Of a stretch of DNA of 64,000 bases, positions 1-64,000 are shown one piece after another. This stretch comes from Chloroflexota bacterium (GTDB lineage: Bacteria > Chloroflexota > Limnocylindria > Limnocylindrales > CSP1-4). The notes under the pieces are model-generated. The model made no database searches. It had not been told where the DNA came from and saw nothing but the letters and a program-made list of their open reading frames with translations. The first letter of the stretch is position 1. Each line of letters opens with the position of its first letter. The translations under genes were made by a program, and so were the position numbers. The stretch spans positions 41,214 through 105,213 of the forward strand of contig PLMA01000058.1 in assembly GCA_003141455.1 (NCBI GenBank). Reading direction: 5' to 3'.

Positions 1-246
1 GCCCGCCAGATCGTGCGCCTGCCCGAGGTCGTGGAGGACGCGGCCGCGAGCGAGGAGACACACGGCATCACGACCTACGCCACGGAGCTGGCGACCACGT
101 TCCACGCGTTCTACCGCGACGCCAGGGTTGTGGACCCGGACGAGCCGGAACGCTCGGCGGCACGCCTCGCCCTCGTGGCAGCCACTAAGACGACGCTCGC
201 CAACGCCCTGGGCTTGCTGGGGATCTCCGCCCCCGAGTTGATGTAG
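1..246 (+). CDS. argS: Arginyl-tRNA synthetase, C-terminal end (partial)
   Basis: The open frame enters at base 1 (the GTG at 13 is internal) and stops at TAG 244-246. The visible ~81 residues match the C-terminal DALR anticodon-binding domain of class I ArgRS: an alpha-helical stretch with TTYATELATTFHAFY, then an R-D-A-R-V turn and a closing helix ending in LGLLGISAPELM. ArgRS charges tRNA-Arg with arginine in the cytoplasm. The catalytic core lies outside the window. It converges on the minus-strand lipoprotein with only a 7-nt gap. The family call is fairly secure from the terminal signature; start and full length cannot be judged. Confidence 0.85.
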   Translation, partial: ARQIVRLPEVVEDAAASEETHGITTYATELATTFHAFYRDARVVDPDEPERSAARLALVAATKTTLANALGLLGISAPELM

Positions 247-253
247 GCGGGCC

Positions 254-1549
254 CTAGAGGGGCGGCCGGCAGGGCGCGAAGGCTTCCAGCGCGGTCACGT
301 TCGAGGCCACGTACAAGGCCACCCCGCTTGCGTCGGCGCACACGATCGCCGGACCCGGCAGCTGTCCCGTCTTCGAGGTCGCCGCACTCTGGAATGCCGC
401 CTTGCCGGCGGCGGTACGCCAGGAGGTGCGCAGGACGACGGCCCACGTGCCGTTGGGGCCTTCGTACAAGCCGACCCGGTCGCCGCCCCAGTCGGACGTG
501 GCCGCAGCGGCCGCCCGGGATTGGGCGGCTGAAGGCGTCTCGCCTTCGAGCCATATCCGAAGCTCCAGCTCACCCAGCGTGTCCTGCATCGTCAGCTTCC
601 AGCCCGTCAGGGATGCCGGGATCGCCGGGACCGTCACCTCCACCGGCTTGACGTGCGCGGTGTACAGGTCCGGGTGCAGGATCTGCGAGGTCGAGTTGGG
701 CAGATTGGCGTACAGGGCGTTGACGGCTTCCCATCCGCCCGCGTGGTAGATGCTCTGGACGAAGCTGAGGCCGGCCTCGTACGGGAACGTCAGTGTCTCG
801 CTCAGGATCCGCGGTGCCTTTGCCAGCTGGTCCGCTTGGGGCCCGATCAGAGACTCGCCGGCGACCTGCGCCATCTCGATCACCGACATGTGCTTGATCA
901 TCCATTGGCTCATCAGTTCGGTCGCGTCGCCCTCGGGGACCGCGAGGCGAGCCAGGTCGCGGTCGCTCTGGTCGGGCGCGTCGAGGGCCAGTTTGTCGAG
1001 CCCAAAGTTCTGATCCTGCAGGGCGTGGGTGTATTCGTGCGAGAAGGTGAGCTTCTCCATGCCACCCACACCACCCGATTCGGAGAGCACGTACAGGCCC
1101 TTCGAGTCGGTGTCGTAGAAACCGATCACCTGGCCGGCCTGGAGATCGATCTCCATCTGTTCCAGCGATGAGCCCTCCGGCAACAGCCCGAGATGGATGA
1201 AGAGCCTGCTCTGGTTCGCCATCGCCTGGTGGTCGGTCTGGGCCGCGTTCGCTCTCGTGAGCCAGTCTCGGACACCCTGCGAGTCGAGCAGGACGGGCGT
1301 GACCGGACTCTTGGCCGTGAGACCGCGGAGCGCCTGGACCTGGGTCTCGATCTGAGCGTAGACCGCAAGGTCGGCTGGATTGGGCGATCCGCCCGACGGA
1401 GCCGCGGTACTGGACGCGGACGGCGGCGAAGTGGCGGTCCCGATTGCCGGTGACGATCGCGCCGGCCATCCGTTGGCCGGGCCGCACGCGGCCAGAAGGA
1501 AGGCCAGGGCCACGAGCAAGGAGGGGCGACCGCGGACGTTCACACGCAC
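254..1549 (-). CDS. Lipoprotein with HEYTH zinc-metallopeptidase motif
   Basis: The protein has about 431 residues from GTG 1549 (GTG 1543 also possible). The longer ORF start at 1651 adds a poor N-terminus, whereas 1549 places a signal peptide directly ahead of a lipobox (LLAAC, about residues 15-19). A Ser/Pro/Ala-rich linker follows. The folded domain contains HEYTH at about H171-H175, the HExxH zinc-protease signature, followed by ALQDQ. This suggests a membrane-anchored extracytoplasmic metallohydrolase. I cannot identify the third zinc ligand with certainty, and no specific substrate is indicated. The family resembles uncharacterised Chloroflexota/Actinobacteria lipoproteins. It stands alone, convergent with argS; no operon partner is seen. 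Confidence 0.7.
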   Translation of the reverse strand: MRVNVRGRPSLLVALAFLLAACGPANGWPARSSPAIGTATSPPSASSTAAPSGGSPNPADLAVYAQIETQVQALRGLTAKSPVTPVLLDSQGVRDWLTRANAAQTDHQAMANQSRLFIHLGLLPEGSSLEQMEIDLQAGQVIGFYDTDSKGLYVLSESGGVGGMEKLTFSHEYTHALQDQNFGLDKLALDAPDQSDRDLARLAVPEGDATELMSQWMIKHMSVIEMAQVAGESLIGPQADQLAKAPRILSETLTFPYEAGLSFVQSIYHAGGWEAVNALYANLPNSTSQILHPDLYTAHVKPVEVTVPAIPASLTGWKLTMQDTLGELELRIWLEGETPSAAQSRAAAAATSDWGGDRVGLYEGPNGTWAVVLRTSWRTAAGKAAFQSAATSKTGQLPGPAIVCADASGVALYVASNVTALEAFAPCRPPL

Positions 1550-1769
1550 ATTCTGCCAGGCCCCGGGTAGTGGCGCGGTCGCGCGTGTCGGCCGTCGGAG
1601 ATCACCGCCGCGCAGGCGCCGCGGACGAGCCGCCAGCCTCGTTCCCCCCATCGGATCACTTGGTTGCGGTTTCTTAATGAACTAGCTTGTTCCGCGTTCA
1701 CGATGAACGGCTACCGTACGTATAGGAACACGGGAAGATAATCCTGAACGTTCCATCCTCCCTCCCTCC
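1550..1769. other. Intergenic/leader region with nested inverted repeats
   Basis: This non-coding stretch separates the lipoprotein start from the MBL gene. It is locally AT-richer than the surroundings. It holds an inverted repeat CGTTCA-cga-TGAACG (1695-1709) nested inside TGTTCC (1688-1693) and GGAACA (1725-1730). Promoters for both flanking genes should lie here, but I cannot assign clear -35/-10 pairs. A terminator-like hairpin follows at 1770. Confidence 0.35.
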
Positions 1770-1812
1770 GACCGGAGGTGCCGATTGGGCAGGCGCCTCC
1801 GGTCCTCTTTTT
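1770..1812 (+). terminator. Intrinsic-terminator-like hairpin in the leader of the MBL gene (possible attenuator)
   Basis: A perfect 9-bp stem GACCGGAGG (1770-1778) / CCTCCGGTC (1796-1804) with a 17-nt loop is followed at once by CTCTTTTT (1805-1812). This is the layout of a rho-independent terminator reading on the plus strand. No plus-strand gene lies upstream in the preceding 1.5 kb, so it would end a transcript that starts in the intergenic region, about 105 nt before the MBL start. That suggests either a leader attenuator or a short RNA. Confidence 0.5.
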
Positions 1813-1916
1813 GCGGCGCAGCGTGGGGACCGCGAACGGGAGGTGCGGCCAGATGGGCGGCGATGGATGAGCCGCGTGATAAGCGGCGCCTTCGTCACCT
1901 GTGCAAGAATCCATTC

Positions 1917-2591
1917 ATGGAACTCACCTGGTACGGGCGGACCTGCGTCCGCATGCGCGGCAAGGAAGCGGTCGTCGTGGCCGATGCCTATCAATCGATC
2001 GTGGGTCCTACGGGACGCGGCATCACCGGCGACATCGTCACCTACAGTCACCCGGACGACGCGCCCCACCCAAGAGCCAAGGGCCACGTTTCGCGCGACG
2101 GCTCGACTCTGCTCCCGAGCAGCCTCGAGGAGGCGTTCTGCCTCGATGGGCCGGGCGAGTACGAAGTGAAGGACGTCCTGATCACCGGCGTGAAGACCTT
2201 CCGCGACGAGAACCGCGGCGACGAGCGCGGGCGGAACGTGGCTTTCATCGTGGAACTCGACGGCGTCCACGTGATCCACCTCGGCGACATCGGCCACCTC
2301 CTGACCGAGGACAAGCTGACCGACATCGGTCCGGTCGATGTGGCCTGCATCCCCGTCGGAGGCACGCTTTCCGCCACCAGGGCAGCCGAGCTCGTGGCCC
2401 AGCTCGACGTCAAGGTGGTCGTGCCGCTGCCGGTCTGCGAAGACGACGATTCGGCCGAGGCCCTGGACAAGTTCCTCCATGAGATGGGGGTCTCTGCGGC
2501 TCCGGTGCCGCAGTCGAAGCTGGCTCTCATGCCGTCCACGCTCCCAGCCGAAGTCACGACCGTGCTCCTGGAGCAGCGCGGCAAGGTCTAG
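1917..2591 (+). CDS. MBL-fold (metallo-beta-lactamase-like) protein
   Basis: The protein has 224 residues from ATG 1917 (MELTWYGR). The ORF runs back to 1785, but that extension would cross the leader hairpin and has low-complexity Arg-rich sequence, so the internal start is preferred. The layout resembles the short COG2220/UPF0173 branch of the beta-lactamase fold: an N-terminal LTWYGRTCVRM strand, a degenerate histidine region (TYSHPDD), a GPGEYEV segment, then VIHLGDIGH and a closing PVDVACIPVGG. The metal-binding HxHxDH signature is incomplete, so catalytic activity is uncertain. A cytoplasmic location is likely because no signal peptide is visible. Function and substrate are unknown; the hairpin at 1770-1812 may regulate it. 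Confidence 0.75.
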   Translation: MELTWYGRTCVRMRGKEAVVVADAYQSIVGPTGRGITGDIVTYSHPDDAPHPRAKGHVSRDGSTLLPSSLEEAFCLDGPGEYEVKDVLITGVKTFRDENRGDERGRNVAFIVELDGVHVIHLGDIGHLLTEDKLTDIGPVDVACIPVGGTLSATRAAELVAQLDVKVVVPLPVCEDDDSAEALDKFLHEMGVSAAPVPQSKLALMPSTLPAEVTTVLLEQRGKV

Positions 2592-2671
2592 GCTTCGGAC
2601 TCGGGCAGAGGGAAAGGGACAGAGAGCTGCCGGCCTTGCACAGGCGGCGGATCGAGACTCACTTTGCCGAC

Positions 2672-4000
2672 TCAGGCGCGCGACAGGACCGTGGCGCCGC
2701 GCTTGATAACCGTCTGGATTCGATTCGAACCGAGCCAGTAGGGGATCTGCTCGAGCGTGGGTACGTCCCAGATGACCAGGTCCGCCTGCTTGCCCGGTTC
2801 GATCGAGCCGATCTCGGAGTCGAGCCCCAGTGAGTGGGCCGCGTTGATCGTGACCGCGGCCAGGGCCTCCGCTGGCGTCAGGCCCATCTCCACGCAGGCG
2901 ATGGACATCACGAGCGGCAGGCTCACTGTCGGGCTCGTGCCGGGGTTGAGGTCCGTGGCGAGAGCGACGGGGATGCCGGCGTCGACGAAGCGGCGCGCCG
3001 GGGCGAAGTGGTGCTGACCGAGGAACCAGCTCGTGGCGGGAAGCAGCGTGGCAACCACCGGATGCCCCGAGTCGGCGACCCGAGCCAGAGCCGCGATTCC
3101 ATCCTCGGACACTGCCGCGAGATGGTCGGCCGAAAGGCAGCCCATCTCCGCCGCCAGCTCCGCCCCGCCCGATGGAGCCAGTTCGTCGGCGTGGATGCGG
3201 CGCGCCATGCCGTGGCCGGCGGCTGCCCGCAGGATCAGGCTCGTCTGGCGGGCGTCGAAGACTCCCGTTTCGCAGAAGACGTCGCAGAAGCGGGCTATCC
3301 CTTGCCGGGCGACCGCTGGGAGCTGGTCGTCGACGACGCTGGCGACGTAGGAGTCGGTGCCGTCGGGGCGGTCGCGATATTCGGCCGGGACGGCGTGAGC
3401 GCCCAGGAACGTCGGAACGAGCTGCACCGGCCCCTCACCACCCAGCCGGCCGATCACCTCGAGCAGCCGCAGCTCCGTCGCCACGTCCAGCCCATAGCCG
3501 GACTTGGCCTCCGCCGTGGTGGTGCCGTTTGCCAGCATCTCGGCCAGGCGGCGGCGCGCTCCGGCGAGTAGCTCCTCGTCCGAAGCGGCGCGCGTAGCCG
3601 CCACGGTGGAGAGAATCCCCCCGCCGGCGGCGAGGATCTCCAGGTAGCCCGCGCCGTGGGTCCGCATCTGCCACTCGGCCTCGCGCGTGCCGGCGAATAC
3701 GAGGTGTGTATGAGCGTCGATGAGACCGGGCGTGATCAGTCCACCGGCCGCGTCCAGACGGTCGAAGGCCTCGAGCGGGTAGCCGTCGGCCGCGATCTGG
3801 CGGTGGACGTCGTCGCGCGACCCGACGGCCAGGATCCGGCTCCGCCACGCGGCCACGGCGAGGCCGGTGCCGGTCAGCGCGGCGGCGTCGGCCTGGGCGG
3901 TTCCGTGGCGCAGGCCACCCGCCAGAGTGGCAACCGACCCGGCGCCCTCGATGAGGAGGCCCGGCATGTCGTCGCGGGCCGCGGCCGTCTCTCGCGTCAC
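2672..4000 (-). CDS. hutI: Imidazolonepropionase
   Basis: The 442-residue product hydrolyses 4-imidazolone-5-propionate to N-formimino-L-glutamate, the third step of histidine degradation. It is an amidohydrolase-superfamily TIM barrel. The metal-binding DAHTHLVFAG motif follows LITPGLI, and GTTTAEAKSGYG and later His/Asp ligand regions (RIHADELAPSGG, ATDLNPGTSP) are present, so the enzyme looks intact. GTG 4000 is supported by GGGAGG about 9 nt upstream, within the end of ftcD. It sits 4 nt downstream of ftcD on the same strand, so the two are almost certainly co-transcribed. HutI and FtcD catalyse consecutive steps. Confidence 0.95.
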   Translation of the reverse strand: MTRETAAARDDMPGLLIEGAGSVATLAGGLRHGTAQADAAALTGTGLAVAAWRSRILAVGSRDDVHRQIAADGYPLEAFDRLDAAGGLITPGLIDAHTHLVFAGTREAEWQMRTHGAGYLEILAAGGGILSTVAATRAASDEELLAGARRRLAEMLANGTTTAEAKSGYGLDVATELRLLEVIGRLGGEGPVQLVPTFLGAHAVPAEYRDRPDGTDSYVASVVDDQLPAVARQGIARFCDVFCETGVFDARQTSLILRAAAGHGMARRIHADELAPSGGAELAAEMGCLSADHLAAVSEDGIAALARVADSGHPVVATLLPATSWFLGQHHFAPARRFVDAGIPVALATDLNPGTSPTVSLPLVMSIACVEMGLTPAEALAAVTINAAHSLGLDSEIGSIEPGKQADLVIWDVPTLEQIPYWLGSNRIQTVIKRGATVLSRA

Positions 4001-4004
4001 GCTC

Positions 4005-4967
4005 TCACCCTCCCCGGGCCGCTTGGAGCCGCAGCTCCAGCGCTTGCAGCGGCGAGAAGTCGCGCAGCTTGAGAAATCGCGCCGCGCCCGCCAGTCGCTC
4101 GGACTGGGGAAGCTCCTCCGAGACGCCGCTGTGGTCGGCTACGTCCAGGAGTGCCTCCAGCGGAGCGAGCCCTATCAGCTCGGACTCGAGCAGGTGGACG
4201 CCATCTCCGGCGGCCTCCGCCCGGACCGATTCCCAGGCGAGCCAGAGCGGGGTCGTCCGGTAGTCGAGCAGGTTCATCGACACCTGCGCCCGGCCGATCT
4301 CCTCGATCCAGAAGCCCTTCGCCTGCACCCGGGGCAAACCGCCGCTCGACTCCCTGATCCGGCGCGCGATCCGCTTGGCCAGCTCGACGTCGCTGCTGTC
4401 GAGGTTGATGTTGTAGGCGATCAGGAACGGGCGGGCGCCAACGGCCATGGCCCCGGCCGTGGCATGGAGCCGGGTCGGACCGAAATCGGGCTCCCGGCCC
4501 GGTTCGCCGATTTGCGCCTTGAGGCCCTCATACTGGCCCCGCCGAACGTCCGCCAGGCGCCGCCGCGACGGCGACGTCGCCGCTTCGCCGAACAGGTAGA
4601 CGGGGATGCCGAACCGATCGGCCACCGTGGCTCCGAAAGTCCGCGCCAACTCGATGCAGTCGGCCATCGTGGCCCCGGCTAGAGGCACGAAAGGGACTAC
4701 GTCGACGGCTCCGATGCGCGGGTGTTCGCCTGCCTGGTTCTCCATGTCGATCTCGGCCACGGCCACGGCTACCGTCCGCTCCAGGGCCTCCAGGATCGGG
4801 GCCGTCTCGCCGGCCAGGGTCAGGACAGTCCGGTTGTGGCTCGCGTCGCTGGTTCGGTCGAGCAGGTGGGCGCCGGGCACGCTCTCGACGGTCGAGACCA
4901 GCCTGTCCACCACATCGAGCCGCCGGCCCTCGCTGAAGTTGGGGACCGATTCGACGAGCTTGGTCAC
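4005..4967 (-). CDS. ftcD: Glutamate formimidoyltransferase
   Basis: This 320-residue protein transfers the formimino group from formiminoglutamate to tetrahydrofolate, giving glutamate and 5-formimino-THF. GTG 4967 (VTKLVESVPNFSEG) is chosen over the longer ORF start at 5027 because GGAGG lies 5-6 nt upstream and the protein then begins at the conserved family N-terminus. Visible hallmarks are VPNFSEGR, DASHNRTVLT, EHPRIGAVDVVPFVP and AYNINLDS. It is the transferase domain only; the cyclodeaminase half that is fused in animals is encoded separately here by fchA (22800-23468). First gene of the ftcD-hutI pair; divergent from the MFS gene at 5102. Confidence 0.93.
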   Translation of the reverse strand: MTKLVESVPNFSEGRRLDVVDRLVSTVESVPGAHLLDRTSDASHNRTVLTLAGETAPILEALERTVAVAVAEIDMENQAGEHPRIGAVDVVPFVPLAGATMADCIELARTFGATVADRFGIPVYLFGEAATSPSRRRLADVRRGQYEGLKAQIGEPGREPDFGPTRLHATAGAMAVGARPFLIAYNINLDSSDVELAKRIARRIRESSGGLPRVQAKGFWIEEIGRAQVSMNLLDYRTTPLWLAWESVRAEAAGDGVHLLESELIGLAPLEALLDVADHSGVSEELPQSERLAGAARFLKLRDFSPLQALELRLQAARGG

Positions 4968-5101
4968 GCTTCCTCCGTCTGCCTTGTCGCCCTTGGCTCC
5001 GCGGCGCCGACTTCCGTATCGTGGCACACGGGCAATGCGACGGGTCGCCTAATGCCCGATCCGATCGCCGCGGATAGCATGCCGCGAATGAAGGAACAGG
5101 T

Positions 5102-6394
5102 ATGGCCTCGCTAGCCCGACCGTCCGTGTGGCGGCACCGAGATTTCGTGAAGCTCTGGTCCGCGGCGACCGTGTCGGTGCTCGGCAGCCAGGTGACGGTG
5201 ATCGCCCTGCCATACATCGCCCTGACCATGCTCGGGGCGAGCGTCCTGCAGGTCTCGGCTCTCGCGGCCGTCGAGATGCTGCCGTTCCTCCTGTTCACCC
5301 TGCCTGCCGGCGCGTGGCTGGATCGCACCCGACGGCGCCCCGTGCTGATCGCCGCCGACATCGGCCGGGGGGTGGTCCTCCTGTCCGTTCCCGTGGCGTA
5401 CGCGCTCGACGCGCTGAGCCTGTGGCAGCTCTACGCCGTCGCCTTCGCAACCGGGACGTTGACGGCCTTCTTCGATGTGGCCGACCAGTCGTACCTGCCG
5501 GAGATCCTGGACCGCGACGCCCTGGTCGACGGCAACGCCAACCTGCAGATCAGCGCCTCGGTGGCGCAGATCGGCGGCCCGGTCCTCGGCGGAAACCTGA
5601 TTGCCATCGCGACCGCGCCGTTCGCGATCGCTTTCGACGCCCTGAGCTTCTTCGTCTCCGGCGGGTTTCTGAGTTCCATCCGCCGGCGCGACGAGAAGCC
5701 AGGGCGGCGCCTCGACGCAGACGGCCGCCCGACTTCGATACGCAGCGACATAGCCGAAGGGCTCAGGTATGTCCTGGGACACCGCTACCTGCGGCCGATC
5801 GCTGCCTGCACCGGCACGTCGAACCTGTTCTCGGCTGCCCTGTTCGGCATCTTCCCCGTCCTGATCTGGGATGAGCTGCGGCTGCCGCCCGCGTTCTTCG
5901 GGACCGTGATTGGACTGGCCAGCTTAGGCTTCCTGGTCGGTGCCGCTCTCTCGAGCCGGCTGCCCCGGGCCATCGGCCTGGGTCGCACGATCGTGATCTC
6001 GGCCGCGCTCAGCTCTCCGGCAATGCTGCTCGTGGCACTCACGCCCGCGGCGCTCGACTGGGCCGCCGTGACCCTCTTCGTCGGCTGGTTCTTCACCGGT
6101 CTCACCCAGGTGGTCTACAACGTGGCCCAGGTCAGCCTGCGTCAGGCAATCACGCCGCTCGACATGCAGAGCCGGATGAACGCGACGATGAGGTTCATCG
6201 TCTGGGGCACGATCCCGATCGGCTCGCTGATGGGCGGCGTCATGGCCTCGGTCATGCCGGTGAGGTCGGCCCTGATCGTCGCCGCGTTGGCCACGTTCGC
6301 GTCGGTGCTGCCGGTGCTGATATCACCGGTCAGATCGCTGCGCGAGATACCGCGGGAAGCCGGCCCGACTCGCGGCCAGGCTGCCGCGGGCTGA
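5102..6394 (+). CDS. MFS transporter (MFS_3-like)
   Basis: The 430-residue product is a major-facilitator membrane protein with about 12 hydrophobic segments. The segment between TM2 and TM3 carries the A-motif-like GAWLDRTRRRPVLIAADIGRG. N-terminal PSVWRHRDFVKLWSAATVS is typical of the enterobactin-exporter-like MFS_3 branch, which usually exports small molecules. An AAGGAAC-like Shine-Dalgarno site lies about 6 nt before ATG 5102. It is divergent from ftcD across a 134-bp promoter region. A role in histidine or imidazole-compound transport is conceivable from location only; nothing in the sequence fixes the substrate. Confidence 0.85.
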   Translation: MASLARPSVWRHRDFVKLWSAATVSVLGSQVTVIALPYIALTMLGASVLQVSALAAVEMLPFLLFTLPAGAWLDRTRRRPVLIAADIGRGVVLLSVPVAYALDALSLWQLYAVAFATGTLTAFFDVADQSYLPEILDRDALVDGNANLQISASVAQIGGPVLGGNLIAIATAPFAIAFDALSFFVSGGFLSSIRRRDEKPGRRLDADGRPTSIRSDIAEGLRYVLGHRYLRPIAACTGTSNLFSAALFGIFPVLIWDELRLPPAFFGTVIGLASLGFLVGAALSSRLPRAIGLGRTIVISAALSSPAMLLVALTPAALDWAAVTLFVGWFFTGLTQVVYNVAQVSLRQAITPLDMQSRMNATMRFIVWGTIPIGSLMGGVMASVMPVRSALIVAALATFASVLPVLISPVRSLREIPREAGPTRGQAAAG

Positions 6395-6456
6395 CGCGGC
6401 GCTGCCGGCGCGGCTGCGGCCCCTCGGCTGTATCCCGGCTACTCGGTCTGCCCGGT

Positions 6457-7170
6457 CTACTCGGTCTGCTCGCGGCGCGCTCCCGCGGCCCGGTCCCAGA
6501 CGCTGTGGTCCATCCGTTCGTTGGCGACGAGCCAGAGCGAGCCGATCGGGCCGAAGCTCATCGTGCCGATGCCGAGCATCTCGACGCCCGGGGCGAAGCC
6601 GTGGATTTCCGCGACCACGTTCCCATGCAGCGGGTAGCCACCCGACAGCCGCTCGGGCTCAAGCACCGTGGCCTTCGGTATCAGCGACAGCTCCTCCGGG
6701 GCGCGGGGCATCTCTTCGTCCGGGTCGTTCTTGGAGTAGGGTTGGATCATCAGCGCGCCCGCTTCCCACCTCATCAGGAACCGCTCGATGGTGTCGCCGA
6801 TGACGGAGACCCCTTCCGGAGTCGCGATGGCCGCGAAGTCGAGCCCTTGGTCGTCCGAGAGAAAACCCAGCGCGGTCTGGTCCAGCAGCTTGGCAATCGC
6901 GGCCGTGGCGGTCAGCCACGGAGCCTGTTCGAAGGGCTGTTCCTCACTACCGAGCACGCGCAGGGCGTCGACGTAGCTCGGCGCGAGAGGTCTGGCGGCG
7001 CGGATCGCGGCGCGATCCCCCGGCTTGAGCGCCGGCAGGTCCAGGTCGAGAAGCCACAGCTCGCGACCGACCATTTCGAAGAGCTTGTAGCCGTGCCGGC
7101 GCTGCAACTCCGGCAGGGCGGCCTCGCTCGGCCTCTGCTTCAGCAGCACTCCCTGGATTCTGTGCGCCAC
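6457..7170 (-). CDS. Uncharacterised protein between hutU and an MFS gene
   Basis: The 237-residue soluble protein is not one I recognise. No signal peptide, membrane segment or catalytic motif stands out. The N-terminus (MAHRIQGVLLKQRPSEAALPEL) is followed by mixed alpha/beta sequence with several glycine-rich turns near the C-terminus (GVEMLGIGTMSFGPIGSLWLV). GTG 7170 has GAGGGGAAG upstream. It lies 54 nt downstream of hutU on the same strand and could be co-transcribed with it, but a link to histidine catabolism is only positional. Confidence 0.55.
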   Translation of the reverse strand: MAHRIQGVLLKQRPSEAALPELQRRHGYKLFEMVGRELWLLDLDLPALKPGDRAAIRAARPLAPSYVDALRVLGSEEQPFEQAPWLTATAAIAKLLDQTALGFLSDDQGLDFAAIATPEGVSVIGDTIERFLMRWEAGALMIQPYSKNDPDEEMPRAPEELSLIPKATVLEPERLSGGYPLHGNVVAEIHGFAPGVEMLGIGTMSFGPIGSLWLVANERMDHSVWDRAAGARREQTE

Positions 7171-7224
7171 AGGGTTCTTCCCCTCACAGAGGTAGTAATG
7201 GACCAGAGCGTAACCGGCCGTGGC

Positions 7225-8922
7225 CTAGCTTGTTGAGTCCTCAGGATCGAGCATAGGGAGTCTAATGCCTCGCTCCCGGGCGACCTCGATAGCACTTTCG
7301 TACCCGGCATCGGCATGACGCATCACGCCCGTGCCCGGATCTGTGGTGAGCACCCGCTCCAGCTTCTGCGCCGCAAGGTCCGTGCCGTCGGCGACGACCA
7401 CCATCCCTGCGTGCTGTGAGTAGCCGATCCCCGTCCCGCCGCCGTGGTGGATCGACACCCAGCTGGCACCGGCCGCGGTATTCACCAGGGCGTTGAGAAG
7501 CGGCCAATCGGCGATCGCGTCGGACCCGTCGCGCATCGACTCCGTCTCGCGGTTGGGCGAGGCCACCGAGCCCGAGTCGAGATGGTCGCGGCCGATGACG
7601 ATCGGGGCGGCGACGGCGCCCGACCGAACCAGCTCGTTGAACGCCAGCCCCGCTCGAGCTCTCTCGCCGTAGCCGAGCCAGCAGATGCGGGCCGGCAGGC
7701 CCTGGAACGGCACCCGGGCCTCGGCCATCTCGATCCATCGCCGCAGCGACGCGTTGTCGGGGAACAGCTCCAGGATGGTTCGGTCCGTGGTGCGGATGTC
7801 GTCTGGATCGCCGGAGAGCGCGGCCCAGCGGAACGGCCCCTTGCCCTCGCAGAAGAGCGGCCGGATGAAGGCGGGCACGAAGCCCGGGAAGTCGAACGCG
7901 TTGGCCACGCCGGCGGCTTGAGCCTGGGCGCGGATGTTGTTGCCGTAGTCGAAGGTCACGGAGCCGGCGGCCCGGAAGGCCAGCATCGCCCGGACGTGGT
8001 CGGCCATGGAGGACATAGCGCGGCGTACGTACTCGTCCGGGTCCCGGCTCCGCAGGTCGGCCGCGCCGGCCACCGATACCCCCGCCGGAACGTAGCCGTT
8101 CAGGGCGTCGTGGGCGGAGGTCTGGTCCGTGACGATGTCGAATCGCTCGCCCCGCCGGACCAGGTCGGGCTCGAGTTCCGCGGCGTTGCCGACCAGCGCG
8201 ATCGACTCCGCACGCCCGGCGGCCGCAGCCTCACGCGCCCAGCGGAGGGCCTCGTCCGGCGCGTGCGTGAGCCGGTCCACGTACCCGATCTCCAGACGCC
8301 GCGCCGCCCGAGCTTCGTCCACCTCGATCACCAGGGCCACGCCGCCGTTCATCGTGACGGCCAACGGCTGAGCGCCGCCCATCCCGCCCAGGCCCGCCGT
8401 GAGCGTGACGCGCCCGTGGAGCGACCCGCCGAAGTGCTGGCGAGCGAGCTCCGCGAATGTCTCGTAGGTGCCTTGCAGGATCCCCTGCGTCCCGATGTAG
8501 ATCCACGATCCGGCGGTCATCTGGCCGTACATCGTCAGGCCGGCCCGCTCGAGCTCCCGGAACGTCTCCCAATTCGCCCACTTGCCCACCAGATTCGAGT
8601 TGGCGATCAGGACACGCGGCGCCCATTCATGCGTTCGGAATACCCCAACCGGCTTGCCCGACTGCACGAGCAACGTCTCGTCGTTCTCCAGGCGGCGCAG
8701 CTCGCGAACGATCGCGTCGAAGGCGGCCCAGCTTCGGGCGGCTCGGCCGGTGCCGCCGTAGACCACGAGATCCTGAGGGCGTTCCGCCACATCCGGATCC
8801 AGGTTGTTCATGAGCATGCGCAGGGCGGCCTCCTGGGCCCATCCCTTGCAGCTTCGCGCGGGACCGCGAGGTGCGCGGACGGTCCGGGGTCCCGGCCTGG
8901 CGGCGCTCGTCTCGATCGCCAT
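7225..8922 (-). CDS. hutU: Urocanate hydratase
   Basis: The 565-residue enzyme adds water to urocanate to form imidazolonepropionate using tightly bound NAD. The ORF track runs to 9567, but ATG 8922 ([11 protein letters not shown]) is the true start: GGAGG sits 5 nt upstream and the length then matches the family (~550-560). Conserved blocks seen include [43 protein letters not shown] and the C-terminal active-site [12 protein letters not shown] and [17 protein letters not shown]. It acts in the cytoplasm between HutH (13955-15637) and HutI. It is separated from both by unrelated genes although all are on the minus strand. Confidence 0.96.
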
Positions 8923-9026
8923 CGAAACCTCCGAAGAACTGCCCGAGCCTCGCTCGGGCGTCACGACTGCAGTGTGCGCCGGTTCGGGCGAGGCGTCATG
9001 CGGCAGGTCGGGCGGGCACCAACGAT

Positions 9027-9686
9027 CTAGTGCAGGCTCTCGATGAGCTTGCGGCCGAGGTCTCGAGGACCCAAGCCGTACATCGACAAGAGCAGTCCGT
9101 CCCCCAGCGAGAGCGTGTACACGATCGGGCCGCCTTTGCACGTCGAGACGTCGACGAGCCTGTCGTTGATGGTCGGCTGGCTGGAGCCCGAGACGCCGTC
9201 TGCCTGCGAGCACGCGCCGGTCGCGTACTCCTCCACCCAGGCCGTGTAGAAGTCCGCGTTGTTCTGCTTGTCCGGCTTGAGGCGGCCGATCGCCACGTAT
9301 AGCCAATCGGGATCTCCAAGACTGCCGATCGATGCGGCCGCATAGCCGTCGAACGAGTTGGCCAGGTCGGCGTCGCCCAGCACCTGCGTCTCGATGCCCG
9401 GGTTCTCCACGAGGGCCAGCGCCCCAACCGAGGCCGGCAGTTTGCCCATGAGGCTCGGGTCGATCCGCAGGCCGTAACGGCCGACCGTCCCGCTCGGCCA
9501 GACCGTGGGGCCGATGGGAACGGCCGTGTATTTCGGAGGCGCGACCGTGGGCGGATTGATCCCGCAAGCGGCGACGCAGACCACGACGGCCGCGAGCAGG
9601 GCAGCTGCGGAGCGACGGGCCGTGGCGGCGCGTGGGGCGCCGCGCGACTCAGAGCTCACGGCGGAGGACCGGGTATCGCTCGTCAT
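9027..9686 (-). CDS. Putative lipoprotein, unknown function
   Basis: The 219-residue protein has an Arg-rich N-terminus, a hydrophobic stretch and a lipobox (VCVAAC, Cys near residue 41), followed by a Pro-rich segment ([13 protein letters not shown]). The exported domain has four further cysteines and no family I recognise. From ATG 9686 it overlaps the 3' end of the GNAT gene by 38 nt; a GTG at 9659 would shorten this to 11 nt, and neither has a clear Shine-Dalgarno site. The overlap suggests translational coupling with the upstream gene on the same strand. It ends 104 nt before the hutU start. Confidence 0.6.
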
Positions 9687-10458
9687 CTACGGCCAGGCGG
9701 AAGCCTGCCTTGATCCAGAACTCGGGCCGTGCCGCCGGCGTCGAGTCTTCCTTGGCCCGCACCTCCGGATATGCCTCCACGGCTGCGAAACCCCGGCCGG
9801 CGAGATCCCCGCAAACCTCCTCGACGAGGCGCAGGGCATGCCCTCCACGCCGCGCCGCCGGCGTCGTGGCGATGCATGTGATTACCGCCGGAAGGGGCGC
9901 GTCCGGGAGCTGTGGGTAGAGTTCGCGGAGCCGCAGTGCCCGCGGATATGCGGACAGTGGCCCGAACTGGCAGTAGGCGACGGCATCGCCGTCGGCCAGG
10001 AGCAGCTTGGCATAGCTACCGAAGACGGCCAGGCCACGACCGAGGAGATGCAGCTTGCGGGGCGCCTCGGCTGCGATGGCCGGGCGGGCCAGCCGCTGCG
10101 GCACGAACGGGTTGTCGTCGGGCGGCCCACCCAGATCGTCGAGGAAGGGGTTACGGGCCGCGACTTTCGGAGGCGGGGCGAACGGATTGGCCGAAGTCCG
10201 GGGTGGCGGGGCGAAGGGATTCGCATCGGGTCCGGGTGGCGGCGCGAAAGGATTGCCGGCGGCCGCGCCGGAGGCAGCGGTCGAACCGGCGGTCGAGTCG
10301 GCCCTGGACGGCAGCCAGCCCGGCCTGCCGGCCTTCGAGCCCCGATCAGCGTCCTCCCAGTAGTCGCAGGTGCGGTGGTCGAACGATGGATCCGCGCAGG
10401 GCGGAATCATTCCAAAGCGGGCTTCGTCCGTGACGTCGACTATCTCGATGCGTGCCAT
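9649..10458 (-). CDS. GNAT-like acetyltransferase with an inserted NPFAPPP repeat
   Basis: The protein has 269 residues from ATG 10458 (MARIEIVDVTDEARFG); the ORF track start at 10530 adds unlikely sequence. The C-terminal part resembles GNAT N-acetyltransferases: a CQFGPLSAYPRALRLRELYPQL segment, then ITCIATTPAARRGGHALRLVEEV, close to the acetyl-CoA-binding V-x-x-x-x-R-G-x-G pattern. Similar Chloroflexota/Actinobacteria proteins are usually one uninterrupted domain. Here about 60 residues (roughly 75-135) form a proline-rich insert holding three 11-residue copies starting NPFAPPP plus two NPF variants. TAAAGT lies 8 nt before the ATG. The substrate is unknown. Confidence 0.65.
   Translation of the reverse strand: MARIEIVDVTDEARFGMIPPCADPSFDHRTCDYWEDADRGSKAGRPGWLPSRADSTAGSTAASGAAAGNPFAPPPGPDANPFAPPPRTSANPFAPPPKVAARNPFLDDLGGPPDDNPFVPQRLARPAIAAEAPRKLHLLGRGLAVFGSYAKLLLADGDAVAYCQFGPLSAYPRALRLRELYPQLPDAPLPAVITCIATTPAARRGGHALRLVEEVCGDLAGRGFAAVEAYPEVRAKEDSTPAARPEFWIKAGFRLAVDDERYPVLRREL
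10169..10254 (-). repeat. 33-bp tandem repeat encoding NPFAPPP-x4
   Basis: Three copies of the 20-nt core GGNGGCGGNGCGAANGGATT start at 10169, 10202 and 10235 on the plus strand, a constant 33-bp period. They encode NPFAPPP units within the GNAT-like gene. Further degenerate NPF codons lie just downstream in the gene (plus 10100-10160). Confidence 0.85.
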
Positions 10459-10566
10459 GGACTCCAACTTTACGGCACTGCGGCTGCTCGGGGCGAACCG
10501 GGTGCCGGCTCTGGGCCGCCAGCCGGGCATCGGCTGGCGCCGCGTCCCAGTAGACTCGACGTCGCG

Positions 10567-11904
10567 ATGACCCCGTCCATTCGATCCGAAGGCACTTCCT
10601 CCGGCGGCCCGCGCTGGCGACGAGCGCTGACGCGAGGTATCACCCGCAACGTCGTGGCGCTGGGTTTCGTGAGCCTCTTCACGGACATCTCGAGCGAGAT
10701 GCTCGTCTACGTCATTCCGCTCTTCCTCGCCAACGTGCTGCTGGCGCCGACCGCGGTGATCGGCCTGATCGAGGGTGTGGCCGAAAGCACGGCCTCTCTC
10801 CTCAAGCTGATCAGCGGCGCGCTCTCGGACCGGCTCTCACGACGGCGATTGCTGGTCGGGATCGGCTACACCACGTCCGTTGCGTCGAAGGGTTTGTATC
10901 TGCTGGCCACCGTCTGGCCGGTGGTCCTGCTGGGCCGGGTCGGCGATCGGTTCGGCAAGGGAATTCGAACCTCACCTCGGGACGCACTGATCGCCGATTC
11001 GACCGCCCCGGAGCATCGCGGAGTGGCGTACGGCTTCCATCGGGCAATGGACACGACGGGCGCCCTCGGCGGCGTGCTCGTGGCGGCCGCGGTCATCTGG
11101 GCAGTCGAGGGCAACGCGACTCGCCTCACCGCCGACGCGTTCCGAATCCTCGTGCTGCTGGCGCTGATCCCGGGCATTCTTGCGGTGGCCACGATCGTGG
11201 TGGGGGTCCGAGACGTACAGGGCATTCCGACCGCCGGGGAGGGGACCGCGGCCGCCAAGGCAGATGCGCCCGCGGCAGCCGAACCAGCGCCCATCTCCGC
11301 CGGCGAGCTCGTCCACCGCATTGTCGGCAGCGTCGCCGAGTGGCGCCGCTTCCCCAGGCCGTTCTGGTTCTTCATCGCGGCCAACACCCTCTTCACACTC
11401 GGCAACTCGAGCGATGCGTTCCTGGCCCTGCGGTCGCAGAACCTTGGGCTGTCGCTGCTGGCCCTGCTGCTGGCGATCGCCGCGTTCAACGCGACCAACG
11501 CGATCGTGGCGTGGCCGGCCGGAGCGCTCTCGGATCGAATCGGTCGTCGCGGCCTCATCGCCCTGGCCTGGATCATCTACGCCGCGTGCTACGCCGGCTT
11601 CGCCCTGGCGACCTCCGCCATCTGGGTGGCGCCGTTGTGGATCGCCTACGGGACCTACTACGCCCTGAGCGAGGGCGTCGGCAAGGCGATCGTAGCCGAC
11701 CTGGCGCCGGGCGAGCTTCGCGCCACCGCCTTCGGCATCCTCAACGCGGTCCAGGGGACGATGATCCTTCCGGCATCGGTGATCGCGGGTGTGCTGTGGA
11801 GCGCGGTCGCTCCGCCAGCGCCCTTCTGGTTCGGGGCGGCGTGCGCGGCCGCCGCCACGGTACTTCTACTGGCCACGGTCCGGCTCCCCGCCAGAGAGAA
11901 GTAG
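10567..11904 (+). CDS. MFS transporter
   Basis: The 445-residue membrane protein has about 12 transmembrane segments. Start ATG 10567 is preceded by TAGACT at 10551-10556; the in-frame ORF back to 9505 is antisense to GNAT and is not real. The N-terminal signature SLFTDISSEMLVYVIPLFL and VGDRFGKGIRTSPRDALIADS belong to a recognisable MFS subfamily found in many bacteria without assigned substrate. A charged, Ala-rich cytoplasmic loop (about residues 220-250) separates the two six-helix halves, and the second half carries WPAGALSDRIGRRG, the repeated A-motif. Divergent from the GNAT gene with a ~108-bp shared promoter region. Confidence 0.85.
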   Translation: MTPSIRSEGTSSGGPRWRRALTRGITRNVVALGFVSLFTDISSEMLVYVIPLFLANVLLAPTAVIGLIEGVAESTASLLKLISGALSDRLSRRRLLVGIGYTTSVASKGLYLLATVWPVVLLGRVGDRFGKGIRTSPRDALIADSTAPEHRGVAYGFHRAMDTTGALGGVLVAAAVIWAVEGNATRLTADAFRILVLLALIPGILAVATIVVGVRDVQGIPTAGEGTAAAKADAPAAAEPAPISAGELVHRIVGSVAEWRRFPRPFWFFIAANTLFTLGNSSDAFLALRSQNLGLSLLALLLAIAAFNATNAIVAWPAGALSDRIGRRGLIALAWIIYAACYAGFALATSAIWVAPLWIAYGTYYALSEGVGKAIVADLAPGELRATAFGILNAVQGTMILPASVIAGVLWSAVAPPAPFWFGAACAAAATVLLLATVRLPAREK

Positions 11905-11925
11905 CGGGCGTTAGCGCGGCCCGAT

Positions 11926-12836
11926 CTACATCGTCGCGGCGCCGTCCACGGTCTCACCGGTACCGGCGTCCAGCCAGACCATGCTCGCGCGGGATTCGTC
12001 GTTGTCCTTCCGCGTGTAGTCGATCCGCCAGCAGAGCTGGAGCCGCGCACCTGGCGTCAACGCGGGAGCATGCCACTCGAGCTTGGCGGCGCAGGTTTCG
12101 ACGAGTCCGTTGGGCCCTCCGGAGCTGTTCCGACAGAAGGGAGTCTTCGCCAGTGCCGCGGCCTCCGAGATCGTGCTGGCCGGTGCGGGAGCGACCGGCG
12201 TCTCGGTATACAGATACGAGACGAAGGCGCCGTCGGGGTCCATTACCACTCTGGTGCCGTCGCTCGGCACCGGCACGCCGCCCACGTCCCGATTCCACAG
12301 CGCTTCCCAATATGGTCCCGCGGCCTGGTAGGCGAGGCTATCTGGCGCCCCGAGCGCGATGCCGAGACGCGTCAGGTAGTCCACGACCCGCAGGCGGGCC
12401 TCGGCTTCGGAGACGGCCTTGCCTGGAGCCGGCGTGGCGGAGGAGCGGACACTGACTACGTTCAGCAGGCGTCCTGCCGCATCCCACCGGACGAGCCAGT
12501 CGCCGATGTTGACCCAAGTCCAGGCTCGCTGTCGGGCCCTGAGGACCGCACCGAAACGGCGGCGTCCGCGGCGGTCGAGCCTCCCAGCGCTCCGATGAGT
12601 CCGATCGCGCGGTTCACAAGGGCGGCGTCGGCGGACGAAACCGTCGGCCCGGGAGTCGGCGGCGGAGTGGGTTCGGGCGTGAAGGACGGCACCGTGGCCG
12701 CGGTCGCTAGCGGGCTACCCACCCGATTCGCCGGAGAGCCGGTGCGTGGGGCTGTCTGTTGAGCGGCGGCGCAGCCGCCGAACAGCCACGCCAAGACCAT
12801 AACCAGCAGAACATGACCAACCCGATTGCGCCCCAT
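11926..12836 (-). pseudogene. Lipoprotein gene broken by a frameshift
   Basis: The N-terminal ORF starts at ATG 12836 (MGRNRVGHVLLVMV) with a lipobox (LFGGC) and a PTP-rich linker, then runs to a stop at 12462. The downstream ORF 11926-12384 is in another frame. That second frame is open well upstream of its GTG 12384 and reads WTWVNIGDWLVRWDAAGR... into VVDYLTRLG without interruption across 12385-12520. A single frame change near 12520-12590 would join the two into one protein of about 300 residues. The C-terminal part contains two Cys and a LCWRIDYTR segment. It is either a genuine pseudogene or an assembly error. No known family is recognised. Confidence 0.65.
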
Positions 12837-13151
12837 GTCGACACCTGTTCGAATTGACCGGTCCGTGACGCCGGGAGCCGGTTCCAAGTTACACGCCGAG
12901 CCGCATGGATGGCGCGCCCGCGCGCATAAGGGGCGCCCACCCATGCCGCCGAGACGGCGGGGTGGGGAGCATCGATGACCACCCTGCGGAACTGGCGCTT
13001 CGTGCTGTTCCCCCCTGCGCGACCGTCCACGAGGAGGATGGGCGAAGCGGTAACGTGAAGGTCGAGACGCCCAACCGGCGGGGAAGTGGCCGGAAAGGGG
13101 GTACGTCCGTCATTCGGCCGCGGGGAAGGCCGCGCACACGAGAGGTGAAGC
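12837..13151. other. Non-coding region upstream of divergent lipoprotein and HEAT genes
   Basis: About 315 bp without a credible gene; both small ORFs here are shadows. It should hold the promoters of the broken lipoprotein (minus) and the HEAT protein (plus). I see GC-rich partial inverted repeats near 13115-13140 (CGGCC-GCGGGGAA-GGCCG) but no clear promoter pair. Confidence 0.3.
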
Positions 13152-13958
13152 ATGGGGCCACTTGACGTCCGCATCGAGGCCGCGCTGAGGGCCTACGACG
13201 AGGACTGTCGGTGGGACTTGATCGATGGCATCGTGGGCGAGTGTCCCGATGACGTCGTCGAGGCGGCCACGAATCTTCTTCGCGGCGAGAGTGAGCGCTC
13301 GCGGACGCTCGGCGCCGACATCCTGGGTCGCCTGGTGGGGACTGAGCCCGAAACCCGAACCGTCGTCCTCGAAGCGCTACTCCAGGCACTCGGCCCCGAG
13401 AAGGCGGCGGCTCCCCTGGCCTCCATCGTTGCAGCGATCGGGCACGTCGGCGATGCAGGGGCTCTCGGCCGGGTCTTTCCGCTGGCCGTGAATGAGAGCG
13501 CGGAGGTGAGGCTTGCGGTCGCCTTTGCGGTGGCCACGATGAGTCCCCAGCCTCTTTCCCCGGAGGCTCGGGCGGCGCTGATCAGCCTCTCTCGCGACGC
13601 CAATCCAGAGGTCCGCGATTGGGCCACGTTCGGTCTCGGGACGCTCTCCGACGCCGATGGCCCGGACGTGCGGGCGGCCCTGCTGGCACGGGCCGAGGAC
13701 GCCTACCGCCAGACTCGAGCGGAGGCTCTCTTCGGTCTGGCGGTCCGGCGGGAGACACGGGCGGTGCCACACCTGATCCGTGCGCTGGAGTCGCTCACGG
13801 CTGACGGTCTCGAGGTGGACGCGGCCGCGGCCTTCGCGGATCCGCGCCTGTTGCCGGCGCTGTGGGCTCTGCAGCGGGCGGGGGGAACGGACGAAGACCG
13901 CCTGCGCCGGGCAATCGACCGCTGCTCCGGGCGAGACCGCCCCTCTCTGCCCTCCTAG
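13152..13958 (+). CDS. HEAT-repeat protein
   Basis: The 268-residue, all-helical protein starts at ATG 13152 with GAGGTG 4 nt upstream. It contains about six degenerate HEAT/PBS-lyase-like repeats, seen as repeated pairs of helices with D-x-x-V/A-R (for example ESAEVRLAVAFAVATM, NPEVRDWATFGLGTL, TRAEALFGLAVRRE). Such proteins act as scaffolds for protein-protein contacts and have no enzymatic activity of their own. The stop overlaps the hutH stop by 4 bp in a convergent arrangement. No partner can be named from the sequence. Confidence 0.8.
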   Translation: MGPLDVRIEAALRAYDEDCRWDLIDGIVGECPDDVVEAATNLLRGESERSRTLGADILGRLVGTEPETRTVVLEALLQALGPEKAAAPLASIVAAIGHVGDAGALGRVFPLAVNESAEVRLAVAFAVATMSPQPLSPEARAALISLSRDANPEVRDWATFGLGTLSDADGPDVRAALLARAEDAYRQTRAEALFGLAVRRETRAVPHLIRALESLTADGLEVDAAAAFADPRLLPALWALQRAGGTDEDRLRRAIDRCSGRDRPSLPS

Positions 13959-15637
13959 CCGGCCGTCGTCGCCAGGTCGACCAGGGCCCCGTCGCGGACC
14001 AGTGTGAAGGCAGCCTCGATGTCGGCCGTCTGGAGGCGATCGCGATCCAGATGGGCAACGACCGATCGAATCCGAGCGTGTGCCTCCGCGACCCCGGCGC
14101 CCGGGCGAACCTGCCGCCCCTCGGCCAGGCTTTGCGCCAACCGGAGATCGAGGGCCTGGGCGGCGACCAGCAGTTCCATCGCGAGGATTCGCTGGACGTT
14201 CGTGACCACCGCCATCGCATGTCGGGCGGCGACCGAGCCCATCGAGACGTGATCCTCCTGGTTGGCCGAGGTGGGAATCGAGTCGGCGCTGGCCGGATGG
14301 GCCAGCACTTTGTTCTCCGACGCCAGGGCCGCTGCCGTGTACTGAAGGAGCATCATCCCCGACTCGAGGCCGCTGCCGTGCGAGAGGAACGGCGGCAGGC
14401 CGCCGTTGAGGCGCGGATCGACGAGAAGTGCGATCCGCCGCTCGGAGATCGCGCCGAGCTCGGAGATCGCGAGCTTGGCGAAGTCCAGGGCGATCGCCAC
14501 CGGCTCGCCGTGGAAGTTCCCGCCGCTGATCACGAGTCCACCGCCGGTCGCCGCGGCCGTGGCGTCGGCTACTCCGCCCTGGGGGAATATCAGGGGATTG
14601 TCCGTGGCCGAGTTCAGCTCGATGTCCAGGACGCCGCTCAGGTACTCCAGGGCATCGCGGACGGCGCCGTGGACCTGCGGCACGCAGCGCACCGAGTAGG
14701 CGTCCTGGACCTTGTGGACCGAGGCATGGTGGCTGGTCATGAGCGTGGAGTCGCGCAGCAGCCAGCGCATCTCCGCGGCGACGGCGATCTGGCCGGGGTG
14801 CGGACGGGCCAGCTGGTAGGCGGCCGCGTATGCCACGTCAGTGCCCAGCAGCGCTTCGCAGCTCAGCGCCGCGGCCACGCTCGCCGTGTAGGCGAGTCGG
14901 GCGGCGTCGGCGGAGACGAGCGCCCCGATCGCCGACATCATCTGCGTGCCGTTGAGCAGCGCAAGACCCTCCTTGGCCCGCAGCTCCAGCGGCTCGATGC
15001 CGGCAGCCTCGAGAGCGTCCGCGGCATCCTGGATCCGACCGCCCACCTCCACCGGTCCTCGACCGGTCAGCGGCAGGGCCAGATGGGCCAGCGGCGCCAG
15101 GTCCCCTGACGCTCCGACGGATCCCTGGGATGGCACGACCGGGTGGATGCCGAGACGAAGCAGGTCACAGATGCGGTCTGCAATCTCGGGTCGACAACCG
15201 GAGTGACCCAGGGCCAGCGTGTTGGCTCGCAAGAGCAGCATCGCCCGGACCACGTCGCGCGGCAGGGGATCGCCCACGCCTACGGCATGGGACACCAGCA
15301 AGTTCTCCTGGAGTCGGGCCGAGTCGGCCGGGTCGATGAAGGTCGTAGCCAGGTCCCCGAATCCGGTGGTCACGCCGTAGACGATCTCCCCCGCCGCGAC
15401 CAGGCGCTCCACAACCTCACGCGCCTCGATCATCCGGGCCCGCGCATCGTCGCCCAGCCTGACGGGCTGCCCGCGCCGCGCCACCGCTTCCACGTCGGCG
15501 ATGGAGAGGTCCGCGCCGGTCAGGACGATCTCCGCCTCGGCGGGCAGTGGCTGGCGGAGCCGCTGCGACTCGGGCAGATGCCGGTGCGATCCGCGCCCCG
15601 CAGGCGCAAGGTCGGGGGACCCGGGCGTGTCGCTCAC
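13955..15637 (-). CDS. hutH: Histidine ammonia-lyase
   Basis: The 560-residue enzyme deaminates L-histidine to urocanate and ammonia, the first step of the hut pathway. The Ala-Ser-Gly triad that cyclises to the MIO cofactor is at A176-S177-G178 (GSVGASGDLAP). Tyr87 (VYGVTTGFG) and the QNLLVSHA-like ENLLVSHAVG block are intact. Start GTG 15637 gives a ~35-residue N-terminal extension relative to most HutH. It is supported by TATCCT (plus 15644-15649) exactly 6 nt upstream, as at other apparently leaderless genes here. It stands apart from hutU and ftcD-hutI, with its own promoter. Confidence 0.95.
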   Translation of the reverse strand: MSDTPGSPDLAPAGRGSHRHLPESQRLRQPLPAEAEIVLTGADLSIADVEAVARRGQPVRLGDDARARMIEAREVVERLVAAGEIVYGVTTGFGDLATTFIDPADSARLQENLLVSHAVGVGDPLPRDVVRAMLLLRANTLALGHSGCRPEIADRICDLLRLGIHPVVPSQGSVGASGDLAPLAHLALPLTGRGPVEVGGRIQDAADALEAAGIEPLELRAKEGLALLNGTQMMSAIGALVSADAARLAYTASVAAALSCEALLGTDVAYAAAYQLARPHPGQIAVAAEMRWLLRDSTLMTSHHASVHKVQDAYSVRCVPQVHGAVRDALEYLSGVLDIELNSATDNPLIFPQGGVADATAAATGGGLVISGGNFHGEPVAIALDFAKLAISELGAISERRIALLVDPRLNGGLPPFLSHGSGLESGMMLLQYTAAALASENKVLAHPASADSIPTSANQEDHVSMGSVAARHAMAVVTNVQRILAMELLVAAQALDLRLAQSLAEGRQVRPGAGVAEAHARIRSVVAHLDRDRLQTADIEAAFTLVRDGALVDLATTAG

Positions 15638-15643
15638 GGCATG

Positions 15644-15649
15644 AGGATA
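15644..15649 (-). promoter_or_regulatory. -10-like hexamer TATCCT, 6 nt before hutH
   Basis: Minus-strand TATCCT is followed by 6 nt and then the hutH GTG. This places the expected transcription start at or next to the start codon. No Shine-Dalgarno sequence is present. Confidence 0.5.
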
Positions 15650-15818
15650 GCGGGCCGCGCCGAATGCGGCCGCCAGGCCGCGCGTCCGTGGCGCCGCAGC
15701 CGCGAGACGTGCCTCCGTGGCGCTGCGGCGGGCGCAGCCCCGACGCCTCGGGTATCCTGCGCAGAGCCTGCGCGCGGCACGATCCGCCCTGGCGTCCTAC
15801 CCAAGCTAAGAGGCTCTC

Positions 15819-16490
15819 GTGTTCGCCATCATCGACACGGCCGTCATTCCGTTCCTGAACAGCCTCTATGGCGCCGTCGGCTATCTGGGCGTATTCATCG
15901 CCATGGTCATCGAGTCGACGCTGCTGCCACTACCCTCCGAGCTGATCCTTCCCTACGCCGGCTTCCTGGTGGTAGACCCCAATGCTGTCGAGCCGCTCAC
16001 CCACGGCCCGTGGAACTTCTGGGTCGTCGTCGTCATCGGGACGGCCGCGAACACAACCGGCTCGATCTTCGGGTATTACCTGGGCGCCAAGCTCGGCCGA
16101 CCGTTTCTCGATCGGTGGGGCCGGTTCTTCCTGATCCGGAAGCACGAGATCGACCAGGCCGAGACGTTCTTCGCTCGGTGGGGCTCGCCGACGGCGTTCT
16201 TCAGCCGCCTGCTGCCGGGCGTTCGCAGCGTCATCAGCTTCATCGCCGGCGTGGCTCACATGCCCGTCGGTCGGTTTATCGTCTATTCGACCCTGGGCGC
16301 CATCCCGTGGACCATCGCCCTGGTCTACGCAGGCACCGTCCTGGGCTCCAACTGGACTCAGATCCGGGATACGCTGCGGCCGTTCGACACGCTCATCCTG
16401 GTCGCATGCCTGGCCGCCGTCGTCGCGTTCGTCTGGTGGCGCCTCGGTCATCCGGGCGTCCGGAGAGGCCCGTCGGAGGCCCAGGGCTGA
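15819..16490 (+). CDS. DedA family membrane protein
   Basis: The 223-residue polytopic protein of the DedA/SNARE-associated (PF09335) family starts at GTG 15819 with AAGAGG 5 nt upstream. It carries the family E-x(n)-P signature (VIESTLLPLPSELILPYAG), a glycine-rich GTAANTTGSIFGYYLGAKLGRPF segment, the amphipathic FFARWGSPTAFFSRLLPGVRSVISFIAGVAHM re-entrant motif and a C-terminal helix pair. DedA proteins act in membrane homeostasis and include undecaprenyl-phosphate and phospholipid flippases. The specific role here is not determined. Divergent from hutH. Confidence 0.88.
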   Translation: MFAIIDTAVIPFLNSLYGAVGYLGVFIAMVIESTLLPLPSELILPYAGFLVVDPNAVEPLTHGPWNFWVVVVIGTAANTTGSIFGYYLGAKLGRPFLDRWGRFFLIRKHEIDQAETFFARWGSPTAFFSRLLPGVRSVISFIAGVAHMPVGRFIVYSTLGAIPWTIALVYAGTVLGSNWTQIRDTLRPFDTLILVACLAAVVAFVWWRLGHPGVRRGPSEAQG

Positions 16491-16726
16491 GGGCGGAGGG
16501 TGCTCCCGACGCGGGAACGCCGGACGAGCCGCGACGCGCCGAATCGGCCTCGCGTGCACCAACGGGCCATCCCGTGGCAGACTTAGGCCACAACCAGGGG
16601 GCGTCCAGGGTGGCCGCCGAAGCTACGGGTAAGGCAGATGCGCAGTAGACCAACTCGCGTCCAGTTGCAGGCGCTGAGCATCGACGAGAATGGACGGCGG
16701 GGAGCCGGCCCCAACGCTGGGACCGC
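16491..16726. other. Intergenic region
   Basis: A 236-bp stretch between dedA and the SGNH hydrolase gene. No gene, terminator hairpin or repeat is convincing; the ORFs on both strands are out-of-frame shadows. Confidence 0.3.
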
Positions 16727-18022
16727 GTGAGCACGGCTGGAGACCGCTCGAAGCCCCTCCGGGCAGCCGAGTCTGTCGGGGTCCGGCTCGGACCCATGGC
16801 CCATCCCGATCCGAAGGTTGCCCTGACCAGCCGGCGCATGGCTCACCGGACTCGTCGCGGGCCGCTGCAGATGCTGGCCGGCCTCTGGAGGACGATCGTC
16901 CCGGCGTCGTGGCGAGATCGATCCGGCGCGAATGAGCCGATGGCCGCGACCGACCCATCCGACTCTGCCCGCACGTCCGACTCAATCTCCGCGGCCGGCT
17001 CCGCGAGCCTCGTCAGTTCGGCTGGATCGTCGGAAGCAGGCGAGGTCGCGCGGCCTACCCGGAGGCACTCCGCCACCGCGACGGAGCGCGGCCGGACCTC
17101 CGGCGCCCGCGAGGATGGAGCGGCCGGCGGCCTCGGGCATTTGGGCAGGCGCTTCATACCGAGGGAACCGCATCGGCGCGAATTCGCGGCCGTGCTGGTC
17201 CTGGTTCTGGTCGCGTGCACCCTCTCCGCGAGCCTGCCGGGCGTTTGGGCTGCGCACCCCGGCTCGTCCGATCCGGGCGACCAGCCCGCCGCTTACCTCG
17301 ACCCCTCGGCCGACCCGACGGCTTCCGCCTCGGACCCGATCGAGAGCTTCGAGCCGCTGCCCACGGACAACCCGACCTACACACCCCCCGCTGCATCGGG
17401 CGCTACCCCGAATAGACCCACGCCCGTACCCACGCCAACGCCCACCAAGGCGCCGAAACCAACCCCACGGAAGGTGTACACGTTCGTGGCCCTTGGCGAT
17501 TCGCTGACGTCCGGTTACGCGGATCCCGGACCGTCCTGGCCGACTCGATTGGACACCCAGGATCCCTACCTGCGCCTGCTCCACAACGCCGGCGTTCCGG
17601 GCGACCTGACCGCCGATATGCGGAACCGCCTGAGTAGCGACGTGCTCGCCTACAAGCCGGACGTGCTGTTCGTCATGGGCGGCACGAACGACATCGGCCA
17701 CTACGTCAGCACGGCGACGACGATCGCGAACCTGCGGGCGATCATCGTGGCGGCGAAGGCCAAGGGTATCACGGTGGTCATGATGACCATCCCGCCGGAT
17801 TCGTACCCAGCCTGGGCCGGCCAGATCAACTCGCTCAACTCGCAGATAGTCCATCTCGCCAACAGCTACGTGCTAGCCGTCGTAGACGTCCACGCCGCGC
17901 TGTCGACATCCGACGGCATCTACGTCGGCAAGTTCACGGTGGACGGGGTCCACTTCAGCGCGCTGGGCGCCCAGACGGTGGCGAACACGGTCCAGGCCCG
18001 CGTCAAGCGATACGGCTGGTAG
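16727..18022 (+). CDS. Membrane-anchored SGNH/GDSL hydrolase
   Basis: The protein has 431 residues from GTG 16727; the start is uncertain (ATG 16796 and others are possible). A long Ser/Arg-rich N-terminus of about 145 residues is followed by one membrane segment (FAAVLVLVLVACTLSASL, ~160-180), a PT-rich linker (PTPVPTPTPTKAPKPTP) and an extracytoplasmic SGNH domain (~250-431). Active-site blocks are visible: GDSLT (block I Ser), NAGVPGD (Gly), GGTNDIG (Asn) and DGVHFS (Asp/His). It is probably an esterase or lipase acting on envelope polymers or lipids. Stands alone on the plus strand. Confidence 0.8.
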   Translation: MSTAGDRSKPLRAAESVGVRLGPMAHPDPKVALTSRRMAHRTRRGPLQMLAGLWRTIVPASWRDRSGANEPMAATDPSDSARTSDSISAAGSASLVSSAGSSEAGEVARPTRRHSATATERGRTSGAREDGAAGGLGHLGRRFIPREPHRREFAAVLVLVLVACTLSASLPGVWAAHPGSSDPGDQPAAYLDPSADPTASASDPIESFEPLPTDNPTYTPPAASGATPNRPTPVPTPTPTKAPKPTPRKVYTFVALGDSLTSGYADPGPSWPTRLDTQDPYLRLLHNAGVPGDLTADMRNRLSSDVLAYKPDVLFVMGGTNDIGHYVSTATTIANLRAIIVAAKAKGITVVMMTIPPDSYPAWAGQINSLNSQIVHLANSYVLAVVDVHAALSTSDGIYVGKFTVDGVHFSALGAQTVANTVQARVKRYGW

Positions 18023-18072
18023 CGAGTCGGGACAAGGCGCGCCCTCGAGGGGTGCGCTCGACCGCGTTCGGT

Positions 18073-19377
18073 CTACGGAGTCCGGTCGACGGGGCGCGGT
18101 AGTTGCTGCGCCCCCGACCCCACGCTCTCGGGCAGCCGCCTGGTTGCGGGGAGGACCGCCAGGGCGATCAGGACGATGGCGATCGCTCCAAGGCAGGCAG
18201 AGACCGCGTACAGCCCGCGGATCGTGAGCCAGCTCGCGAGCACGCCGCCCAGCCCGGATCCGATGATCGACGACATGCTGAGCGTGACGCCGTTGAGGAT
18301 CCCCTGGGCTGTGGCTGCCGTTCCTTTCGGCGCCTCGCGGGACACGAAGGCTATCCCGCCGATCAGCAGCAGGCCGTAGCCGGCGCCCTGCACCAACGAG
18401 AACCCGATGAGGAGCGATGGGTCGGTGACGATCACATTCGCCACCTGGCGGGCGACGAGAATCGCCATGCCCAGCACGATGAGGCGCTCCGTTCCGAAAC
18501 GGCGCGCCAGCTGCGGGAAGAAGAGCATGAACGGGATCTCGAGCGCGGCGCCGAACGACCAGGCCCATCCGACCGCCTCGCTGGATCCGCCGAGTTGGCG
18601 GACGTAGATCGAGAAGAAAGCGAGCTGCGAGTAGACCGCGGTCCAGCCGGCCAGCGCGCCGATCAAGAACAGGGCGATGGGCCGATGGCTCAGGACACGG
18701 CCCGGCGCCCGTCGAAGACTGGCACCGCGCACACCCATCGACCGCCCCGGCAGCAGCGTGGACGCAAGACCGCCGAGCAGGACCATCGGGACGAACACGA
18801 GGAAGAGGGCGCCATAGCCGTCGGCGCGGACCAGAACGCCGATGATCGGGGCGGCGATCATGAAGCTGAACGATCCCCACATCCGAACGCGGGCGTAGCG
18901 GGTGCGATCCGAGCCGATCATGTCGAGCACCCGGACGTCCATCATCGGGGCCATGCCGGACATGCCGAACGCGAAGGCCGCGGCGGACACTACCAGCAGC
19001 GGCGACGCGCCGACGTTCGCGAGCCCCACGCCACCCGTACCCGCGAGGACGGCGGCGGCGGGAATGAACAAGCGTGCCGTGGGGAACCGGTCGTGGAGCA
19101 TGCCCCACGTCGGCGCGCCGAAGAGGGCCACCGCCGAGGTGAACGCCGCGAGAGCGCCGATGCCCCCGAACCCGATGCCGAGGCTCTGGTAGTAAAGGGA
19201 CAGGTAGGGCGCGTAGGCGGCGACCGACGCATACAGAATGACGTAGGCGATCGATGCGCGAGCCAATTCCAGATCACTTCCCTGCTTGGTCGTCCGCCCG
19301 TTCCGCTCCGCCCCTGCTCTGCAGTCTGCCACCTGGCGCCTCAGTACGCTGAGTGGCACGCATCCCGTGGCCGCCAC
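18073..19377 (-). CDS. MFS transporter
   Basis: The 434-residue product has about 12 membrane segments beginning at LARASIAYVILYASVAAYAPYL. It resembles the MFS_1/'PPP' branch (nucleoside or phenylpropionate permease-like), with WGMLHDRFPTARLF as the loop 2-3 motif and SREAPKGTAATAQGILNG in the second half. The ORF start GTG 19377 lies 13 nt after the histidine-phosphatase stop but lacks a Shine-Dalgarno site. TTG 19266, behind AGGGAAG, would remove a charged ~37-residue extension and is a realistic alternative. Last gene of a minus-strand series running from fchA. Confidence 0.78.
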   Translation of the reverse strand: MAATGCVPLSVLRRQVADCRAGAERNGRTTKQGSDLELARASIAYVILYASVAAYAPYLSLYYQSLGIGFGGIGALAAFTSAVALFGAPTWGMLHDRFPTARLFIPAAAVLAGTGGVGLANVGASPLLVVSAAAFAFGMSGMAPMMDVRVLDMIGSDRTRYARVRMWGSFSFMIAAPIIGVLVRADGYGALFLVFVPMVLLGGLASTLLPGRSMGVRGASLRRAPGRVLSHRPIALFLIGALAGWTAVYSQLAFFSIYVRQLGGSSEAVGWAWSFGAALEIPFMLFFPQLARRFGTERLIVLGMAILVARQVANVIVTDPSLLIGFSLVQGAGYGLLLIGGIAFVSREAPKGTAATAQGILNGVTLSMSSIIGSGLGGVLASWLTIRGLYAVSACLGAIAIVLIALAVLPATRRLPESVGSGAQQLPRPVDRTP

Positions 19378-19390
19378 CCGCCGCCGCGAG

Positions 19391-20101
19391 CTAGCCCCAG
19401 GGCGCCTCGCCGGGCGAGCGAAGGTGGCTGACGTCGTTGGCGAGGATCAGCTGGGCTCCGCCCGGGCCGTCCCCGTGCTCGTAGCGCAGGACCGTCAGGT
19501 TCGTGTTCCCCTGGACGAAGCGGAGCCGGTAGTCCCGCACGGGGATGCCGAGTGCGAGACACAGCAGGATGCGAATGAGAGTGCCGTGGGCGACGACCAG
19601 GACGCGGCGCTCGCCCTCGGACTCGGCCGGGCGGCCCGCCTCGGGTGAGCCTCGGTGGGTTGACGCCAACCCATTCGGGCCTGCCACTTCGGACGCAAGC
19701 AGATCGACTAGGAAGCTCAGCGCTCGTGCCGCTACCTCGTCGCCCGATTCTCCACCGGGCGTTGGCGTGGCAGCCGGATCGCGATCCCAGCGCTCCAGAA
19801 GCTCCGGATCGCGGGCCTCGATCTCCGCGTTTGTCAGGCCCTCCCAACGCCCGTAGTCGCGCTCGATCAGCCGGTCGTCCACTTCCACCGGCCGGCCTGT
19901 CGCGACGATCTGGGCCGTTTCCAGCGCGCGAAGCATCGGGCTGGAGAAGATGCGGTCGATTCGAACGCCGGCCAGCCGATGCGCCAGAGCCTCCGCCTGA
20001 CGGCGGCCCTCCGGCCTCAGCGCTACGTCGAGCTGACTCCCAAGCCAGACGTCCTGGCCGGCGTCCGGGAGACCATGTCGGGTGAGCAGCAGGTTGAGCA
20101 T
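19391..20101 (-). CDS. Histidine phosphatase family protein (phosphoglycerate-mutase-like)
   Basis: The 236-residue protein has the catalytic LLLTRHG motif (R8-H9, phosphohistidine) at the N-terminus, IFSSPMLRALETAQIV, ERDYGRWEGL and the second catalytic His in VVAHGTLIR. This is a complete histidine-phosphatase active site. Members dephosphorylate sugars, alpha-ribazole phosphate or other small molecules; the substrate is not evident. It starts 10 nt after the fhs stop on the same strand, so it is probably part of the fchA-folD-fhs transcript. A ~28-residue Gly/Ser/Glu-rich insert lies before the second His. Confidence 0.85.
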   Translation of the reverse strand: MLNLLLTRHGLPDAGQDVWLGSQLDVALRPEGRRQAEALAHRLAGVRIDRIFSSPMLRALETAQIVATGRPVEVDDRLIERDYGRWEGLTNAEIEARDPELLERWDRDPAATPTPGGESGDEVAARALSFLVDLLASEVAGPNGLASTHRGSPEAGRPAESEGERRVLVVAHGTLIRILLCLALGIPVRDYRLRFVQGNTNLTVLRYEHGDGPGGAQLILANDVSHLRSPGEAPWG

Positions 20102-20111
20102 GGCGCCCAGC

Positions 20112-21839
20112 CTAGAACAGGCCGACGATGTTCCCGTCCGCGTCGATGTCGATCGACTCGCCGGCCGGGTGCGAGGGCAGGCCCGGCATAGTGCGCATCT
20201 CGCCGAGCAAAGGCGTGATGAAGCCGGCTCCGGCAGATAGATGAACTTCGCGGATGGGAACCCGGAAGCCGGTGGGCCGGCCCTTCAAGGACGGATCGTG
20301 GCTCAGCGAGAGGTGAGTCTTCGCCATGCAGACCGGCAGCTTCCCGTAACCCAGCTCCTCGTACAGCTTCAAGGCCTTCGTGGCGGCCGGCAGCTCGTCA
20401 ACGCCCCGGGCGCCGTAGATGCGCACCGCGATCGTCTCGATCTTCTCGCGGAGCGGGGCGTCGTCCGGGTAGAGGAACTGGAAGTCCGGCGCCCCAACCT
20501 GCGCCGCGGACCAGACGGCACGGGCCAGGTCCTCCGCGCCCGCTCCCCCGTCGGCGAAGTGGCGGCTGACGACGACCTCGCGCGCGCCCGCGGCCAGAGC
20601 CACTTCCCGAATCGCGGCAGCCTCCGCCTCCGTGTCGGTGGGGAAGTGGTTGATGGCCACGACCACCGGAACGTTGAAGACGCGCACGTTCTCGATCTGG
20701 GCGGCCAGGTTGGCCGAGCCGCGCCGGACCGCCTCCACGTTCTCTTCCTCGAGAGCCGGATCGAGCGGCTTGCCGGCCACGATCCGGCCGACGCCGCCGT
20801 GCATCTTGAGCGCCCTGACCGTCGCCACCATGACCGCCGCGTCCGGCCGCAGCCCGCTCTGGCGGCACTTGATGTCGAAGAACTTCTCGGCGCCCATGTC
20901 GGCACCGAAGCCGGCCTCGGTGCACGCGATCTCGCAAGTGGCCAGCGCCAGCCGATCGGCCAGGACGCTGTTGTTGCCGTGGGCGATGTTGGCGAACGGG
21001 CCGCAATGGACGAAGGCGGGCCCGCCCTCGAGGGTCTGCAGAAGGTTCGGCTTGATCGCGTCGAGCAGCAGGACCGTCATCGAGCCCGCGCACCGCAGGT
21101 CCTCGGCGGTGATGCGGCGGCCGTCGAAGGTGGTGGCGACGACCATTCGACCGAGTCGCGCCCGCAGGTCGTGGATGTCGGAGGCGAGCGCGAGAGCCGC
21201 CATCACCTCGCTGGCGACTGTGATCTGCCATTCGGTCTCGCGCGGGTAGCCGTTCTCGCGACCGCCCATCCCGACGATCGCCTTTCGGAGAGCCCGATCG
21301 CTGATGTCGACGACCCGCGGCCACAGGACGCCCAGCGGGTCGATGCCGTGCGGGTTGCCGTGGGTCAGAGAGTTGTCGACGAAAGCCGCGAGCAGGTTGT
21401 GGGCCGCCCCGACGGCGTGGTTGTCGCCGGTCAGGTGGAGGTTGAAGTCCTCCATCGGGATCACCTGGCTGTAGCCACCGCCCGCGGCGCCGCCCTTGAT
21501 CCCGAAGACCGGGCCGAGCGAAGGCTGGCGGATGCAGACCGCCGCCTTGTGTCCGAGGCGGTTCAATCCCTGGACCAGGCCGATGTTCGTGGTTGTCTTG
21601 CCCTCGCCGAGAGGCGTTGGCGTGATCGCGGTCACGACGACGTACTTGCCGCGTTTGCCCTTGGCCGCGGCTTCGGCCTCCAGCCGCTCGATCCCTTCGA
21701 GGCGAACCTTGGCCTTGAAGGGTCCGTACAGCTCCACTTCGTCGTCGCGCAGCCCGAGCTCTCGGGCGAGGTCCATGATCGGCCGCGGCGAAACGGAGCG
21801 GGCGATCTCGAGGCTGCTGGGCATACCACCGCCGCTCAT
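20112..21839 (-). CDS. fhs: Formate-tetrahydrofolate ligase
   Basis: The 575-residue enzyme interconverts formate + THF + ATP and 10-formyl-THF + ADP + Pi. ATG 21839 (MSGGGMPSS) has GGAGG 7 nt upstream; the ORF start at 22010 overlaps folD and is rejected. The P-loop TPTPLGEGKTTT (about 73-84) and conserved FGIKGGAAGGGYSQVIPMEDFNLHLTGD, DMGAEKFFDIKCR and MPGLPSHPAGE blocks are intact. It is the third gene of fchA-folD-fhs, 40 nt after folD. In a histidine-degrading cell it can run backwards to recover ATP and formate from one-carbon units. Confidence 0.96.
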   Translation of the reverse strand: MSGGGMPSSLEIARSVSPRPIMDLARELGLRDDEVELYGPFKAKVRLEGIERLEAEAAAKGKRGKYVVVTAITPTPLGEGKTTTNIGLVQGLNRLGHKAAVCIRQPSLGPVFGIKGGAAGGGYSQVIPMEDFNLHLTGDNHAVGAAHNLLAAFVDNSLTHGNPHGIDPLGVLWPRVVDISDRALRKAIVGMGGRENGYPRETEWQITVASEVMAALALASDIHDLRARLGRMVVATTFDGRRITAEDLRCAGSMTVLLLDAIKPNLLQTLEGGPAFVHCGPFANIAHGNNSVLADRLALATCEIACTEAGFGADMGAEKFFDIKCRQSGLRPDAAVMVATVRALKMHGGVGRIVAGKPLDPALEEENVEAVRRGSANLAAQIENVRVFNVPVVVAINHFPTDTEAEAAAIREVALAAGAREVVVSRHFADGGAGAEDLARAVWSAAQVGAPDFQFLYPDDAPLREKIETIAVRIYGARGVDELPAATKALKLYEELGYGKLPVCMAKTHLSLSHDPSLKGRPTGFRVPIREVHLSAGAGFITPLLGEMRTMPGLPSHPAGESIDIDADGNIVGLF

Positions 21840-21879
21840 AGAGCAGCCTCCGGGCTGTTGGGCGTGGGCGCGGCCGGGT

Positions 21880-22803
21880 TCATCGCGGTGCGCCCTGGGC
21901 GACCGCGGTACCCAGCTCGGCCTGGTCCGTGGCGGCCCGCAGCAAGTGGCTGAGCAGCAGAGCGTTGGTGAGCGGCCCGACGCCGCCCGGCACCGGAGTG
22001 ATGGCCGCAACCACGTCCTTCGCCGACTCGAAGTCCACGTCGCCTACGAGCTGCTCGCCCACCACGTTGATCCCCACGTCCACGACGACGACTCCAGGGG
22101 AGAGCATCTCCCCGGTAACGAGGCCCGGGCGGCCGGCGGCTACGATCAGGATCTCGGCGTCACGGGTGTGATGGCCCAGGTCCCGGGTCTTGGAATGCAG
22201 CACCGTGACGCTGCCGTGCTCGCGCAGCAGGAGCAGCGCCGCGGGCTTGCCGACCACGTTCGACCGCCCGATGACGACGACGCGCTTGCCGGCGATCTCG
22301 ATCCCCGAGCGCTTCAGGATCTCGACCGAGGCCTGGGCCGTGGCCGGCAGGAAGCCTTCATAGCCCAGGGACAGCAGTCCTGCGTTGCGGGGGTGGATAC
22401 CGTCGATGTCCTTGGCCGGATCGATCGAATCGATGACCGTTCGCAGCGGGATGTGCGCCGGCAGCGGCATCTGGACGATGATCCCCGCCACGGCCGGATC
22501 GGCGTTTAGGCGTTCGATCTCCGTGCAGAGCGCGTCGGCCGTCACGTCCGCGCCGATCTCGACCAGCCGACCGTTGACGCCGACCTTCTCGCACGTGCGA
22601 AGGATCTGCCGCAGGTACACCGCCGACGGGGCGTCCGCGCCGACGAGAACGATCGCGAGACTCGGCGAGTAGCCCCAGCGCACCTTGAACCGCGCGAAGC
22701 CCTCGGTCAGGCTCGCCCGAATCTCGGCCGCGATCGGGCCGCCCGCCAGCAGCCGCGGACCGGCTTGGGCCGGGGCGATCGCTCCCTCTCCGGGGGCGGT
22801 CAT
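21880..22803 (-). CDS. folD: FolD-type methylene-THF dehydrogenase lacking the catalytic lysine
   Basis: The 307-residue Rossmann-fold protein is clearly FolD by length and by VQMPLP (Q111), AKDIDGIHP (D134), GRSNVVGKP (~179-187) and ITPVPGGVGPLT. Against the E. coli segment Y-V-A-S-K-R-K-A-C-E-E-V-G it reads YLRQILRTCEKVG. The catalytic Lys54 is thus Ile67, the second Lys is Arg, and the usual PCTP is PATA (153-156). Family knowledge: this lysine is needed for cyclohydrolase and less strictly for dehydrogenase activity. Inference: this is a mono-functional dehydrogenase. It overlaps fchA by 4 bp (translational coupling), and fchA encodes an enzyme able to supply the cyclohydrolase step. Confidence 0.9.
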   Translation of the reverse strand: MTAPGEGAIAPAQAGPRLLAGGPIAAEIRASLTEGFARFKVRWGYSPSLAIVLVGADAPSAVYLRQILRTCEKVGVNGRLVEIGADVTADALCTEIERLNADPAVAGIIVQMPLPAHIPLRTVIDSIDPAKDIDGIHPRNAGLLSLGYEGFLPATAQASVEILKRSGIEIAGKRVVVIGRSNVVGKPAALLLLREHGSVTVLHSKTRDLGHHTRDAEILIVAAGRPGLVTGEMLSPGVVVVDVGINVVGEQLVGDVDFESAKDVVAAITPVPGGVGPLTNALLLSHLLRAATDQAELGTAVAQGAPR

Positions 22804-23468
22804 TCGTCCTCCGGATCGCGGACCTTACCGGAAAGCACGGTCTCGCGAGTCCGCGCCGCCACGGCCGCGATGTCGTGGAGGGCCTCGTCGAGCTGACGGC
22901 TCATTGTCTCGTTGTAGCCCTCGTCGCCGGTGGAGGGCAGGTTGATGTTGACGTTCTCAGCGGCACCGCGCGCGGCCGCCTCGCCCAGGAGCGCCGCCAC
23001 GAGGACGTCGCTCGCCGCGTTGACGTTGCTGCGGCCCGCCAGCGCGTCGGCGGCGTTGACAAGGGCGACGCATGCCTTCACGCATTCCCATGGCGCATCG
23101 GACGCAGCTCGCGCCGCCGTCTCGATGGCCGCCTTCCGGGCCGCCAGCTGCGTCTCGGTCTCGCGGGGCAGCTTGAGAGCGGCCGCGTAGCCGGCGTATG
23201 CCTCGGCGTCTCTGTCGGCCAACCGCAGGAACTCGGAAGCCAGGGTTCGACCGCCTTCGCCACAACGGGCGAGAGTCATCTCATAGGCTGCGTACTTGGC
23301 CCGGCCGGTCGAGAGGCTCGCGACCATCGCCACGAGCGACGCCCCTAACGCTCCCGCCAGTGCCGAGGCCGCTCCTCCTCCGGGAACAGGCTCAGCCGAC
23401 GAAAGGCTCTCGGTGAACTGGCGAACCGTCAGATCCGCGAACGATTCGGGCTTGGATGCTTGGTCCAT
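22800..23468 (-). CDS. fchA: Formimino-THF cyclodeaminase / methenyl-THF cyclohydrolase
   Basis: The 222-residue, mainly helical protein is of the FTCD_C (cyclodeaminase/cyclohydrolase) family. Hallmarks are PVPGGGAASALAGALGASLVAMVA near residues 28-51, the DAEAY segment, and SNVNAASDVLVAALLGEAAARGAAENVNINL. The family converts 5-formimino-THF to 5,10-methenyl-THF + NH3, and some members hydrolyse methenyl-THF to 10-formyl-THF. It completes the FtcD reaction encoded at 4005-4967 and feeds FolD and Fhs. ATG 23468 has no Shine-Dalgarno site but has TACAAT 6 nt upstream, indicating a leaderless operon start. First gene of the operon. Confidence 0.92.
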   Translation of the reverse strand: MDQASKPESFADLTVRQFTESLSSAEPVPGGGAASALAGALGASLVAMVASLSTGRAKYAAYEMTLARCGEGGRTLASEFLRLADRDAEAYAGYAAALKLPRETETQLAARKAAIETAARAASDAPWECVKACVALVNAADALAGRSNVNAASDVLVAALLGEAAARGAAENVNINLPSTGDEGYNETMSRQLDEALHDIAAVAARTRETVLSGKVRDPEDE

Positions 23469-23474
23469 GGCGCG

Positions 23475-23480
23475 ATTGTA
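23475..23480 (-). promoter_or_regulatory. -10-like hexamer TACAAT, 6 nt before fchA
   Basis: Minus-strand TACAAT (5/6 match to TATAAT), then 6 nt, then ATG of fchA. Probable promoter of the fchA-folD-fhs operon with a leaderless transcript. No good -35 is seen. Confidence 0.55.
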
Positions 23481-23550
23481 GGCACCCGGCCGGCTCGCGC
23501 GTTTAGGTTTCGGGTTTCTCTCCGGATGCCGGGTTCCTTCCGGGCCGGCC

Positions 23551-23820
23551 TCAGTCCCAACAAACCTCGTCGTCCACGCCGTCGACCGTCCAGCGGCGCG
23601 ACCAATGCTGGAAGCTCAAAGCCAGGCGAGCGCCGGGCGTCTCGACCTCGAAGACGGTTCGGGGCCCTACGGCGGCTTTGTAGGCCGAGTGTTCTCGACG
23701 AACGGCAGTGAGCCGTCTCACCGGCAGGCGGACCTGGCCCCAGGTGATCTCGCGCGGGGTGCCGTCGAACCAGTCGGCTCGAACGCGCACATCCACAGGC
23801 TCCATGCGGACGATGGCCAT
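23551..23820 (-). CDS. SOS-controlled DUF6504-like small protein
   Basis: The 89-residue soluble protein (MAIVRMEPVDVRVRADWFDGTP) has the pattern I associate with DUF6504: RADWFDGTPREITWGQVRLPVRRL, an AVRREHSAY centre and a final SFQHWSRRWTVDGVDDEV. That family is uncharacterised and is often annotated near or fused to Y-family polymerase genes; this association is from memory. AGAGGAG lies ~9 nt before ATG. Its promoter has a perfect -35 and carries two LexA boxes (23878-23930), so it should be among the tightly repressed, damage-induced genes. No catalytic motif is visible. It stands alone. Confidence 0.7.
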   Translation of the reverse strand: MAIVRMEPVDVRVRADWFDGTPREITWGQVRLPVRRLTAVRREHSAYKAAVGPRTVFEVETPGARLALSFQHWSRRWTVDGVDDEVCWD

Positions 23821-23877
23821 TGTGGTTGCTCCTCTTGCCTTTGGCGGGCCGTCGCTCGCTCGGGCATTGAGCGGGAT

Positions 23878-23930
23878 GAACGGACGTTCTATTACTAACC
23901 AAATCTACCTGAACGGATGTTCTATGTCAA
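23878..23930 (-). promoter_or_regulatory. Promoter with two LexA (SOS) boxes
   Basis: On the minus strand TTGACA (plus 23925-23930), a 17-nt spacer and TAGATT (plus 23902-23907) form a strong sigma-70-type promoter. GAAC-GGAT-GTTC (plus 23911-23922) fills the spacer. A second box, GAAC-GGAC-GTTC (plus 23878-23889), covers about +6 to +17. Box starts are 33 bp apart, near three helical turns. Both fit the Gram-positive LexA consensus GAAC-N4-GTTC. Confidence 0.85.
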
Positions 23931-24079
23931 GGTTTGACGTTTCGAACGTCCGGTCATGGCAAGAGGATCGCCGGCGCGGGTGACAGCTAGCGTGGCACGG
24001 CGGAGGCGTCGCTCGGGTCGACTTATCGCAGCGCCCTCCGCCCGGTCTGGAATACGGGCGGCCAGTCGGGCACGGGCGC

Positions 24080-25033
24080 CTAGTCGGACGCGATCTCCGG
24101 CGCCCTCCCCCGGCGTGCCAGGGCCGCGACGGCCGCGCGCAGTCGGCCTTGGGCAACGGCGACGCCCAGGAGGACCACCAACGCCCCGACCGGCTCGTTC
24201 CAGGCGACCCGCTCGCTCAGGAACGCCACACCCACGACGATCGCGAAGAGCGGTATCAAGTACGTGACCATGCTCGCGGTCGACGGGCCGGCTTCCCTAA
24301 CGATCTGATAGCTGAAGACAAAGGCGATCCCCGAGCCGAGCGCACCCAGGCCGAGCATCGCCAGGACCGGGTCCAGCGCGATCGGGCCGGGCAGGGGACC
24401 AGCGGCTATGGCAAGCGGCAGGAGCACTGCCGCGCCGCACGCGACCTGTCCCGTGGCGAGCCCGATGCCGCTCTCCGGCAGTCCGGTGAGGTGGCGGCGC
24501 ACGTAGGGGTAGGCAACGCCGTAGCAGGTCACCGCCCCGACGCACGCGGCAATGCCCGTCCACTCCCCCGCGCCCAGCCCCTCCCAGACGCCGACGACGA
24601 CGAGGATTCCGAGGAAGCCGACAAGCAGGCCAACGACGCGCTCGGCGTTTGGCTTCTCTTCCGGAAAGGCGAGAAGGATCACGGCCAGCGTGGTCAGCGG
24701 CGTGGCTGCGTTGATGATGCCGGCCAGCACGGACGAGACGTGCGTCTCGCCGATGGCGAAGAGCGTGAACGGCACGCTGTTCATCAGCATCGCCACGACG
24801 AAGAGATGGCGCCAGGTCGAGAGGCCGCGCGGCAGCCGCGCTCCGGTGATGACCGACAGCACGACCAGCGCGCTCGCCCCGATAGCCAGTCGGACGAACG
24901 CCACCTGCACCGGCGCGAGCATCTGCAGCCCGAGCTTGATCCACCAGAAGGAACAGCCCCAGGTCGCGGCCAGCAGCACGAACACAACCTGCCAGGGCAG
25001 GAGGTGTTGGCGGCTGCGGCCGGTCGAGGTCAT
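24080..25033 (-). CDS. EamA/DMT family transporter
   Basis: The 317-residue membrane protein has ten predicted transmembrane segments arranged as two EamA repeats. The first starts at LPWQVVFVLLAATWGCSFWWIKLGLQ; the second covers roughly residues 155-290 and ends in YLIPLFAIVVGVAFLSERVAWNEPVGALVVLLGVAVA, a typical EamA closing motif. An AGAGAGGA site precedes ATG 25033. DMT members export amino acids, nucleotides or other metabolites. The substrate cannot be assigned. Divergent from ada at 25175 and downstream of the SOS promoter region, without an SOS box of its own. Confidence 0.87.
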   Translation of the reverse strand: MTSTGRSRQHLLPWQVVFVLLAATWGCSFWWIKLGLQMLAPVQVAFVRLAIGASALVVLSVITGARLPRGLSTWRHLFVVAMLMNSVPFTLFAIGETHVSSVLAGIINAATPLTTLAVILLAFPEEKPNAERVVGLLVGFLGILVVVGVWEGLGAGEWTGIAACVGAVTCYGVAYPYVRRHLTGLPESGIGLATGQVACGAAVLLPLAIAAGPLPGPIALDPVLAMLGLGALGSGIAFVFSYQIVREAGPSTASMVTYLIPLFAIVVGVAFLSERVAWNEPVGALVVLLGVAVAQGRLRAAVAALARRGRAPEIASD

Positions 25034-25161
25034 GGCGCGATCCTCTCTGCTGGTCTCATTCGGCGGAGGTTACTCGCACGCGGCGATTCCTTCTTCCGGG
25101 CTTGTGGTTTGCCTCGCCAGGCCAAAACCGAAGGCCGGAAGCCATGCCATCCCAAGGCCGC

Positions 25162-25167
25162 TATTCT
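25162..25167 (+). promoter_or_regulatory. -10-like hexamer TATTCT, 7 nt before ada
   Basis: TATTCT then 7 nt then the ada ATG. No Shine-Dalgarno site is present. Matches the leaderless pattern seen at other genes here. Confidence 0.5.
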
Positions 25168-25174
25168 CGGTGGC

Positions 25175-26392
25175 ATGAATGCAGTGGAGCGTTTCGCGGC
25201 CGTTGGGCGGCTCGCAACGGACGCCGAGTGGGCGGCCGTCTCGGCACGCCGCGCGGCCAGGCCTTTCCTCTTCCTCGTGACGAGCACCGGCATCCTGTGC
25301 ACGCCCGGCTGCCCGGCCCGGACCCCGAGTCGGGACCGCATTCGCGTGGTGACGGGCCCAGCCGATGCCCTGGCGGCCGGCGCTCGGGCGTGCCTTCGCT
25401 GCCGACCGGATCGACTCTTCGGCTTCGAAACGAACGGGCCGGCAGCGGCCACGGCCGCGGGTGCAGCGACGCGCGGGCCGGTCGAGGACGCCACAGCCCG
25501 AATCGCCGCGGCGCTGGATGCAGGCGACGACCTGCCGAGCGACCGAGAGTTGGCCGGGCCGCTCGGCCTCACCGAGCGCAGGCTCCGAGAGATCTTCCGG
25601 GAGAGGCTCGGCGTGACGCCCCGGGCGTGGGCCGTGGCCCGGCGCGCGGAGCTACTCCGGTCGCGACTTGCCGGCGGCCAGCCGGTGCTGCCCGCGCTCT
25701 TCGACGCGGGCTACGGCTCGGCGAGCGCCGCCTACGAGGCCGCGAACGGCGAGCTGGGGATGGCGCCGGGACGGTATCGAACCGGGGCTGCGGGCGAGTC
25801 GATCCGCTGGACGATAGCCCCGATCCCCCAGGGAGTGGCGCTGGTCGCGGCCACGGAGCGGGGACTGTGCTCCATTCTCATGGGCCACGAAACGGAAGCC
25901 CTCGCCACGGAGCTTCAAGCCGAGTTCCCGCGGGCGGCCCTCGCCCGCGACGACGCCGCGCTCACCGGCGTGGCCGGAATCGTGTCCGACCTGGCTGCGG
26001 GCCGGCGGCGCCCGGAGGCGGACGCGCTGCCGCTCGACGTCCACGCGACGGCGTTCCGGCGCCGGGTCTGGGAGGCTCTGCGGCGCATCCCCGCCGGCGA
26101 GACGCGCTCCTACGGCGAAGTCGCCGCGGCCGTGGGCGCTCCACGGGCGGCTCGGGCGGTGGGCACGGCCTGCGCCACGAACCCGGTCCCCATCGTGGTG
26201 CCGTGCCACCGCGTCGTCGGCGCGCACGGCTCACTCGGCGGTTACGCTGGGGGCCTGGCTCGAAAGCGTCAGCTCCTCGATGCCGAGGCCGAGGCCGGTG
26301 GCACCAGACAAGGCTCAACGGAGCCGCGAGTTGAGCTGCGGCCCCGTCGGCTGAGGTTGCATATTGCGGCCGCCAAGCGGCAGCACTATTGA
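25175..26392 (+). CDS. ada: Ada-type regulator / O6-methylguanine-DNA methyltransferase
   Basis: The 405-residue, three-domain protein starts at ATG 25175; the ORF track extension to 24149 is antisense to the EamA gene. Residues 1-80 are the Ada zinc domain: C42, C46, C73 and C76 have exactly the spacing of Ada Cys38/42/69/72, where the first Cys accepts methyl from phosphotriesters. Residues ~100-200 are an AraC-type HTH (LAGPLGLTERRLREIFRERLG). Residues ~205-370 are the MGMT domain with PCHRV (C344). Methylated Ada usually activates its own gene. A basic ~45-residue C-terminal tail is extra. Part of a repair-rich stretch. Confidence 0.93.
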   Translation: MNAVERFAAVGRLATDAEWAAVSARRAARPFLFLVTSTGILCTPGCPARTPSRDRIRVVTGPADALAAGARACLRCRPDRLFGFETNGPAAATAAGAATRGPVEDATARIAAALDAGDDLPSDRELAGPLGLTERRLREIFRERLGVTPRAWAVARRAELLRSRLAGGQPVLPALFDAGYGSASAAYEAANGELGMAPGRYRTGAAGESIRWTIAPIPQGVALVAATERGLCSILMGHETEALATELQAEFPRAALARDDAALTGVAGIVSDLAAGRRRPEADALPLDVHATAFRRRVWEALRRIPAGETRSYGEVAAAVGAPRAARAVGTACATNPVPIVVPCHRVVGAHGSLGGYAGGLARKRQLLDAEAEAGGTRQGSTEPRVELRPRRLRLHIAAAKRQHY

Positions 26393-26401
26393 GTCGAGCG
26401 G

Positions 26402-27604
26402 CTACCGGATGGGCCGCTGCTGTCGGTTGACGAGCAGTAGCGCTCCGCCGATGGCCACGATCAATCCGATCGGCAGCAACCAGACGGAGGAGTTCGGCTC
26501 GTCCGAAGAACCAGAGGCGCCCGCAGTGGTCGGTGGCGGCGTGGCCGGCCGGGGCGTGGGGGTCGGCGTCGGCGTGGGGGTCGGCGCGGGCGTCGGCGTG
26601 GGAGTCGGCCCCGGCCCCGGCGTCGGCGCGGGGGTCGCCGCAGGCGCGACGACCGCTACGTCCGCCTTGGCCGCGACGCATTGCACGCCATACGCGGCCG
26701 GCCCTGCCTCAAGGGACGGAGCGGCCCCGTAGTCCACGCAGCCATGGCCAAAAGCAGTGCCGGGAGTCCCAGCGTCCGTCAGGGCCGGAGACGCCGTTCC
26801 GGTGAAGGTCACCGTGATCGGGTTCGAGTCTGGGGTAACGAGGGCGCCGGAGCCGGACAGGACGTTCGCCAACGAGCAGTCGGCAATCTGAGACGAGCAG
26901 GCCACCGCCGTCACGGCGAACCAGGACGGCAGCGGGTCCATTCTCACGGTCCAGACGGCAGCCGCAAGGTTCGGTTTTACGTTCACGCTTAGGGTTTGGC
27001 CGGGCCCATAGGTCGGGAAGACGATCGTCTCGGTCAGAGCGAGTGCAGTGCTCGAGCCGGCGACAATCTGCGGCTTGTCCCACTGGACTGTAGTTGTCTG
27101 CGGATCGACGTAGGTCTTGAAGGCGAAGTCCTGGAGCTCATAGCCGGTAGCGCCCCAGTTCGTCCCCCCGTACCGCAGAGCCTCGCCGCCCGAGTAGGCG
27201 TCGCCCGAGCCCCACATCATCAGATTGCCCCGCATCTCGAAGACGATCGCGTACTTTTCTCCGGCGGTCACTCGCGTCCACCCAGTGGAGAAGTCGACCC
27301 AGCCGGTAGGGCTCGTAACAGTATTTTGGGAAAGAAACAGGACGACGCCCGTTGGAAGCCCGCCACTCGTCGTTTCGATGCTGAAGTCGACCGCGCCGCC
27401 GCTTTGGGTCAGGTAGAGCTCGACGTCCTTCAGCAGCCCGGTCTTGCCGGCGGTGAACGTCTGAGCCATACGGGTGAAAGTACCGCCGTATGTGAGGCCA
27501 CCTGGGTCGGTCGACTGATCGACGACGGCAGCGGCCAGCGTCGAACCCGGCAGAAGCGCCAGTAGCAGGATGCCCGCGGCTAGCGCGAGCACGGGGCGTT
27601 TCAT
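26402..27604 (-). CDS. Secreted, C-terminally membrane-anchored protein with PT-rich stalk
   Basis: The protein has 400 residues from ATG 27604 (MKRPVLALAAG), with GAGG 9 nt upstream; the ORF track start 27790 is rejected. A signal peptide (to about AAA, residue 26) leads into a beta-rich domain (GGTFTRMAQTFTAGKTGLLKDVELYL) of the choice-of-anchor-R type. A second domain has four Cys (CSSQIADC and later). A PTPTPTP stalk, then a hydrophobic segment (WLLPIGLIVAIGGALLLV) and NRQQRPIR end the protein, as in surface proteins anchored by a C-terminal helix. The role is probably structural or adhesive and remains unproven. Convergent with ada (9-nt gap). Confidence 0.72.
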   Translation of the reverse strand: MKRPVLALAAGILLLALLPGSTLAAAVVDQSTDPGGLTYGGTFTRMAQTFTAGKTGLLKDVELYLTQSGGAVDFSIETTSGGLPTGVVLFLSQNTVTSPTGWVDFSTGWTRVTAGEKYAIVFEMRGNLMMWGSGDAYSGGEALRYGGTNWGATGYELQDFAFKTYVDPQTTTVQWDKPQIVAGSSTALALTETIVFPTYGPGQTLSVNVKPNLAAAVWTVRMDPLPSWFAVTAVACSSQIADCSLANVLSGSGALVTPDSNPITVTFTGTASPALTDAGTPGTAFGHGCVDYGAAPSLEAGPAAYGVQCVAAKADVAVVAPAATPAPTPGPGPTPTPTPAPTPTPTPTPTPRPATPPPTTAGASGSSDEPNSSVWLLPIGLIVAIGGALLLVNRQQRPIR

Positions 27605-27810
27605 CTGATCGTCCTCTTCTTCGTCTCGGATGAGCCCCGCGCCGCCGGGGCTGTCGTGCGCAATCGCACGCCGGAGCAGACGGTGGAGGACGCAGCGCAC
27701 CGTGGAAGCAGTGTCGCATGTCCCCACCAAAAGGGTAGGCGCGCACTGCTGCCCCGACCCGCGCCTGAAGCAGGCACCCGTCGACGCCACCAGCCCGCCC
27801 GCGGACGTCT
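27605..27810. other. Non-coding region upstream of the secreted-protein gene
   Basis: About 206 bp between the secreted-protein start and the dinB-tail duplication. No gene is credible. The promoter of the minus-strand gene must lie here, but I could not pick a confident -35/-10. Confidence 0.25.
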
Positions 27811-27926
27811 GGCTAGCCCTCGTCCTCGACTTTCGGCACTCCGACGCGACCCTCCACCGCTGAGGCGGGATCGCGCTCGAAGGGTGCCGGCAGCGGCCGA
27901 TGCAGCAGGCTGGCGCGGGTGACGGC
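27811..27926 (-). pseudogene. Duplicated 3' end of dinB (116-bp direct repeat, copy A)
   Basis: These 116 bp match 30028-30143 at 113 positions; the three mismatches cluster at 27840-27856. In frame they encode the last ~37 residues of DinB (AVTRASLLHR... to KVEDEG, stop at 27813-27815). The ORF 27813-28133 runs from unrelated sequence into this tail, so it is a gene fragment and not a functional polymerase. It marks the left edge of a ~2.1-kb segment carrying the ECF sigma and anti-sigma-like genes. Confidence 0.85.
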
Positions 27927-28142
27927 CGGCCGGGGCACGATGACTCGGCGCGAGGCGGCTACGGCGTCCAAACTCGAGACAGCCTGAGTGGCTGCGCGAG
28001 CGGGCGACCCCAAGTTGCGGTGGTCGCTGGCTGGCCACGGCCGGGGTACATGGCCAAAGTGGGCGCGCGGTGCGTGAGGGCGCCATGAAGGCTGTTTCAT
28101 GAGACTTGGAACGAATCGGTTGCCGCTCTGCATCTAGTAGGT
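27927..28142. other. Region between the dinB fragment and the ECF sigma gene
   Basis: About 216 bp without a gene. A GGAAC pentamer at about 28110 followed ~16 nt later by CTCTGC could be an ECF-type promoter for the sigma gene itself. This is weak and positional. Confidence 0.25.
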
Positions 28143-28679
28143 GTGATGTCCCTCAAGCGAGATCTGGTCACAGCCGCCCGCAATGGCGATCGGGACGCAT
28201 TCGCATCTCTGGTTCGGTACGAGTCGCAGGAGGCCTACCGGCTCTCGCTCGCCATCCTCCGAGATCCGGCCGAGGCAGAGGACGCCGTCCAGGAAGCCTT
28301 CATTCGAGCGTGGACGGAGTTGCCGACCCTGCGCGATCCCCAGCGCTGGCTGCCCTGGTTCCGGCGAGTGACGGTCAACTCGGCCCTGGAGCTGAACCGC
28401 CGGCGCGGCAACGGCCACGCCTCGATCAGCCTTGACGAACACGAGCCTGAGGCGCACCCGGACGGGTCGGCGGGGCTCGCCTTGAGGGATCAGATTCAGC
28501 GATTGGTCGGCTGCTTGGGGCCGTCCGATCGAGCCCTTCTGGTGCTGCGTTTCGGCCTGGATCTCGAACTTCCCGACGTCGCGGCGGCGCTTGGCATCCC
28601 ACTCGGGACCGCCAAGTCGCGGTTGCATCGGGCGCTCGCACGTTTGCGCGCCCAGATGGAGGCCACCGATGGAGATTGA
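28143..28679 (+). CDS. ECF-type RNA polymerase sigma factor
   Basis: The 178-residue sigma-70 family protein starts at GTG 28143 (or the adjacent ATG 28146). Region 2 covers residues ~8-75 with the ILRDPAEAEDAVQEAFIRAWTELPTL signature; region 4 covers ~115-170 with RALLVLRFGLDLELPDVAAALGIPLGTAKSRLHRALARLR, the DNA-recognition HTH. No region 3 is present, as expected for ECF sigma factors. It overlaps the next gene by 11 bp, the usual sigma/anti-sigma coupling. Lies inside the segment bounded by the dinB-tail repeats. Target promoters are unknown; self-activation is typical. Confidence 0.92.
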   Translation: MMSLKRDLVTAARNGDRDAFASLVRYESQEAYRLSLAILRDPAEAEDAVQEAFIRAWTELPTLRDPQRWLPWFRRVTVNSALELNRRRGNGHASISLDEHEPEAHPDGSAGLALRDQIQRLVGCLGPSDRALLVLRFGLDLELPDVAAALGIPLGTAKSRLHRALARLRAQMEATDGD

Positions 28680-29982
28680 AGAGCTGCTTCGAGACGCGCT
28701 CGATCTGAAGCGTATAGACGGCGAGCCGAGCCATGGGCTGGAGGAGCGGGTGATGCGGGCATTGCCGGATCGCCGAGGGCGGCGGCGTTCGGCCTACGCC
28801 GCGGCTTTCCTGGCCGTCGCCGCCGCGATAGCTCTCGTTGCGGCGCTCGTGCCCTGGTTTGCGGGCAGGCCATCGGCAATCGTGGGCGGCCCGAGTGCCT
28901 CGTCCAGCAATACGGCCCCGATCACACCCGAACCGAGCGCGACCGCCATCCCGCTCGCCCACGCTCAAAAGTGGGGCCTGAGCTTCGACTACCCGGCCGC
29001 ATGGCAGGTCAACGACGCGCCCGCGCTGCCGGCCATCTCCTCGCCGAGTCCGCCTCCGGGAATGCGTTTGGAGTCGCTCTACCTGGGCCAGGTCCTGGGA
29101 TACGTGGGCACTCAGACGCCCCAGACCGCCTGCACGCCGGCCGTCACCAAGCCGTTGACCTCTGGAGGCTGGAGCATCAGCGATGGCGTCTGCGCCAGCA
29201 TCTGGTCGCTGCATCCCAGCGATGTGTCGATCCGCGTTCAGGTCGGGCCCGTTACCGGGGCCAATCTGGTCGCGGGACAGCGGATCCCGAGTACCGGCGA
29301 GACGAAGGTCGGCGGCCTGCCCGCTCTGTTCGAGCGGACCGAAGGCGCCAGCGTACCCAACTACGGCCCGGACATGACTTCACCCGGCTTCGTGACGGCG
29401 CCGTCCATCGAATCTGCCATCGGAGCTGACGCGATCCTGACCTGGTACCTGCCCGGCAACGCGGCCCAGCCCATCAACCCGAACGACGTCGGCCCCTCGT
29501 ATCGAATTACGGCCGCGCTCCGCGGCCCCGACACTGCCGCGCTTGAGGCTCAGGTTCAGGCGGTGATGGCCAGCATGCAGTACGACCCGGCGGTGATCTC
29601 ACTGCCGGCCGATCCGGTTGAGCTGGCAGCGCTCGAGAAGACGGCCCTCGCCGCAGGAGTAGCCGAGCGACCGGCCCAGGACGCCGCGAACACCTGCTTC
29701 CCGCATACGGCCGGGTCGGTTACGAGCACGATCATCGTCACGCCTATGGACGCCACGCTCGGCAAGCCGCTCCCGGTGGTCTGCACTGCGGCCATCGAAC
29801 CAAACGCGATGCAGGGCTGGACGATCACGCTGACGGTCAGCTGGTCGGCTTCGGCGGATCGCCAGGCCGGCACCTGGACTGAAGTCAGGTACACAACGAG
29901 CGACGGCCGTACATGGGGGACCGTCGGGACCTGGCCCCTAGTATCGTTCCCGTACGAAGTCGGCTCGGGGAAGCCGGGCTGA
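28669..29982 (+). CDS. Anti-sigma-factor-like membrane protein with large external domain
   Basis: The protein has 437 residues from ATG 28669, overlapping the sigma gene by 11 bp. The first ~38 residues are cytoplasmic and charged (MEIEELLRDALDLKRIDGEPSHGLEERVMRAL), followed by one membrane helix (AAAFLAVAAAIALVAALVPWF, ~45-65), a Ser/Pro linker and an external domain of ~340 residues with several Cys. The layout suits an anti-sigma factor that senses an extracytoplasmic signal. There is no zinc-binding HxxxCxxC motif, so it would be a non-ZAS type. Function rests on gene order and topology. Confidence 0.65.
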   Translation: MEIEELLRDALDLKRIDGEPSHGLEERVMRALPDRRGRRRSAYAAAFLAVAAAIALVAALVPWFAGRPSAIVGGPSASSSNTAPITPEPSATAIPLAHAQKWGLSFDYPAAWQVNDAPALPAISSPSPPPGMRLESLYLGQVLGYVGTQTPQTACTPAVTKPLTSGGWSISDGVCASIWSLHPSDVSIRVQVGPVTGANLVAGQRIPSTGETKVGGLPALFERTEGASVPNYGPDMTSPGFVTAPSIESAIGADAILTWYLPGNAAQPINPNDVGPSYRITAALRGPDTAALEAQVQAVMASMQYDPAVISLPADPVELAALEKTALAAGVAERPAQDAANTCFPHTAGSVTSTIIVTPMDATLGKPLPVVCTAAIEPNAMQGWTITLTVSWSASADRQAGTWTEVRYTTSDGRTWGTVGTWPLVSFPYEVGSGKPG

Positions 29983-30027
29983 GAAGGCACACTCTCGGAC
30001 CGCTCTGTGGCGGACCCATGAGCCGCC

Positions 30028-30143
30028 GGCTAGCCCTCGTCCTCGACTTTCGGCACGCCCACGCGGCCCTCCACCGCTGAGGCGGGATCGCGCTCGAAGG
30101 GTGCCGGCAGCGGCCGATGCAGCAGGCTGGCGCGGGTGACGGC
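30028..30143 (-). repeat. 116-bp direct repeat, copy B (3' end of intact dinB)
   Basis: This is the native copy of the repeat at 27811-27926 and includes the dinB stop codon. The repeats are in the same orientation, about 2.2 kb apart, and enclose the sigma/anti-sigma-like pair. Identity ends abruptly at GACGGC on the dinB-internal side of both copies. Confidence 0.9.
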
Positions 30144-31277
30144 GCGATCGCCGAAGCGCCGCCGGACCGCGTCCGTCGCGGCGACCACGCGCCGCTGCCT
30201 GGATTCCACGACCTCGAACATGGTCGTCTGCTCGGGCTGGCCGAGCTGAGTCGCCGCGACCCCGAGAAGCCGGATCTTCTTGCCGCGGACCTCGGGCCGG
30301 GTCAGCTCGAGCGCCGTCCGCCAGATCGGCTCCGTCAGGTCCGACGGCTCGGGCAGATGCTTCTGGCGGGTGACCGTCCGGAACTGCGAGTCGCGGATCT
30401 TGACCGCCACCGTCCCGGCGCGCAGGCCGGCGGCTCGCAGCCGGGCGGAGACCCCCTCGGTCAAGGCGAGCAGCGTGCGCTCGATTTCGGCCGGGTCCGT
30501 CACGTCGACCGCGAAAGTGGTCTCGTGGCTCACGGATTTCGCCGCTTCGCCGCCGCCGACCACCGGATCCGCGTCGATGCCCAGCGCTCGATCGTGCAGT
30601 GTCCCCCCGTGATCGCCGAGAGCGCGCGCCAGCGTCTCGACCGGCAGCGCCGCCAGTTCGCCGATCGTTCGAATCCCGAGTCCGTGCAGCCGCTCGGCCG
30701 TCTTGGGCCCGATTCCCCAGAGCCGCCGGATCTCGAGCGGGGCCAGGAAGGCCGCCTCCTCGCCGGGCTGCACGACCACCAGGCCGTCGGGCTTGCGCAG
30801 GTCGCTGGCCACCTTGGCGATCAGCTTGTTGGTCGCCACGCCGACCGAGACGGTGAGCTCCGTGGCCGCGACCACCTCGGTCTTGATACGGCGGCCGATC
30901 TCCGGCGCGGTCCCGAAGAGCGCCTCCGAACCGGCGACGTCCAGGAAGGCTTCGTCGATCGAGACCTGCTCGACTGCCGGCGTGAAGCGCCGCAGCACGG
31001 CCATCACCTCGCGGCTGACGCGCTGGTACTTGGCCCCGTCGACAGGCAGGAAGATCCCCTGCGGGCAGAGCCCGAGCGCCGTCCGGAGAGGCATGGCCGA
31101 ATGCACGCCGAACCTGCGAGCTTCGTAGCTGCAGGTGCTCACGACGCCGCGGGACCGCGGGTCGCCGCCGACGATCACCGGCTTGCCGCGCAGCTCGGGG
31201 CGGTCGCGCTGCTCCACCGCGGCGAAGAAGGCGTCCAGGTCCACGTGGATGATGTGGAGGCGGCCGACCGTGGTCAT
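30030..31277 (-). CDS. dinB: DNA polymerase IV (Y-family translesion polymerase)
   Basis: The 415-residue enzyme copies damaged DNA. Catalytic acidic residues are visible in HVDLDAFFA (near residue 12) and SIDEAFLD (near 105), with SVGVATNKLIAKVASDLRKPDG, two helix-hairpin-helix-like segments (RRLWGIGPKTAERLHGLGI) and a little-finger domain (~240-345). The final ~60 residues form a basic extension; the very end is duplicated at 27811-27926. I see no clear Shine-Dalgarno site and no GAAC-N4-GTTC box upstream of ATG 31277, so it does not look LexA-controlled. No beta-clamp peptide is certain. Confidence 0.94.
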   Translation of the reverse strand: MTTVGRLHIIHVDLDAFFAAVEQRDRPELRGKPVIVGGDPRSRGVVSTCSYEARRFGVHSAMPLRTALGLCPQGIFLPVDGAKYQRVSREVMAVLRRFTPAVEQVSIDEAFLDVAGSEALFGTAPEIGRRIKTEVVAATELTVSVGVATNKLIAKVASDLRKPDGLVVVQPGEEAAFLAPLEIRRLWGIGPKTAERLHGLGIRTIGELAALPVETLARALGDHGGTLHDRALGIDADPVVGGGEAAKSVSHETTFAVDVTDPAEIERTLLALTEGVSARLRAAGLRAGTVAVKIRDSQFRTVTRQKHLPEPSDLTEPIWRTALELTRPEVRGKKIRLLGVAATQLGQPEQTTMFEVVESRQRRVVAATDAVRRRFGDRAVTRASLLHRPLPAPFERDPASAVEGRVGVPKVEDEG

Positions 31278-31333
31278 GGCGGAATGATGGCTCGGCCGGC
31301 GGGTCGTGGCGAGGGGTCTCGGCGCGGAAACTC

Positions 31334-31339
31334 TATTCT
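31334..31339 (+). promoter_or_regulatory. -10-like hexamer TATTCT, 6 nt before the LLM oxidoreductase
   Basis: TATTCT, 6 nt, then ATG 31346, with no Shine-Dalgarno site. Same hexamer as before ada. Confidence 0.5.
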
Positions 31340-31345
31340 TCGGCC

Positions 31346-32206
31346 ATGCAGTTCGCCATCGACATCCCGAACTTCGGCGCCTTCGCCGATCCGCATCTCA
31401 CCGCGGACGTGGCGCGCGACGCCGAGGCCGCCGGCTGGGACGCCGTATGGGTCTGGGACCACACTCTGCGGGACCGCGGCGTGCCCTACGCCGACCCGTG
31501 GATCCTGCTCGCCGCGATCGCCATGGCGACCACGAGGGTCCGCCTGGGGCCGATGGTCACGCCGCTGCCACGCCGCCGGCCGTGGAGCGTGGCGCGGGAA
31601 GCGGTCACGCTCGATCACCTATCCGGCGGGAGGTTCACGCTCGGGATCGGGCTCGGCAATCCGCCGCGCGAGTTCAGCGCCGTCGGCGAGGAGGCAGACC
31701 CCAAGATTCGGGCCGCCAAGCTGGACGAAGGGCTGGCGATCGTGGCGCAGTGCTGGACCGGAGAGACGTTCAGCTTCCACGGCCAGCACTACCGGCTCGA
31801 TGACGTCGAGTTCCTGCCCAGGCCCTTGCAGCAGCCGCGGATTCCCGTCTGGCTGGCCGCCACATGGCCGATCCCCGCCCCGTTCCGGCGGGCGGCGCGC
31901 TGGGACGGCGTCTGGCCCCTCCGGCGCAATCCGGACGGAATCACCATGACACTGTCTCCTGAAGACGTGCGCGACGTGCTCGAGACGGTCGCACAGGATC
32001 GCGCCGCAGCCGGGCGCCCGGTCACGGACCCGTTCGACGTGCTCATCCACGGCACTACGCCTGCCGACGATCCGGCCGAGGCGGCCGCCATCACCCGCCC
32101 CTACGCCGAGGCCGGCGCCACGTGGTGGACCGAGCGCATCAATCCGTCGCGCGGTTCGCTCGAACAGATGCGCGAGAGGGTTCGCAAGGGGCCGCCCCGC
32201 TTATAG
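31346..32206 (+). CDS. LLM class flavin-dependent oxidoreductase
   Basis: The 286-residue protein is a luciferase-like monooxygenase family TIM barrel (F420 or FMN dependent). Family features are an N-terminal FAIDIPNFGAFADP strand, DAEAAGWDAVWVWDH, the LLAAIAMATTRVRLGPMVTPLPRRRPW block, and LDHLSGGRFTLGIGLGNPPREF, which forms the cofactor pocket. It lacks the usual bulge insertions, so it is at the short end of the family. High-GC Gram-positive-type bacteria often use F420 with such enzymes, but no F420 genes are in the window. Substrate unknown. Divergent from dinB; followed by the AlkZ-like gene. Confidence 0.85.
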   Translation: MQFAIDIPNFGAFADPHLTADVARDAEAAGWDAVWVWDHTLRDRGVPYADPWILLAAIAMATTRVRLGPMVTPLPRRRPWSVAREAVTLDHLSGGRFTLGIGLGNPPREFSAVGEEADPKIRAAKLDEGLAIVAQCWTGETFSFHGQHYRLDDVEFLPRPLQQPRIPVWLAATWPIPAPFRRAARWDGVWPLRRNPDGITMTLSPEDVRDVLETVAQDRAAAGRPVTDPFDVLIHGTTPADDPAEAAAITRPYAEAGATWWTERINPSRGSLEQMRERVRKGPPRL

Positions 32207-32263
32207 CCGGGCCGGGGTTGGCCGGATCGCCCGCAAATCGAGGTGCATGAGGAGTCAGGGCCG

Positions 32264-33304
32264 ATGACCGATGTCTCGCGGGAACGGATGGCGGCCCAGC
32301 TTCTCACCGGACCTCCCGCCTCGGCCGCGGTAGATGTCGTGGAGAGGCTGCTGGCCGTTCAGGCACAGGATCCTCGTGGAGCGCGCCTGGCGATTCGAGC
32401 CCGGAGTGTCGGCCTCGTGGCCGGCGACGTGGACCGGGAGCTGACCCAGGACCGCGCCCTGGTGGTTTCGTGGCTGAATCGCGGCACGCTCCATCTGGTG
32501 CGCCGCGAGGACTATCCCTGGCTGCAGCAACTCACGACGCCGCAGCTCCTCAGCGGCAATACCCGCCGCCTGGCGCAGCTGGGCGTCACGCTCGACGCGG
32601 CCGATCGAGGCGTGGCCGCGCTGGGTCGAGCTCTCGAGGACGAGGGTCCGCTCACCCGGGATCAGCTCCGCGTGCGCATCTCCGCGGCCGGCGTCCGCAC
32701 CGAAGGCCAGGCGCTGGTTCACATCCTGGCGCTCGCGAGCCTGAGGGGCATCATCGTCCGTGGCCCGATGGTCGGCCGCGAGCAGGCGTTCGTGCTCGTG
32801 CGAGATTGGCTGGGGGAGATCGAGGCGGTCGATCGCGAACGTGCCCTGGCCTGGATGGCGAGACGCTACCTGGCGGGGCACGGCCCGGCCGACGAGCGCG
32901 ACCTGGCGAAATGGGGCGGTCTGACGATCCGCGACGCGATCCGCGGGCTGCGGGCGATCGGATCGGATCTCGTTCAGAGAGACGACGGGCTCGTGGACCT
33001 TGCCCGGGCGGATTCGGCAGAAGAGATTCCGCCGCCGCGCTTGCTCGGGGCCTACGAGCCGCTCTTGCTCGGCTGGCGCTCCCGAGAGGGCTTCGTCCCG
33101 TCCCACAGGGAGCGGCTGATCGCCGACAACGGGCTGTTCCGGCCCTTCGCACTGGTGGGCGGTCGGGCGGCCGGCACATGGACCCTTCGAGGGGGCGCGG
33201 TCTCGCTCAATCCGTTCGAGCCGCTTGCTCCCGGCGATAGTGCCGCACTCGAGGCGGACGCTACGGATGTCGTCCGGTTTCTGGGAGGCGCCGCCCCGGG
33301 GTGA
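32264..33304 (+). CDS. AlkZ/YcaQ-like winged-helix DNA-binding protein (HTH_42)
   Basis: The protein has 346 residues from ATG 32264 (MTDVSRERMAAQLL); ATG 32243 would add seven residues. HTH_42 proteins consist of three tandem winged helices. The N-terminal AVQAQDPRGARLAIRAR segment contains the Q-x-Q pair that is catalytic in AlkZ-type glycosylases, which unhook interstrand crosslinks. WLNRGTLHLVRREDYPWL and PLLLGWRSREGF are further family blocks. Whether this member is an active glycosylase is inferred. It fits the local DNA-repair theme (ada, dinB, SOS-boxed gene). 57 nt after the LLM gene on the same strand. Confidence 0.78.
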   Translation: MTDVSRERMAAQLLTGPPASAAVDVVERLLAVQAQDPRGARLAIRARSVGLVAGDVDRELTQDRALVVSWLNRGTLHLVRREDYPWLQQLTTPQLLSGNTRRLAQLGVTLDAADRGVAALGRALEDEGPLTRDQLRVRISAAGVRTEGQALVHILALASLRGIIVRGPMVGREQAFVLVRDWLGEIEAVDRERALAWMARRYLAGHGPADERDLAKWGGLTIRDAIRGLRAIGSDLVQRDDGLVDLARADSAEEIPPPRLLGAYEPLLLGWRSREGFVPSHRERLIADNGLFRPFALVGGRAAGTWTLRGGAVSLNPFEPLAPGDSAALEADATDVVRFLGGAAPG

Positions 33305-33319
33305 TGGGCGTCGTCCCCC

Positions 33320-34324
33320 CTAGTACGGCCGGCGCCGCCCCACCCAGAACAGCGCGAGTGCCCCGAGCGCGGCTGACCCGGCCAGCATGATCGCCGACTC
33401 GAGCGCCACGACCTGCCAGTAGTGGTCGCCGGTTACGACATACCAGGCCAGCTGCGGGCCAGGGTACGAGGGTCCGACGCAGGACTCCGCGCCATCCGTG
33501 AGCGTGCATGTCGTGTGGGCATTCCACCAGGCATCGAGATCCCCTTGCCATGGCTTGCCGTCCAGGTACAGGCCGCTGGACTCATAGACGAGCAGTTCGC
33601 CCGGCGAAGAAGCGCCGGGCATTTGGAGAACCGTCATGCCGCGGAGCACGTAGGCGTCCGTCAGCGGTTCCCAGGTGGCACGGGCAAAGAGGCACACGAT
33701 CAGAGCCACGACCACCACCGGCATCGTCCGGCCGAACAGCGCTCCCAGGGCCACGGAACCCATCAGCGCGGCTACTCCCCATAGAACGAGGAACACGCCG
33801 CGCGAAGTGAAGTAGTGGAACGAGGCGTGGGGATCGGTGCCAGGTGCCTGAGCGCCACGCAGAACGTCGGCTGCCAGACCGGCGATCAGCAAGAGCGGCA
33901 CGATCAGCAGCAGCGCCGCGAGGATCCTTCCCGCGAGCCACTTCCAACGTGCCCCGGCAAGAGACCAGGAAAGCGGCGCAGTTCCCTGCTCGAGCTCCCG
34001 GGCCACCAACGGCGCGCCCATCGCGATGCCGACAAAGAACGGCAGCACGTCGCCCAGCGACGACGCGATCCCCACGTCCAGGCTGGTCAACGCATCGGTG
34101 AACCGCTGGCTTGGCAGCTGGCAGGCACCCGGTATCCAGGATGCGTTCGAGGGTCCGTTCCAATAGGGCACGCCTCCGTCCACCAGGCACGAAGCCGGCA
34201 CGCCGACCGAGTTGAGGTGCCAGCTTGCCAGAAGCGCCCACGCCGCGGCCCCAAGGCACATGACCGCTACGGCCAATGTCTCGAAGCGCTGCTGCTTGTA
34301 GGTGAGCCAGATTCGATCGAACAC
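33320..34324 (-). CDS. ABC-2 type permease, paralog 2
   Basis: The 334-residue membrane protein begins MFDRIWLTYKQQRFETLAVAVMC and has about six membrane segments. The conserved VARELEQGTAPLSWSLAGARWKWLAGRI loop (coupling region) lies between TM2 and TM3. External loops before TM2 and after TM5 contain Cys pairs (CLVDGG...GACQL; CTLTDGAESC). The sequence is clearly paralogous to the next permease (RETIAV-type N-terminus, EQGTAPLSW, final RRRPY). It is the last gene of an ABC exporter operon; the two permeases probably heterodimerise around one ATPase. Substrate unknown. Confidence 0.85.
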   Translation of the reverse strand: MFDRIWLTYKQQRFETLAVAVMCLGAAAWALLASWHLNSVGVPASCLVDGGVPYWNGPSNASWIPGACQLPSQRFTDALTSLDVGIASSLGDVLPFFVGIAMGAPLVARELEQGTAPLSWSLAGARWKWLAGRILAALLLIVPLLLIAGLAADVLRGAQAPGTDPHASFHYFTSRGVFLVLWGVAALMGSVALGALFGRTMPVVVVALIVCLFARATWEPLTDAYVLRGMTVLQMPGASSPGELLVYESSGLYLDGKPWQGDLDAWWNAHTTCTLTDGAESCVGPSYPGPQLAWYVVTGDHYWQVVALESAIMLAGSAALGALALFWVGRRRPY

Positions 34325-34345
34325 GTCGTCTCCCCGGCTCTCAGC

Positions 34346-35524
34346 TCAGTAGGGTCGGCGCCGGTCCACCCAGACAAAGGCGATTGCGCCGCAGAACAAC
34401 GATCCCAGGAGCAAGATTCCGGACTCCAGGCCGACGATCTGCCAGTACCACGACCCCGGAATGACGTAGGGGATCTGCTGGGGGAAGTGGCTCGGATCGA
34501 CGGTCGGTCCCTGACACGCTATGCCGCCGTTGCCCACCGTTGTTGGGTAGCCCGGCGTCGCCGGCGCACCCGGCGAGCTCGAGGCGCCCGGCGAATTCGA
34601 GGCGCCCGGCGAGCCAGCCTCGGCAGGAGACGTCGAGTCGCTCGGCGTCGGGATCGGCGTGCACACCATGTTCTGGGCGTACCAGTCATTGCGCTGGGCA
34701 TCGGTGACTTCCTTGCCATCGATGAACGTCTTGTAGTAGAGGTTCATATCGGCGTAGGCGGGGCCTCCCGGCCCGTAGACCACATAGCCGCCCTGCTGGT
34801 TCTGCTGGTCCTGCTGGACCTGCTCAACGGCGAACGACCTCAGGACGAAGTGGCTCATGCCGGAATCCCACGCAGCTCTCACGAAGAAACAGACAACGAG
34901 CGCGACGACCACAGCGGGCATGGTCCGACCGAGAAGGGTGCCCAGGGCAAAGGTCCCGGCGAACGCGGCCAGCGCCCAGAAGACATCGATGACGCCCCGG
35001 CCCAGGTAGTTCGAGAACGAGGCGTAGGGATTGAGGCCAGGGCTCAGTGCGCCTTCCAGCACGTTGGCGGCCAAACCCACCGCGAGCATCAGCGGCGCGA
35101 GAAGCACGACCCCTGCCAGAACCTTGCCCAGAAGCCAGCGCCGCCGAGAACCTGAGAGCGCCCAGGAGAGTGGCGCCGTCCCTTGTTCGATCTCCCTGGC
35201 CACCAGTGGCGCCCCCACGACGATCCCCGTGAGCAGCGGCGCGAACAGAAGCAAGAGCTGGACAAGGCTCATGTCCAGGCTTGACTTGGTATCGAAGAAC
35301 GACTTCGCGAGTTCGTTGCAATGCGCCTGGGCCGCGCTGATCGGCCCCTGCGACGGATCTGCGTACCCGAATTGATAGGTCTGCAGGCACGAGAGTGGCA
35401 CGTTCAGGGAGTTGAGCCGATAGGCCTCGATCAGGGCTGCGAGCGTCAAACCGACGCAGACGATCGTTACCGCGACGGTCTCGAAGCGGTGCTGCTTGAG
35501 CGTCAGGATGATCCGGGCTCGCAT
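34346..35524 (-). CDS. ABC-2 type permease, paralog 1, with SPGA repeat insert
   Basis: The 392-residue paralog of the permease at 33320-34324 (shared KQxRFETxAV, APLVAREIEQGTAPLSWALSG, LGRTMPAVVVALVVC, final DRRRPY). It is longer because the last external loop carries a Gln-rich run (QVQQDQQNQQGG) and a low-complexity segment of SPGA-type repeats (GSPGASNSPGASSSPGAPATPG) from an 18-bp repeat around plus 34560-34620. It lies 21 nt upstream of its paralog and 9 nt downstream of the ATPase gene, so a single operon is certain in arrangement. It probably forms half of the export channel. Confidence 0.85.
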   Translation of the reverse strand: MRARIILTLKQHRFETVAVTIVCVGLTLAALIEAYRLNSLNVPLSCLQTYQFGYADPSQGPISAAQAHCNELAKSFFDTKSSLDMSLVQLLLLFAPLLTGIVVGAPLVAREIEQGTAPLSWALSGSRRRWLLGKVLAGVVLLAPLMLAVGLAANVLEGALSPGLNPYASFSNYLGRGVIDVFWALAAFAGTFALGTLLGRTMPAVVVALVVCFFVRAAWDSGMSHFVLRSFAVEQVQQDQQNQQGGYVVYGPGGPAYADMNLYYKTFIDGKEVTDAQRNDWYAQNMVCTPIPTPSDSTSPAEAGSPGASNSPGASSSPGAPATPGYPTTVGNGGIACQGPTVDPSHFPQQIPYVIPGSWYWQIVGLESGILLLGSLFCGAIAFVWVDRRRPY

Positions 35525-35533
35525 CTCGTCCCC

Positions 35534-36442
35534 CTAGTTGAGCTGCAGGCCGGTCGTGCCTCGCCCGGCGGCGAGGTAGCCCAGGACCACTTCTTCCAGG
35601 CTGGCCGGCTCGGTGGCGGCTGCCGCGCCTTCTCCCGCATCGGCCGGCACCCGCCACAACGTCAGCCGCGTGAGCCCCTTGCCCGCGAAAGAGCCGACCG
35701 CGATGCCTCCGGGCGGCGGCGACTTCGAATCCGTCAGCTTGTGCGCCTGCCGCGCCTCCTCCAGCGGGCAGTCGAGCAGGACCTTCCCGGCACCCAGGAT
35801 CACCAGCCTGTCGCAGGCCTCCTCCACGTCCGTGACGATGTGCGACGAGAGCAGGACCGTCGATCCGTCCGACCGAATCGCGTCGATGAGGACCTGGATG
35901 AACTCGCGGCGGGCCAGCGGATCGAGGTTGGCCAGCGGCTCGTCGAGCAGCAGAACCTTGGCTCGAGTTCCCAGCGCGATGGCCAGGCCGAGCTGCGCCG
36001 CCTGACCGCCGGAGAGTGTGTCGGCACGTTGATCGAGCGGGATGCCGAGCTGGTTCAGGCGCTTGCGAGCGTATTCGGCATCGAAACCGGAGTGCAGGCT
36101 GCGTGCCATCGCCAGGTGATCGTCGACGTCCAGACCGCGGTAGACGGCCGGGGTTTGCGGCACGTAGCCGACGCCGCGCAACGCCTCGCTGCGGTGCTTC
36201 CAGGGATCTACGCCGTCGACTTCGACCCGGCCGCCGTTCGGCCGCTCGAAAGCCATGCAGATCCGGATGAGAGTCGTCTTGCCGGCGCCGTTCGGGCCCA
36301 CGAGCGCGGTCACGCTGCCGGCGGGGACCGTGAGATCGATGGCATCTAGCGCGGTCTTCTTCCCGAACCGCTTGCTCAGCCCGTGAGCCTGAAGTGCGAC
36401 GCCGGTCGCCCGTGCCACCAGAGCCCCTGCGTCGGTCGCCAT
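35534..36442 (-). CDS. ABC transporter ATP-binding protein
   Basis: The 302-residue cytoplasmic ATPase starts at ATG 36442 (MATDAGALVAR), with GGAGGTG ~5 nt upstream; the ORF start at 36472 is not needed. The Walker A is GPNGAGKTT (about 49-57), the Q-loop is VPQTPAVYRG, the signature is TLSGGQAAQL (variant of LSGGQ) and the Walker B is VLLLDEPLANLDP, with the H-loop SSHIV. An Ala/Glu-rich C-terminal domain (~225-302) is typical of ABC-2 exporter ATPases. First gene of the ATPase-permease-permease operon. 88 nt separate it from the glycosyltransferase gene upstream. Confidence 0.93.
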   Translation of the reverse strand: MATDAGALVARATGVALQAHGLSKRFGKKTALDAIDLTVPAGSVTALVGPNGAGKTTLIRICMAFERPNGGRVEVDGVDPWKHRSEALRGVGYVPQTPAVYRGLDVDDHLAMARSLHSGFDAEYARKRLNQLGIPLDQRADTLSGGQAAQLGLAIALGTRAKVLLLDEPLANLDPLARREFIQVLIDAIRSDGSTVLLSSHIVTDVEEACDRLVILGAGKVLLDCPLEEARQAHKLTDSKSPPPGGIAVGSFAGKGLTRLTLWRVPADAGEGAAAATEPASLEEVVLGYLAAGRGTTGLQLN

Positions 36443-36530
36443 TCCCCACCTCCGGCTGTTCTCACGCGCCACGGCTTGTCCGACGGCTCCGGCCCCGAGT
36501 ATACGGGCCGACGCAGTCGCCCGAATCCCT

Positions 36531-37745
36531 CTAGAACGCCCAGTGACCCTCGACGAACAGGATCGTGAAGAGGCCCAGCAAGAGGACCGACGCCGCGAAC
36601 AGCGGCGGGCCGAGCCAGGGCCGCCGGCCCAGCCGCCCTCCCAGGATGAAGACCGGGAAGACGCCGAGGATGTACCGCGGCACGCTGATCGGCCAGTTCA
36701 AGGTCAGGAACGAAACCAGCGTCAGGAGGGTGTACACCGCGTACGACAGGCGGGACGCCCGGGAGAAGAAGCACCAGATCGCGGTCACGGCCAGAACAGC
36801 GAAGGCGAGGAGGGGCGCGACGTAAACGGTCAGCCATCCCTCGTTCATCGTACCGTTGAGGGCATTGTCCACGATGCCGGGCATCCAGTCCCACGGCGCG
36901 GCGTTCTGGACGTGGAAGTAAAAGCGCTGGGCCTCGACGAAGTACAGGGCGTTGCCGAATACCACCCAGTTGATGGCCACGTAGGAGAGCGGCCCCAGGA
37001 GCGCGACGGCGATCCAGATCGCGTCCCGATCGAGCCGCCTGGTCTGAAGCACGCGTTTCTGCACGAGGTACTCGACCGCCAGCGCGGGGATGAGGAACGC
37101 GCCCTGGATCCGGGTGGCTCCGGCAAGGGCTCCGGCAAGACCCGCTCCGGCCCAGTTCCCGCGTCGCGCGAACAGGAACGACCAGACGACCAGCGCCAGG
37201 AACAAGGACTCGGAGTAGGGGGCGACAAAGACGAACGCGGTAGGGAACAGGTTCATCGCGACAACCGACAGGCGGGCGGTGTCGCGGTCCGTGTCGAGCT
37301 GGGCGAGCAGGTACAGCCCGCCGGCCGCCAGCAGGCTGAACGCCAGCGCCAGGGCCATCGCCCCTGCGAGCGGCGAGACGATCCACGAGACCATCGCGAT
37401 CAGCAATGGGTACAACGGGAACAGGACTATCCGGGCCGGATCGGCCGACCAGTAGCCGCGCGCGGCGAGCTCGAGGAAGTGCGGCCCGTCCCAGTGATTC
37501 CACAGATTGAGCCCGTCCGATCCCTGGAGATTGTTGGGAACGAAAACGATGAGCGCGACGACGGCAAAGACCAGGAGGACGGCGTGGATCAGGAGGGTCG
37601 GGACGACCGCATCGACCCAGACCGGACCGGAGAGCCTGTGTAGATCGAGGGCAGGGAGACGGGCCCCGAACCGGCCCGCCCGCGGAAGAGCGAGTCCGTC
37701 TGGCGGGAGATCGTCAGACTGGCCGTCCGCCTCGATCGTCCGCAC
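36531..37745 (-). CDS. PIG-V-like membrane glycosyltransferase
   Basis: The 404-residue polytopic protein has ~10 membrane segments. The first external loop carries WNHWDGPHFLELAARGYW, the HWD motif of the PIG-V/GPI mannosyltransferase 2 family, with FPLYPLLIAMVSW and NLFPTAFVFVAPYSESLFLALVVW as further family blocks. These GT-C enzymes move mannose from a lipid-linked donor to an acceptor on the external face. Bacterial members are implicated in cell-envelope glycans or lipoglycans. GTG 37745 lies 9 nt after the rplI stop, so co-transcription is likely, though no functional link to ribosomes is expected. Confidence 0.82.
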   Translation of the reverse strand: MRTIEADGQSDDLPPDGLALPRAGRFGARLPALDLHRLSGPVWVDAVVPTLLIHAVLLVFAVVALIVFVPNNLQGSDGLNLWNHWDGPHFLELAARGYWSADPARIVLFPLYPLLIAMVSWIVSPLAGAMALALAFSLLAAGGLYLLAQLDTDRDTARLSVVAMNLFPTAFVFVAPYSESLFLALVVWSFLFARRGNWAGAGLAGALAGATRIQGAFLIPALAVEYLVQKRVLQTRRLDRDAIWIAVALLGPLSYVAINWVVFGNALYFVEAQRFYFHVQNAAPWDWMPGIVDNALNGTMNEGWLTVYVAPLLAFAVLAVTAIWCFFSRASRLSYAVYTLLTLVSFLTLNWPISVPRYILGVFPVFILGGRLGRRPWLGPPLFAASVLLLGLFTILFVEGHWAF

Positions 37746-37754
37746 GGGCTACGC

Positions 37755-38201
37755 TCAGCCCTTGGGCTCGACGACGACCGTGACCTCGGGAGCCATGCCG
37801 GGGTACAACTTGACCGCGACCTTGTAGGTGCCGAGCGTCTTGAGCGGATCGGGCAGCTCGATCTTGTGGCGGTCCACGGTGATGCCGCGCCGGGCGAGGG
37901 CTTCCGCGATCTCCTTGGCCGTGATGGAGCCGTAGAGCTTGCCGCCCTCGCCCACTTTCACGCCCATGGTGAGCGTCGTGCTGCCGATGCGGGTGGCCGC
38001 GATCTCGGCGTCCTCGCGCTCTCGCTTGCGCTTCTCCTCGCGGCTGGCGATGTCGTGCTGCCAGGCGCGGTAAGCGCCACCGGCCGCGGGCACGGCGACT
38101 TTTCTGGGAATCAGGAAGTTCCGGGCATAGCCTTCGGCGACATCCTTCATCTCGCCGCTCTTGCCGAGCTTGTCGACGTCGGCGGTCAGGATGACCTTCA
38201 C
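37755..38201 (-). CDS. rplI: 50S ribosomal protein L9
   Basis: The 148-residue L9 binds domain V of 23S rRNA. GTG 38201 (VKVILTADVDKLGKSGEM) is chosen because AGGAGGA lies 9 nt upstream and the protein then starts at the conserved N-terminus. The N-terminal domain carries GEMKDVAEGYARNFLIPRKVAVPA; a long charged connecting helix (REEKRKREREDAE) leads to the C-terminal domain with GKLYGSITAKEIAEAL. The usual rpsF-ssb-rpsR partners are not adjacent. It is preceded by a DUF1232 gene and followed by a glycosyltransferase. dnaB, a common neighbour, is ~6 kb away on the other strand. Confidence 0.96.
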   Translation of the reverse strand: MKVILTADVDKLGKSGEMKDVAEGYARNFLIPRKVAVPAAGGAYRAWQHDIASREEKRKREREDAEIAATRIGSTTLTMGVKVGEGGKLYGSITAKEIAEALARRGITVDRHKIELPDPLKTLGTYKVAVKLYPGMAPEVTVVVEPKG

Positions 38202-38215
38202 TCGAAAGATTCCTC

Positions 38216-38719
38216 CTATGACGGTCGGCTCTGCCGAGCGTCCGTGATCCACGACCGAACGCGCGGTCCGATCCTGGTCTGGTTGACGAGCCGGCTTGCC
38301 TCGTCGAGCACATCCGGCAGCCGGTGAATGATCTTGCGCACGGGGGCGGGAGTAAGCCGGCGCACCTGGTCCATGTCGCGCCGGAATGCGTCGCGATCGA
38401 TCTCCAGCTCGTCGATCTTCTCCTGAAGGATCTCGTCCGGAATGCCGTCGAGGAATAGCTCGACCGCCAGGACGACCACGGCCAGGTCGTCGATGCCACC
38501 CAGGAACGGGATGTCGTCCGGAATGAAGTCTCGACCGATTACGACGTAGCCGGCCGCACCCACCAGGATCGCCTTGCGGCTGGCGGGAACCCGAGGGTCC
38601 GCCGCGAGCGCCCAGATGAGACGGGCATACATCGGTACGCGACCGGCGACCGGCACGAAGGCGAGCCAGCGGAGGGCGCGCAGGATACCGCCTTTGCGAC
38701 GCCGCCGACCCTTTGCCAC
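38216..38719 (-). CDS. DUF1232 (YkvA-like) membrane protein
   Basis: The 167-residue protein starts at GTG 38719 with GGGAG 8 nt upstream. The basic N-terminus (AKGRRRRKGG) leads to LIWALAADPRVPASRKAILVGAAGYVVIGRDFIPDDIPFLGGIDDLAVVVLAVELFLD. The D-(F/L)-I-P-D-x(n)-G-x-x-D-D signature identifies DUF1232/YkvA, a small membrane-associated family of unknown function. The C-terminal ~70 residues are charged and helical. It ends 14 nt before the rplI start, so both are probably in one transcript. Confidence 0.82.
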   Translation of the reverse strand: MAKGRRRRKGGILRALRWLAFVPVAGRVPMYARLIWALAADPRVPASRKAILVGAAGYVVIGRDFIPDDIPFLGGIDDLAVVVLAVELFLDGIPDEILQEKIDELEIDRDAFRRDMDQVRRLTPAPVRKIIHRLPDVLDEASRLVNQTRIGPRVRSWITDARQSRPS

Positions 38720-39075
38720 CGCCAGACTCCCGTTCGCCGTTCTCGGAATTGGCCCAACCGGCCCTCGCCGCGGGGCGGCCCGACTGGCCGGTCCGCTCCG
38801 GGGAATCGAGAGTCTATCAGGCGCGGCTCGCGACGGCGGGACCCACCCGAAGCGCAGGGTCGCGGTAGGCCGGCCCTTCGAGCCCGGCAGCCGGAGCCGA
38901 TAACTCCGTTAAGCGCCGCGATTGCCCCGCTCACCGCCCGCGGCCGGGACCGCGTGGCCGGGACCAGTCGCCGAATTGACTGTTGGCGACATGCCGGTAG
39001 TCCCATAGCCCGTCCGCCTCTGGGCTCCCCGGGGGGGTAGGATGATCACCTGCCGGGGGCGAGTCTGGGTGCTCA
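38720..39075. other. Intergenic region between DUF1232 and the hybrid kinase
   Basis: About 356 bp without a gene, divergent promoter region. A TTGACT lies near 38976 and a GGGGGGGTAGGAT run near 39030-39043, but they do not form a spaced -35/-10 pair. A GC-rich partial repeat (GCGGCCGGGACCGCGTGGCCGGGACC, two copies of GGCCGGGACC) is present near 38940-38965. No riboswitch fold was recognised. Confidence 0.3.
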
Positions 39076-41649
<2,574 letters not shown>

Positions 41650-41672
41650 AGGACCTCGAGCCCGCCATAGGT

Positions 41673-41695
41673 CCGCGGGCCGGGCAAGCCCGCGG
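41673..41695 (+). terminator. GC-rich hairpin after the hybrid kinase gene
   Basis: Perfect 8-bp stem CCGCGGGC / GCCCGCGG with a 7-nt loop, 24 nt after the kinase stop. There is no U tract, so it is either a weak terminator or an RNA-stabilising element. It does not rule out read-through into the heliorhodopsin gene. Confidence 0.45.
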
Positions 41696-41782
41696 CAGGC
41701 TGGACAGGCGGCCGCCGAGACGTATCGTTGAGGCGCAACCTCCAGGGCTAACCGCCGCCGCTCCACGATTCGGAGGCCAAGG

Positions 41783-42607
41783 ATGTCCGCACCCGCTGCC
41801 GCTGTCGCCGTCGCGCCGGCTCGCGCCATTCCCGCCGATCGATCGACCATCCTGTTCCGCTGGAACGCCATCCTGGCGGCGCTCCATTTCGTCCAGGCCG
41901 CCGCGATTCTGGCCCTGTCATTTGCCAAGAGCCCCATCGTCACCTCGCCCGTTGTGGGCACCTACCTCCACTTCGACGAGACGACCAAACACCTGGTCAC
42001 CGCCCAGCGTTCCATCTGGGACATGCCGATCGGGCCGGCCGTGGCGCTGTTCTTCCTGATGAGCGCCTTCGCCCACTTCAGCATGGCCTTCCCGGCTCGG
42101 CGCTGGTATGAGGCCCACCTGGCCCGCGGCCAGAACCCCATCCGCTGGATCGAGTACGCCTTCAGTTCGAGCGTGATGATCGTCGTCATCGCCGCCCTCG
42201 CCGGCGTCCAGGAAATAGGCACCCTCATCGCTATCTTCGGCGCGAACGCGGCCATGATCATGTTCGGCTGGAGCATGGAGATCGCCAACGAGGGCCGCGA
42301 CCGGCCCCAATGGCTGCACTACGTCTTCGGCTGTATCGCCGGCGCCGTTCCATGGCTGGTCATCTTCGCGACCATCGTCATCTCGGCCACGGAACCCAAC
42401 TCCGCGCCCATCCCCGGCTTCGTGATCGCGATCTTCGTGACGCTCTTCGTCTTCTTCAACGTCTTCGCGATCAACATGGTCCTGCAGTACCGCAAGATCG
42501 GCCGCTGGCACGACTACCTCTACGGCGAGCGGGCCTACATGCTCTTCAGCCTCTTCGCCAAGTCGCTCCTGGCCTGGCAGGTCTTCTTCGGCACCTTGCG
42601 GCCGTAG
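41783..42607 (+). CDS. Heliorhodopsin
   Basis: The 274-residue seven-helix retinal protein starts at ATG 41783 with GGAGG 8 nt upstream. The retinal Schiff-base lysine is K260 in helix 7 (FAKSLLAWQVF), the heliorhodopsin form of the motif. The helix-3 RWIEYAFSSSVM carries the counterion Glu124. Conserved His residues are H35 (ALHFVQ) and H98 (SAFAHFS). Type-1 DxxxK and proton-pump motifs are absent. Heliorhodopsins sit inverted in the membrane with the N-terminus inside, have slow photocycles and are thought to sense light rather than pump ions. Upstream is a hybrid kinase, downstream a lipoprotein, lexA and dnaB. The N-terminal ~17 residues are Ala-rich. Confidence 0.95.
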   Translation: MSAPAAAVAVAPARAIPADRSTILFRWNAILAALHFVQAAAILALSFAKSPIVTSPVVGTYLHFDETTKHLVTAQRSIWDMPIGPAVALFFLMSAFAHFSMAFPARRWYEAHLARGQNPIRWIEYAFSSSVMIVVIAALAGVQEIGTLIAIFGANAAMIMFGWSMEIANEGRDRPQWLHYVFGCIAGAVPWLVIFATIVISATEPNSAPIPGFVIAIFVTLFVFFNVFAINMVLQYRKIGRWHDYLYGERAYMLFSLFAKSLLAWQVFFGTLRP

Positions 42608-42677
42608 GCCGGTCGTTCCGATTCGGCGGTGTACGCTGGCCCCGCCATTCGCGCCCAATCGCCAGGGAGGGGTCGCA

Positions 42678-43193
42678 ATGCCGGCAAGAACGCGAGCTCG
42701 GGCGGTCGCCTGCGTTCTCGTTTCGATCTTCGTCGTCGCGGGCTGTGGCTTCGGGTTCGGAAGACCGGGCTACGGCGACAGCGTGAATGGGATCGCCTGC
42801 GACAAGGGCGGCAACGTATCGTTTCGAGCCAGCGTCCATCTGTGGCTGATCAAGAAGGACGGCCAGCGCGAGGGCCCAACGGGCCGCGTCGGTAGCAGCG
42901 GCTCGGCCTGCAGCTACTGGGTGCAGACGCAGGACGACGAGGGCGTCATCCACATCCTGGCACCGTATCCGGTGACCCCCAAGCTCATTACGTTCTTCAT
43001 GATCTGGGACTACGCCATCCCGGCGGGCTCGGGCAACTCGGGCCCGTTCCGCGACGCGTCCGAGCGCGGCCGGATCCTCGTCGACGGCACGCTGGTGGAA
43101 GGCGGGCCGGCGAGGGTCTTCCTGGTCGACGGCCAGACGATCGAGCTGTTCGAGCCCGATACCGACCCTCCGTCGCTCCTTCCCGGCATCTAG
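42678..43193 (+). CDS. Small lipoprotein downstream of heliorhodopsin
   Basis: The 171-residue protein starts at ATG 42678 with a strong GGAGGGG 6 nt upstream. Signal peptide and lipobox (FVVAGC, Cys near 23) make it a likely lipoprotein on the outer face of the membrane. The mature part has a possible disulfide pair (GIACDKGG, SACSYW) and beta-rich sequence; no family is recognised. TACGCT at 42632-42637 could be its -10. It lies 70 nt after the heliorhodopsin gene on the same strand. A functional tie is suggested by proximity only. Confidence 0.65.
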   Translation: MPARTRARAVACVLVSIFVVAGCGFGFGRPGYGDSVNGIACDKGGNVSFRASVHLWLIKKDGQREGPTGRVGSSGSACSYWVQTQDDEGVIHILAPYPVTPKLITFFMIWDYAIPAGSGNSGPFRDASERGRILVDGTLVEGGPARVFLVDGQTIELFEPDTDPPSLLPGI

Positions 43194-43226
43194 GCCGCCG
43201 CCTCTCGCGTCGTCGCCGCCCTCGGC

Positions 43227-43255
43227 TTGACAATCGAACGGGCGTTCTGTACCCT
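43227..43255 (+). promoter_or_regulatory. lexA promoter with LexA (SOS) box
   Basis: TTGACA (43227-43232), a 17-nt spacer and TACCCT (43250-43255) form the promoter. The spacer contains GAAC-GGGC-GTTC (43236-43247), matching the Gram-positive LexA consensus. LexA binding would occupy the space between -35 and -10 and block RNA polymerase, giving autorepression. The layout matches the promoter at 23878-23930. Confidence 0.85.
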
Positions 43256-43274
43256 CCTGTGGAAGGAGGCGCCG

Positions 43275-43925
43275 GTGACCAAGCACGACGCGGAACGCAA
43301 ACGCAAGATCCTGGACTTCATCGCCGCGACGCTTCGCACGCGCGGCTATCCGCCGTCCGTCCGTGAGATCGCCGTCGCCGTGGACCTGGCTTCCACCTCG
43401 GCGGTCCACCACCACCTCCAGATGCTCGAGCGTGAGGGCTACCTGGAGCGCGGGGCCGCTCAGTCGCGGGCCATCCGCCTGACGCCGCTGGCCGCCATGC
43501 GCCTCGGGCTCTCCGGCGAGCTGATGCCACAGTCCGTCGCCTCGGAGGCTCACGTCCTGCCGATCGTCGGCGAGATCGCCGCCGGTGGTCCTATCGAGGC
43601 CTACCAGGACGCGTCGGAGAGCATGGCCGTACCGGATCTGCTGGCGCCCTCCGGAGATGCGTACGTCCTGCGCGTCCGGGGCGATTCGATGATCAACGCC
43701 CACATCCAGGACGGGGACTTCGTCCTGATCCGGCCCCAGCAGACGGCCCGTGATGGGGACATCGTGGTGGCGCAGGTGGAAGAGAACGCCGTCACTCTCA
43801 AGCAGTTCTTCAAGGAGGCCGGGCGGATCCGGCTCCAGCCCGCCAACCCGGACTACCCGGCCATGTTCTACAACGACGTCCGGATCCAGGGGAAGCTCAT
43901 CGGGGTCATCCGCCGGCTGGACTGA
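43275..43925 (+). CDS. lexA: LexA repressor
   Basis: The 216-residue SOS repressor starts at GTG 43275 with AGGAGG ~6 nt upstream; the ORF start at 43227 would lie inside the promoter. The N-terminal winged HTH has the recognition helix near SVREIAVAVDLASTSAVHHHL. The latent serine protease has S138 (GDSM) and K176 (VTLK), and the self-cleavage site is A103-G104 (EIAAGGP). All catalytic residues are intact. DNA damage and RecA filaments trigger self-cleavage and release of targets, which here include lexA itself and, by box sequence, the gene at 23551-23820. dnaB follows 109 nt downstream. Confidence 0.96.
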   Translation: MTKHDAERKRKILDFIAATLRTRGYPPSVREIAVAVDLASTSAVHHHLQMLEREGYLERGAAQSRAIRLTPLAAMRLGLSGELMPQSVASEAHVLPIVGEIAAGGPIEAYQDASESMAVPDLLAPSGDAYVLRVRGDSMINAHIQDGDFVLIRPQQTARDGDIVVAQVEENAVTLKQFFKEAGRIRLQPANPDYPAMFYNDVRIQGKLIGVIRRLD

Positions 43926-44034
43926 GGCCTATCCCCAGCCGACGCTGGGTTGTCCACGTGCTGCTCACAGTCGGCCCGCAGTTGGTGGAAAGAGTTGGTG
44001 GGTAAGCCGCTGGTTAGGGTCGTTCCCGCGCCCC

Positions 44035-45432
44035 ATGCTTCTCGGTAGAGACCAGCCGCAGAGGGAGCCCGCCCCGCCCGTGATCGACCGACTACCGCCC
44101 CAGAGCCTGGATTCCGAGCAGGCCGTGCTCGGCTCGATCCTGATCGATCGCGACGCGATCGTGGAGATCGCGGATTTCCTGCACCCGGAGGACTTCTACC
44201 GCCAGGCCCACGGCCGCGTCTACACGGCCATGCTGGAGCTCTTCGAGCGCAACGAGCCGATAGACGTGGTGACCGTTGCGGAGGGGCTGGAGCGGGCCGG
44301 CGAGCTCGAGGCGATCGGCGGGGCCAGCTACCTCTCCCAGCTCGGCAACGACACTCCCACCGCGGTCCACGTCGCCCAATACGCCCGCATTGTGGAGCGC
44401 AAGGCCGTTCTGCGCCGCCTCATCTCGGCCGCCGGGCGGATCGCGGCCATCGGCTACGAAGACGGCTCGGACATCCAGGAGTCGATCGACCGATCCGAAG
44501 CCGAGCTGTTCGCGGTCAGCCAGCGCCGCTCCAACGACGGGTTCAGTCCCCTCAAGGCTCTTCTCCACGATGCCTACGACCGACTTGACGAGCTGCACAC
44601 CCACCGCGGCGAGATCAGCGGCATCGCGTCCGGCTTCACGGACCTGGATCTCCTCACGACCGGCTTCCAGCCGAGCGACCTGATCGTCCTGGCGGCCCGG
44701 CCCAGCGTCGGCAAGACCAGCCTGGCCCTGAACATCGCCGAGCACGCCTCCGTGCGCGACGGCAAGACCGTTGGCGTCTTCAGTCTGGAGATGAGCAAGG
44801 ACCAGCTGGTCCTGCGCCTGATCTCAAGCGTCGCCGCCATAGACGCCAAGCGCCTGCGCTCGGGCTTCCTGGAGGAGATGGACTTCGCCCGGATCGCCCC
44901 GGCCATGCAGGAGCTTTCGGAAGCTCCGATGTTCATAGACGACTCGCCGTCCATCGGCACCATGGAGCTGCGGACCAAGGCCCGCCGCCTCCAGGCGGAG
45001 CGCGGGCTGGACCTGGTGATCGTTGACTACCTGCAGCTCATGCAGGGCAACGCCAGCAACCGAGACGCCAACCGGGTGCAGGAGGTCACGGAGATCAGCC
45101 GCGGGCTCAAGGCGCTGGCGCGCGAGCTTAAGGTGCCGGTGATCGCCCTCTCACAGCTGTCGCGCCAGCCGGAGATCCGCGGCGACAACGAGCCGCGACT
45201 CTCGGACCTGCGCGAGTCGGGCGCCATCGAGCAGGACGCGGACCTGGTCCTCCTGCTCTCGAACGAGAAGGGCGAGCCCGGCGAAGAGGCCTCCGGCGAC
45301 GGCCAGGTCGTGAAGCTGCACCTGGCCAAGCACCGCAACGGCCCAACCGGCTATGTCAAGCTCTGGTTCAAGAAGAGCCAGACCCGCTTCGTCGCCTTCG
45401 CCGCCGCCGAGCGCTACGCGGAGGCCGTCTAG
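44035..45432 (+). CDS. dnaB: Replicative DNA helicase DnaB
   Basis: The 465-residue hexameric helicase unwinds DNA ahead of the replication fork. The N-terminal domain (RLPPQSLDSEQAVLGSILID to about residue 120) binds primase; the RecA-like motor carries the Walker A ARPSVGKTSLALN, VFSLEMSKDQLVLRL, the Walker B VIVDYLQLMQ and the arginine-rich ALSQLSRQPEIR. There is no intein. ATG 44035 is taken as start; GTG 44080 (VIDRLPPQ) is nearly as plausible because neither has a clear Shine-Dalgarno site. The in-frame extension into lexA is rejected. Follows lexA on the same strand. Confidence 0.95.
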   Translation: MLLGRDQPQREPAPPVIDRLPPQSLDSEQAVLGSILIDRDAIVEIADFLHPEDFYRQAHGRVYTAMLELFERNEPIDVVTVAEGLERAGELEAIGGASYLSQLGNDTPTAVHVAQYARIVERKAVLRRLISAAGRIAAIGYEDGSDIQESIDRSEAELFAVSQRRSNDGFSPLKALLHDAYDRLDELHTHRGEISGIASGFTDLDLLTTGFQPSDLIVLAARPSVGKTSLALNIAEHASVRDGKTVGVFSLEMSKDQLVLRLISSVAAIDAKRLRSGFLEEMDFARIAPAMQELSEAPMFIDDSPSIGTMELRTKARRLQAERGLDLVIVDYLQLMQGNASNRDANRVQEVTEISRGLKALARELKVPVIALSQLSRQPEIRGDNEPRLSDLRESGAIEQDADLVLLLSNEKGEPGEEASGDGQVVKLHLAKHRNGPTGYVKLWFKKSQTRFVAFAAAERYAEAV

Positions 45433-45595
45433 AACGAGGTCGCGGGAGCGCCCGCCCCAGGCCACATGCTCGCCCGAACCACCCTCTGGCGTTTGTAATG
45501 GTCGCGGCGTACGCTGCCGCTGGAAGGATCTGCTGGGGGGCAGATTGGCTAGCCGGTCCCAGCGTCCCGGGGCCGGAAGAGATGGGGAGACTGAC

Positions 45596-47452
45596 GTGAC
45601 GCGCTCGGGACGCCTGCTGCTTTCGATTTTCGGCGCATTCACGATCGCGACCGCCGGCGTGGCGGGGGCGGCGGCTGCTCCGCTGGAACCATCGGCGAAT
45701 CAACCGGCTGCCCAGGCGGCAGCTCTCCCGACCGGCGGGACGCTCTCGCCCAATGTCGCCTTCTCGGTGACCCTGGCGGCGAGCGCCACTCCGGTCCTGG
45801 CCGGCGTAAATGTCACCATGACGGCTACGGCGAACCAGAGCGTTTCTCTTACGATCTACCGCATCGTCCTCCTGGACGGCGGCTCCGTCGTGGGGACGCC
45901 CTGCATTGGCTCGACGTGCGCTTGGACGGTTACGAGCGCCACACCAACGGCTGTCTCGTACATGGCCGCCATCGCACTACCGGACGGCACTTCACAACAG
46001 GCGACTTCAAACATCGTCACCGTGGTCTGGATGACGGTCCCGGGCGCCCCAGGCGACGTCACCGCCGTGGGCGCTCACAACTCGGCCGTCGTCTCCTGGA
46101 CCGGAGCGGTCTCCCTCGGCAGCCCCGTCAGCGCTTACACCGCTACGGCCGCGCCCGGCGGCAAGAACTGCACCTGGACGGCCGGACCGCTCACGTGCAC
46201 CATCTCCGGTCTCATCGACCGCGACACCTACTCGATCACGGTCACGGCCACCAACGCCTCCGGCACGGGGTGGCCCTCGAGCCCGGGTGTCTTTGTCGTG
46301 CCGCTCGCGGGTTCCACATACCACCCGCTCACGCCCGCCCGCATCCTCGACACGCGCAACGGCACAGGGTTGTCCGGGCCCTTCAGCAACCACGTGGCGC
46401 GCACGTTCCAGGTAACCGGTCGGGGTGGGGTGCCCTCGAACGCGACAGCTGTGACCGGCAACCTGACAGTGACCGCCCAGACCAGTAACGGATATCTGTT
46501 CATCGGTCCGAACGCGACCAACGATCCCACGAGCTCGACCCTCAACTTCCCGGTCGCCGACGATCGAGCCAACGGAGTAACCGTGGCTCTTGGTGCCGGA
46601 GGCACCCTGAGCATGACCTTCGTCGCCCCGCATTCGGGTCCGACGGCTCACGTGATCTTCGATGTCACCGGCTACTTCGTGCCCGACAACAGCGGCTCCA
46701 CCTACCTGGCGCTCAACCCGGCACGCATTCTGGATACCCGCTCAGGTACGGGTCTGGCCGGGCCATTCAGCAACCACGCGGCGCGTACCTTCGGGGTCAG
46801 CGGCCATGGCGGAGTTGCCGCCAACGCCACAGCCGTCACGGGCAACCTGACCGTGACCGGCCAGACAAGCTCGGGCTATCTGTTCATCGGTCCCAATGCG
46901 ACCAACGATCCCACGAGCTCGACTCTGAACTTCCCGGTAGGCGATGATCGAGCCAACGGAGTAACCGTAGCTCTTGGTGCCGGAGGCACCCTGAGCGTCA
47001 CCTTCGTGGCCCCTGCTCCGGGTCCCATCGCTCACGTGATCTTCGATGTCACCGGCTACTTCGTCCCTGGCACGAGCGGCGCCACCTACGTCCCGCTCGC
47101 CCCGGCGCGCATCCTGGACACCCGCAACGGCACAGGTCTGGCCGGGCCATTCAGCAACCACGCGGCGCGTATGTTCGGGGTCGTCAACCGTGGTGGAGTG
47201 GCTGCCAACGCCACAGCCGTCACGGGCAACCTGACTGTGACCGCCCAGACCAGTAACGGCTATCTGTTCCTGGGTCCCGTCGCGACGAACGACCCGACCA
47301 GCTCCACTCTCAACTTCCCGGTCGGCGACGATCGAGCCAACGGGGTGACCGTGGCTCTCGGCGGAGGCAACCTCGGTGTCACCTTCGTCGCTCCTGCTCC
47401 GGGTCCCACGGCCCACGTCATCTTCGATGTGACCGGCTACTTCGTGCCGTAG
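45596..47452 (+). CDS. Secreted protein with FN3-like domain and three 128-residue repeats
   Basis: The protein has 618 residues from GTG 45596, with GGGGAG ~6 nt upstream; the ORF overlapping dnaB is discarded. A signal peptide (LLLSIFGAFTIATAGVAGAAAA) is followed by an Ig-like region, a fibronectin-III-like domain (VPGAPGDVTAVGAHNSAVVSW to about residue 240) and three near-identical repeats. Each repeat starts Y-x-x-L-x-P-A-R-I-L-D-T-R and ends HVIFDVTGYFVP. Such repeats are common in Chloroflexota and Actinobacteria surface proteins and are of unknown, probably adhesive or structural, function. No membrane anchor is seen after the last repeat. TACGCT at 45510 may be its -10. Confidence 0.85.
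   Translation: MTRSGRLLLSIFGAFTIATAGVAGAAAAPLEPSANQPAAQAAALPTGGTLSPNVAFSVTLAASATPVLAGVNVTMTATANQSVSLTIYRIVLLDGGSVVGTPCIGSTCAWTVTSATPTAVSYMAAIALPDGTSQQATSNIVTVVWMTVPGAPGDVTAVGAHNSAVVSWTGAVSLGSPVSAYTATAAPGGKNCTWTAGPLTCTISGLIDRDTYSITVTATNASGTGWPSSPGVFVVPLAGSTYHPLTPARILDTRNGTGLSGPFSNHVARTFQVTGRGGVPSNATAVTGNLTVTAQTSNGYLFIGPNATNDPTSSTLNFPVADDRANGVTVALGAGGTLSMTFVAPHSGPTAHVIFDVTGYFVPDNSGSTYLALNPARILDTRSGTGLAGPFSNHAARTFGVSGHGGVAANATAVTGNLTVTGQTSSGYLFIGPNATNDPTSSTLNFPVGDDRANGVTVALGAGGTLSVTFVAPAPGPIAHVIFDVTGYFVPGTSGATYVPLAPARILDTRNGTGLAGPFSNHAARMFGVVNRGGVAANATAVTGNLTVTAQTSNGYLFLGPVATNDPTSSTLNFPVGDDRANGVTVALGGGNLGVTFVAPAPGPTAHVIFDVTGYFVP
46315..47449 (+). repeat. Three tandem 384-bp repeats
   Basis: Matched codons (CGC of PARILDTR) lie at 46340, 46724 and 47108, exactly 384 bp apart. 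Units 1 and 2 are full length; unit 3 is slightly shorter, with GGGNLG in place of GAGGTLS. Long stretches are nearly identical in DNA, which points to recent duplication or gene conversion. Confidence 0.92.
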
Positions 47453-47480
47453 CCAAGCCCTACCACCGCGCGGCGAACCA

Positions 47481-47506
47481 TGAAAGGGCCCTTCCGGGCC
47501 CTTTCA
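47481..47506. terminator. Bidirectional terminator hairpin
   Basis: Perfect 11-bp stem TGAAAGGGCCC / GGGCCCTTTCA with a TTCC loop, between the convergent repeat-protein gene (plus) and the ArsR gene (minus). The A/T-rich base of the stem gives a short T run on either strand, fitting a two-way terminator. It overlaps the last codon of the ArsR gene. Confidence 0.8.
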
Positions 47507-48079
47507 GTTCCTCTGGGCCCGTCGATACTCGCCGCCCGTCCTCGTCATCAGACCCGCGCCCACCAGGTAACGGCGCAGCGCCGCCACATCCTCGTGGTAG
47601 GCCGCCAGCCGATCGTTGACCTCGCGCTCGGCATAGGTTCGGTCCTCGGCGAAGCAGTGCTCCATCAGGTAGCGGAGCACCGCTCCTCGCTTCCTCTCCT
47701 GGGCTGGTATCGACACGAGCTTCCCGTTGCGCAGGAATGCCCGCAGGACCTTGGCGTCGTAGGCAGGCAACGGCTCGCCCTCCGGGCCCGGCAGTTCGGC
47801 GCCAGCCTCGTCGGCCCGTTCGAGCGCTGCCAGCTGCCCGGACACCGCCTGCAGCCGATCGACCCGCAGTATGTACTCGACGTACGGACGGCGCGGCTTC
47901 GACTCGACCAGCCCTGCCGCCTCGAGCCGCTTCAGGTGGTGAACGACGGTCCCGGCCGAGAGGCCGCTCGCCGCGGCCAACTCCTCGACCGCCATGGGTC
48001 GACCGGCCAGAAGTCCAACCAGCCGAAGCCGTGAGGCATCGGCCAGGGCGCGCAGAGCCTGCAAAAGCTGCGGATCCAT
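47504..48079 (-). CDS. ArsR-type regulator with C-terminal DUF2087 domain
   Basis: The 191-residue protein has an N-terminal ArsR winged helix (residues ~5-75; LADASRLRLVGLLAGRPMAVEELAAASGLSAGTVVHHLKRLEAAGLV) and a DUF2087 domain (~105-185; LRAFLRNGKLVSIPAQERKRGAVLRYL and YAEREVNDRLAAYHEDVAALRRYLV). No Cys metal site is present, so a metal sensor is unlikely. The ligand is unknown. A 9+9-bp palindrome overlapping its own -35 region suggests autorepression. TACAAT lies 6 nt before ATG 48079, consistent with a leaderless mRNA. Confidence 0.85.
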   Translation of the reverse strand: MDPQLLQALRALADASRLRLVGLLAGRPMAVEELAAASGLSAGTVVHHLKRLEAAGLVESKPRRPYVEYILRVDRLQAVSGQLAALERADEAGAELPGPEGEPLPAYDAKVLRAFLRNGKLVSIPAQERKRGAVLRYLMEHCFAEDRTYAEREVNDRLAAYHEDVAALRRYLVGAGLMTRTGGEYRRAQRN

Positions 48080-48085
48080 AGCCGC

Positions 48086-48117
48086 ATTGTAGACACGATT
48101 TGACAGTCGTCAAATCG
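48086..48117 (-). promoter_or_regulatory. ArsR-DUF2087 promoter and palindromic operator
   Basis: Minus strand: TTGACG, 16 nt, TACAAT (plus 48086-48091), 6 nt, ATG. A perfect inverted repeat CGATTTGAC-agtc-GTCAAATCG (48096-48117) covers the -35. Probable operator for the adjacent regulator. Confidence 0.75.
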
Positions 48118-48133
48118 ATGGTGAGCCCGGCAA

Positions 48134-48226
48134 ATGGCCGGATTCCCATTGGTCGTGGACCTGGCCATCGCGCTGGGCAAGCTGGTGGACCTGGTACGGG
48201 CTCAGGCAGCGAAGTTCAAGGCCTGA
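48134..48226 (+). CDS. Possible 30-residue small protein divergent from the ArsR gene
   Basis: ATG 48134 opens a 30-codon frame encoding an amphipathic, Leu/Ala/Val-rich peptide (MAGFPLVVDLAIALGKLVDL...) ending in KFKA. It lies just beyond the palindromic operator, with a TTGACA on the plus strand at 48100-48105 but no matching -10 and no clear Shine-Dalgarno site. It may be chance. It is listed because the composition is non-random and the position beside an autoregulated operator is typical of small target genes. Confidence 0.25.
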   Translation: MAGFPLVVDLAIALGKLVDLVRAQAAKFKA

Positions 48227-48271
48227 GCAGGCGTTTCCCGGCGTAGCAGCCGACGCGAACCGCCGCGCCGA

Positions 48272-48613
48272 TCAGCGGCGCTTCTTGGAGTGGCAGTCGA
48301 CGCAGTCGAGGGCCCACGGCAGGGCCTCCAGGCGCTCCGGGGCGATGGGCTTGCCGCAGGTCTGGCACAGCCCGAAGGCGCCGGCCTCGATCCGCTTCAG
48401 GGCGGCCTCGATCTGGACCAGGTGCAGCTCCTCTCGCCCTCGCAGCTGCTGGCCGCGCTGGCTCTCGGAGACCTCGGTCGCGGCGGCGGTCTGGGCGCCG
48501 TGGGAGACGCGGGGATGCTCGACCTCTTCGGCAAGCTCGACTCGAAGGCGGTCGCGCTCGGACTCCAGCGCTCGGCGTACGCCTTCGATCATCTTGGGAT
48601 CCATGGGTGGCAT
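48272..48613 (-). CDS. DksA/TraR family zinc-finger protein
   Basis: The protein has 113 residues from ATG 48613 (MPPMDPKMIEGVRRAL); ATG 48604 is equally possible and neither has a strong Shine-Dalgarno site. A coiled-coil-like N-terminal helix pair (ALESERDRLRVELAEEVEH; LVQIEAALKRIEAG) precedes a C4 zinc finger (CQTCGKPI to CVDC). Lacking the DksA D-x-x-D-A tip, it is more like general TraR/YteA-type proteins. Such proteins bind in the RNA polymerase secondary channel or act as small regulators. Divergent from the YHS gene. Confidence 0.82.
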   Translation of the reverse strand: MPPMDPKMIEGVRRALESERDRLRVELAEEVEHPRVSHGAQTAAATEVSESQRGQQLRGREELHLVQIEAALKRIEAGAFGLCQTCGKPIAPERLEALPWALDCVDCHSKKRR

Positions 48614-48778
48614 CGTACGCTGCTCGATGAGGTAGCGCGCGCCCTGAGCGCGCCCCCGGCGCACCGGCCAGCTCGCCGGGTGGGCGTTCGGGAGGAAGTG
48701 GCCTAAACTCGGACCGAGCGATTCGATGCCGAGCAACCGAATCGCGGAGCAAGACCGGCAGGCGGTCGAAGGAGCACC

Positions 48779-48946
48779 ATGGCGTACGCGAAGGATCCAG
48801 TTTGCGGAATGGAGGTCGACACCGGCAGCGACCTCAAGTTCGAGTACGAAGGCGAGACCTACTACTTCTGCAGCCGCGGCTGCAGGCTCGACTTCGAGGA
48901 GGATCCGGAGAAGTACCTCGATCCGAATTACGAGCCGCAGATGTAG
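48779..48946 (+). CDS. YHS-domain protein
   Basis: This 55-residue gene is missed by the ORF track because of its length. ATG 48779 has GGAG 5 nt upstream. The product is a single YHS domain: DPVCGMEVD at the N-terminus, YEGETYYFCSRGCRLDFEEDPEKYL at the centre. The three Cys resemble metal-binding TRASH/YHS modules found in copper and heavy-metal handling proteins. It stands between the DksA-like gene and ferredoxin. A free-standing YHS protein may act as a metal chaperone; this is inference. Confidence 0.88.
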   Translation: MAYAKDPVCGMEVDTGSDLKFEYEGETYYFCSRGCRLDFEEDPEKYLDPNYEPQM

Positions 48947-49066
48947 CCCGGCGGTCCCGAGATCGCTCCGCTGAAAGCCCGCCGCGTGGTACGCTCAGGG
49001 CGAGCGTTCGGAGTGCCGCTGGGCCTCCAAGTCTGACGAAACAATCACGATTCCAGGAGAAGCCCG

Positions 49067-49354
49067 ATGGCCTACGTGATCGCCGAGCCCTGCGTCGATG
49101 TGATGGACCGCGCCTGCGTGTCCGTCTGCCCTGTCGACTGCATCCATGACGAGCCCGGTGTGGACCGCACTCTCTACATCGATCCGGACGAGTGCATCGA
49201 CTGCGGTGCCTGCGAGCCCGAGTGCCCGGTCAACGCCATCTTCACCGAAGACAGCCTCCCGGCCGAATGGACGAAGTACACGAAGATCAATGCTCTCTGG
49301 TACTCGGACAAGGACGCCGCGCGCAAGCTCGTCGACGCGGCCAAACCGGCCTAG
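49067..49354 (+). CDS. fdxA: 7Fe/8Fe ferredoxin (FdxA-type)
   Basis: The 95-residue electron carrier starts at ATG 49067, with AGGAG 8 nt upstream. Eight Cys are present: C9, C17, C21, C25 and C43, C46, C49, C53. The first cluster motif has the C-x7-C-x3-C-P spacing typical of [3Fe-4S]; the second is C-x2-C-x2-C-x3-C-P for [4Fe-4S]. C-terminal ~30 residues match the FdxA extension (LPAEWTKYTKINA). Found in high-GC bacteria as a low-potential cytoplasmic carrier. TACGCT at 48990-48995 could be its -10. Partner enzymes are not adjacent. Confidence 0.92.
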   Translation: MAYVIAEPCVDVMDRACVSVCPVDCIHDEPGVDRTLYIDPDECIDCGACEPECPVNAIFTEDSLPAEWTKYTKINALWYSDKDAARKLVDAAKPA

Positions 49355-49443
49355 TTTTCCTCGGCATTCGAGCGGCGCCCGGCCGACCGGCCGGGCGCTT
49401 CGATTCCAGGACCGCGGTGAAGGGGCCAGCAAGTCCCTGCGGC

Positions 49444-49449
49444 TAGACT
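49444..49449 (+). promoter_or_regulatory. -10-like hexamer TAGACT, 6 nt before the BtuF-like gene
   Basis: TAGACT, 6 nt, then ATG 49456. No Shine-Dalgarno site. Same pattern as at ada, proC and others. Confidence 0.45.
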
Positions 49450-49455
49450 TGGCCG

Positions 49456-50361
49456 ATGCGAATCGTTTCCCTGTTTCCCGCGGCCACCGAGATCGTGTGT
49501 GCGCTGGGTTTGCGCGATCGGCTCGTAGGCATGAGCCACCGCTGCGACTACCCTCCGGAGATCGAGGGCACGGCAGTCGTCACCCGGCCGCGGACCGCCG
49601 ACGGTGTCGCGACGGCGTCCATGGCAGCGGCCCCGGGCGAGGAGATGGGCCCTACGGAGCTGGATCGGCCGGCCCTGCTTGCCAGTCAGCCGGATCTCGT
49701 GATCGTTCGCGAAGGCGGGCTCGGACCGAGCGCCGGGGTGGTCCGAGATGCCTTCGACGAGGCGGAGACCGCTCCATCGATCATCTCCCTGGGTCCGGTC
49801 AGCCTCGAGGGGATCTTCCATGCGATCACCTCGATCGGGGCGATGGCCGAGACCGAGGACGAGGCGATGGGCTTGATCGAAGTCCTGCGGGAGGAGATCG
49901 GCGAGATCGAGCAGGAGGTGGTGGTGCGCCACGACCAGGGCCTGGCTCCCAAGCGGGTCGTAGTCCTCGAGGCGCTCGAGCCGTTGCTGGCGAGTGGGCG
50001 CTGGGTTCCGGGGCAAGTGCATCGCGCCGGCGGCTGGGACCTGCTCGGCCGTGAAGGTGAACCCGCCTCGCCAACGAGTTGGGAGGCGGTCCGCGACGTG
50101 AATCCCGAGATGCTTATCCTGGCTCCGGCCGGGCTCAGCCTGCGGGAAACCCAGCGCGCATGGTCTCGGACCCGGAAGCCGGAATTCTGGGACGAGATCG
50201 CGGCCGTGCGCCGCGGCCAGGTCTTTGTCGTTGAACCGGTCTACTTCTGCCGGCCCGGGCCCAGGGTGGTCGATGGCGTCGGCATGCTGGCCGAGATCTT
50301 CGACCCGGAGGGCTTCGTCGACACCTCGCCGCCCAACAGCTGGACACTCCTCTTCGAGTAG
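49456..50361 (+). CDS. BtuF-like cobalamin/metal-complex binding protein without signal peptide
   Basis: The 301-residue protein belongs to the periplasmic-binding-protein class III fold (BtuF/FhuD-like): RIVSLFPAATEIVCALGLRDRLVGMSHRCDYP at the N-terminus, LLASQPDLVIV, and PRVVDGVGMLAEIF at the C-terminus. It begins directly at the mature domain, so no export signal or lipobox is visible. Many such cytoplasmic members are annotated cobalamin-binding proteins. ATG 49456 has no Shine-Dalgarno site but has TAGACT 6 nt upstream. No ABC permease or ATPase partner and no cobalamin riboswitch is adjacent, so the ligand is inferred from the family only. Confidence 0.8.
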   Translation: MRIVSLFPAATEIVCALGLRDRLVGMSHRCDYPPEIEGTAVVTRPRTADGVATASMAAAPGEEMGPTELDRPALLASQPDLVIVREGGLGPSAGVVRDAFDEAETAPSIISLGPVSLEGIFHAITSIGAMAETEDEAMGLIEVLREEIGEIEQEVVVRHDQGLAPKRVVVLEALEPLLASGRWVPGQVHRAGGWDLLGREGEPASPTSWEAVRDVNPEMLILAPAGLSLRETQRAWSRTRKPEFWDEIAAVRRGQVFVVEPVYFCRPGPRVVDGVGMLAEIFDPEGFVDTSPPNSWTLLFE

Positions 50362-50678
50362 GCCTGGCCCTGTCCCGGCAGGTGGGCGGCCGCGTCACGC
50401 TACGGGCGCGAGGCTTGACAAGGTCGCGCCTCCATTTCAGGATTCGTTCAGCCTGAATAGTGAATATAGGCATCAGCTCCTTCCTCCCTCTCTCCTCCTT
50501 TCCTCCCTCCCGCGCAAGGACGAGATCACACAGCCGGTCGTCAGCCCCCTCGACGACCGGCTCTCGTCTGTCATGGGCCGGTTTGACCGCCAGAATTGCC
50601 TGCCACTTCGCCCCACGGAGCGCAATTCCACGCAGGACCGGCCATCGCCGGCCTCCGAGCACGCCTATACTCGCCCGC
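50362..50678. promoter_or_regulatory. proC upstream region with promoter, inverted repeat and 35-nt pyrimidine run
   Basis: TTGACA (50415-50420) with CAGGAT 17 nt later is a possible promoter. An inverted repeat TTCAGG (50436-50441) / CCTGAA (50452-50457) overlaps it. A 35-nt all-pyrimidine run on the plus strand follows (50477-50511). TATACT (50666-50671) lies 7 nt before proC and could give a second, leaderless transcript. No gene is credible here. Confidence 0.5.
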
Positions 50679-51656
50679 ATGTCGCCGCTTTCGGACCGAA
50701 CCGTTGCCACAATCGGCTCTGGTGTCATGGCCGAGTCGATCATTGCCGGGCTGCTCCGCGGCAAGCTCGTGGGGCCCCGCCAGATCGTCGGCAGCGAACC
50801 TCGGCCGGAGCGCCGCGCGGAACTCGAGAGCCAGTACGGCGTGCGCATGGTCGCGTCGAACCTGGAGGCGGCGACCGAGGCAGACGTAATCCTGCTGTCG
50901 GTCAAGCCACAGACGCTGACCAAGGTCGGTCACGAGCTGGGCGGCCACCTGCGCCCGAACCAGCTGATCGTCTCGATCGTGGCCGGCGCGACCTGCAAAG
51001 TGCTGACCAGCCTGCTGGGCCACCGCGAGGTCGTCCGCAGCATGCCCAACACGCCGGCCCAGATCGGGCGCGGCATGACCGTTTGGTACCCAACGCCCGA
51101 AGTGACCGAAGAGCAGTGCGATCAGGCCCGGGTGCTGCTGCGCGCCCTCGGCGCGGAGCTGCAGGTCGAGGACGAACGGTTCGTGGAGATGGCTACGGCG
51201 GTCAGTGGAACCGGCCCGGCGTACGTCTTTCTCGTCATGGAGGCGCTCATCGACGCCGCCGTCCATCTGGGCTTTCCTCGCCACATCGCCCATGACCTTG
51301 TGATCGAGACGCTCGAAGGCAGTACGGCCTTTGCCAAGGCAACGGCTCAACATCCCGCCGTTCTCCGCAACATGGTCACGTCGCCCGGCGGGACCAGCGC
51401 CGCCGCCATCCATGAGCTCGAGTCAGGCCGGCTGCGGACCGTGCTGTCCGAGGCTGTCTGGGCGTCGTACCGGCGTACGATCGAGCTTGGCGCGGACCTG
51501 GAGAAGGGGCTGGGGCTGAACGAAGGCCGGAACGCCGACTGGACCGGCGAGGCGACGGTGGGCCGAGCCGTCGACGGCTCAACCGGCGTCGCGACCCGCG
51601 GCTCCCACGGTGGCGCACACCCGAAGACCCCCAGCGGCCGACGATCCGGTCGCTGA
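50679..51656 (+). CDS. proC: Pyrroline-5-carboxylate reductase
   Basis: The 325-residue NAD(P)H-dependent enzyme makes proline from P5C. The dinucleotide-binding VATIGSGVMAESIIAGLL is at residues ~9-26, with VKPQTL, VRSMPNTPAQIGRGMT, AVSGTGPAYVFLVMEALID and VTSPGGTSAAAIHELE as family blocks. The last ~45 residues after ADLEKGLG are unlike ProC and Gly/Arg-rich, so the real protein core is ~280 residues. ATG 50679 is preceded by TATACT 7 nt upstream and lacks a Shine-Dalgarno site. With proline dehydrogenase (55570-56544) it covers both directions of proline-P5C interconversion. Confidence 0.92.
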   Translation: MSPLSDRTVATIGSGVMAESIIAGLLRGKLVGPRQIVGSEPRPERRAELESQYGVRMVASNLEAATEADVILLSVKPQTLTKVGHELGGHLRPNQLIVSIVAGATCKVLTSLLGHREVVRSMPNTPAQIGRGMTVWYPTPEVTEEQCDQARVLLRALGAELQVEDERFVEMATAVSGTGPAYVFLVMEALIDAAVHLGFPRHIAHDLVIETLEGSTAFAKATAQHPAVLRNMVTSPGGTSAAAIHELESGRLRTVLSEAVWASYRRTIELGADLEKGLGLNEGRNADWTGEATVGRAVDGSTGVATRGSHGGAHPKTPSGRRSGR

Positions 51657-51684
51657 CGTGGCTGGAACGAGCGATCCCGGTCCG

Positions 51685-52536
51685 ATGACTACGCCTCGCG
51701 GCCTGCTGGCGATCTTCGCCCATCCCGACGATGAGAGTTACGGCGCCGGAGGCGTAATGGCCCTGGCCGCAGCCGCAGGCAATCCCGTGTGGGTGCTGTG
51801 CGTCACCAACGGCGATCAGGGCGGGAAGCCCGGCGAGACCAACGTGGACCACTCGTTGGATCCGCAGATACGCCGCGAAGAGCTGCGCTGCGCCTGCGAG
51901 GCGATGGGGATCTCGGAGCCGATCTTCCTGGGCTACCGTGACTCCGGGATGGAGGGCTGGGGAGCTCCTCCAGGCTCGCTCAGCCTGGCCGATCCGAGTG
52001 AGGTCGTCGAGCGGATGCTGGGCGTCATCCGCCGGCTCCGGCCGGCGGTCATCGTGACATTCGATCCGGGCGGCGTGTACGGGCACCCGGATCACGTGGC
52101 TACCTCCGCCACCGCTACGGCCGCCTACAGGCAAGCCGCGGCCGAGCCGGGCGGACCGGTGGCCCTCTACCATCAGGCCCTGCCGCGCTCCCGGATTGCC
52201 GCGATGCGGGCCGGCATGGAGGAGGAGCGGAGGCGGTCCGGTGAGACGGAGCCTCCATCCGAGGACGATCTGCGCCAGCAGGAAGCCTTTGAGAGTCTCG
52301 CCCGGCCGGACGAGGAGATCACGACAATCGTCCGGATCGGTCCCGTCCTGGAGCGCAAGATCGCGGCGTTGGCCTGCCACGACAGCCAGATGCGCGGGCG
52401 CCGATGGGACGATCCCGAAACGCGAGCCCAGCTCGAGGCTATGTTCGGCACGGAGACGTTCGTGCGGGTTGATCCGGCTCCGAGCGCGGGCGAAACGGAG
52501 GATCGATTCAGGGCGCTGGAGTGGGGCACGCGGTGA
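51685..52536 (+). CDS. PIG-L family deacetylase (MshB-like)
   Basis: The protein has 283 residues from ATG 51685 (MTTPRGLLAIFAHPDDE); the ORF extends to GTG 51610, which would overlap proC. Zinc ligands of the LmbE/PIG-L family are visible: H13-x-D-D (AHPDDESYGAGG) and the second block GGVYGHPDHVATS. YRDSGMEGW and LACHDSQM complete the family pattern. Members deacetylate N-acetylglucosaminyl compounds such as the mycothiol intermediate or lipid-linked glycans. Its stop overlaps the S9 peptidase start by 4 bp, so the two are co-translated. Confidence 0.85.
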   Translation: MTTPRGLLAIFAHPDDESYGAGGVMALAAAAGNPVWVLCVTNGDQGGKPGETNVDHSLDPQIRREELRCACEAMGISEPIFLGYRDSGMEGWGAPPGSLSLADPSEVVERMLGVIRRLRPAVIVTFDPGGVYGHPDHVATSATATAAYRQAAAEPGGPVALYHQALPRSRIAAMRAGMEEERRRSGETEPPSEDDLRQQEAFESLARPDEEITTIVRIGPVLERKIAALACHDSQMRGRRWDDPETRAQLEAMFGTETFVRVDPAPSAGETEDRFRALEWGTR

Positions 52537-54617
52537 CGTATCGGCATACGGCACGAGGGGGTCCGGCGGGCGGGGGCCGGGTGGCGGAACTGCCCTGGTC
52601 CGGCCGCGCCTCCACGGAAGCCATCCGCCAAAACGGAGAGAACGGCCGCGTCCGTCGCTCGTCCCGCGACGGGCTGACCATCGAGCAAGCCGCCGCCGTA
52701 GAGGCCCCGCGCGAGTTCCGGCTTGCGCCGGATGGCCGTCGTGTCGCCTTCACCGCTGAAGTTGCCGGGGCCCGCCAGATCTTCCTGATGCCGGTCCGCG
52801 GCGGCTATCCCGAGCAGCTGACGGCCACCGAGAAGTCCGCCTCCGATCCACAGTGGTCGCCCGACGGCCGCCGCATCGCGTTCGTCCGTGACGAGGCGAT
52901 CTGGATGATCGACGTGGAGGGTTCGCATCAGGCTCTGGTCGCGCACCATCCGGGCGGCAACCGATCGCCGCGATGGTCCGCGGACGGCCACCAGATCGCC
53001 TTCGTTTCGCGGCGACGCGGCTGGGACCAGCTCTGGATCGTGGACGCCCCGGTGCCGCGCCGCGGTCGTCCGGCGACCCGACCGCGCTCTCCGGAACCGA
53101 CGCCGCTGACTTCGACGGGCGTGGACATCGACGACTACGCGTGGTCGCCGGACGGCCTCCGCATCGCGGTCACTTCGCAGAGACTGCCCAACCTGCTGAC
53201 CTCGCAGATCCACGTCCTGGACGTGGCCACTGGTCGCGAGCGGCTCGTCGCAGGGGAAGCGGCCTGGGAGACCGGGCCGCGCTGGCTGCCCGACGGGTCG
53301 GGCCTGCTGATGGTCACCGACCAGGACGGGTGGTTTCAGGTCGTGTGCCTCTCCTCGGATGGAGGCCGGCGCGACGTCCTGACCTCCGGCCGGCACGAAC
53401 ACGGCGAACCTGGCGGCGGCTGGGGATACGCCCCTCTACCCTCGCCGGACGGGCGGCGGTTCGTCCACGTCGAGATCCGGGAGGGGCTGGTCGATCTACT
53501 GGTCGGCGATTTGCCGACCGGGGGCGGTGCGGCGCCCACGGCGGGCCGGACATCGGCCGGCGCCGCGCCCAATCGCGGCACGGCGCCCGGCGCCACGCCC
53601 GCGCCCAGAGGGACCTCGCCTGTCGTTATCCCGTTCGAGGGCGTGTGGATGGCGATCGGCTGGCTGCCGGACTCGTCGGCCATTCTTGCGATCGGCAAGA
53701 ACGATCGGATGCCGGACGACCTGTGGCTTCTGCCGATGCCGGAAGCCGCGACCGAGGGAACGAAGCCTCGCCAGTTGACCCATTCCCTGCCGACGGTTGT
53801 CGACACCGCCCATTTTGCCGCGGGGACGCGCATCGCACTCGAGGCTCGTGACGGGCTGCGCGTCGAAGGGACGCTGTACCTGCCCGCGACCGCCGTCGGG
53901 GAGGAGGCAACGCGGGTTCCCTGCCTGGTCCACTCACATGGCGGGCCGACTCACCAGTCCTTCCGCGACTGGATGCCCTTCCGCCAGCTGGTCGTGGAGG
54001 CGGGGATCGCCTTTCTTTCGGTGGACTTCCGCGGCTCGACCGGCTACGGCCGCGAGTTCCGCTGGGCAAACCGTGGGGAGTGGGGCCACACTGACGCCTT
54101 CGATGTCATCGACGCGGCTCGTTGGGCGGCCGCTCAGCCTTGGTGCGACGGCCGCCTGGCCCACTACGGAGCTTCGTACGGCGGCTACATGACGCTCTGC
54201 GTCCTGACCGAAGAGCCGTCGCTCTGGAAAGCCGGGATCGATCTGTACGGCGACTCGGAGATCGCCGAGAGCTACCGCCACGCTGACCGGCCGGGCCGGA
54301 TCGATCTGGAGCGGATGATGGGCAGTCCGGACGATCCGGAGGCGGCGCCCGGGTATCGCCGCGGCTCGCCGCTCTACAGGGTGGAGCGCATTGAGGCTCC
54401 GCTGCTGATCTTGCACGGCCGCAGGGACAAGCGCGTGGCGCCGCTCATGACGGACAGAGTTGTCGAGGCGCTCGAGATCGAGGGCAAGCACTACCAGGTC
54501 CACTGGTACGACGAAGAGTCCCACGGCTGGCAGAAGCGCGAGAACCGTCGCGACGCCTGGAAGCGCTGCCTGGACTTCCTGCGGCGCCACCTCCTGGAGC
54601 AGCTCGACGAGGAGTAA
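52533..54617 (+). CDS. S9 family peptidase (prolyl-oligopeptidase type)
   Basis: The protein has 694 residues from GTG 52533, a GTGA overlap with the PIG-L stop; GTG 52521 is a further option. Residues ~50-420 form a beta-propeller with several WD40-like PD40 units (DPQWSPDGRRIAFV, SPRWSADGHQIAFV, DDYAWSPDGLRIAV). The C-terminal alpha/beta hydrolase has the Ser nucleophile in GASYGGYM, Asp in GRRDKRV and His in EESHGW, a complete triad. Substrates of this acylaminoacyl-peptidase-like class are short peptides. No signal peptide is seen. A Gly/Ala/Pro-rich ~45-residue loop near 330-370 is an unusual insert in the propeller. Confidence 0.9.
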   Translation: MTYRHTARGGPAGGGRVAELPWSGRASTEAIRQNGENGRVRRSSRDGLTIEQAAAVEAPREFRLAPDGRRVAFTAEVAGARQIFLMPVRGGYPEQLTATEKSASDPQWSPDGRRIAFVRDEAIWMIDVEGSHQALVAHHPGGNRSPRWSADGHQIAFVSRRRGWDQLWIVDAPVPRRGRPATRPRSPEPTPLTSTGVDIDDYAWSPDGLRIAVTSQRLPNLLTSQIHVLDVATGRERLVAGEAAWETGPRWLPDGSGLLMVTDQDGWFQVVCLSSDGGRRDVLTSGRHEHGEPGGGWGYAPLPSPDGRRFVHVEIREGLVDLLVGDLPTGGGAAPTAGRTSAGAAPNRGTAPGATPAPRGTSPVVIPFEGVWMAIGWLPDSSAILAIGKNDRMPDDLWLLPMPEAATEGTKPRQLTHSLPTVVDTAHFAAGTRIALEARDGLRVEGTLYLPATAVGEEATRVPCLVHSHGGPTHQSFRDWMPFRQLVVEAGIAFLSVDFRGSTGYGREFRWANRGEWGHTDAFDVIDAARWAAAQPWCDGRLAHYGASYGGYMTLCVLTEEPSLWKAGIDLYGDSEIAESYRHADRPGRIDLERMMGSPDDPEAAPGYRRGSPLYRVERIEAPLLILHGRRDKRVAPLMTDRVVEALEIEGKHYQVHWYDEESHGWQKRENRRDAWKRCLDFLRRHLLEQLDEE

Positions 54618-54642
54618 TCCCGTCGGGCGAAGGGGTAGCCGA

Positions 54643-55041
54643 GTGTTTCGTCGCAAGCCAAATCCTCTCGACAGTGACGAGTTGAACGCCTTCTTCGACG
54701 CCCTGGATCACCTGGACGAGGTCGAGTTGCTGCGCATGAGCGCGGCCTGGCGATCGGTGACAAGGTCGACCCACGAGGAAGCCTGGGCTACGGTTCGAGC
54801 CGTCGGCGCTCGCTACGGCCTCTCCAAGGAAATCGATTGGGTCCGCAAGCGGGCCATGGCCTGGGCGTCGCGCGGCAACAACTCGATCCCCTACATGATC
54901 AACAACAACGAAACATGGGCCGAGATCAAGCTGGACGCCGAGGAGGCAGTCGTCGACGTCGCCCTTGGCATCGCGCTCGGCGACCGGCTCGACGAACAGA
55001 CTCGCGCGACCTTGCTCGCGGCTTGGGACCGCGCCAAGTAA
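54643..55041 (+). CDS. Uncharacterised small protein
   Basis: The protein has 132 residues from GTG 54643 with AAGGGG ~7 nt upstream. It is helical and acidic (DSDELNAFFDALDHLDEVELLRM), with a MAWASRGNNSIPYMINNNETWAEIKLDAEEAVVDVALGIALGDRL segment in the middle. I do not recognise the family. No motif suggests enzymatic function. It lies 25 nt after the S9 peptidase stop and is probably in the same transcript. Confidence 0.6.
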   Translation: MFRRKPNPLDSDELNAFFDALDHLDEVELLRMSAAWRSVTRSTHEEAWATVRAVGARYGLSKEIDWVRKRAMAWASRGNNSIPYMINNNETWAEIKLDAEEAVVDVALGIALGDRLDEQTRATLLAAWDRAK

Positions 55042-55122
55042 GCTTCTCGCGGCTGCGCGGCACGACTGCCGCGGAGCGCGGTATTGCGAGTCCCTACGCC
55101 GGCCCGTTTCGGATGACCGATG

Positions 55123-55128
55123 TAGGCT
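55123..55128 (+). promoter_or_regulatory. -10-like hexamer TAGGCT, 6 nt before the thioredoxin-like gene
   Basis: TAGGCT, 6 nt, then GTG 55135, without a Shine-Dalgarno site. Confidence 0.4.
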
Positions 55129-55134
55129 GGCCGC

Positions 55135-55566
55135 GTGGCAGATCTACGTGTCGAGCTGCTGGCGATCGAGGATTGCCCTCACCTGGGGCAGGCGCAACGC
55201 GACCTGGAGAGCGTTCTGCACAAGGGGATCATCGAGACGCCGATCCAGCTGATCTTCGTCAGCGGCCCAGAAGATGCCGAATTCCTCGCCTTCCCGGGAT
55301 CTCCCACGATCAGGATCAACGGTGAGGACGTGGTCCCGCAGCCCGATCTGCCGGTCGCGCTCGGCTGCCGGGTCTATCGCGACGAGCAAGGTCGAATGGT
55401 GGGCTCGCCGCCGATCGAGTCGATCCGCGCCGCCGTCGATCTCCACCGTCGAGCCCGCCTGGAAGCTTTCCAGCGCCAGGAGGCCGGCCTGGTCGCCAAG
55501 TTCGCCCGAGAGGCCGCTGAGGCCGAAACATCGACCGATTCGGAAGACACAAGCGGCGAAGGCTGA
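55135..55566 (+). CDS. Thioredoxin-fold protein (MerB/alkylmercury-lyase-C-like)
   Basis: The protein has 143 residues from GTG 55135. It starts LLAIEDCPHLGQAQRDLESVL, a thioredoxin-fold entry with a single Cys where CxxC would be expected. The cis-Pro loop is FPGSPTIRINGEDV. VALGCRVYRDEQGRMVGSPPIESIRAAV closes the domain; a ~40-residue charged tail follows. A one-Cys active site suggests monothiol or non-redox use. Some such proteins are annotated as DF-family (seleno)proteins. It ends 3 nt before the proline dehydrogenase gene, so the two are likely co-transcribed. Confidence 0.72.
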   Translation: MADLRVELLAIEDCPHLGQAQRDLESVLHKGIIETPIQLIFVSGPEDAEFLAFPGSPTIRINGEDVVPQPDLPVALGCRVYRDEQGRMVGSPPIESIRAAVDLHRRARLEAFQRQEAGLVAKFAREAAEAETSTDSEDTSGEG

Positions 55567-55569
55567 CCA

Positions 55570-56544
55570 ATGGGCTTCGGCGAAACCGTCCGGGTCCTGC
55601 CCAATCGAACGATGCGGTCGCTCTTCATCTCGCTTTCGCATCGCCGGTCCCTCGCGCGGCTGGCCGTTCGCAGCCCGCTGACGAGGCCCGTGGTCGCGCG
55701 CTTCGTCGCCGGGGAGACGCTCGACGCGGCGCTACCGGCCATCGCCGCCCTCCGGAGCGCCGGCCTGCGGACCACCGTCGATGTCCTGGGCGAGTCGGTC
55801 ACATCGCCCGAGCTGGCTGCGGCCGCCGTCGAGCGCTACCTCACCACCGTCGCCGCACTCTCGGCCCGCGGCCTGGACGCCAACGTCAGCCTCAAGCTGA
55901 CGCAGATGGGCCTCGAGATCGGCCGCGAGCGGTGCCGGACCAACGTGATGCGCGTCGTGGAGGCGGTCAGGGGCGTCGATGGCTTCGTCCGATTCGACAT
56001 GGAGGATCACACCAAGACCGATGCCACCCTCGAGATCTGGCGGGCGGCCCACGACCGCTATCCGCAGGTGGGCGTGGTGATCCAGTCGGCGCTGCGGCGC
56101 AGCTCGGCGGACATCGACGCGATCACCGCCGCCGGCGGACGCGTCCGGCTGTGCAAGGGCGCGTATGACGAGCCGAACAGCGCCGCCTACCGGACCAAGC
56201 AGGCCGTCGATGCCAACTACGCACGCTTGATGGAGCGGCTGCTGTTGGCGGGCGCGCATCCTGCCCTGGCCACCCACGACCCCAGGCTCATCGCCGCGGC
56301 CATCCAGATCGTCGAGCGGGAAGGGATAGCACGCGACCGGTTCGAGTTCCAGATGCTGTATGGCGTCCGGCGCGACCTGCAGCGGATGCTGATCGATCGC
56401 GGCTACAACGTCCGGATCTACGTCCCGTACGGCAAGGAGTGGTATCCGTACTTCATGCGCCGCCTGGCCGAGCGACCCGCCAACGTCGGCTTCATGCTGC
56501 GGGCCGTTCTCCAAGAGGAGGCCCGGCGGCTACGGGGCCAGTAG
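55570..56544 (+). CDS. Proline dehydrogenase
   Basis: The 324-residue monofunctional PRODH oxidises proline to P5C with FAD. The TIM barrel shows VSLKLTQMGLEIG, FVRFDMEDH, VGVVIQSALRRSSADI, GGRVRLCKGAYDEP, LATHDPRLI and the C-terminal substrate loop NVRIYVPYGKEWYPYFMRRLAERPAN, all intact. ATG 55570 is 3 nt after the upstream stop and has no strong Shine-Dalgarno site; ATG 55612 (MRSLFISL) is an alternative. Partner P5C dehydrogenase is not in the window. The enzyme yields glutamate precursors alongside the histidine pathway. Confidence 0.93.
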   Translation: MGFGETVRVLPNRTMRSLFISLSHRRSLARLAVRSPLTRPVVARFVAGETLDAALPAIAALRSAGLRTTVDVLGESVTSPELAAAAVERYLTTVAALSARGLDANVSLKLTQMGLEIGRERCRTNVMRVVEAVRGVDGFVRFDMEDHTKTDATLEIWRAAHDRYPQVGVVIQSALRRSSADIDAITAAGGRVRLCKGAYDEPNSAAYRTKQAVDANYARLMERLLLAGAHPALATHDPRLIAAAIQIVEREGIARDRFEFQMLYGVRRDLQRMLIDRGYNVRIYVPYGKEWYPYFMRRLAERPANVGFMLRAVLQEEARRLRGQ

Positions 56545-56631
56545 CGGCCTCGTCGCGGCTCGAGGGCGGCGGTTCGCTGACCTACCGCGACCCGGCACCG
56601 TCGCGGCCCAGACACACCACCGGCGCGACAG

Positions 56632-57192
56632 TCAGGCTCCGCCACCTCGAGAGGCCTGCGTGCGGTCCAGTGCGGCCGACATCTGTCGGCAGTGCTCCTC
56701 GATGTGGGCGGAGAGCATGACGTCGACGATCTGGCCCACCGTCATCTCGCCTCGCTGCTTGTTCAGCCCTCGCCGAGCCACCTGCCGCTCGTCCAGCTCG
56801 AGCAGCCGGCGCACGACTCGCTCGAGGGAGTTGTCGAGGCGCGTGTACAGCTCGGGGACGGGCAGGGTTCGGTCGCGGTCGACGGTCAGGAGGCGGATCA
56901 GGTCGCTTGGGGCGCGCCCGAACGGAACGGGCTCGACCTGGCCGGCCAGGACGCGCTCGATCTCCCCGAGCCAGTAGGGCAGCATCTCGTCGATGTGGGC
57001 GAGCACCTCGCGTCCGACCCACTCGCGACGGCGCGGCAGGTCGTCCGGTGGGAGGGGGCTCAGTTCGATGCGACTGCGGACTCGTACCAGATTGTCGCGA
57101 GCGACGCGCAGTCGTTCGACCTGTGCGTAGAGGGTTGCCATGAGTCGGGACTCGCTCCTGAACGGGGCCGGACGACGGGCCGGCAGTGTCAC
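56632..57192 (-). CDS. DinB-like / mycothiol-dependent isomerase-fold protein
   Basis: The protein has 186 residues from GTG 57192, or 169 from ATG 57141. TACGCT sits 5 nt before the GTG, supporting the longer form; AGGAG lies rather far (13 nt) before the ATG. The four-helix layout with His in EVLAHIDEMLPYWLGEIERVLAG and VMLSAHIEEHCRQM resembles the DinB/DfsB metal-binding triad. Such proteins are thiol-dependent transferases or uncharacterised. The name DinB here refers to the YfiT-type superfamily and is unrelated to DNA polymerase IV. It ends 87 nt after the PRODH stop, convergent. Confidence 0.65.
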   Translation of the reverse strand: MTLPARRPAPFRSESRLMATLYAQVERLRVARDNLVRVRSRIELSPLPPDDLPRRREWVGREVLAHIDEMLPYWLGEIERVLAGQVEPVPFGRAPSDLIRLLTVDRDRTLPVPELYTRLDNSLERVVRRLLELDERQVARRGLNKQRGEMTVGQIVDVMLSAHIEEHCRQMSAALDRTQASRGGGA

Positions 57193-57274
57193 CGAAGAGC
57201 GTAGCGAAGTCCGCGGCGGCTGTGGTCACCCGGTCGCGTGGAGCGGGCGTTTGCGACGCCGGGGCAAGACGCGG

Positions 57275-58243
57275 CTAGGGCTCCTCTAGCACGATCGGTC
57301 GCGCTTCGGAGGGTGTGGCGACCTGGGCCAGGAGCACGCCCGCCAGGACGATGGCCGCTCCCAGGACCCGAATCGGAGAGAACGTTTCGTTCAGGAACGT
57401 GATTCCCAGGATGATCACGACGACGGGCTCGACAGTTGCCATCAGCGAAGCCTGCGCGGCGCCGATCCGGGCGGCCGACGCGTAGAACGCCTGGATCGCG
57501 ATGGCCGCAGCCACTATGCCGATCCCCAGGAGACCGGGCCACGCAGCCGCCGGTATCTGCGTGGGCAGCAGAGGCTCGCGTGCCACGATCCCGACTGCCA
57601 TCGTGGCGAGGAAGGTGCCGGTCATCATGACCGCGCCGGCCACCGGCGGGGAGACCTCCGCGCCACGGCCGCGCGAGCGCATGTCGGCTGTCTGGCCGGC
57701 CCTTTCGCCGGCCATCCACGCGGTCAGGACGATGTAGACGGCGTACGCGACCGGAGACAGCAACGCCAGCAGGATCCCCTCCCGGTCGGTGTCGGGCTTG
57801 ACGCCTCCGATGGTCAGGACGGTCCCCAGGATCACGATCCCGAGCGATCCCCACGCGAGCCGGCTCTGGAACTTGTAGCCGAGGCGGAGGCACAGGACGG
57901 CGACCAGTGCCGGGTAGGCGCTCATCAGAAGAGCGACGAGCGAGATGTCGATGCGCTCGATGGACGCGTAGTAGACGCTGGCGTTGACGACGAAGAAGGC
58001 TCCGGTGAACAGCAGCCGGACCACGGTCCTGCGGTCCAGCTCCCTCAGCTCGGCCCGGGCGCGCGGCTGCGACAGGAGCCATGCCCAGCTCACCAGCGTG
58101 GCGAAGAGGAATCGCCAGACCAACATGGCGATCCAGTCCACGCCGGCGGGGTGCACGTAACCCTTGAAGAAGAGAGGGCCGGTGCCGTAGGCAGCGCCTG
58201 CGAGGGCGCCCAGGGCGATCCCAACGATGCGGCGGCGATCCAT
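57275..58243 (-). CDS. EamA/DMT family transporter
   Basis: The 322-residue membrane protein has ten transmembrane segments in two EamA halves; the first starts IVGIALGALAGAAYGTGPLFFKG and the second ends ASLMATVEPVVVIILGITFLNETFSPIRVLGAAIVLAGVLLA. It is a second EamA-family protein besides 24080-25033, with different sequence. ATG 58243 has TAGCCT 6 nt upstream and no Shine-Dalgarno site. The substrate is unknown; DMT members usually export amino acids or metabolites. Flanked by the DinB-like gene (minus) and the YgiT-like gene (plus, divergent). Confidence 0.87.
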   Translation of the reverse strand: MDRRRIVGIALGALAGAAYGTGPLFFKGYVHPAGVDWIAMLVWRFLFATLVSWAWLLSQPRARAELRELDRRTVVRLLFTGAFFVVNASVYYASIERIDISLVALLMSAYPALVAVLCLRLGYKFQSRLAWGSLGIVILGTVLTIGGVKPDTDREGILLALLSPVAYAVYIVLTAWMAGERAGQTADMRSRGRGAEVSPPVAGAVMMTGTFLATMAVGIVAREPLLPTQIPAAAWPGLLGIGIVAAAIAIQAFYASAARIGAAQASLMATVEPVVVIILGITFLNETFSPIRVLGAAIVLAGVLLAQVATPSEARPIVLEEP

Positions 58244-58249
58244 TCGCGA

Positions 58250-58255
58250 AGGCTA
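58250..58255 (-). promoter_or_regulatory. -10-like hexamer TAGCCT, 6 nt before the EamA gene
   Basis: Minus-strand TAGCCT, 6 nt, then ATG 58243. Fits the leaderless pattern. Confidence 0.4.
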
Positions 58256-58397
58256 GCAGGAGCCGGTTCGCGCCTGCCGAACTACGGCCCGAGTACCGAC
58301 ACATTGGTACGAGTGACTCATAGGCCGGGTCGATGCCCCCTCGTAGCATCGCATCATCAAAGCGGTCGAATGGCCGCCGTTCCTGAGGTCGGATGCG

Positions 58398-58655
58398 ATG
58401 ACTTCTCGGGCTCGCGAACGCTGCCCACGCTGCGGCAGACGTCTGGTGAGCACGCGCTTCGATACGACTTTCAGACTGCCCGATCGGAGCGAGCGTCTCT
58501 GCTTCGGCATTCCCGGCGGCCTGTGCGAAGACTGTCATCAGCTGTACATCGACCCGGAGCTGATAGAGCTGCTCGACCTGGGTCAAGGCCGCTGCGTCTT
58601 CGCCATCGAAAGCGACGTGGTCGTCCAGGAGCAAGCCTGGTCCAGCGCCGAGTAG
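58398..58655 (+). CDS. YgiT-type (MqsA-N-like) zinc-finger protein
   Basis: The 85-residue protein starts at ATG 58398 with GAGG ~9 nt upstream. Two Cys pairs (CPRCGRRL; GLCEDCHQLY) form the YgiT/MqsA-N zinc ribbon, and PGGLCEDCHQLYIDPELIELLDL is the typical second half. In toxin-antitoxin pairs the MqsA antitoxin has a C-terminal HTH; this protein lacks that domain and no MqsR toxin is adjacent. It is more likely a stand-alone zinc-ribbon protein. Function unknown. Confidence 0.8.
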   Translation: MTSRARERCPRCGRRLVSTRFDTTFRLPDRSERLCFGIPGGLCEDCHQLYIDPELIELLDLGQGRCVFAIESDVVVQEQAWSSAE

Positions 58656-58853
58656 TCTCGGCCGGTCGTCTCTCCGATCCGCCTGCGACCCGATGTGTGA
58701 GTTGTCTGCGTTCCGGTGAGGCACCCCGCCGCGTAGCGCGGACTCCTGGGCTCGCCAAGCGGTCCACGCGTTGTAGCCGATGACTGAGGGGGTTAGTGTG
58801 GCTGCCCGAGGCGCGACGATTCTTGCGCGGGACCGGCACCGAACGGATCGCAC

Positions 58854-59486
58854 ATGTACGAGCGTCCCAACGCATACTCCGACGACATCGACGAGCCGAT
58901 GGTTCGACCGGTCAGGCTCGAAATGAAGGGGCGTGGGCTGCCCCCTCCACCACTTGTGCCGCTGGTGGCCGTGCTGGGGATCGTCCTGGGACTGGGTCTC
59001 GGCTTCGGCTTCGCCCCGCATCCGGCGCCGGCCCCGACTCTGGCCCCCGTCGAGACGGCGGTGGTCGTGCGCCCGGCCGTGCCCGACGCGACGGCGGTGG
59101 CAATCGTTGGGCTGCCGAACGACGTGTTTCTGCCGCAACCCGTGCCGACCGACGGGCTTTCTCTTGTCCAGGCGTTGGGTGCGTTCGCGGAGGCCGGGAC
59201 CGGGATCCCGCCACACGATGTGCTGTCCGCCAGGGTTGTCCGGCTTGCGGACGTCTCGTCCTCGTCGTGGTCCGCTCCAGCCGGCTCGCAGTGGGTCTGG
59301 GCCATAAGCGTTCGACGACCCGAGTGCGCCGGAGCCCAGGGCGGAGGTCAAGCCTCGGCTGCCTCGGTCGCAGCGTTGCCCACACAGAACAACGCGGGCG
59401 GGGTGTGCGCGGGGGACACGACCAGACTGATCATCCTGGACTATTACTCGGGTGCGCATCTGGCGGCGTTCGACCCGGCTTCCTGA
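58854..59486 (+). CDS. Membrane-anchored protein, tandem paralog 1
   Basis: The 210-residue protein has a short cytoplasmic N-terminus (MYERPNAYSDDIDEPMVRPVRLEMKGRGLPPPPL), one membrane segment (LVPLVAVLGIVLGLGLGFGFAP, ~35-56), a Pro-rich stalk and an external domain with two Cys (PECAGAQ, GVCAGD). The domain ends with LIILDYYSGAHLAAFDPAS. It is clearly related to the protein at 59774-60388: same topology, matching MxERPxAYxD start, LPPxxPxVxLxG membrane region, WVWAISVR and a final DYxxGxxL. No family with known function is recognised. Confidence 0.65.
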   Translation: MYERPNAYSDDIDEPMVRPVRLEMKGRGLPPPPLVPLVAVLGIVLGLGLGFGFAPHPAPAPTLAPVETAVVVRPAVPDATAVAIVGLPNDVFLPQPVPTDGLSLVQALGAFAEAGTGIPPHDVLSARVVRLADVSSSSWSAPAGSQWVWAISVRRPECAGAQGGGQASAASVAALPTQNNAGGVCAGDTTRLIILDYYSGAHLAAFDPAS

Positions 59487-59509
59487 TCCGGCACCCTGAT
59501 CGCGCGAGC

Positions 59510-59545
59510 CCTGACCCGGCGCCTGACCCGGCGCCTGACCCGGCG
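59510..59545 (+). repeat. 12-bp tandem repeat CCTGACCCGGCG x3
   Basis: Three exact copies in the gap between the paralogous genes, preceded by degenerate copies (CCTGATCCGGCA). A short slippage-type repeat with no CRISPR features. Confidence 0.9.
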
Positions 59546-59773
59546 CCCGGTCCGAGTTGCCCTGCTGGCGGCGATCGTTGGCGCGCTGGCGGAGGGGACC
59601 CCGATTGGCCTATTGGCTCTTCTTCTCCGGATTCGGCAGAATGGTGTACGCGCCGGAAGATGGCGCAGCCAGGCGTCGTTTGTCGGCTCTCGATTCAGGG
59701 TGGGATCGGCGACCGGAAGGCAAGAGAGCGATGTCCTGTCTCTGACGGCTGGGCTCCAGCGGAAGGACCAAAG

Positions 59774-60388
59774 ATGGACGAGCGTCCGGACGCGTATCCA
59801 GATGCGTATGACACCCGGGTTGGGCGGGTCAAGCCCGTAATGAGCGGGAGGTCGATCGCGCTTCCGCCCATCGCACCAATCGTCGGCCTGTTCGGACTCC
59901 TGCTCGGTCTCGTAGCCGGCTTCGGCCTGGCACCGACCGCGGCCCCGGCTCCCACTCCCGGCCCGACTGTGATCGCGGCCGCTTCGCCCTCGTCCCCGGC
60001 CACTCCTTCGGTTGTCTCCGGCGATCTGATTGCGGGCGCCGGTCCCACTTTCGAGCTTCCGCCGGCCAATGGCCTCACGCTGGCCAAAGCGTTGGAGGGG
60101 CTGGGCACTCGGCTGACTCCGGAAGCTCCCGAAGTCGTCTCGGCCCGGGTCGCTCGATGGACGGAGGTGTGGTCGTCCCCCGCAGCCCCGCCCGACATTT
60201 GGGTCTGGGCCATTACCGTCCGCGGTGCCGTGCCTTTCTGGTGTAGGAGAGCGCCAGCTTCCGAGTCCGCGAGCCCGGTGCCAGAGCAATCGTCTCCTTA
60301 CCCGTGCTCCGGAGGGACGACCGAGATGTTCGTCTTCGATTACATGACGGGCGACTTCCTGGAGGCAATGAGCCCCGCCCGGCCCTGA
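59774..60388 (+). CDS. Membrane-anchored protein, tandem paralog 2
   Basis: The 204-residue protein starts at ATG 59774 with GGAAGGA ~7 nt upstream; the ORF track extension to 58796 overlaps paralog 1 and is not real. Same plan as 58854-59486: MDERPDAYPDAYD start, one membrane helix (IVGLFGLLLGLVAGFGLAPTA), PT-rich stalk, external domain with WVWAITVRGAVPFWCRR and a final FVFDYMTGDFLEAM. Both keep the WVWAI-VR core and two Cys, suggesting a conserved disulfide-bonded domain. A tandem duplication with substantial divergence. Function unknown. Confidence 0.68.
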   Translation: MDERPDAYPDAYDTRVGRVKPVMSGRSIALPPIAPIVGLFGLLLGLVAGFGLAPTAAPAPTPGPTVIAAASPSSPATPSVVSGDLIAGAGPTFELPPANGLTLAKALEGLGTRLTPEAPEVVSARVARWTEVWSSPAAPPDIWVWAITVRGAVPFWCRRAPASESASPVPEQSSPYPCSGGTTEMFVFDYMTGDFLEAMSPARP

Positions 60389-60427
60389 CCACCGGGCTTC
60401 TTGCGCGGCAGGCGCACAATCGACCGC

Positions 60428-61054
60428 GTGACTGAATCAGATCGCGCGCGGTCCACGGCGGACCGCGGCGCCCCGGCGCGACGTCCGGCTGCGGTATGCC
60501 ACGGTCCGGGCCACGTGGTGAAGTACGGCAATCCGGCCTTCGTGACCATCTTTGGGGCGCAGTGCGTGGGCCTGCCGGCACGTGAGGGTTTGCTGGACCT
60601 GCCTGCCGCCGCCTTCGCCCTGTTGGACGTGGTTCTGGCGCAAGGCCGCCCTCTTTCCCGCTGGTTGCGCCTTGGCGAAGTCGAGTGGCGGATGACCGCG
60701 GCGCCACGGGTAGATCCGGGCACGCATGAGGTCTACGGGGTGGCGTTCCATCTGCGGTCGCGCTCCGATCAGCGCGAACCCGGACGGCGCACCTTCTCGG
60801 CGATCCAGAGGCTGACTGCTGCCCGACGCCGAAGCTCGCTGCCACCCTCGCGGCTCTTGAGCGCGGCATCTAGCTCGAGGAGGCCCACGAGGGCGGCGTC
60901 CAGCTCTGGGAGCGCCCAGGTTCGGGCCTGTTCCGCCAAGCGCTCCGCGCGGTACGGGTTCAGCTTGAGCGTCCGCACCAGTGTCGCGGCAGGAGTTCCA
61001 GCTGCCAGGAGGTCGGCGATCTCGATCAATCCCCTGATGCGGCGATGCAGGTGA
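60428..61054 (+). CDS. PAS-like small protein; C-terminal third doubtful
   Basis: The frame from GTG 60428 has CACAAT 7 nt upstream. Residues ~30-115 look like a PAS-type domain: a VCHGPGHVVKYGNPAFVTIFGAQCVGLPAREGLLDLP N-terminal strand-helix pattern and WRMTAAPRVDPGTHEVYGVAFHL strands at the end. After about residue 120 the frame is antisense to holA (overlap 60769-61054) and has shadow-like Arg/Ser composition. The stop at 61054 is therefore suspect, and a shorter protein or a frame error is possible. No effector domain is seen. Confidence 0.45.
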   Translation: MTESDRARSTADRGAPARRPAAVCHGPGHVVKYGNPAFVTIFGAQCVGLPAREGLLDLPAAAFALLDVVLAQGRPLSRWLRLGEVEWRMTAAPRVDPGTHEVYGVAFHLRSRSDQREPGRRTFSAIQRLTAARRRSSLPPSRLLSAASSSRRPTRAASSSGSAQVRACSAKRSARYGFSLSVRTSVAAGVPAARRSAISINPLMRRCR

Positions 61055-61806
61055 ACGACCAGAACGGGGCCCGGGACGTCGGCCAGTCGTTCCGCTAGCT
61101 CGGCCGCCTCGCCCGCGCGGCGCATGCCGACCGCGTCCAGGAACGCCCACGTGGATCCGGGGACGGCGTCGGCCACCAGGGCTTTCACGTCCTCGGGACG
61201 AATCTGGTCGTCAAGGCGGTAGACGGCCAGTTTCTCCAATTCCGCCACAGCCAGCTCGCCCTGGCGCCTCCGGTCGATGTCACGCTCACGCACGTTCGCA
61301 CCCACCCGCTCCGCGAGCACGGCCGCGGCAGGCGGCGAGATGTTGATGCCCCGCTCCCTGGCGCGGTCCGCGATCCAGCGCGCCATCTGATCGCGGGTCG
61401 GCGCTTTGAACTCGTGGACCTCACCGCCGGCCGCCGCCACCGCATTGCGCAGCGTCTCCAGGGAGGCGGGTCGGCGAGCGGTACCGTCCACCGTGTCCAG
61501 GAATGCCAGGCCGTTGCCGGTGGCCACGGCGCCGAGCGTCTCGACCAAGCGTGCCGCCAGCGGTTTGGTGGCTATGAGCGGCGCCGGGTCGGCCACCACG
61601 ACGAGTGTCCCGCCGCCGAAGAGCGTTGCCGTGGCCACTCTCTCGGTAATCTCGTCGGCCGAGGTGGTGCCACCGGTCAGGCGCATCCGTTCCAGCGGGG
61701 GCCCATCGCCCGCCAGCCGAACGGCGAGAGCGTCCGGGCCGTGCCCCACACTGTATGAATCGTCGCCCCAGTAGTAGCCCAGTGGGGCGGTAGGTCCTGT
61801 CGCCAC
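60769..61806 (-). CDS. holA: DNA polymerase III delta subunit
   Basis: The 345-residue clamp-loader delta subunit opens the sliding clamp. GTG 61806 (VATGPTAPLGYYWGDDSYSVGHG) has GAGGGG 8 nt upstream and lies 1 nt after the HD-gene stop; the ORF start at 61959 is too long. The N-terminal GYYWGDDSYSV, VVADPAPL, LAERVGANVRERDIDRRRQGELAVAELEKLAVY and a C-terminal helical domain with LLELDAALKSREGG match the HolA family. Typical neighbours comEC and an HD/phosphohydrolase gene are immediately upstream, supporting the call. Confidence 0.92.
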   Translation of the reverse strand: MATGPTAPLGYYWGDDSYSVGHGPDALAVRLAGDGPPLERMRLTGGTTSADEITERVATATLFGGGTLVVVADPAPLIATKPLAARLVETLGAVATGNGLAFLDTVDGTARRPASLETLRNAVAAAGGEVHEFKAPTRDQMARWIADRARERGINISPPAAAVLAERVGANVRERDIDRRRQGELAVAELEKLAVYRLDDQIRPEDVKALVADAVPGSTWAFLDAVGMRRAGEAAELAERLADVPGPVLVVHLHRRIRGLIEIADLLAAGTPAATLVRTLKLNPYRAERLAEQARTWALPELDAALVGLLELDAALKSREGGSELRRRAAVSLWIAEKVRRPGSR

Positions 61807-61807
61807 G

Positions 61808-62434
61808 TCAGCCACCCCTCGCGGATCGCAGGGCGCGCCCGGTCCAGGGCAGGCGGCGAACCTCGTCGGGAGCGACGCCGGCCAGCTCGCAGACCAGGAG
61901 CTCGAGCGTCTCGGCCCGGCGCCACACGGCCCCGAGCGTCTCGAGCGTCCAGCTGCCACGCGCCCGCCCGGCCCGAGCCTCCGGCGGGTAGCGGCGCTCC
62001 CATGACCCGAAACGCGCCGCCATCGATTCGAGCTGCTGGCCCGCGCGCTTGTCCGCGTAGGCGAGGATGAGCGCCTCCGGCGACGCCGTCTCCAGCCACC
62101 GCTCGAACCAGGCCGCGTCCGCCAGCCTCGACACCGGGTGCCCCACGATTACCGGCGCCAGCTCCGCGTGACCGTGCCGGACCAGCCAATCGGCCGATCC
62201 TTCACCATGAGGCAGCCCGCGGACCTCCGGCTTCACCGAAGCGAGCTTGTCCAGGTCATGGAGGAGCGCGGCCGACTCCACCAGGCGGCGATCGAGCGAC
62301 CGTCCAGCCGATACCGCCCGCCGTGCCAGCCATGCCGCCGTCTCGGCAACTGCCCGCGAGTGGCGAAGGTGCCAGGCAGGAGGCTCCAGCGAGAGGAGAA
62401 GGGCCGCGCTGTCGCGACGGTTGGGAATGGACAT
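61808..62434 (-). CDS. HD-domain phosphohydrolase
   Basis: The 208-residue protein has the HD metal-binding signature: His in HLRHSRAVAETAAWLARR, H-D in SAALLHDLDKLASVKPEVRG, a further His pair in WLVRHGHAELAPVIVGHPV and Asp in ILAYADKR. HD enzymes hydrolyse nucleotides or phosphomonoesters. ATG 62434 lies 179 nt inside the comEC ORF; TACGAT is 7 nt upstream. It is coupled to holA (TGA, 1 nt, GTG). The C-terminal ~40 residues are basic. Confidence 0.85.
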   Translation of the reverse strand: MSIPNRRDSAALLLSLEPPAWHLRHSRAVAETAAWLARRAVSAGRSLDRRLVESAALLHDLDKLASVKPEVRGLPHGEGSADWLVRHGHAELAPVIVGHPVSRLADAAWFERWLETASPEALILAYADKRAGQQLESMAARFGSWERRYPPEARAGRARGSWTLETLGAVWRRAETLELLVCELAGVAPDEVRRLPWTGRALRSARGG

Positions 62435-64000
62435 CGGACGAATCGTACAGGAGCCCGGATGGCCTGACCGCGGCGACTTGAGCGGTGCCGTTGCCGGCTC
62501 CGCGCGACGAGGCGCCGTTACCGGCGGCGCTGTTACCGGCGGCGCCGTTGCCGGCGGTGACGGTCACCGCCGTCCGATCCAGCGTCGTCTCGACCGTGCC
62601 CGCCTGGTCCGTCCTCAGGGCGGTCTGGCTGTGGGCCCGGATCCGAGCCATCGTGCCCGCGTTCGGATGGCCGTACCTGTTGTTCGCCCCGACCGAGACA
62701 ACGGCCACGGACGGATGAGTCGCGGCCAGCAGATCGTCTGACGAGGCGGTCGCGCTGCCGTGGTGAGCAATCTTGAGCATGTCGACCGCCGGGAGGCCCC
62801 GGCCCAGCAGGATCGGGTCCACGTCGTCTTCGACGTCGCCGGTCAGGAGGAAGCGGCGCCCCTCGTAGTCGCCGAGCAGGACGATCGAGGCATCGTTGGC
62901 CTTGCGATTGTCCGCGGCGTTTGGGTCCAGGCCGCTGGGCCGGGTAGTGCCGTCGTCGGGCCAGAGGACCTGGAGCGTGGCGTCGTCCAGGCGCAGCGTC
63001 TGGCCGGCGGAGAGCCGCTCCGCCGGCAGTCCGTTCGATGACAGCGCGGCCTTCCAGGCTTCGTAGGTCGAGGTGCTGGCCGGCCAGCCGGACTCGAACG
63101 CGCGGCCGACTCGATACCGCTCCACGACGGCCACGAGACCGGCCACGTGGTCGTCATGAGGATGGGTCAAGACGATCGCGTCCAGGCGCCTATCCCACGA
63201 CGGCACGTATCGATCCAGGGCGGCCATGAGGACGTTCGCGTCCGGGCCCCCGTCCACCAGGACCCGGCTGCCGCGGTCGCCCTCGAGGAGTATCGAGTCG
63301 CCCTGGCCGACGTCCAGGACGATCACGTGGACGCTCCCGTCCGGGCGAGCCGCCACTACCGATCCTGCTGCGGCTATGACGAAGACCGCCCCCGCCAGCG
63401 CCCACCGCTGCCTGGTCCGGAACGGCGATCCGCGGGCACCGCTCGGGGGTCTCTCGGTTCCGATGGAACGCCTCCGTTTCCGGGCCTCTCGGGCATCGGG
63501 CCCGGAGAGCACTCGATGCATCCGCACCAGGAGCAAACCGGCCACGGCCGCCGCGACCACGTTCGCGGGGAATGGGAGCGTCTCGCTGGCGCCCGGGACG
63601 GAAGCGGCCAGTCGGACGACCGCCACGAGAGCGACGAGCAGAAGCTGCGCCGGCAGCGCGAGCAGCCCGGTCAGCCACACCGGGGCACCGGCAACCGCCA
63701 TCCAGCCAGCCACAAACGCGAGCGCCCCTGCCGCCATCGCCGGGGGAACGAGCGGGACCGCTACGAGGTTCGCCGCCGGAGCGATGAGAGACAGCCGGCC
63801 GAAAGTGAGCAGCGCGATCGGGAGTGTGGCGGCCTGGGCGGCTAGTGACACACCCAGGGTGTCGCGAAGACCGCCGGGCAGGCGCGGGAAGCGTTCCCCG
63901 ATCAGCCGGGTGAGTGGCGTAGCCCAGGCAACGAGCCCGGCCGTGGCCGCGGCAGAGAGCTGGAACCCGACGTCGCCGGCAGTCCCCGGGTCCAGCAGCA
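62256..64000 (-). CDS. comEC: ComEC/Rec2 DNA-uptake channel protein (C-terminal part, partial)
   Basis: The frame is open to the window edge; the ORF track start at 63851 is only an internal GTG. Upstream residues read LLDPGTAGDVGFQLSAAATAGLV, the conserved competence domain. Visible are several membrane helices, then a metallo-beta-lactamase-like domain with LDVGQGDSILLEG, LTHPHDDHVAGL (HxHxDH) and LLTGDVEDD, and KIAHHGSATASSDDLL. ComEC translocates single-stranded DNA across the membrane. The last ~90 residues (AGNGAAGNSAAGNG repeats, then Ser/Gly-rich) are atypical and overlap the HD gene. The N-terminal domain is outside the window. Confidence 0.9.
   Translation of the reverse strand, partial: LLDPGTAGDVGFQLSAAATAGLVAWATPLTRLIGERFPRLPGGLRDTLGVSLAAQAATLPIALLTFGRLSLIAPAANLVAVPLVPPAMAAGALAFVAGWMAVAGAPVWLTGLLALPAQLLLVALVAVVRLAASVPGASETLPFPANVVAAAVAGLLLVRMHRVLSGPDAREARKRRRSIGTERPPSGARGSPFRTRQRWALAGAVFVIAAAGSVVAARPDGSVHVIVLDVGQGDSILLEGDRGSRVLVDGGPDANVLMAALDRYVPSWDRRLDAIVLTHPHDDHVAGLVAVVERYRVGRAFESGWPASTSTYEAWKAALSSNGLPAERLSAGQTLRLDDATLQVLWPDDGTTRPSGLDPNAADNRKANDASIVLLGDYEGRRFLLTGDVEDDVDPILLGRGLPAVDMLKIAHHGSATASSDDLLAATHPSVAVVSVGANNRYGHPNAGTMARIRAHSQTALRTDQAGTVETTLDRTAVTVTAGNGAAGNSAAGNGASSRGAGNGTAQVAAVRPSGLLYDSSDVHSQPSRQRGPSPLAGASCLAPSPLAGSCRDGGMAGTAGGIGWTVARSPPGGVGRAPP
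62442..62447 (-). promoter_or_regulatory. -10-like hexamer TACGAT, 7 nt before the HD gene
   Basis: Minus-strand TACGAT, 7 nt, ATG 62434. Lies inside the comEC 3' end. Supports an internal promoter for the HD gene and holA. Confidence 0.4.

Follow-up and report, generated by a model that had tools for sequence, protein, structure and literature searches.

LexA-type promoter of the 89-aa gene

The stretch of DNA analysed here (the window, 64 kb of a Chloroflexota genome) holds lexA, dinB and a gene for a protein of 89 residues, and it raises the question of which function at this locus is placed under the strictest DNA-damage control and what the small protein does. The following features bear on the promoters:

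23551–23820, minus strand: 89-aa gene (protein P0001), most likely a diverged standalone ImuB-C (DUF6504-like); ATG at 23820, stop end at 23551
23829–23835, minus strand: AGAGGAG, probable ribosome-binding site of the 89-aa gene, by direct reading
23878–23889: proximal LexA box GAACGTCCGTTC (minus strand), 3' of the predicted start site, conserved in homologs
23902–23907, minus strand: -10 TAGATT of the LexA-controlled promoter of the 89-aa gene, from sequence and promoter scan
23911–23922: distal LexA box GAACATCCGTTC (minus strand), within the -35/-10 spacer, from pattern match and homologs
23925–23930, minus strand: -35 TTGACA of the same promoter, from sequence and promoter scan
23944–23955: degenerate third box GAACGTCCGGTC, retaining the 33-bp register, function doubtful
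43236–43247: the one LexA box of lexA, lying in the spacer of TTGACA(43227)-17-TACCCT(43250), from pattern match
43275–43925, plus strand: lexA, with LexA DNA-binding domain and S24 peptidase, from domain match

The initial annotation had described the promoter of the 89-aa gene as TTGACA, a 17-nt spacer and TAGATT with two GAAC-N4-GTTC boxes 33 bp apart, and this description was confirmed. A scan by consensus of 1.6 kb around the gene gave a single match (shuffle mean 0.1), and exact GAAC-N4-GTTC was observed three times in the window against 0.66 expected, twice at this gene and once at lexA. The two promoters share a frame, TTGACA and the -10 being separated by 17 nt with a box in the spacer. 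When the proposed genome-wide box census was carried out by pattern searches, the composite TTGAC-N2-6-GAAC-N4-GTTC was found at three places only (the 89-aa gene, lexA and an imuA-imuB-imuB-C-dnaE2 cluster), with no match to the reversed pattern. Given the same box and frame as in lexA's own promoter, and their conservation, the 89-aa gene is a predicted member of the LexA (SOS) regulon. We set aside the third box at the 33-bp register as a real site, since it is not conserved: among the homologs only the nearest relative shares one, in weaker form.

Conservation of the two-box arrangement

Homologs of the 89-aa gene are present in 129 of 177 genomes of the class, and among 251 genomes sampled across the phylum none was found outside three families (f1, f2 and f5). 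For these families we examined 260 bp of upstream sequence at 127 homologous loci, two of the loci being repeat copies of genes already included. In 121 loci there are exactly two perfect boxes, both within 140 bp, and one of them, almost always the distal box, has TTGAC a few bases upstream, at a distance that is nearly constant in most homologs. The remaining six loci have one perfect box each, accompanied in five by a second box with one mismatch. Spacing between the boxes is 32–37 bp in f1 (one locus with 24), 30 or 23 bp in f2 and 27–35 bp in f5 (one with 42), so that 33 bp is not a fixed number. For comparison, a single box was counted at lexA in 43 of 44 loci and at imuA in eight of nine, and dinB has no box upstream in 124 of 125 (some genes being represented in several loci in each count). 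Because lexA and imuA carry one box and dinB none, the double box is a property of the 89-aa gene, and the arrangement is not due to chance. Two further statements of the initial annotation, that this gene has more boxes than lexA and that dinB lacks one, are therefore supported, the latter for the whole class.

Identity of the 89-aa protein

Searched as a single sequence against Pfam and NCBIfam, the 89-aa protein gave chance matches only and none to PF20114, the best of three weak matches to that family among 28 homologs having an E-value of 0.051. The canonical ImuB-C of the same genome also falls under the PF20114 cut-off (20.3 versus 24.2). Using a family profile built from the 28 homologs, hhalign comparison with long DUF6504 proteins of other Chloroflexota gave an E-value of 2e-6; the match to the short DUF6504 type was stronger (probability 96.7, E 4.7e-10), and that to canonical ImuB-C with Deinococcus sequences added reached a probability of 97.1 and an E-value of 6.7e-11. 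The earlier label 'DUF6504-like' is thus upheld by profile–profile comparison and not by the Pfam cut-off. In the reverse direction, the canonical ImuB-C profile scores the 89-aa family at a median of 22.8 bits, the best of 1250 scored shuffled decoys reaching 11.0, and a genome search with it recovers the family's own loci at E-values of 1e-7 to 1e-4. DUF6504 genes adjoin dnaE2 in eight of 20 loci, and several of these have a Y-family polymerase gene on the other side; an exact GAAC-N4-GTTC lies no more than 200 bp upstream of six copies.

The AlphaFold model of the 89-aa protein is soluble and all-beta with seven strands (pLDDT 86), and these come in the same order as the core strands in the model of the canonical copy (pLDDT 91). 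Residues W77, R41 and R54 are invariant in the family, in agreement with the conserved positions described as hallmarks of ImuB-C, namely one C-terminal Trp and two basic residues (PMC3765255). A PDB sequence search with the family profile found no match, and a PDB fold search with the model found nothing usable (best E 0.6), as would be expected if, as reported, ImuB-C has a new fold (PMC12926913). From these comparisons the protein is most likely a standalone ImuB-C (DUF6504) of diverged sequence, and belongs with the small beta-barrel proteins that assist error-prone polymerases as accessory subunits. Judged by sequence, the family is a separate branch, confined to three families of one Chloroflexota class. 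The dedicated DNA-damage role first proposed for the gene is likewise supported.

Gene neighbourhood

Standalone ImuB-C most often adjoins DinB and LexA (PMC3765255). The two-box gene, lexA and dinB are likewise neighbours in f1, f2 and f5, and within these families the 89-aa gene follows dinB/lexA; in f3 and f4, dinB occurs and the 89-aa gene is missing. The lexA and dinB genes are not constant in order or strand: dinB is divergent from the 89-aa gene in f2, lies 6 kb from it in the window, and directly follows lexA in f5, where it is therefore probably SOS-controlled anyway. An AlkZ-like DNA glycosylase is encoded near dinB in the window (32243–33301, plus strand), and a relative lies between dinB and lexA in locus L130.

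The double lock on this gene could also be explained by a SulA-type SOS checkpoint of growth or division, or by some other product that harms growing cells. Genes needing very tight control, for example those of the colicins, are known to carry double LexA boxes. Colicin control has been described as both delayed and tight (PMC4482635). We consider such a product very unlikely here, since both the family to which the protein belongs and the genes around it speak for translesion synthesis, and the model is that of an all-beta, soluble protein.

Downstream of the 89-aa gene, on the same strand in most loci, are FTCD_C, folD and formate-THF ligase (fhs). In the window these conserved neighbours occupy 20112–23468 (minus strand), the second being folD-like. 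With the four genes on one strand, a gap of 82 bp to FTCD_C and a negative terminator search, the promoter might serve the folate genes, providing one-carbon units for dTMP and purines in repair, with the 89-aa gene as a leader. This is highly improbable, as the 89-aa protein is itself conserved and the gap ranges from about 60 to several hundred bp. In addition, in locus L117 the folate genes lie beside lexA, away from the 89-aa gene, whose promoter is nevertheless retained, one of its boxes being perfect and the other nearly so; this arrangement counts against a promoter that exists for the folate genes.

Proposed partnership with DinB and relation to the mutasome

Two further features concern the probable partner of the 89-aa protein:

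30030–31277, minus strand: dinB (Pol IV), active-site motifs intact by motif reading, no LexA box upstream
30120–30188, minus strand: RecA-NT-like motif VVAATDAVRRRFGDRAVTRASLL near the DinB C-terminus, defined after PMC6511836

Y-family polymerases that are believed to contact RecA and to partner ImuB-C are recognised by a motif of this type (PMC6511836). On the strength of this motif and the intact active site, we propose a complex of DinB, RecA and the ImuB-C-like protein, of the kind represented by Geobacter lexA-imuB-C-polY, in which the 89-aa protein is likely to be the SOS-inducible accessory subunit of Pol IV in translesion synthesis. Neighbourhood and published precedent suggest the partnership with DinB; the dinB products of f3 and f4 count against it, having the same RecA-NT-like tail in families without the 89-aa gene, as does the distance of 6 kb between the two genes in the window.

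The initial annotation had gone further in supposing that this gene, and not Pol IV, may be the primary inducible function. Its predicted SOS control stands, and action in place of Pol IV is unlikely, since family, neighbourhood and the RecA-NT-like tail of DinB suggest that the protein works with Pol IV rather than instead of it. It is not the only predicted inducible translesion function either: in the same genome the imuA-imuB-imuB-C-dnaE2 cluster has its own predicted LexA promoter and carries a canonical ImuB-C of 82 aa between imuB and dnaE2. A canonical standalone ImuB-C at this position, with imuA in the same cluster, is seen in locus L112 (7195–7440, minus strand), whereas the standalone ImuB-C systems in a published survey are without imuA (PMC6511836). 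The canonical ImuB-C of this genome gave no match when searched against plasmids, and a search with a relative found the Deinococcus cassettes.

Such a cluster invites a different assignment, in which the 89-aa protein would be a second ImuB-C for the ImuA-ImuB-DnaE2 mutasome, taking the place of the canonical one or adding to it, and bind DnaE2 instead of serving DinB. Both proteins belong to one family, both genes are predicted to be LexA-controlled in this genome, and ImuB-C has been modelled on the DnaE2 PHP domain (PMC12926913). We nonetheless regard this assignment as unlikely, since in the examined loci the 89-aa gene adjoins dinB/lexA and not dnaE2, and since the sister family f2, with genomes of about 1 Mb, keeps the 89-aa gene and dinB, most of its genomes having one Y-family match. 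Canonical ImuB-C is present in f1, f3, f4 and f5 and nearly absent from f2, where it was convincing in two of 19 genomes, the other matches being the 89-aa gene itself. The diverged copy is therefore independent of the mutasome in its distribution. Co-occurrence with imuB/dnaE2, which had been suggested as a check, is accordingly not the rule, the small f2 genomes mostly lacking both canonical ImuB-C and a second Y-family match.

A predicted PafBC-like promoter upstream

A predicted second damage promoter, probably independent of LexA, lies further upstream and was overlooked in the initial annotation:

23980–23998, minus strand: inverted repeat GTGCCA-CGCTAGC-TGTCAC, core of the predicted upstream PafBC-like (WYL-type) promoter, from homolog comparison
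23964–23969, minus strand: -10-like GATCCT (NANNNT) of this promoter, separated from TGTCAC by 10 nt; 56 of 59 homologs have ANNNT at the same distance

Among the loci read, 59 from f1 have an inverted repeat GTGACA-N7-TGNCAC upstream of the LexA promoter, and NANNNT follows it by exactly 10 nt in 56 of them. Other offsets have counts of five or fewer, except offset 25 (14), a position that in many homologs coincides with the -35 TTGAC of the LexA promoter. The mycobacterial PafBC promoter consensus is tTGTCRgtg-8-TAnnnT (PMC5656591), and TGTCA-C-N10-SANNNT conforms to its register of TGTCR with nAnnnT 11 nt later. We also considered whether an activator of the LexA promoter might bind the repeat, from a ten-bp phasing to the -35 (27–32, 36–40 and 46–50), and set this aside, noting that both could hold; a promoter of its own is favoured because the NANNNT offset is fixed and the same layout precedes other genes.

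A search of the 177 class genomes for the strict composite GTGACA-N7-TGNCAC-N10-NANNNT found it in most f1 genomes (it is absent in a few genera), at a few sites per genome, with one match to the reversed pattern and two in all non-f1 families together. Clustering and Pfam place the following genes after the motif: the 89-aa gene, a UvrD helicase with PD-(D/E)XK nuclease, DnaB, DEAD helicases, RecB-like nucleases including the TM0106 family, a calcineurin-type phosphoesterase resembling SbcD, and a gene for 421–440 aa that lies beside Ku in L256 and L264. The product of the last, which is without Pfam match, was seen behind the motif in 13 sequences (L264:770–2035, minus strand; L261, L266 and L345). 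Individual sites are G000:C6:72549, C58:84210, C44:3841 and window 23964–23998, with further sites in loci L227–L267 and L324–L353. By their sequence and the genes that follow, the motif-bearing promoters look like a LexA-independent DNA-damage regulon in f1. One WYL-WCX protein with a weak PafC-HTH match is encoded in the genome and is a candidate regulator; WYL proteins also occur in f2 and f5, families without the motif.

Proposed mechanism

In the undamaged cell, one LexA dimer would occupy the -35/-10 spacer and another the transcript start, so that the 89-aa gene would stay silent until both leave, with low leakage and delayed induction. We therefore infer a late, high-threshold SOS gene. 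The proximal box would, in addition, block transcripts arriving from the upstream promoter, whose activator is probably a WYL-type regulator that does not depend on LexA. The newly made 89-aa protein would join RecA and DinB, the latter with its RecA-NT-like tail, in a translesion complex, SOS control thus being placed on the accessory subunit and not on the polymerase. A broader possibility, which we offer tentatively and hold at slightly less than even, is that f1 runs a LexA-independent, PafBC-like damage regulon, driven by a WYL-type sensor, that meets the SOS response at the ImuB-C-like gene. A damage-sensing activator and the double LexA lock would then act on one gene, and Pol IV mutagenesis would be licensed via the accessory subunit.

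Comparison with known systems

This locus may offer a clean natural case for the little-understood standalone ImuB-C, as it is an accessory subunit, and not a polymerase, on which SOS control appears to be strongest. With an active Pol IV nearby and apparently no mutasome in the small-genome relatives, the role of ImuB-C can be tested apart from the mutasome. The motif-bearing promoters in addition indicate a PafBC-like damage regulon in Chloroflexota, the published cases found being those of Actinobacteria (PafBC) and Caulobacter (DriD).

The 89-aa protein resembles known standalone ImuB-C/DUF6504 proteins (PMC3765255; PMC6511836; Deinococcus lexA-imuY-imuB-C-dnaE2, PMC8072749) in size, seven-stranded all-beta structure, C-terminal Trp, lexA and Y-family polymerase neighbours, SOS control and a profile E-value of about 1e-10. 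It differs in a sequence below the Pfam cut-off and a separate branch, and its gene differs in having its own promoter with two LexA boxes, outside a lexA operon, and in coexisting with a canonical ImuB-C. The Geobacter lexA-imuB-C-polY operon is damage-induced and has the same three components, including an active Y-family polymerase with a RecA-NT-like motif (PMC6511836). There they form one transcript, whereas in the family of the window lexA, dinB and the 89-aa gene are separate units with two boxes only at the last.

For the upstream promoter, the closest parallel is mycobacterial recA P1/P2 (PafBC and LexA, PMC5656591), where a LexA-independent TGTCR-N11-nAnnnT promoter likewise stands beside the LexA promoter of one gene; in the present promoter the upstream half consists of an inverted repeat, GTGACA-N7-TGTCAC, and the gene is not recA. 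Caulobacter DriD (PMC12340889) is similar in being a WYL-type activator of repair genes with a GAC-N7-GTC inverted repeat, compared with GAC-N9-GTC in the present case. Set against these systems, the 89-aa protein is a diverged member of the known standalone ImuB-C group, and what is new is the conservation of the double LexA lock on its gene, where two predicted damage promoters also converge.
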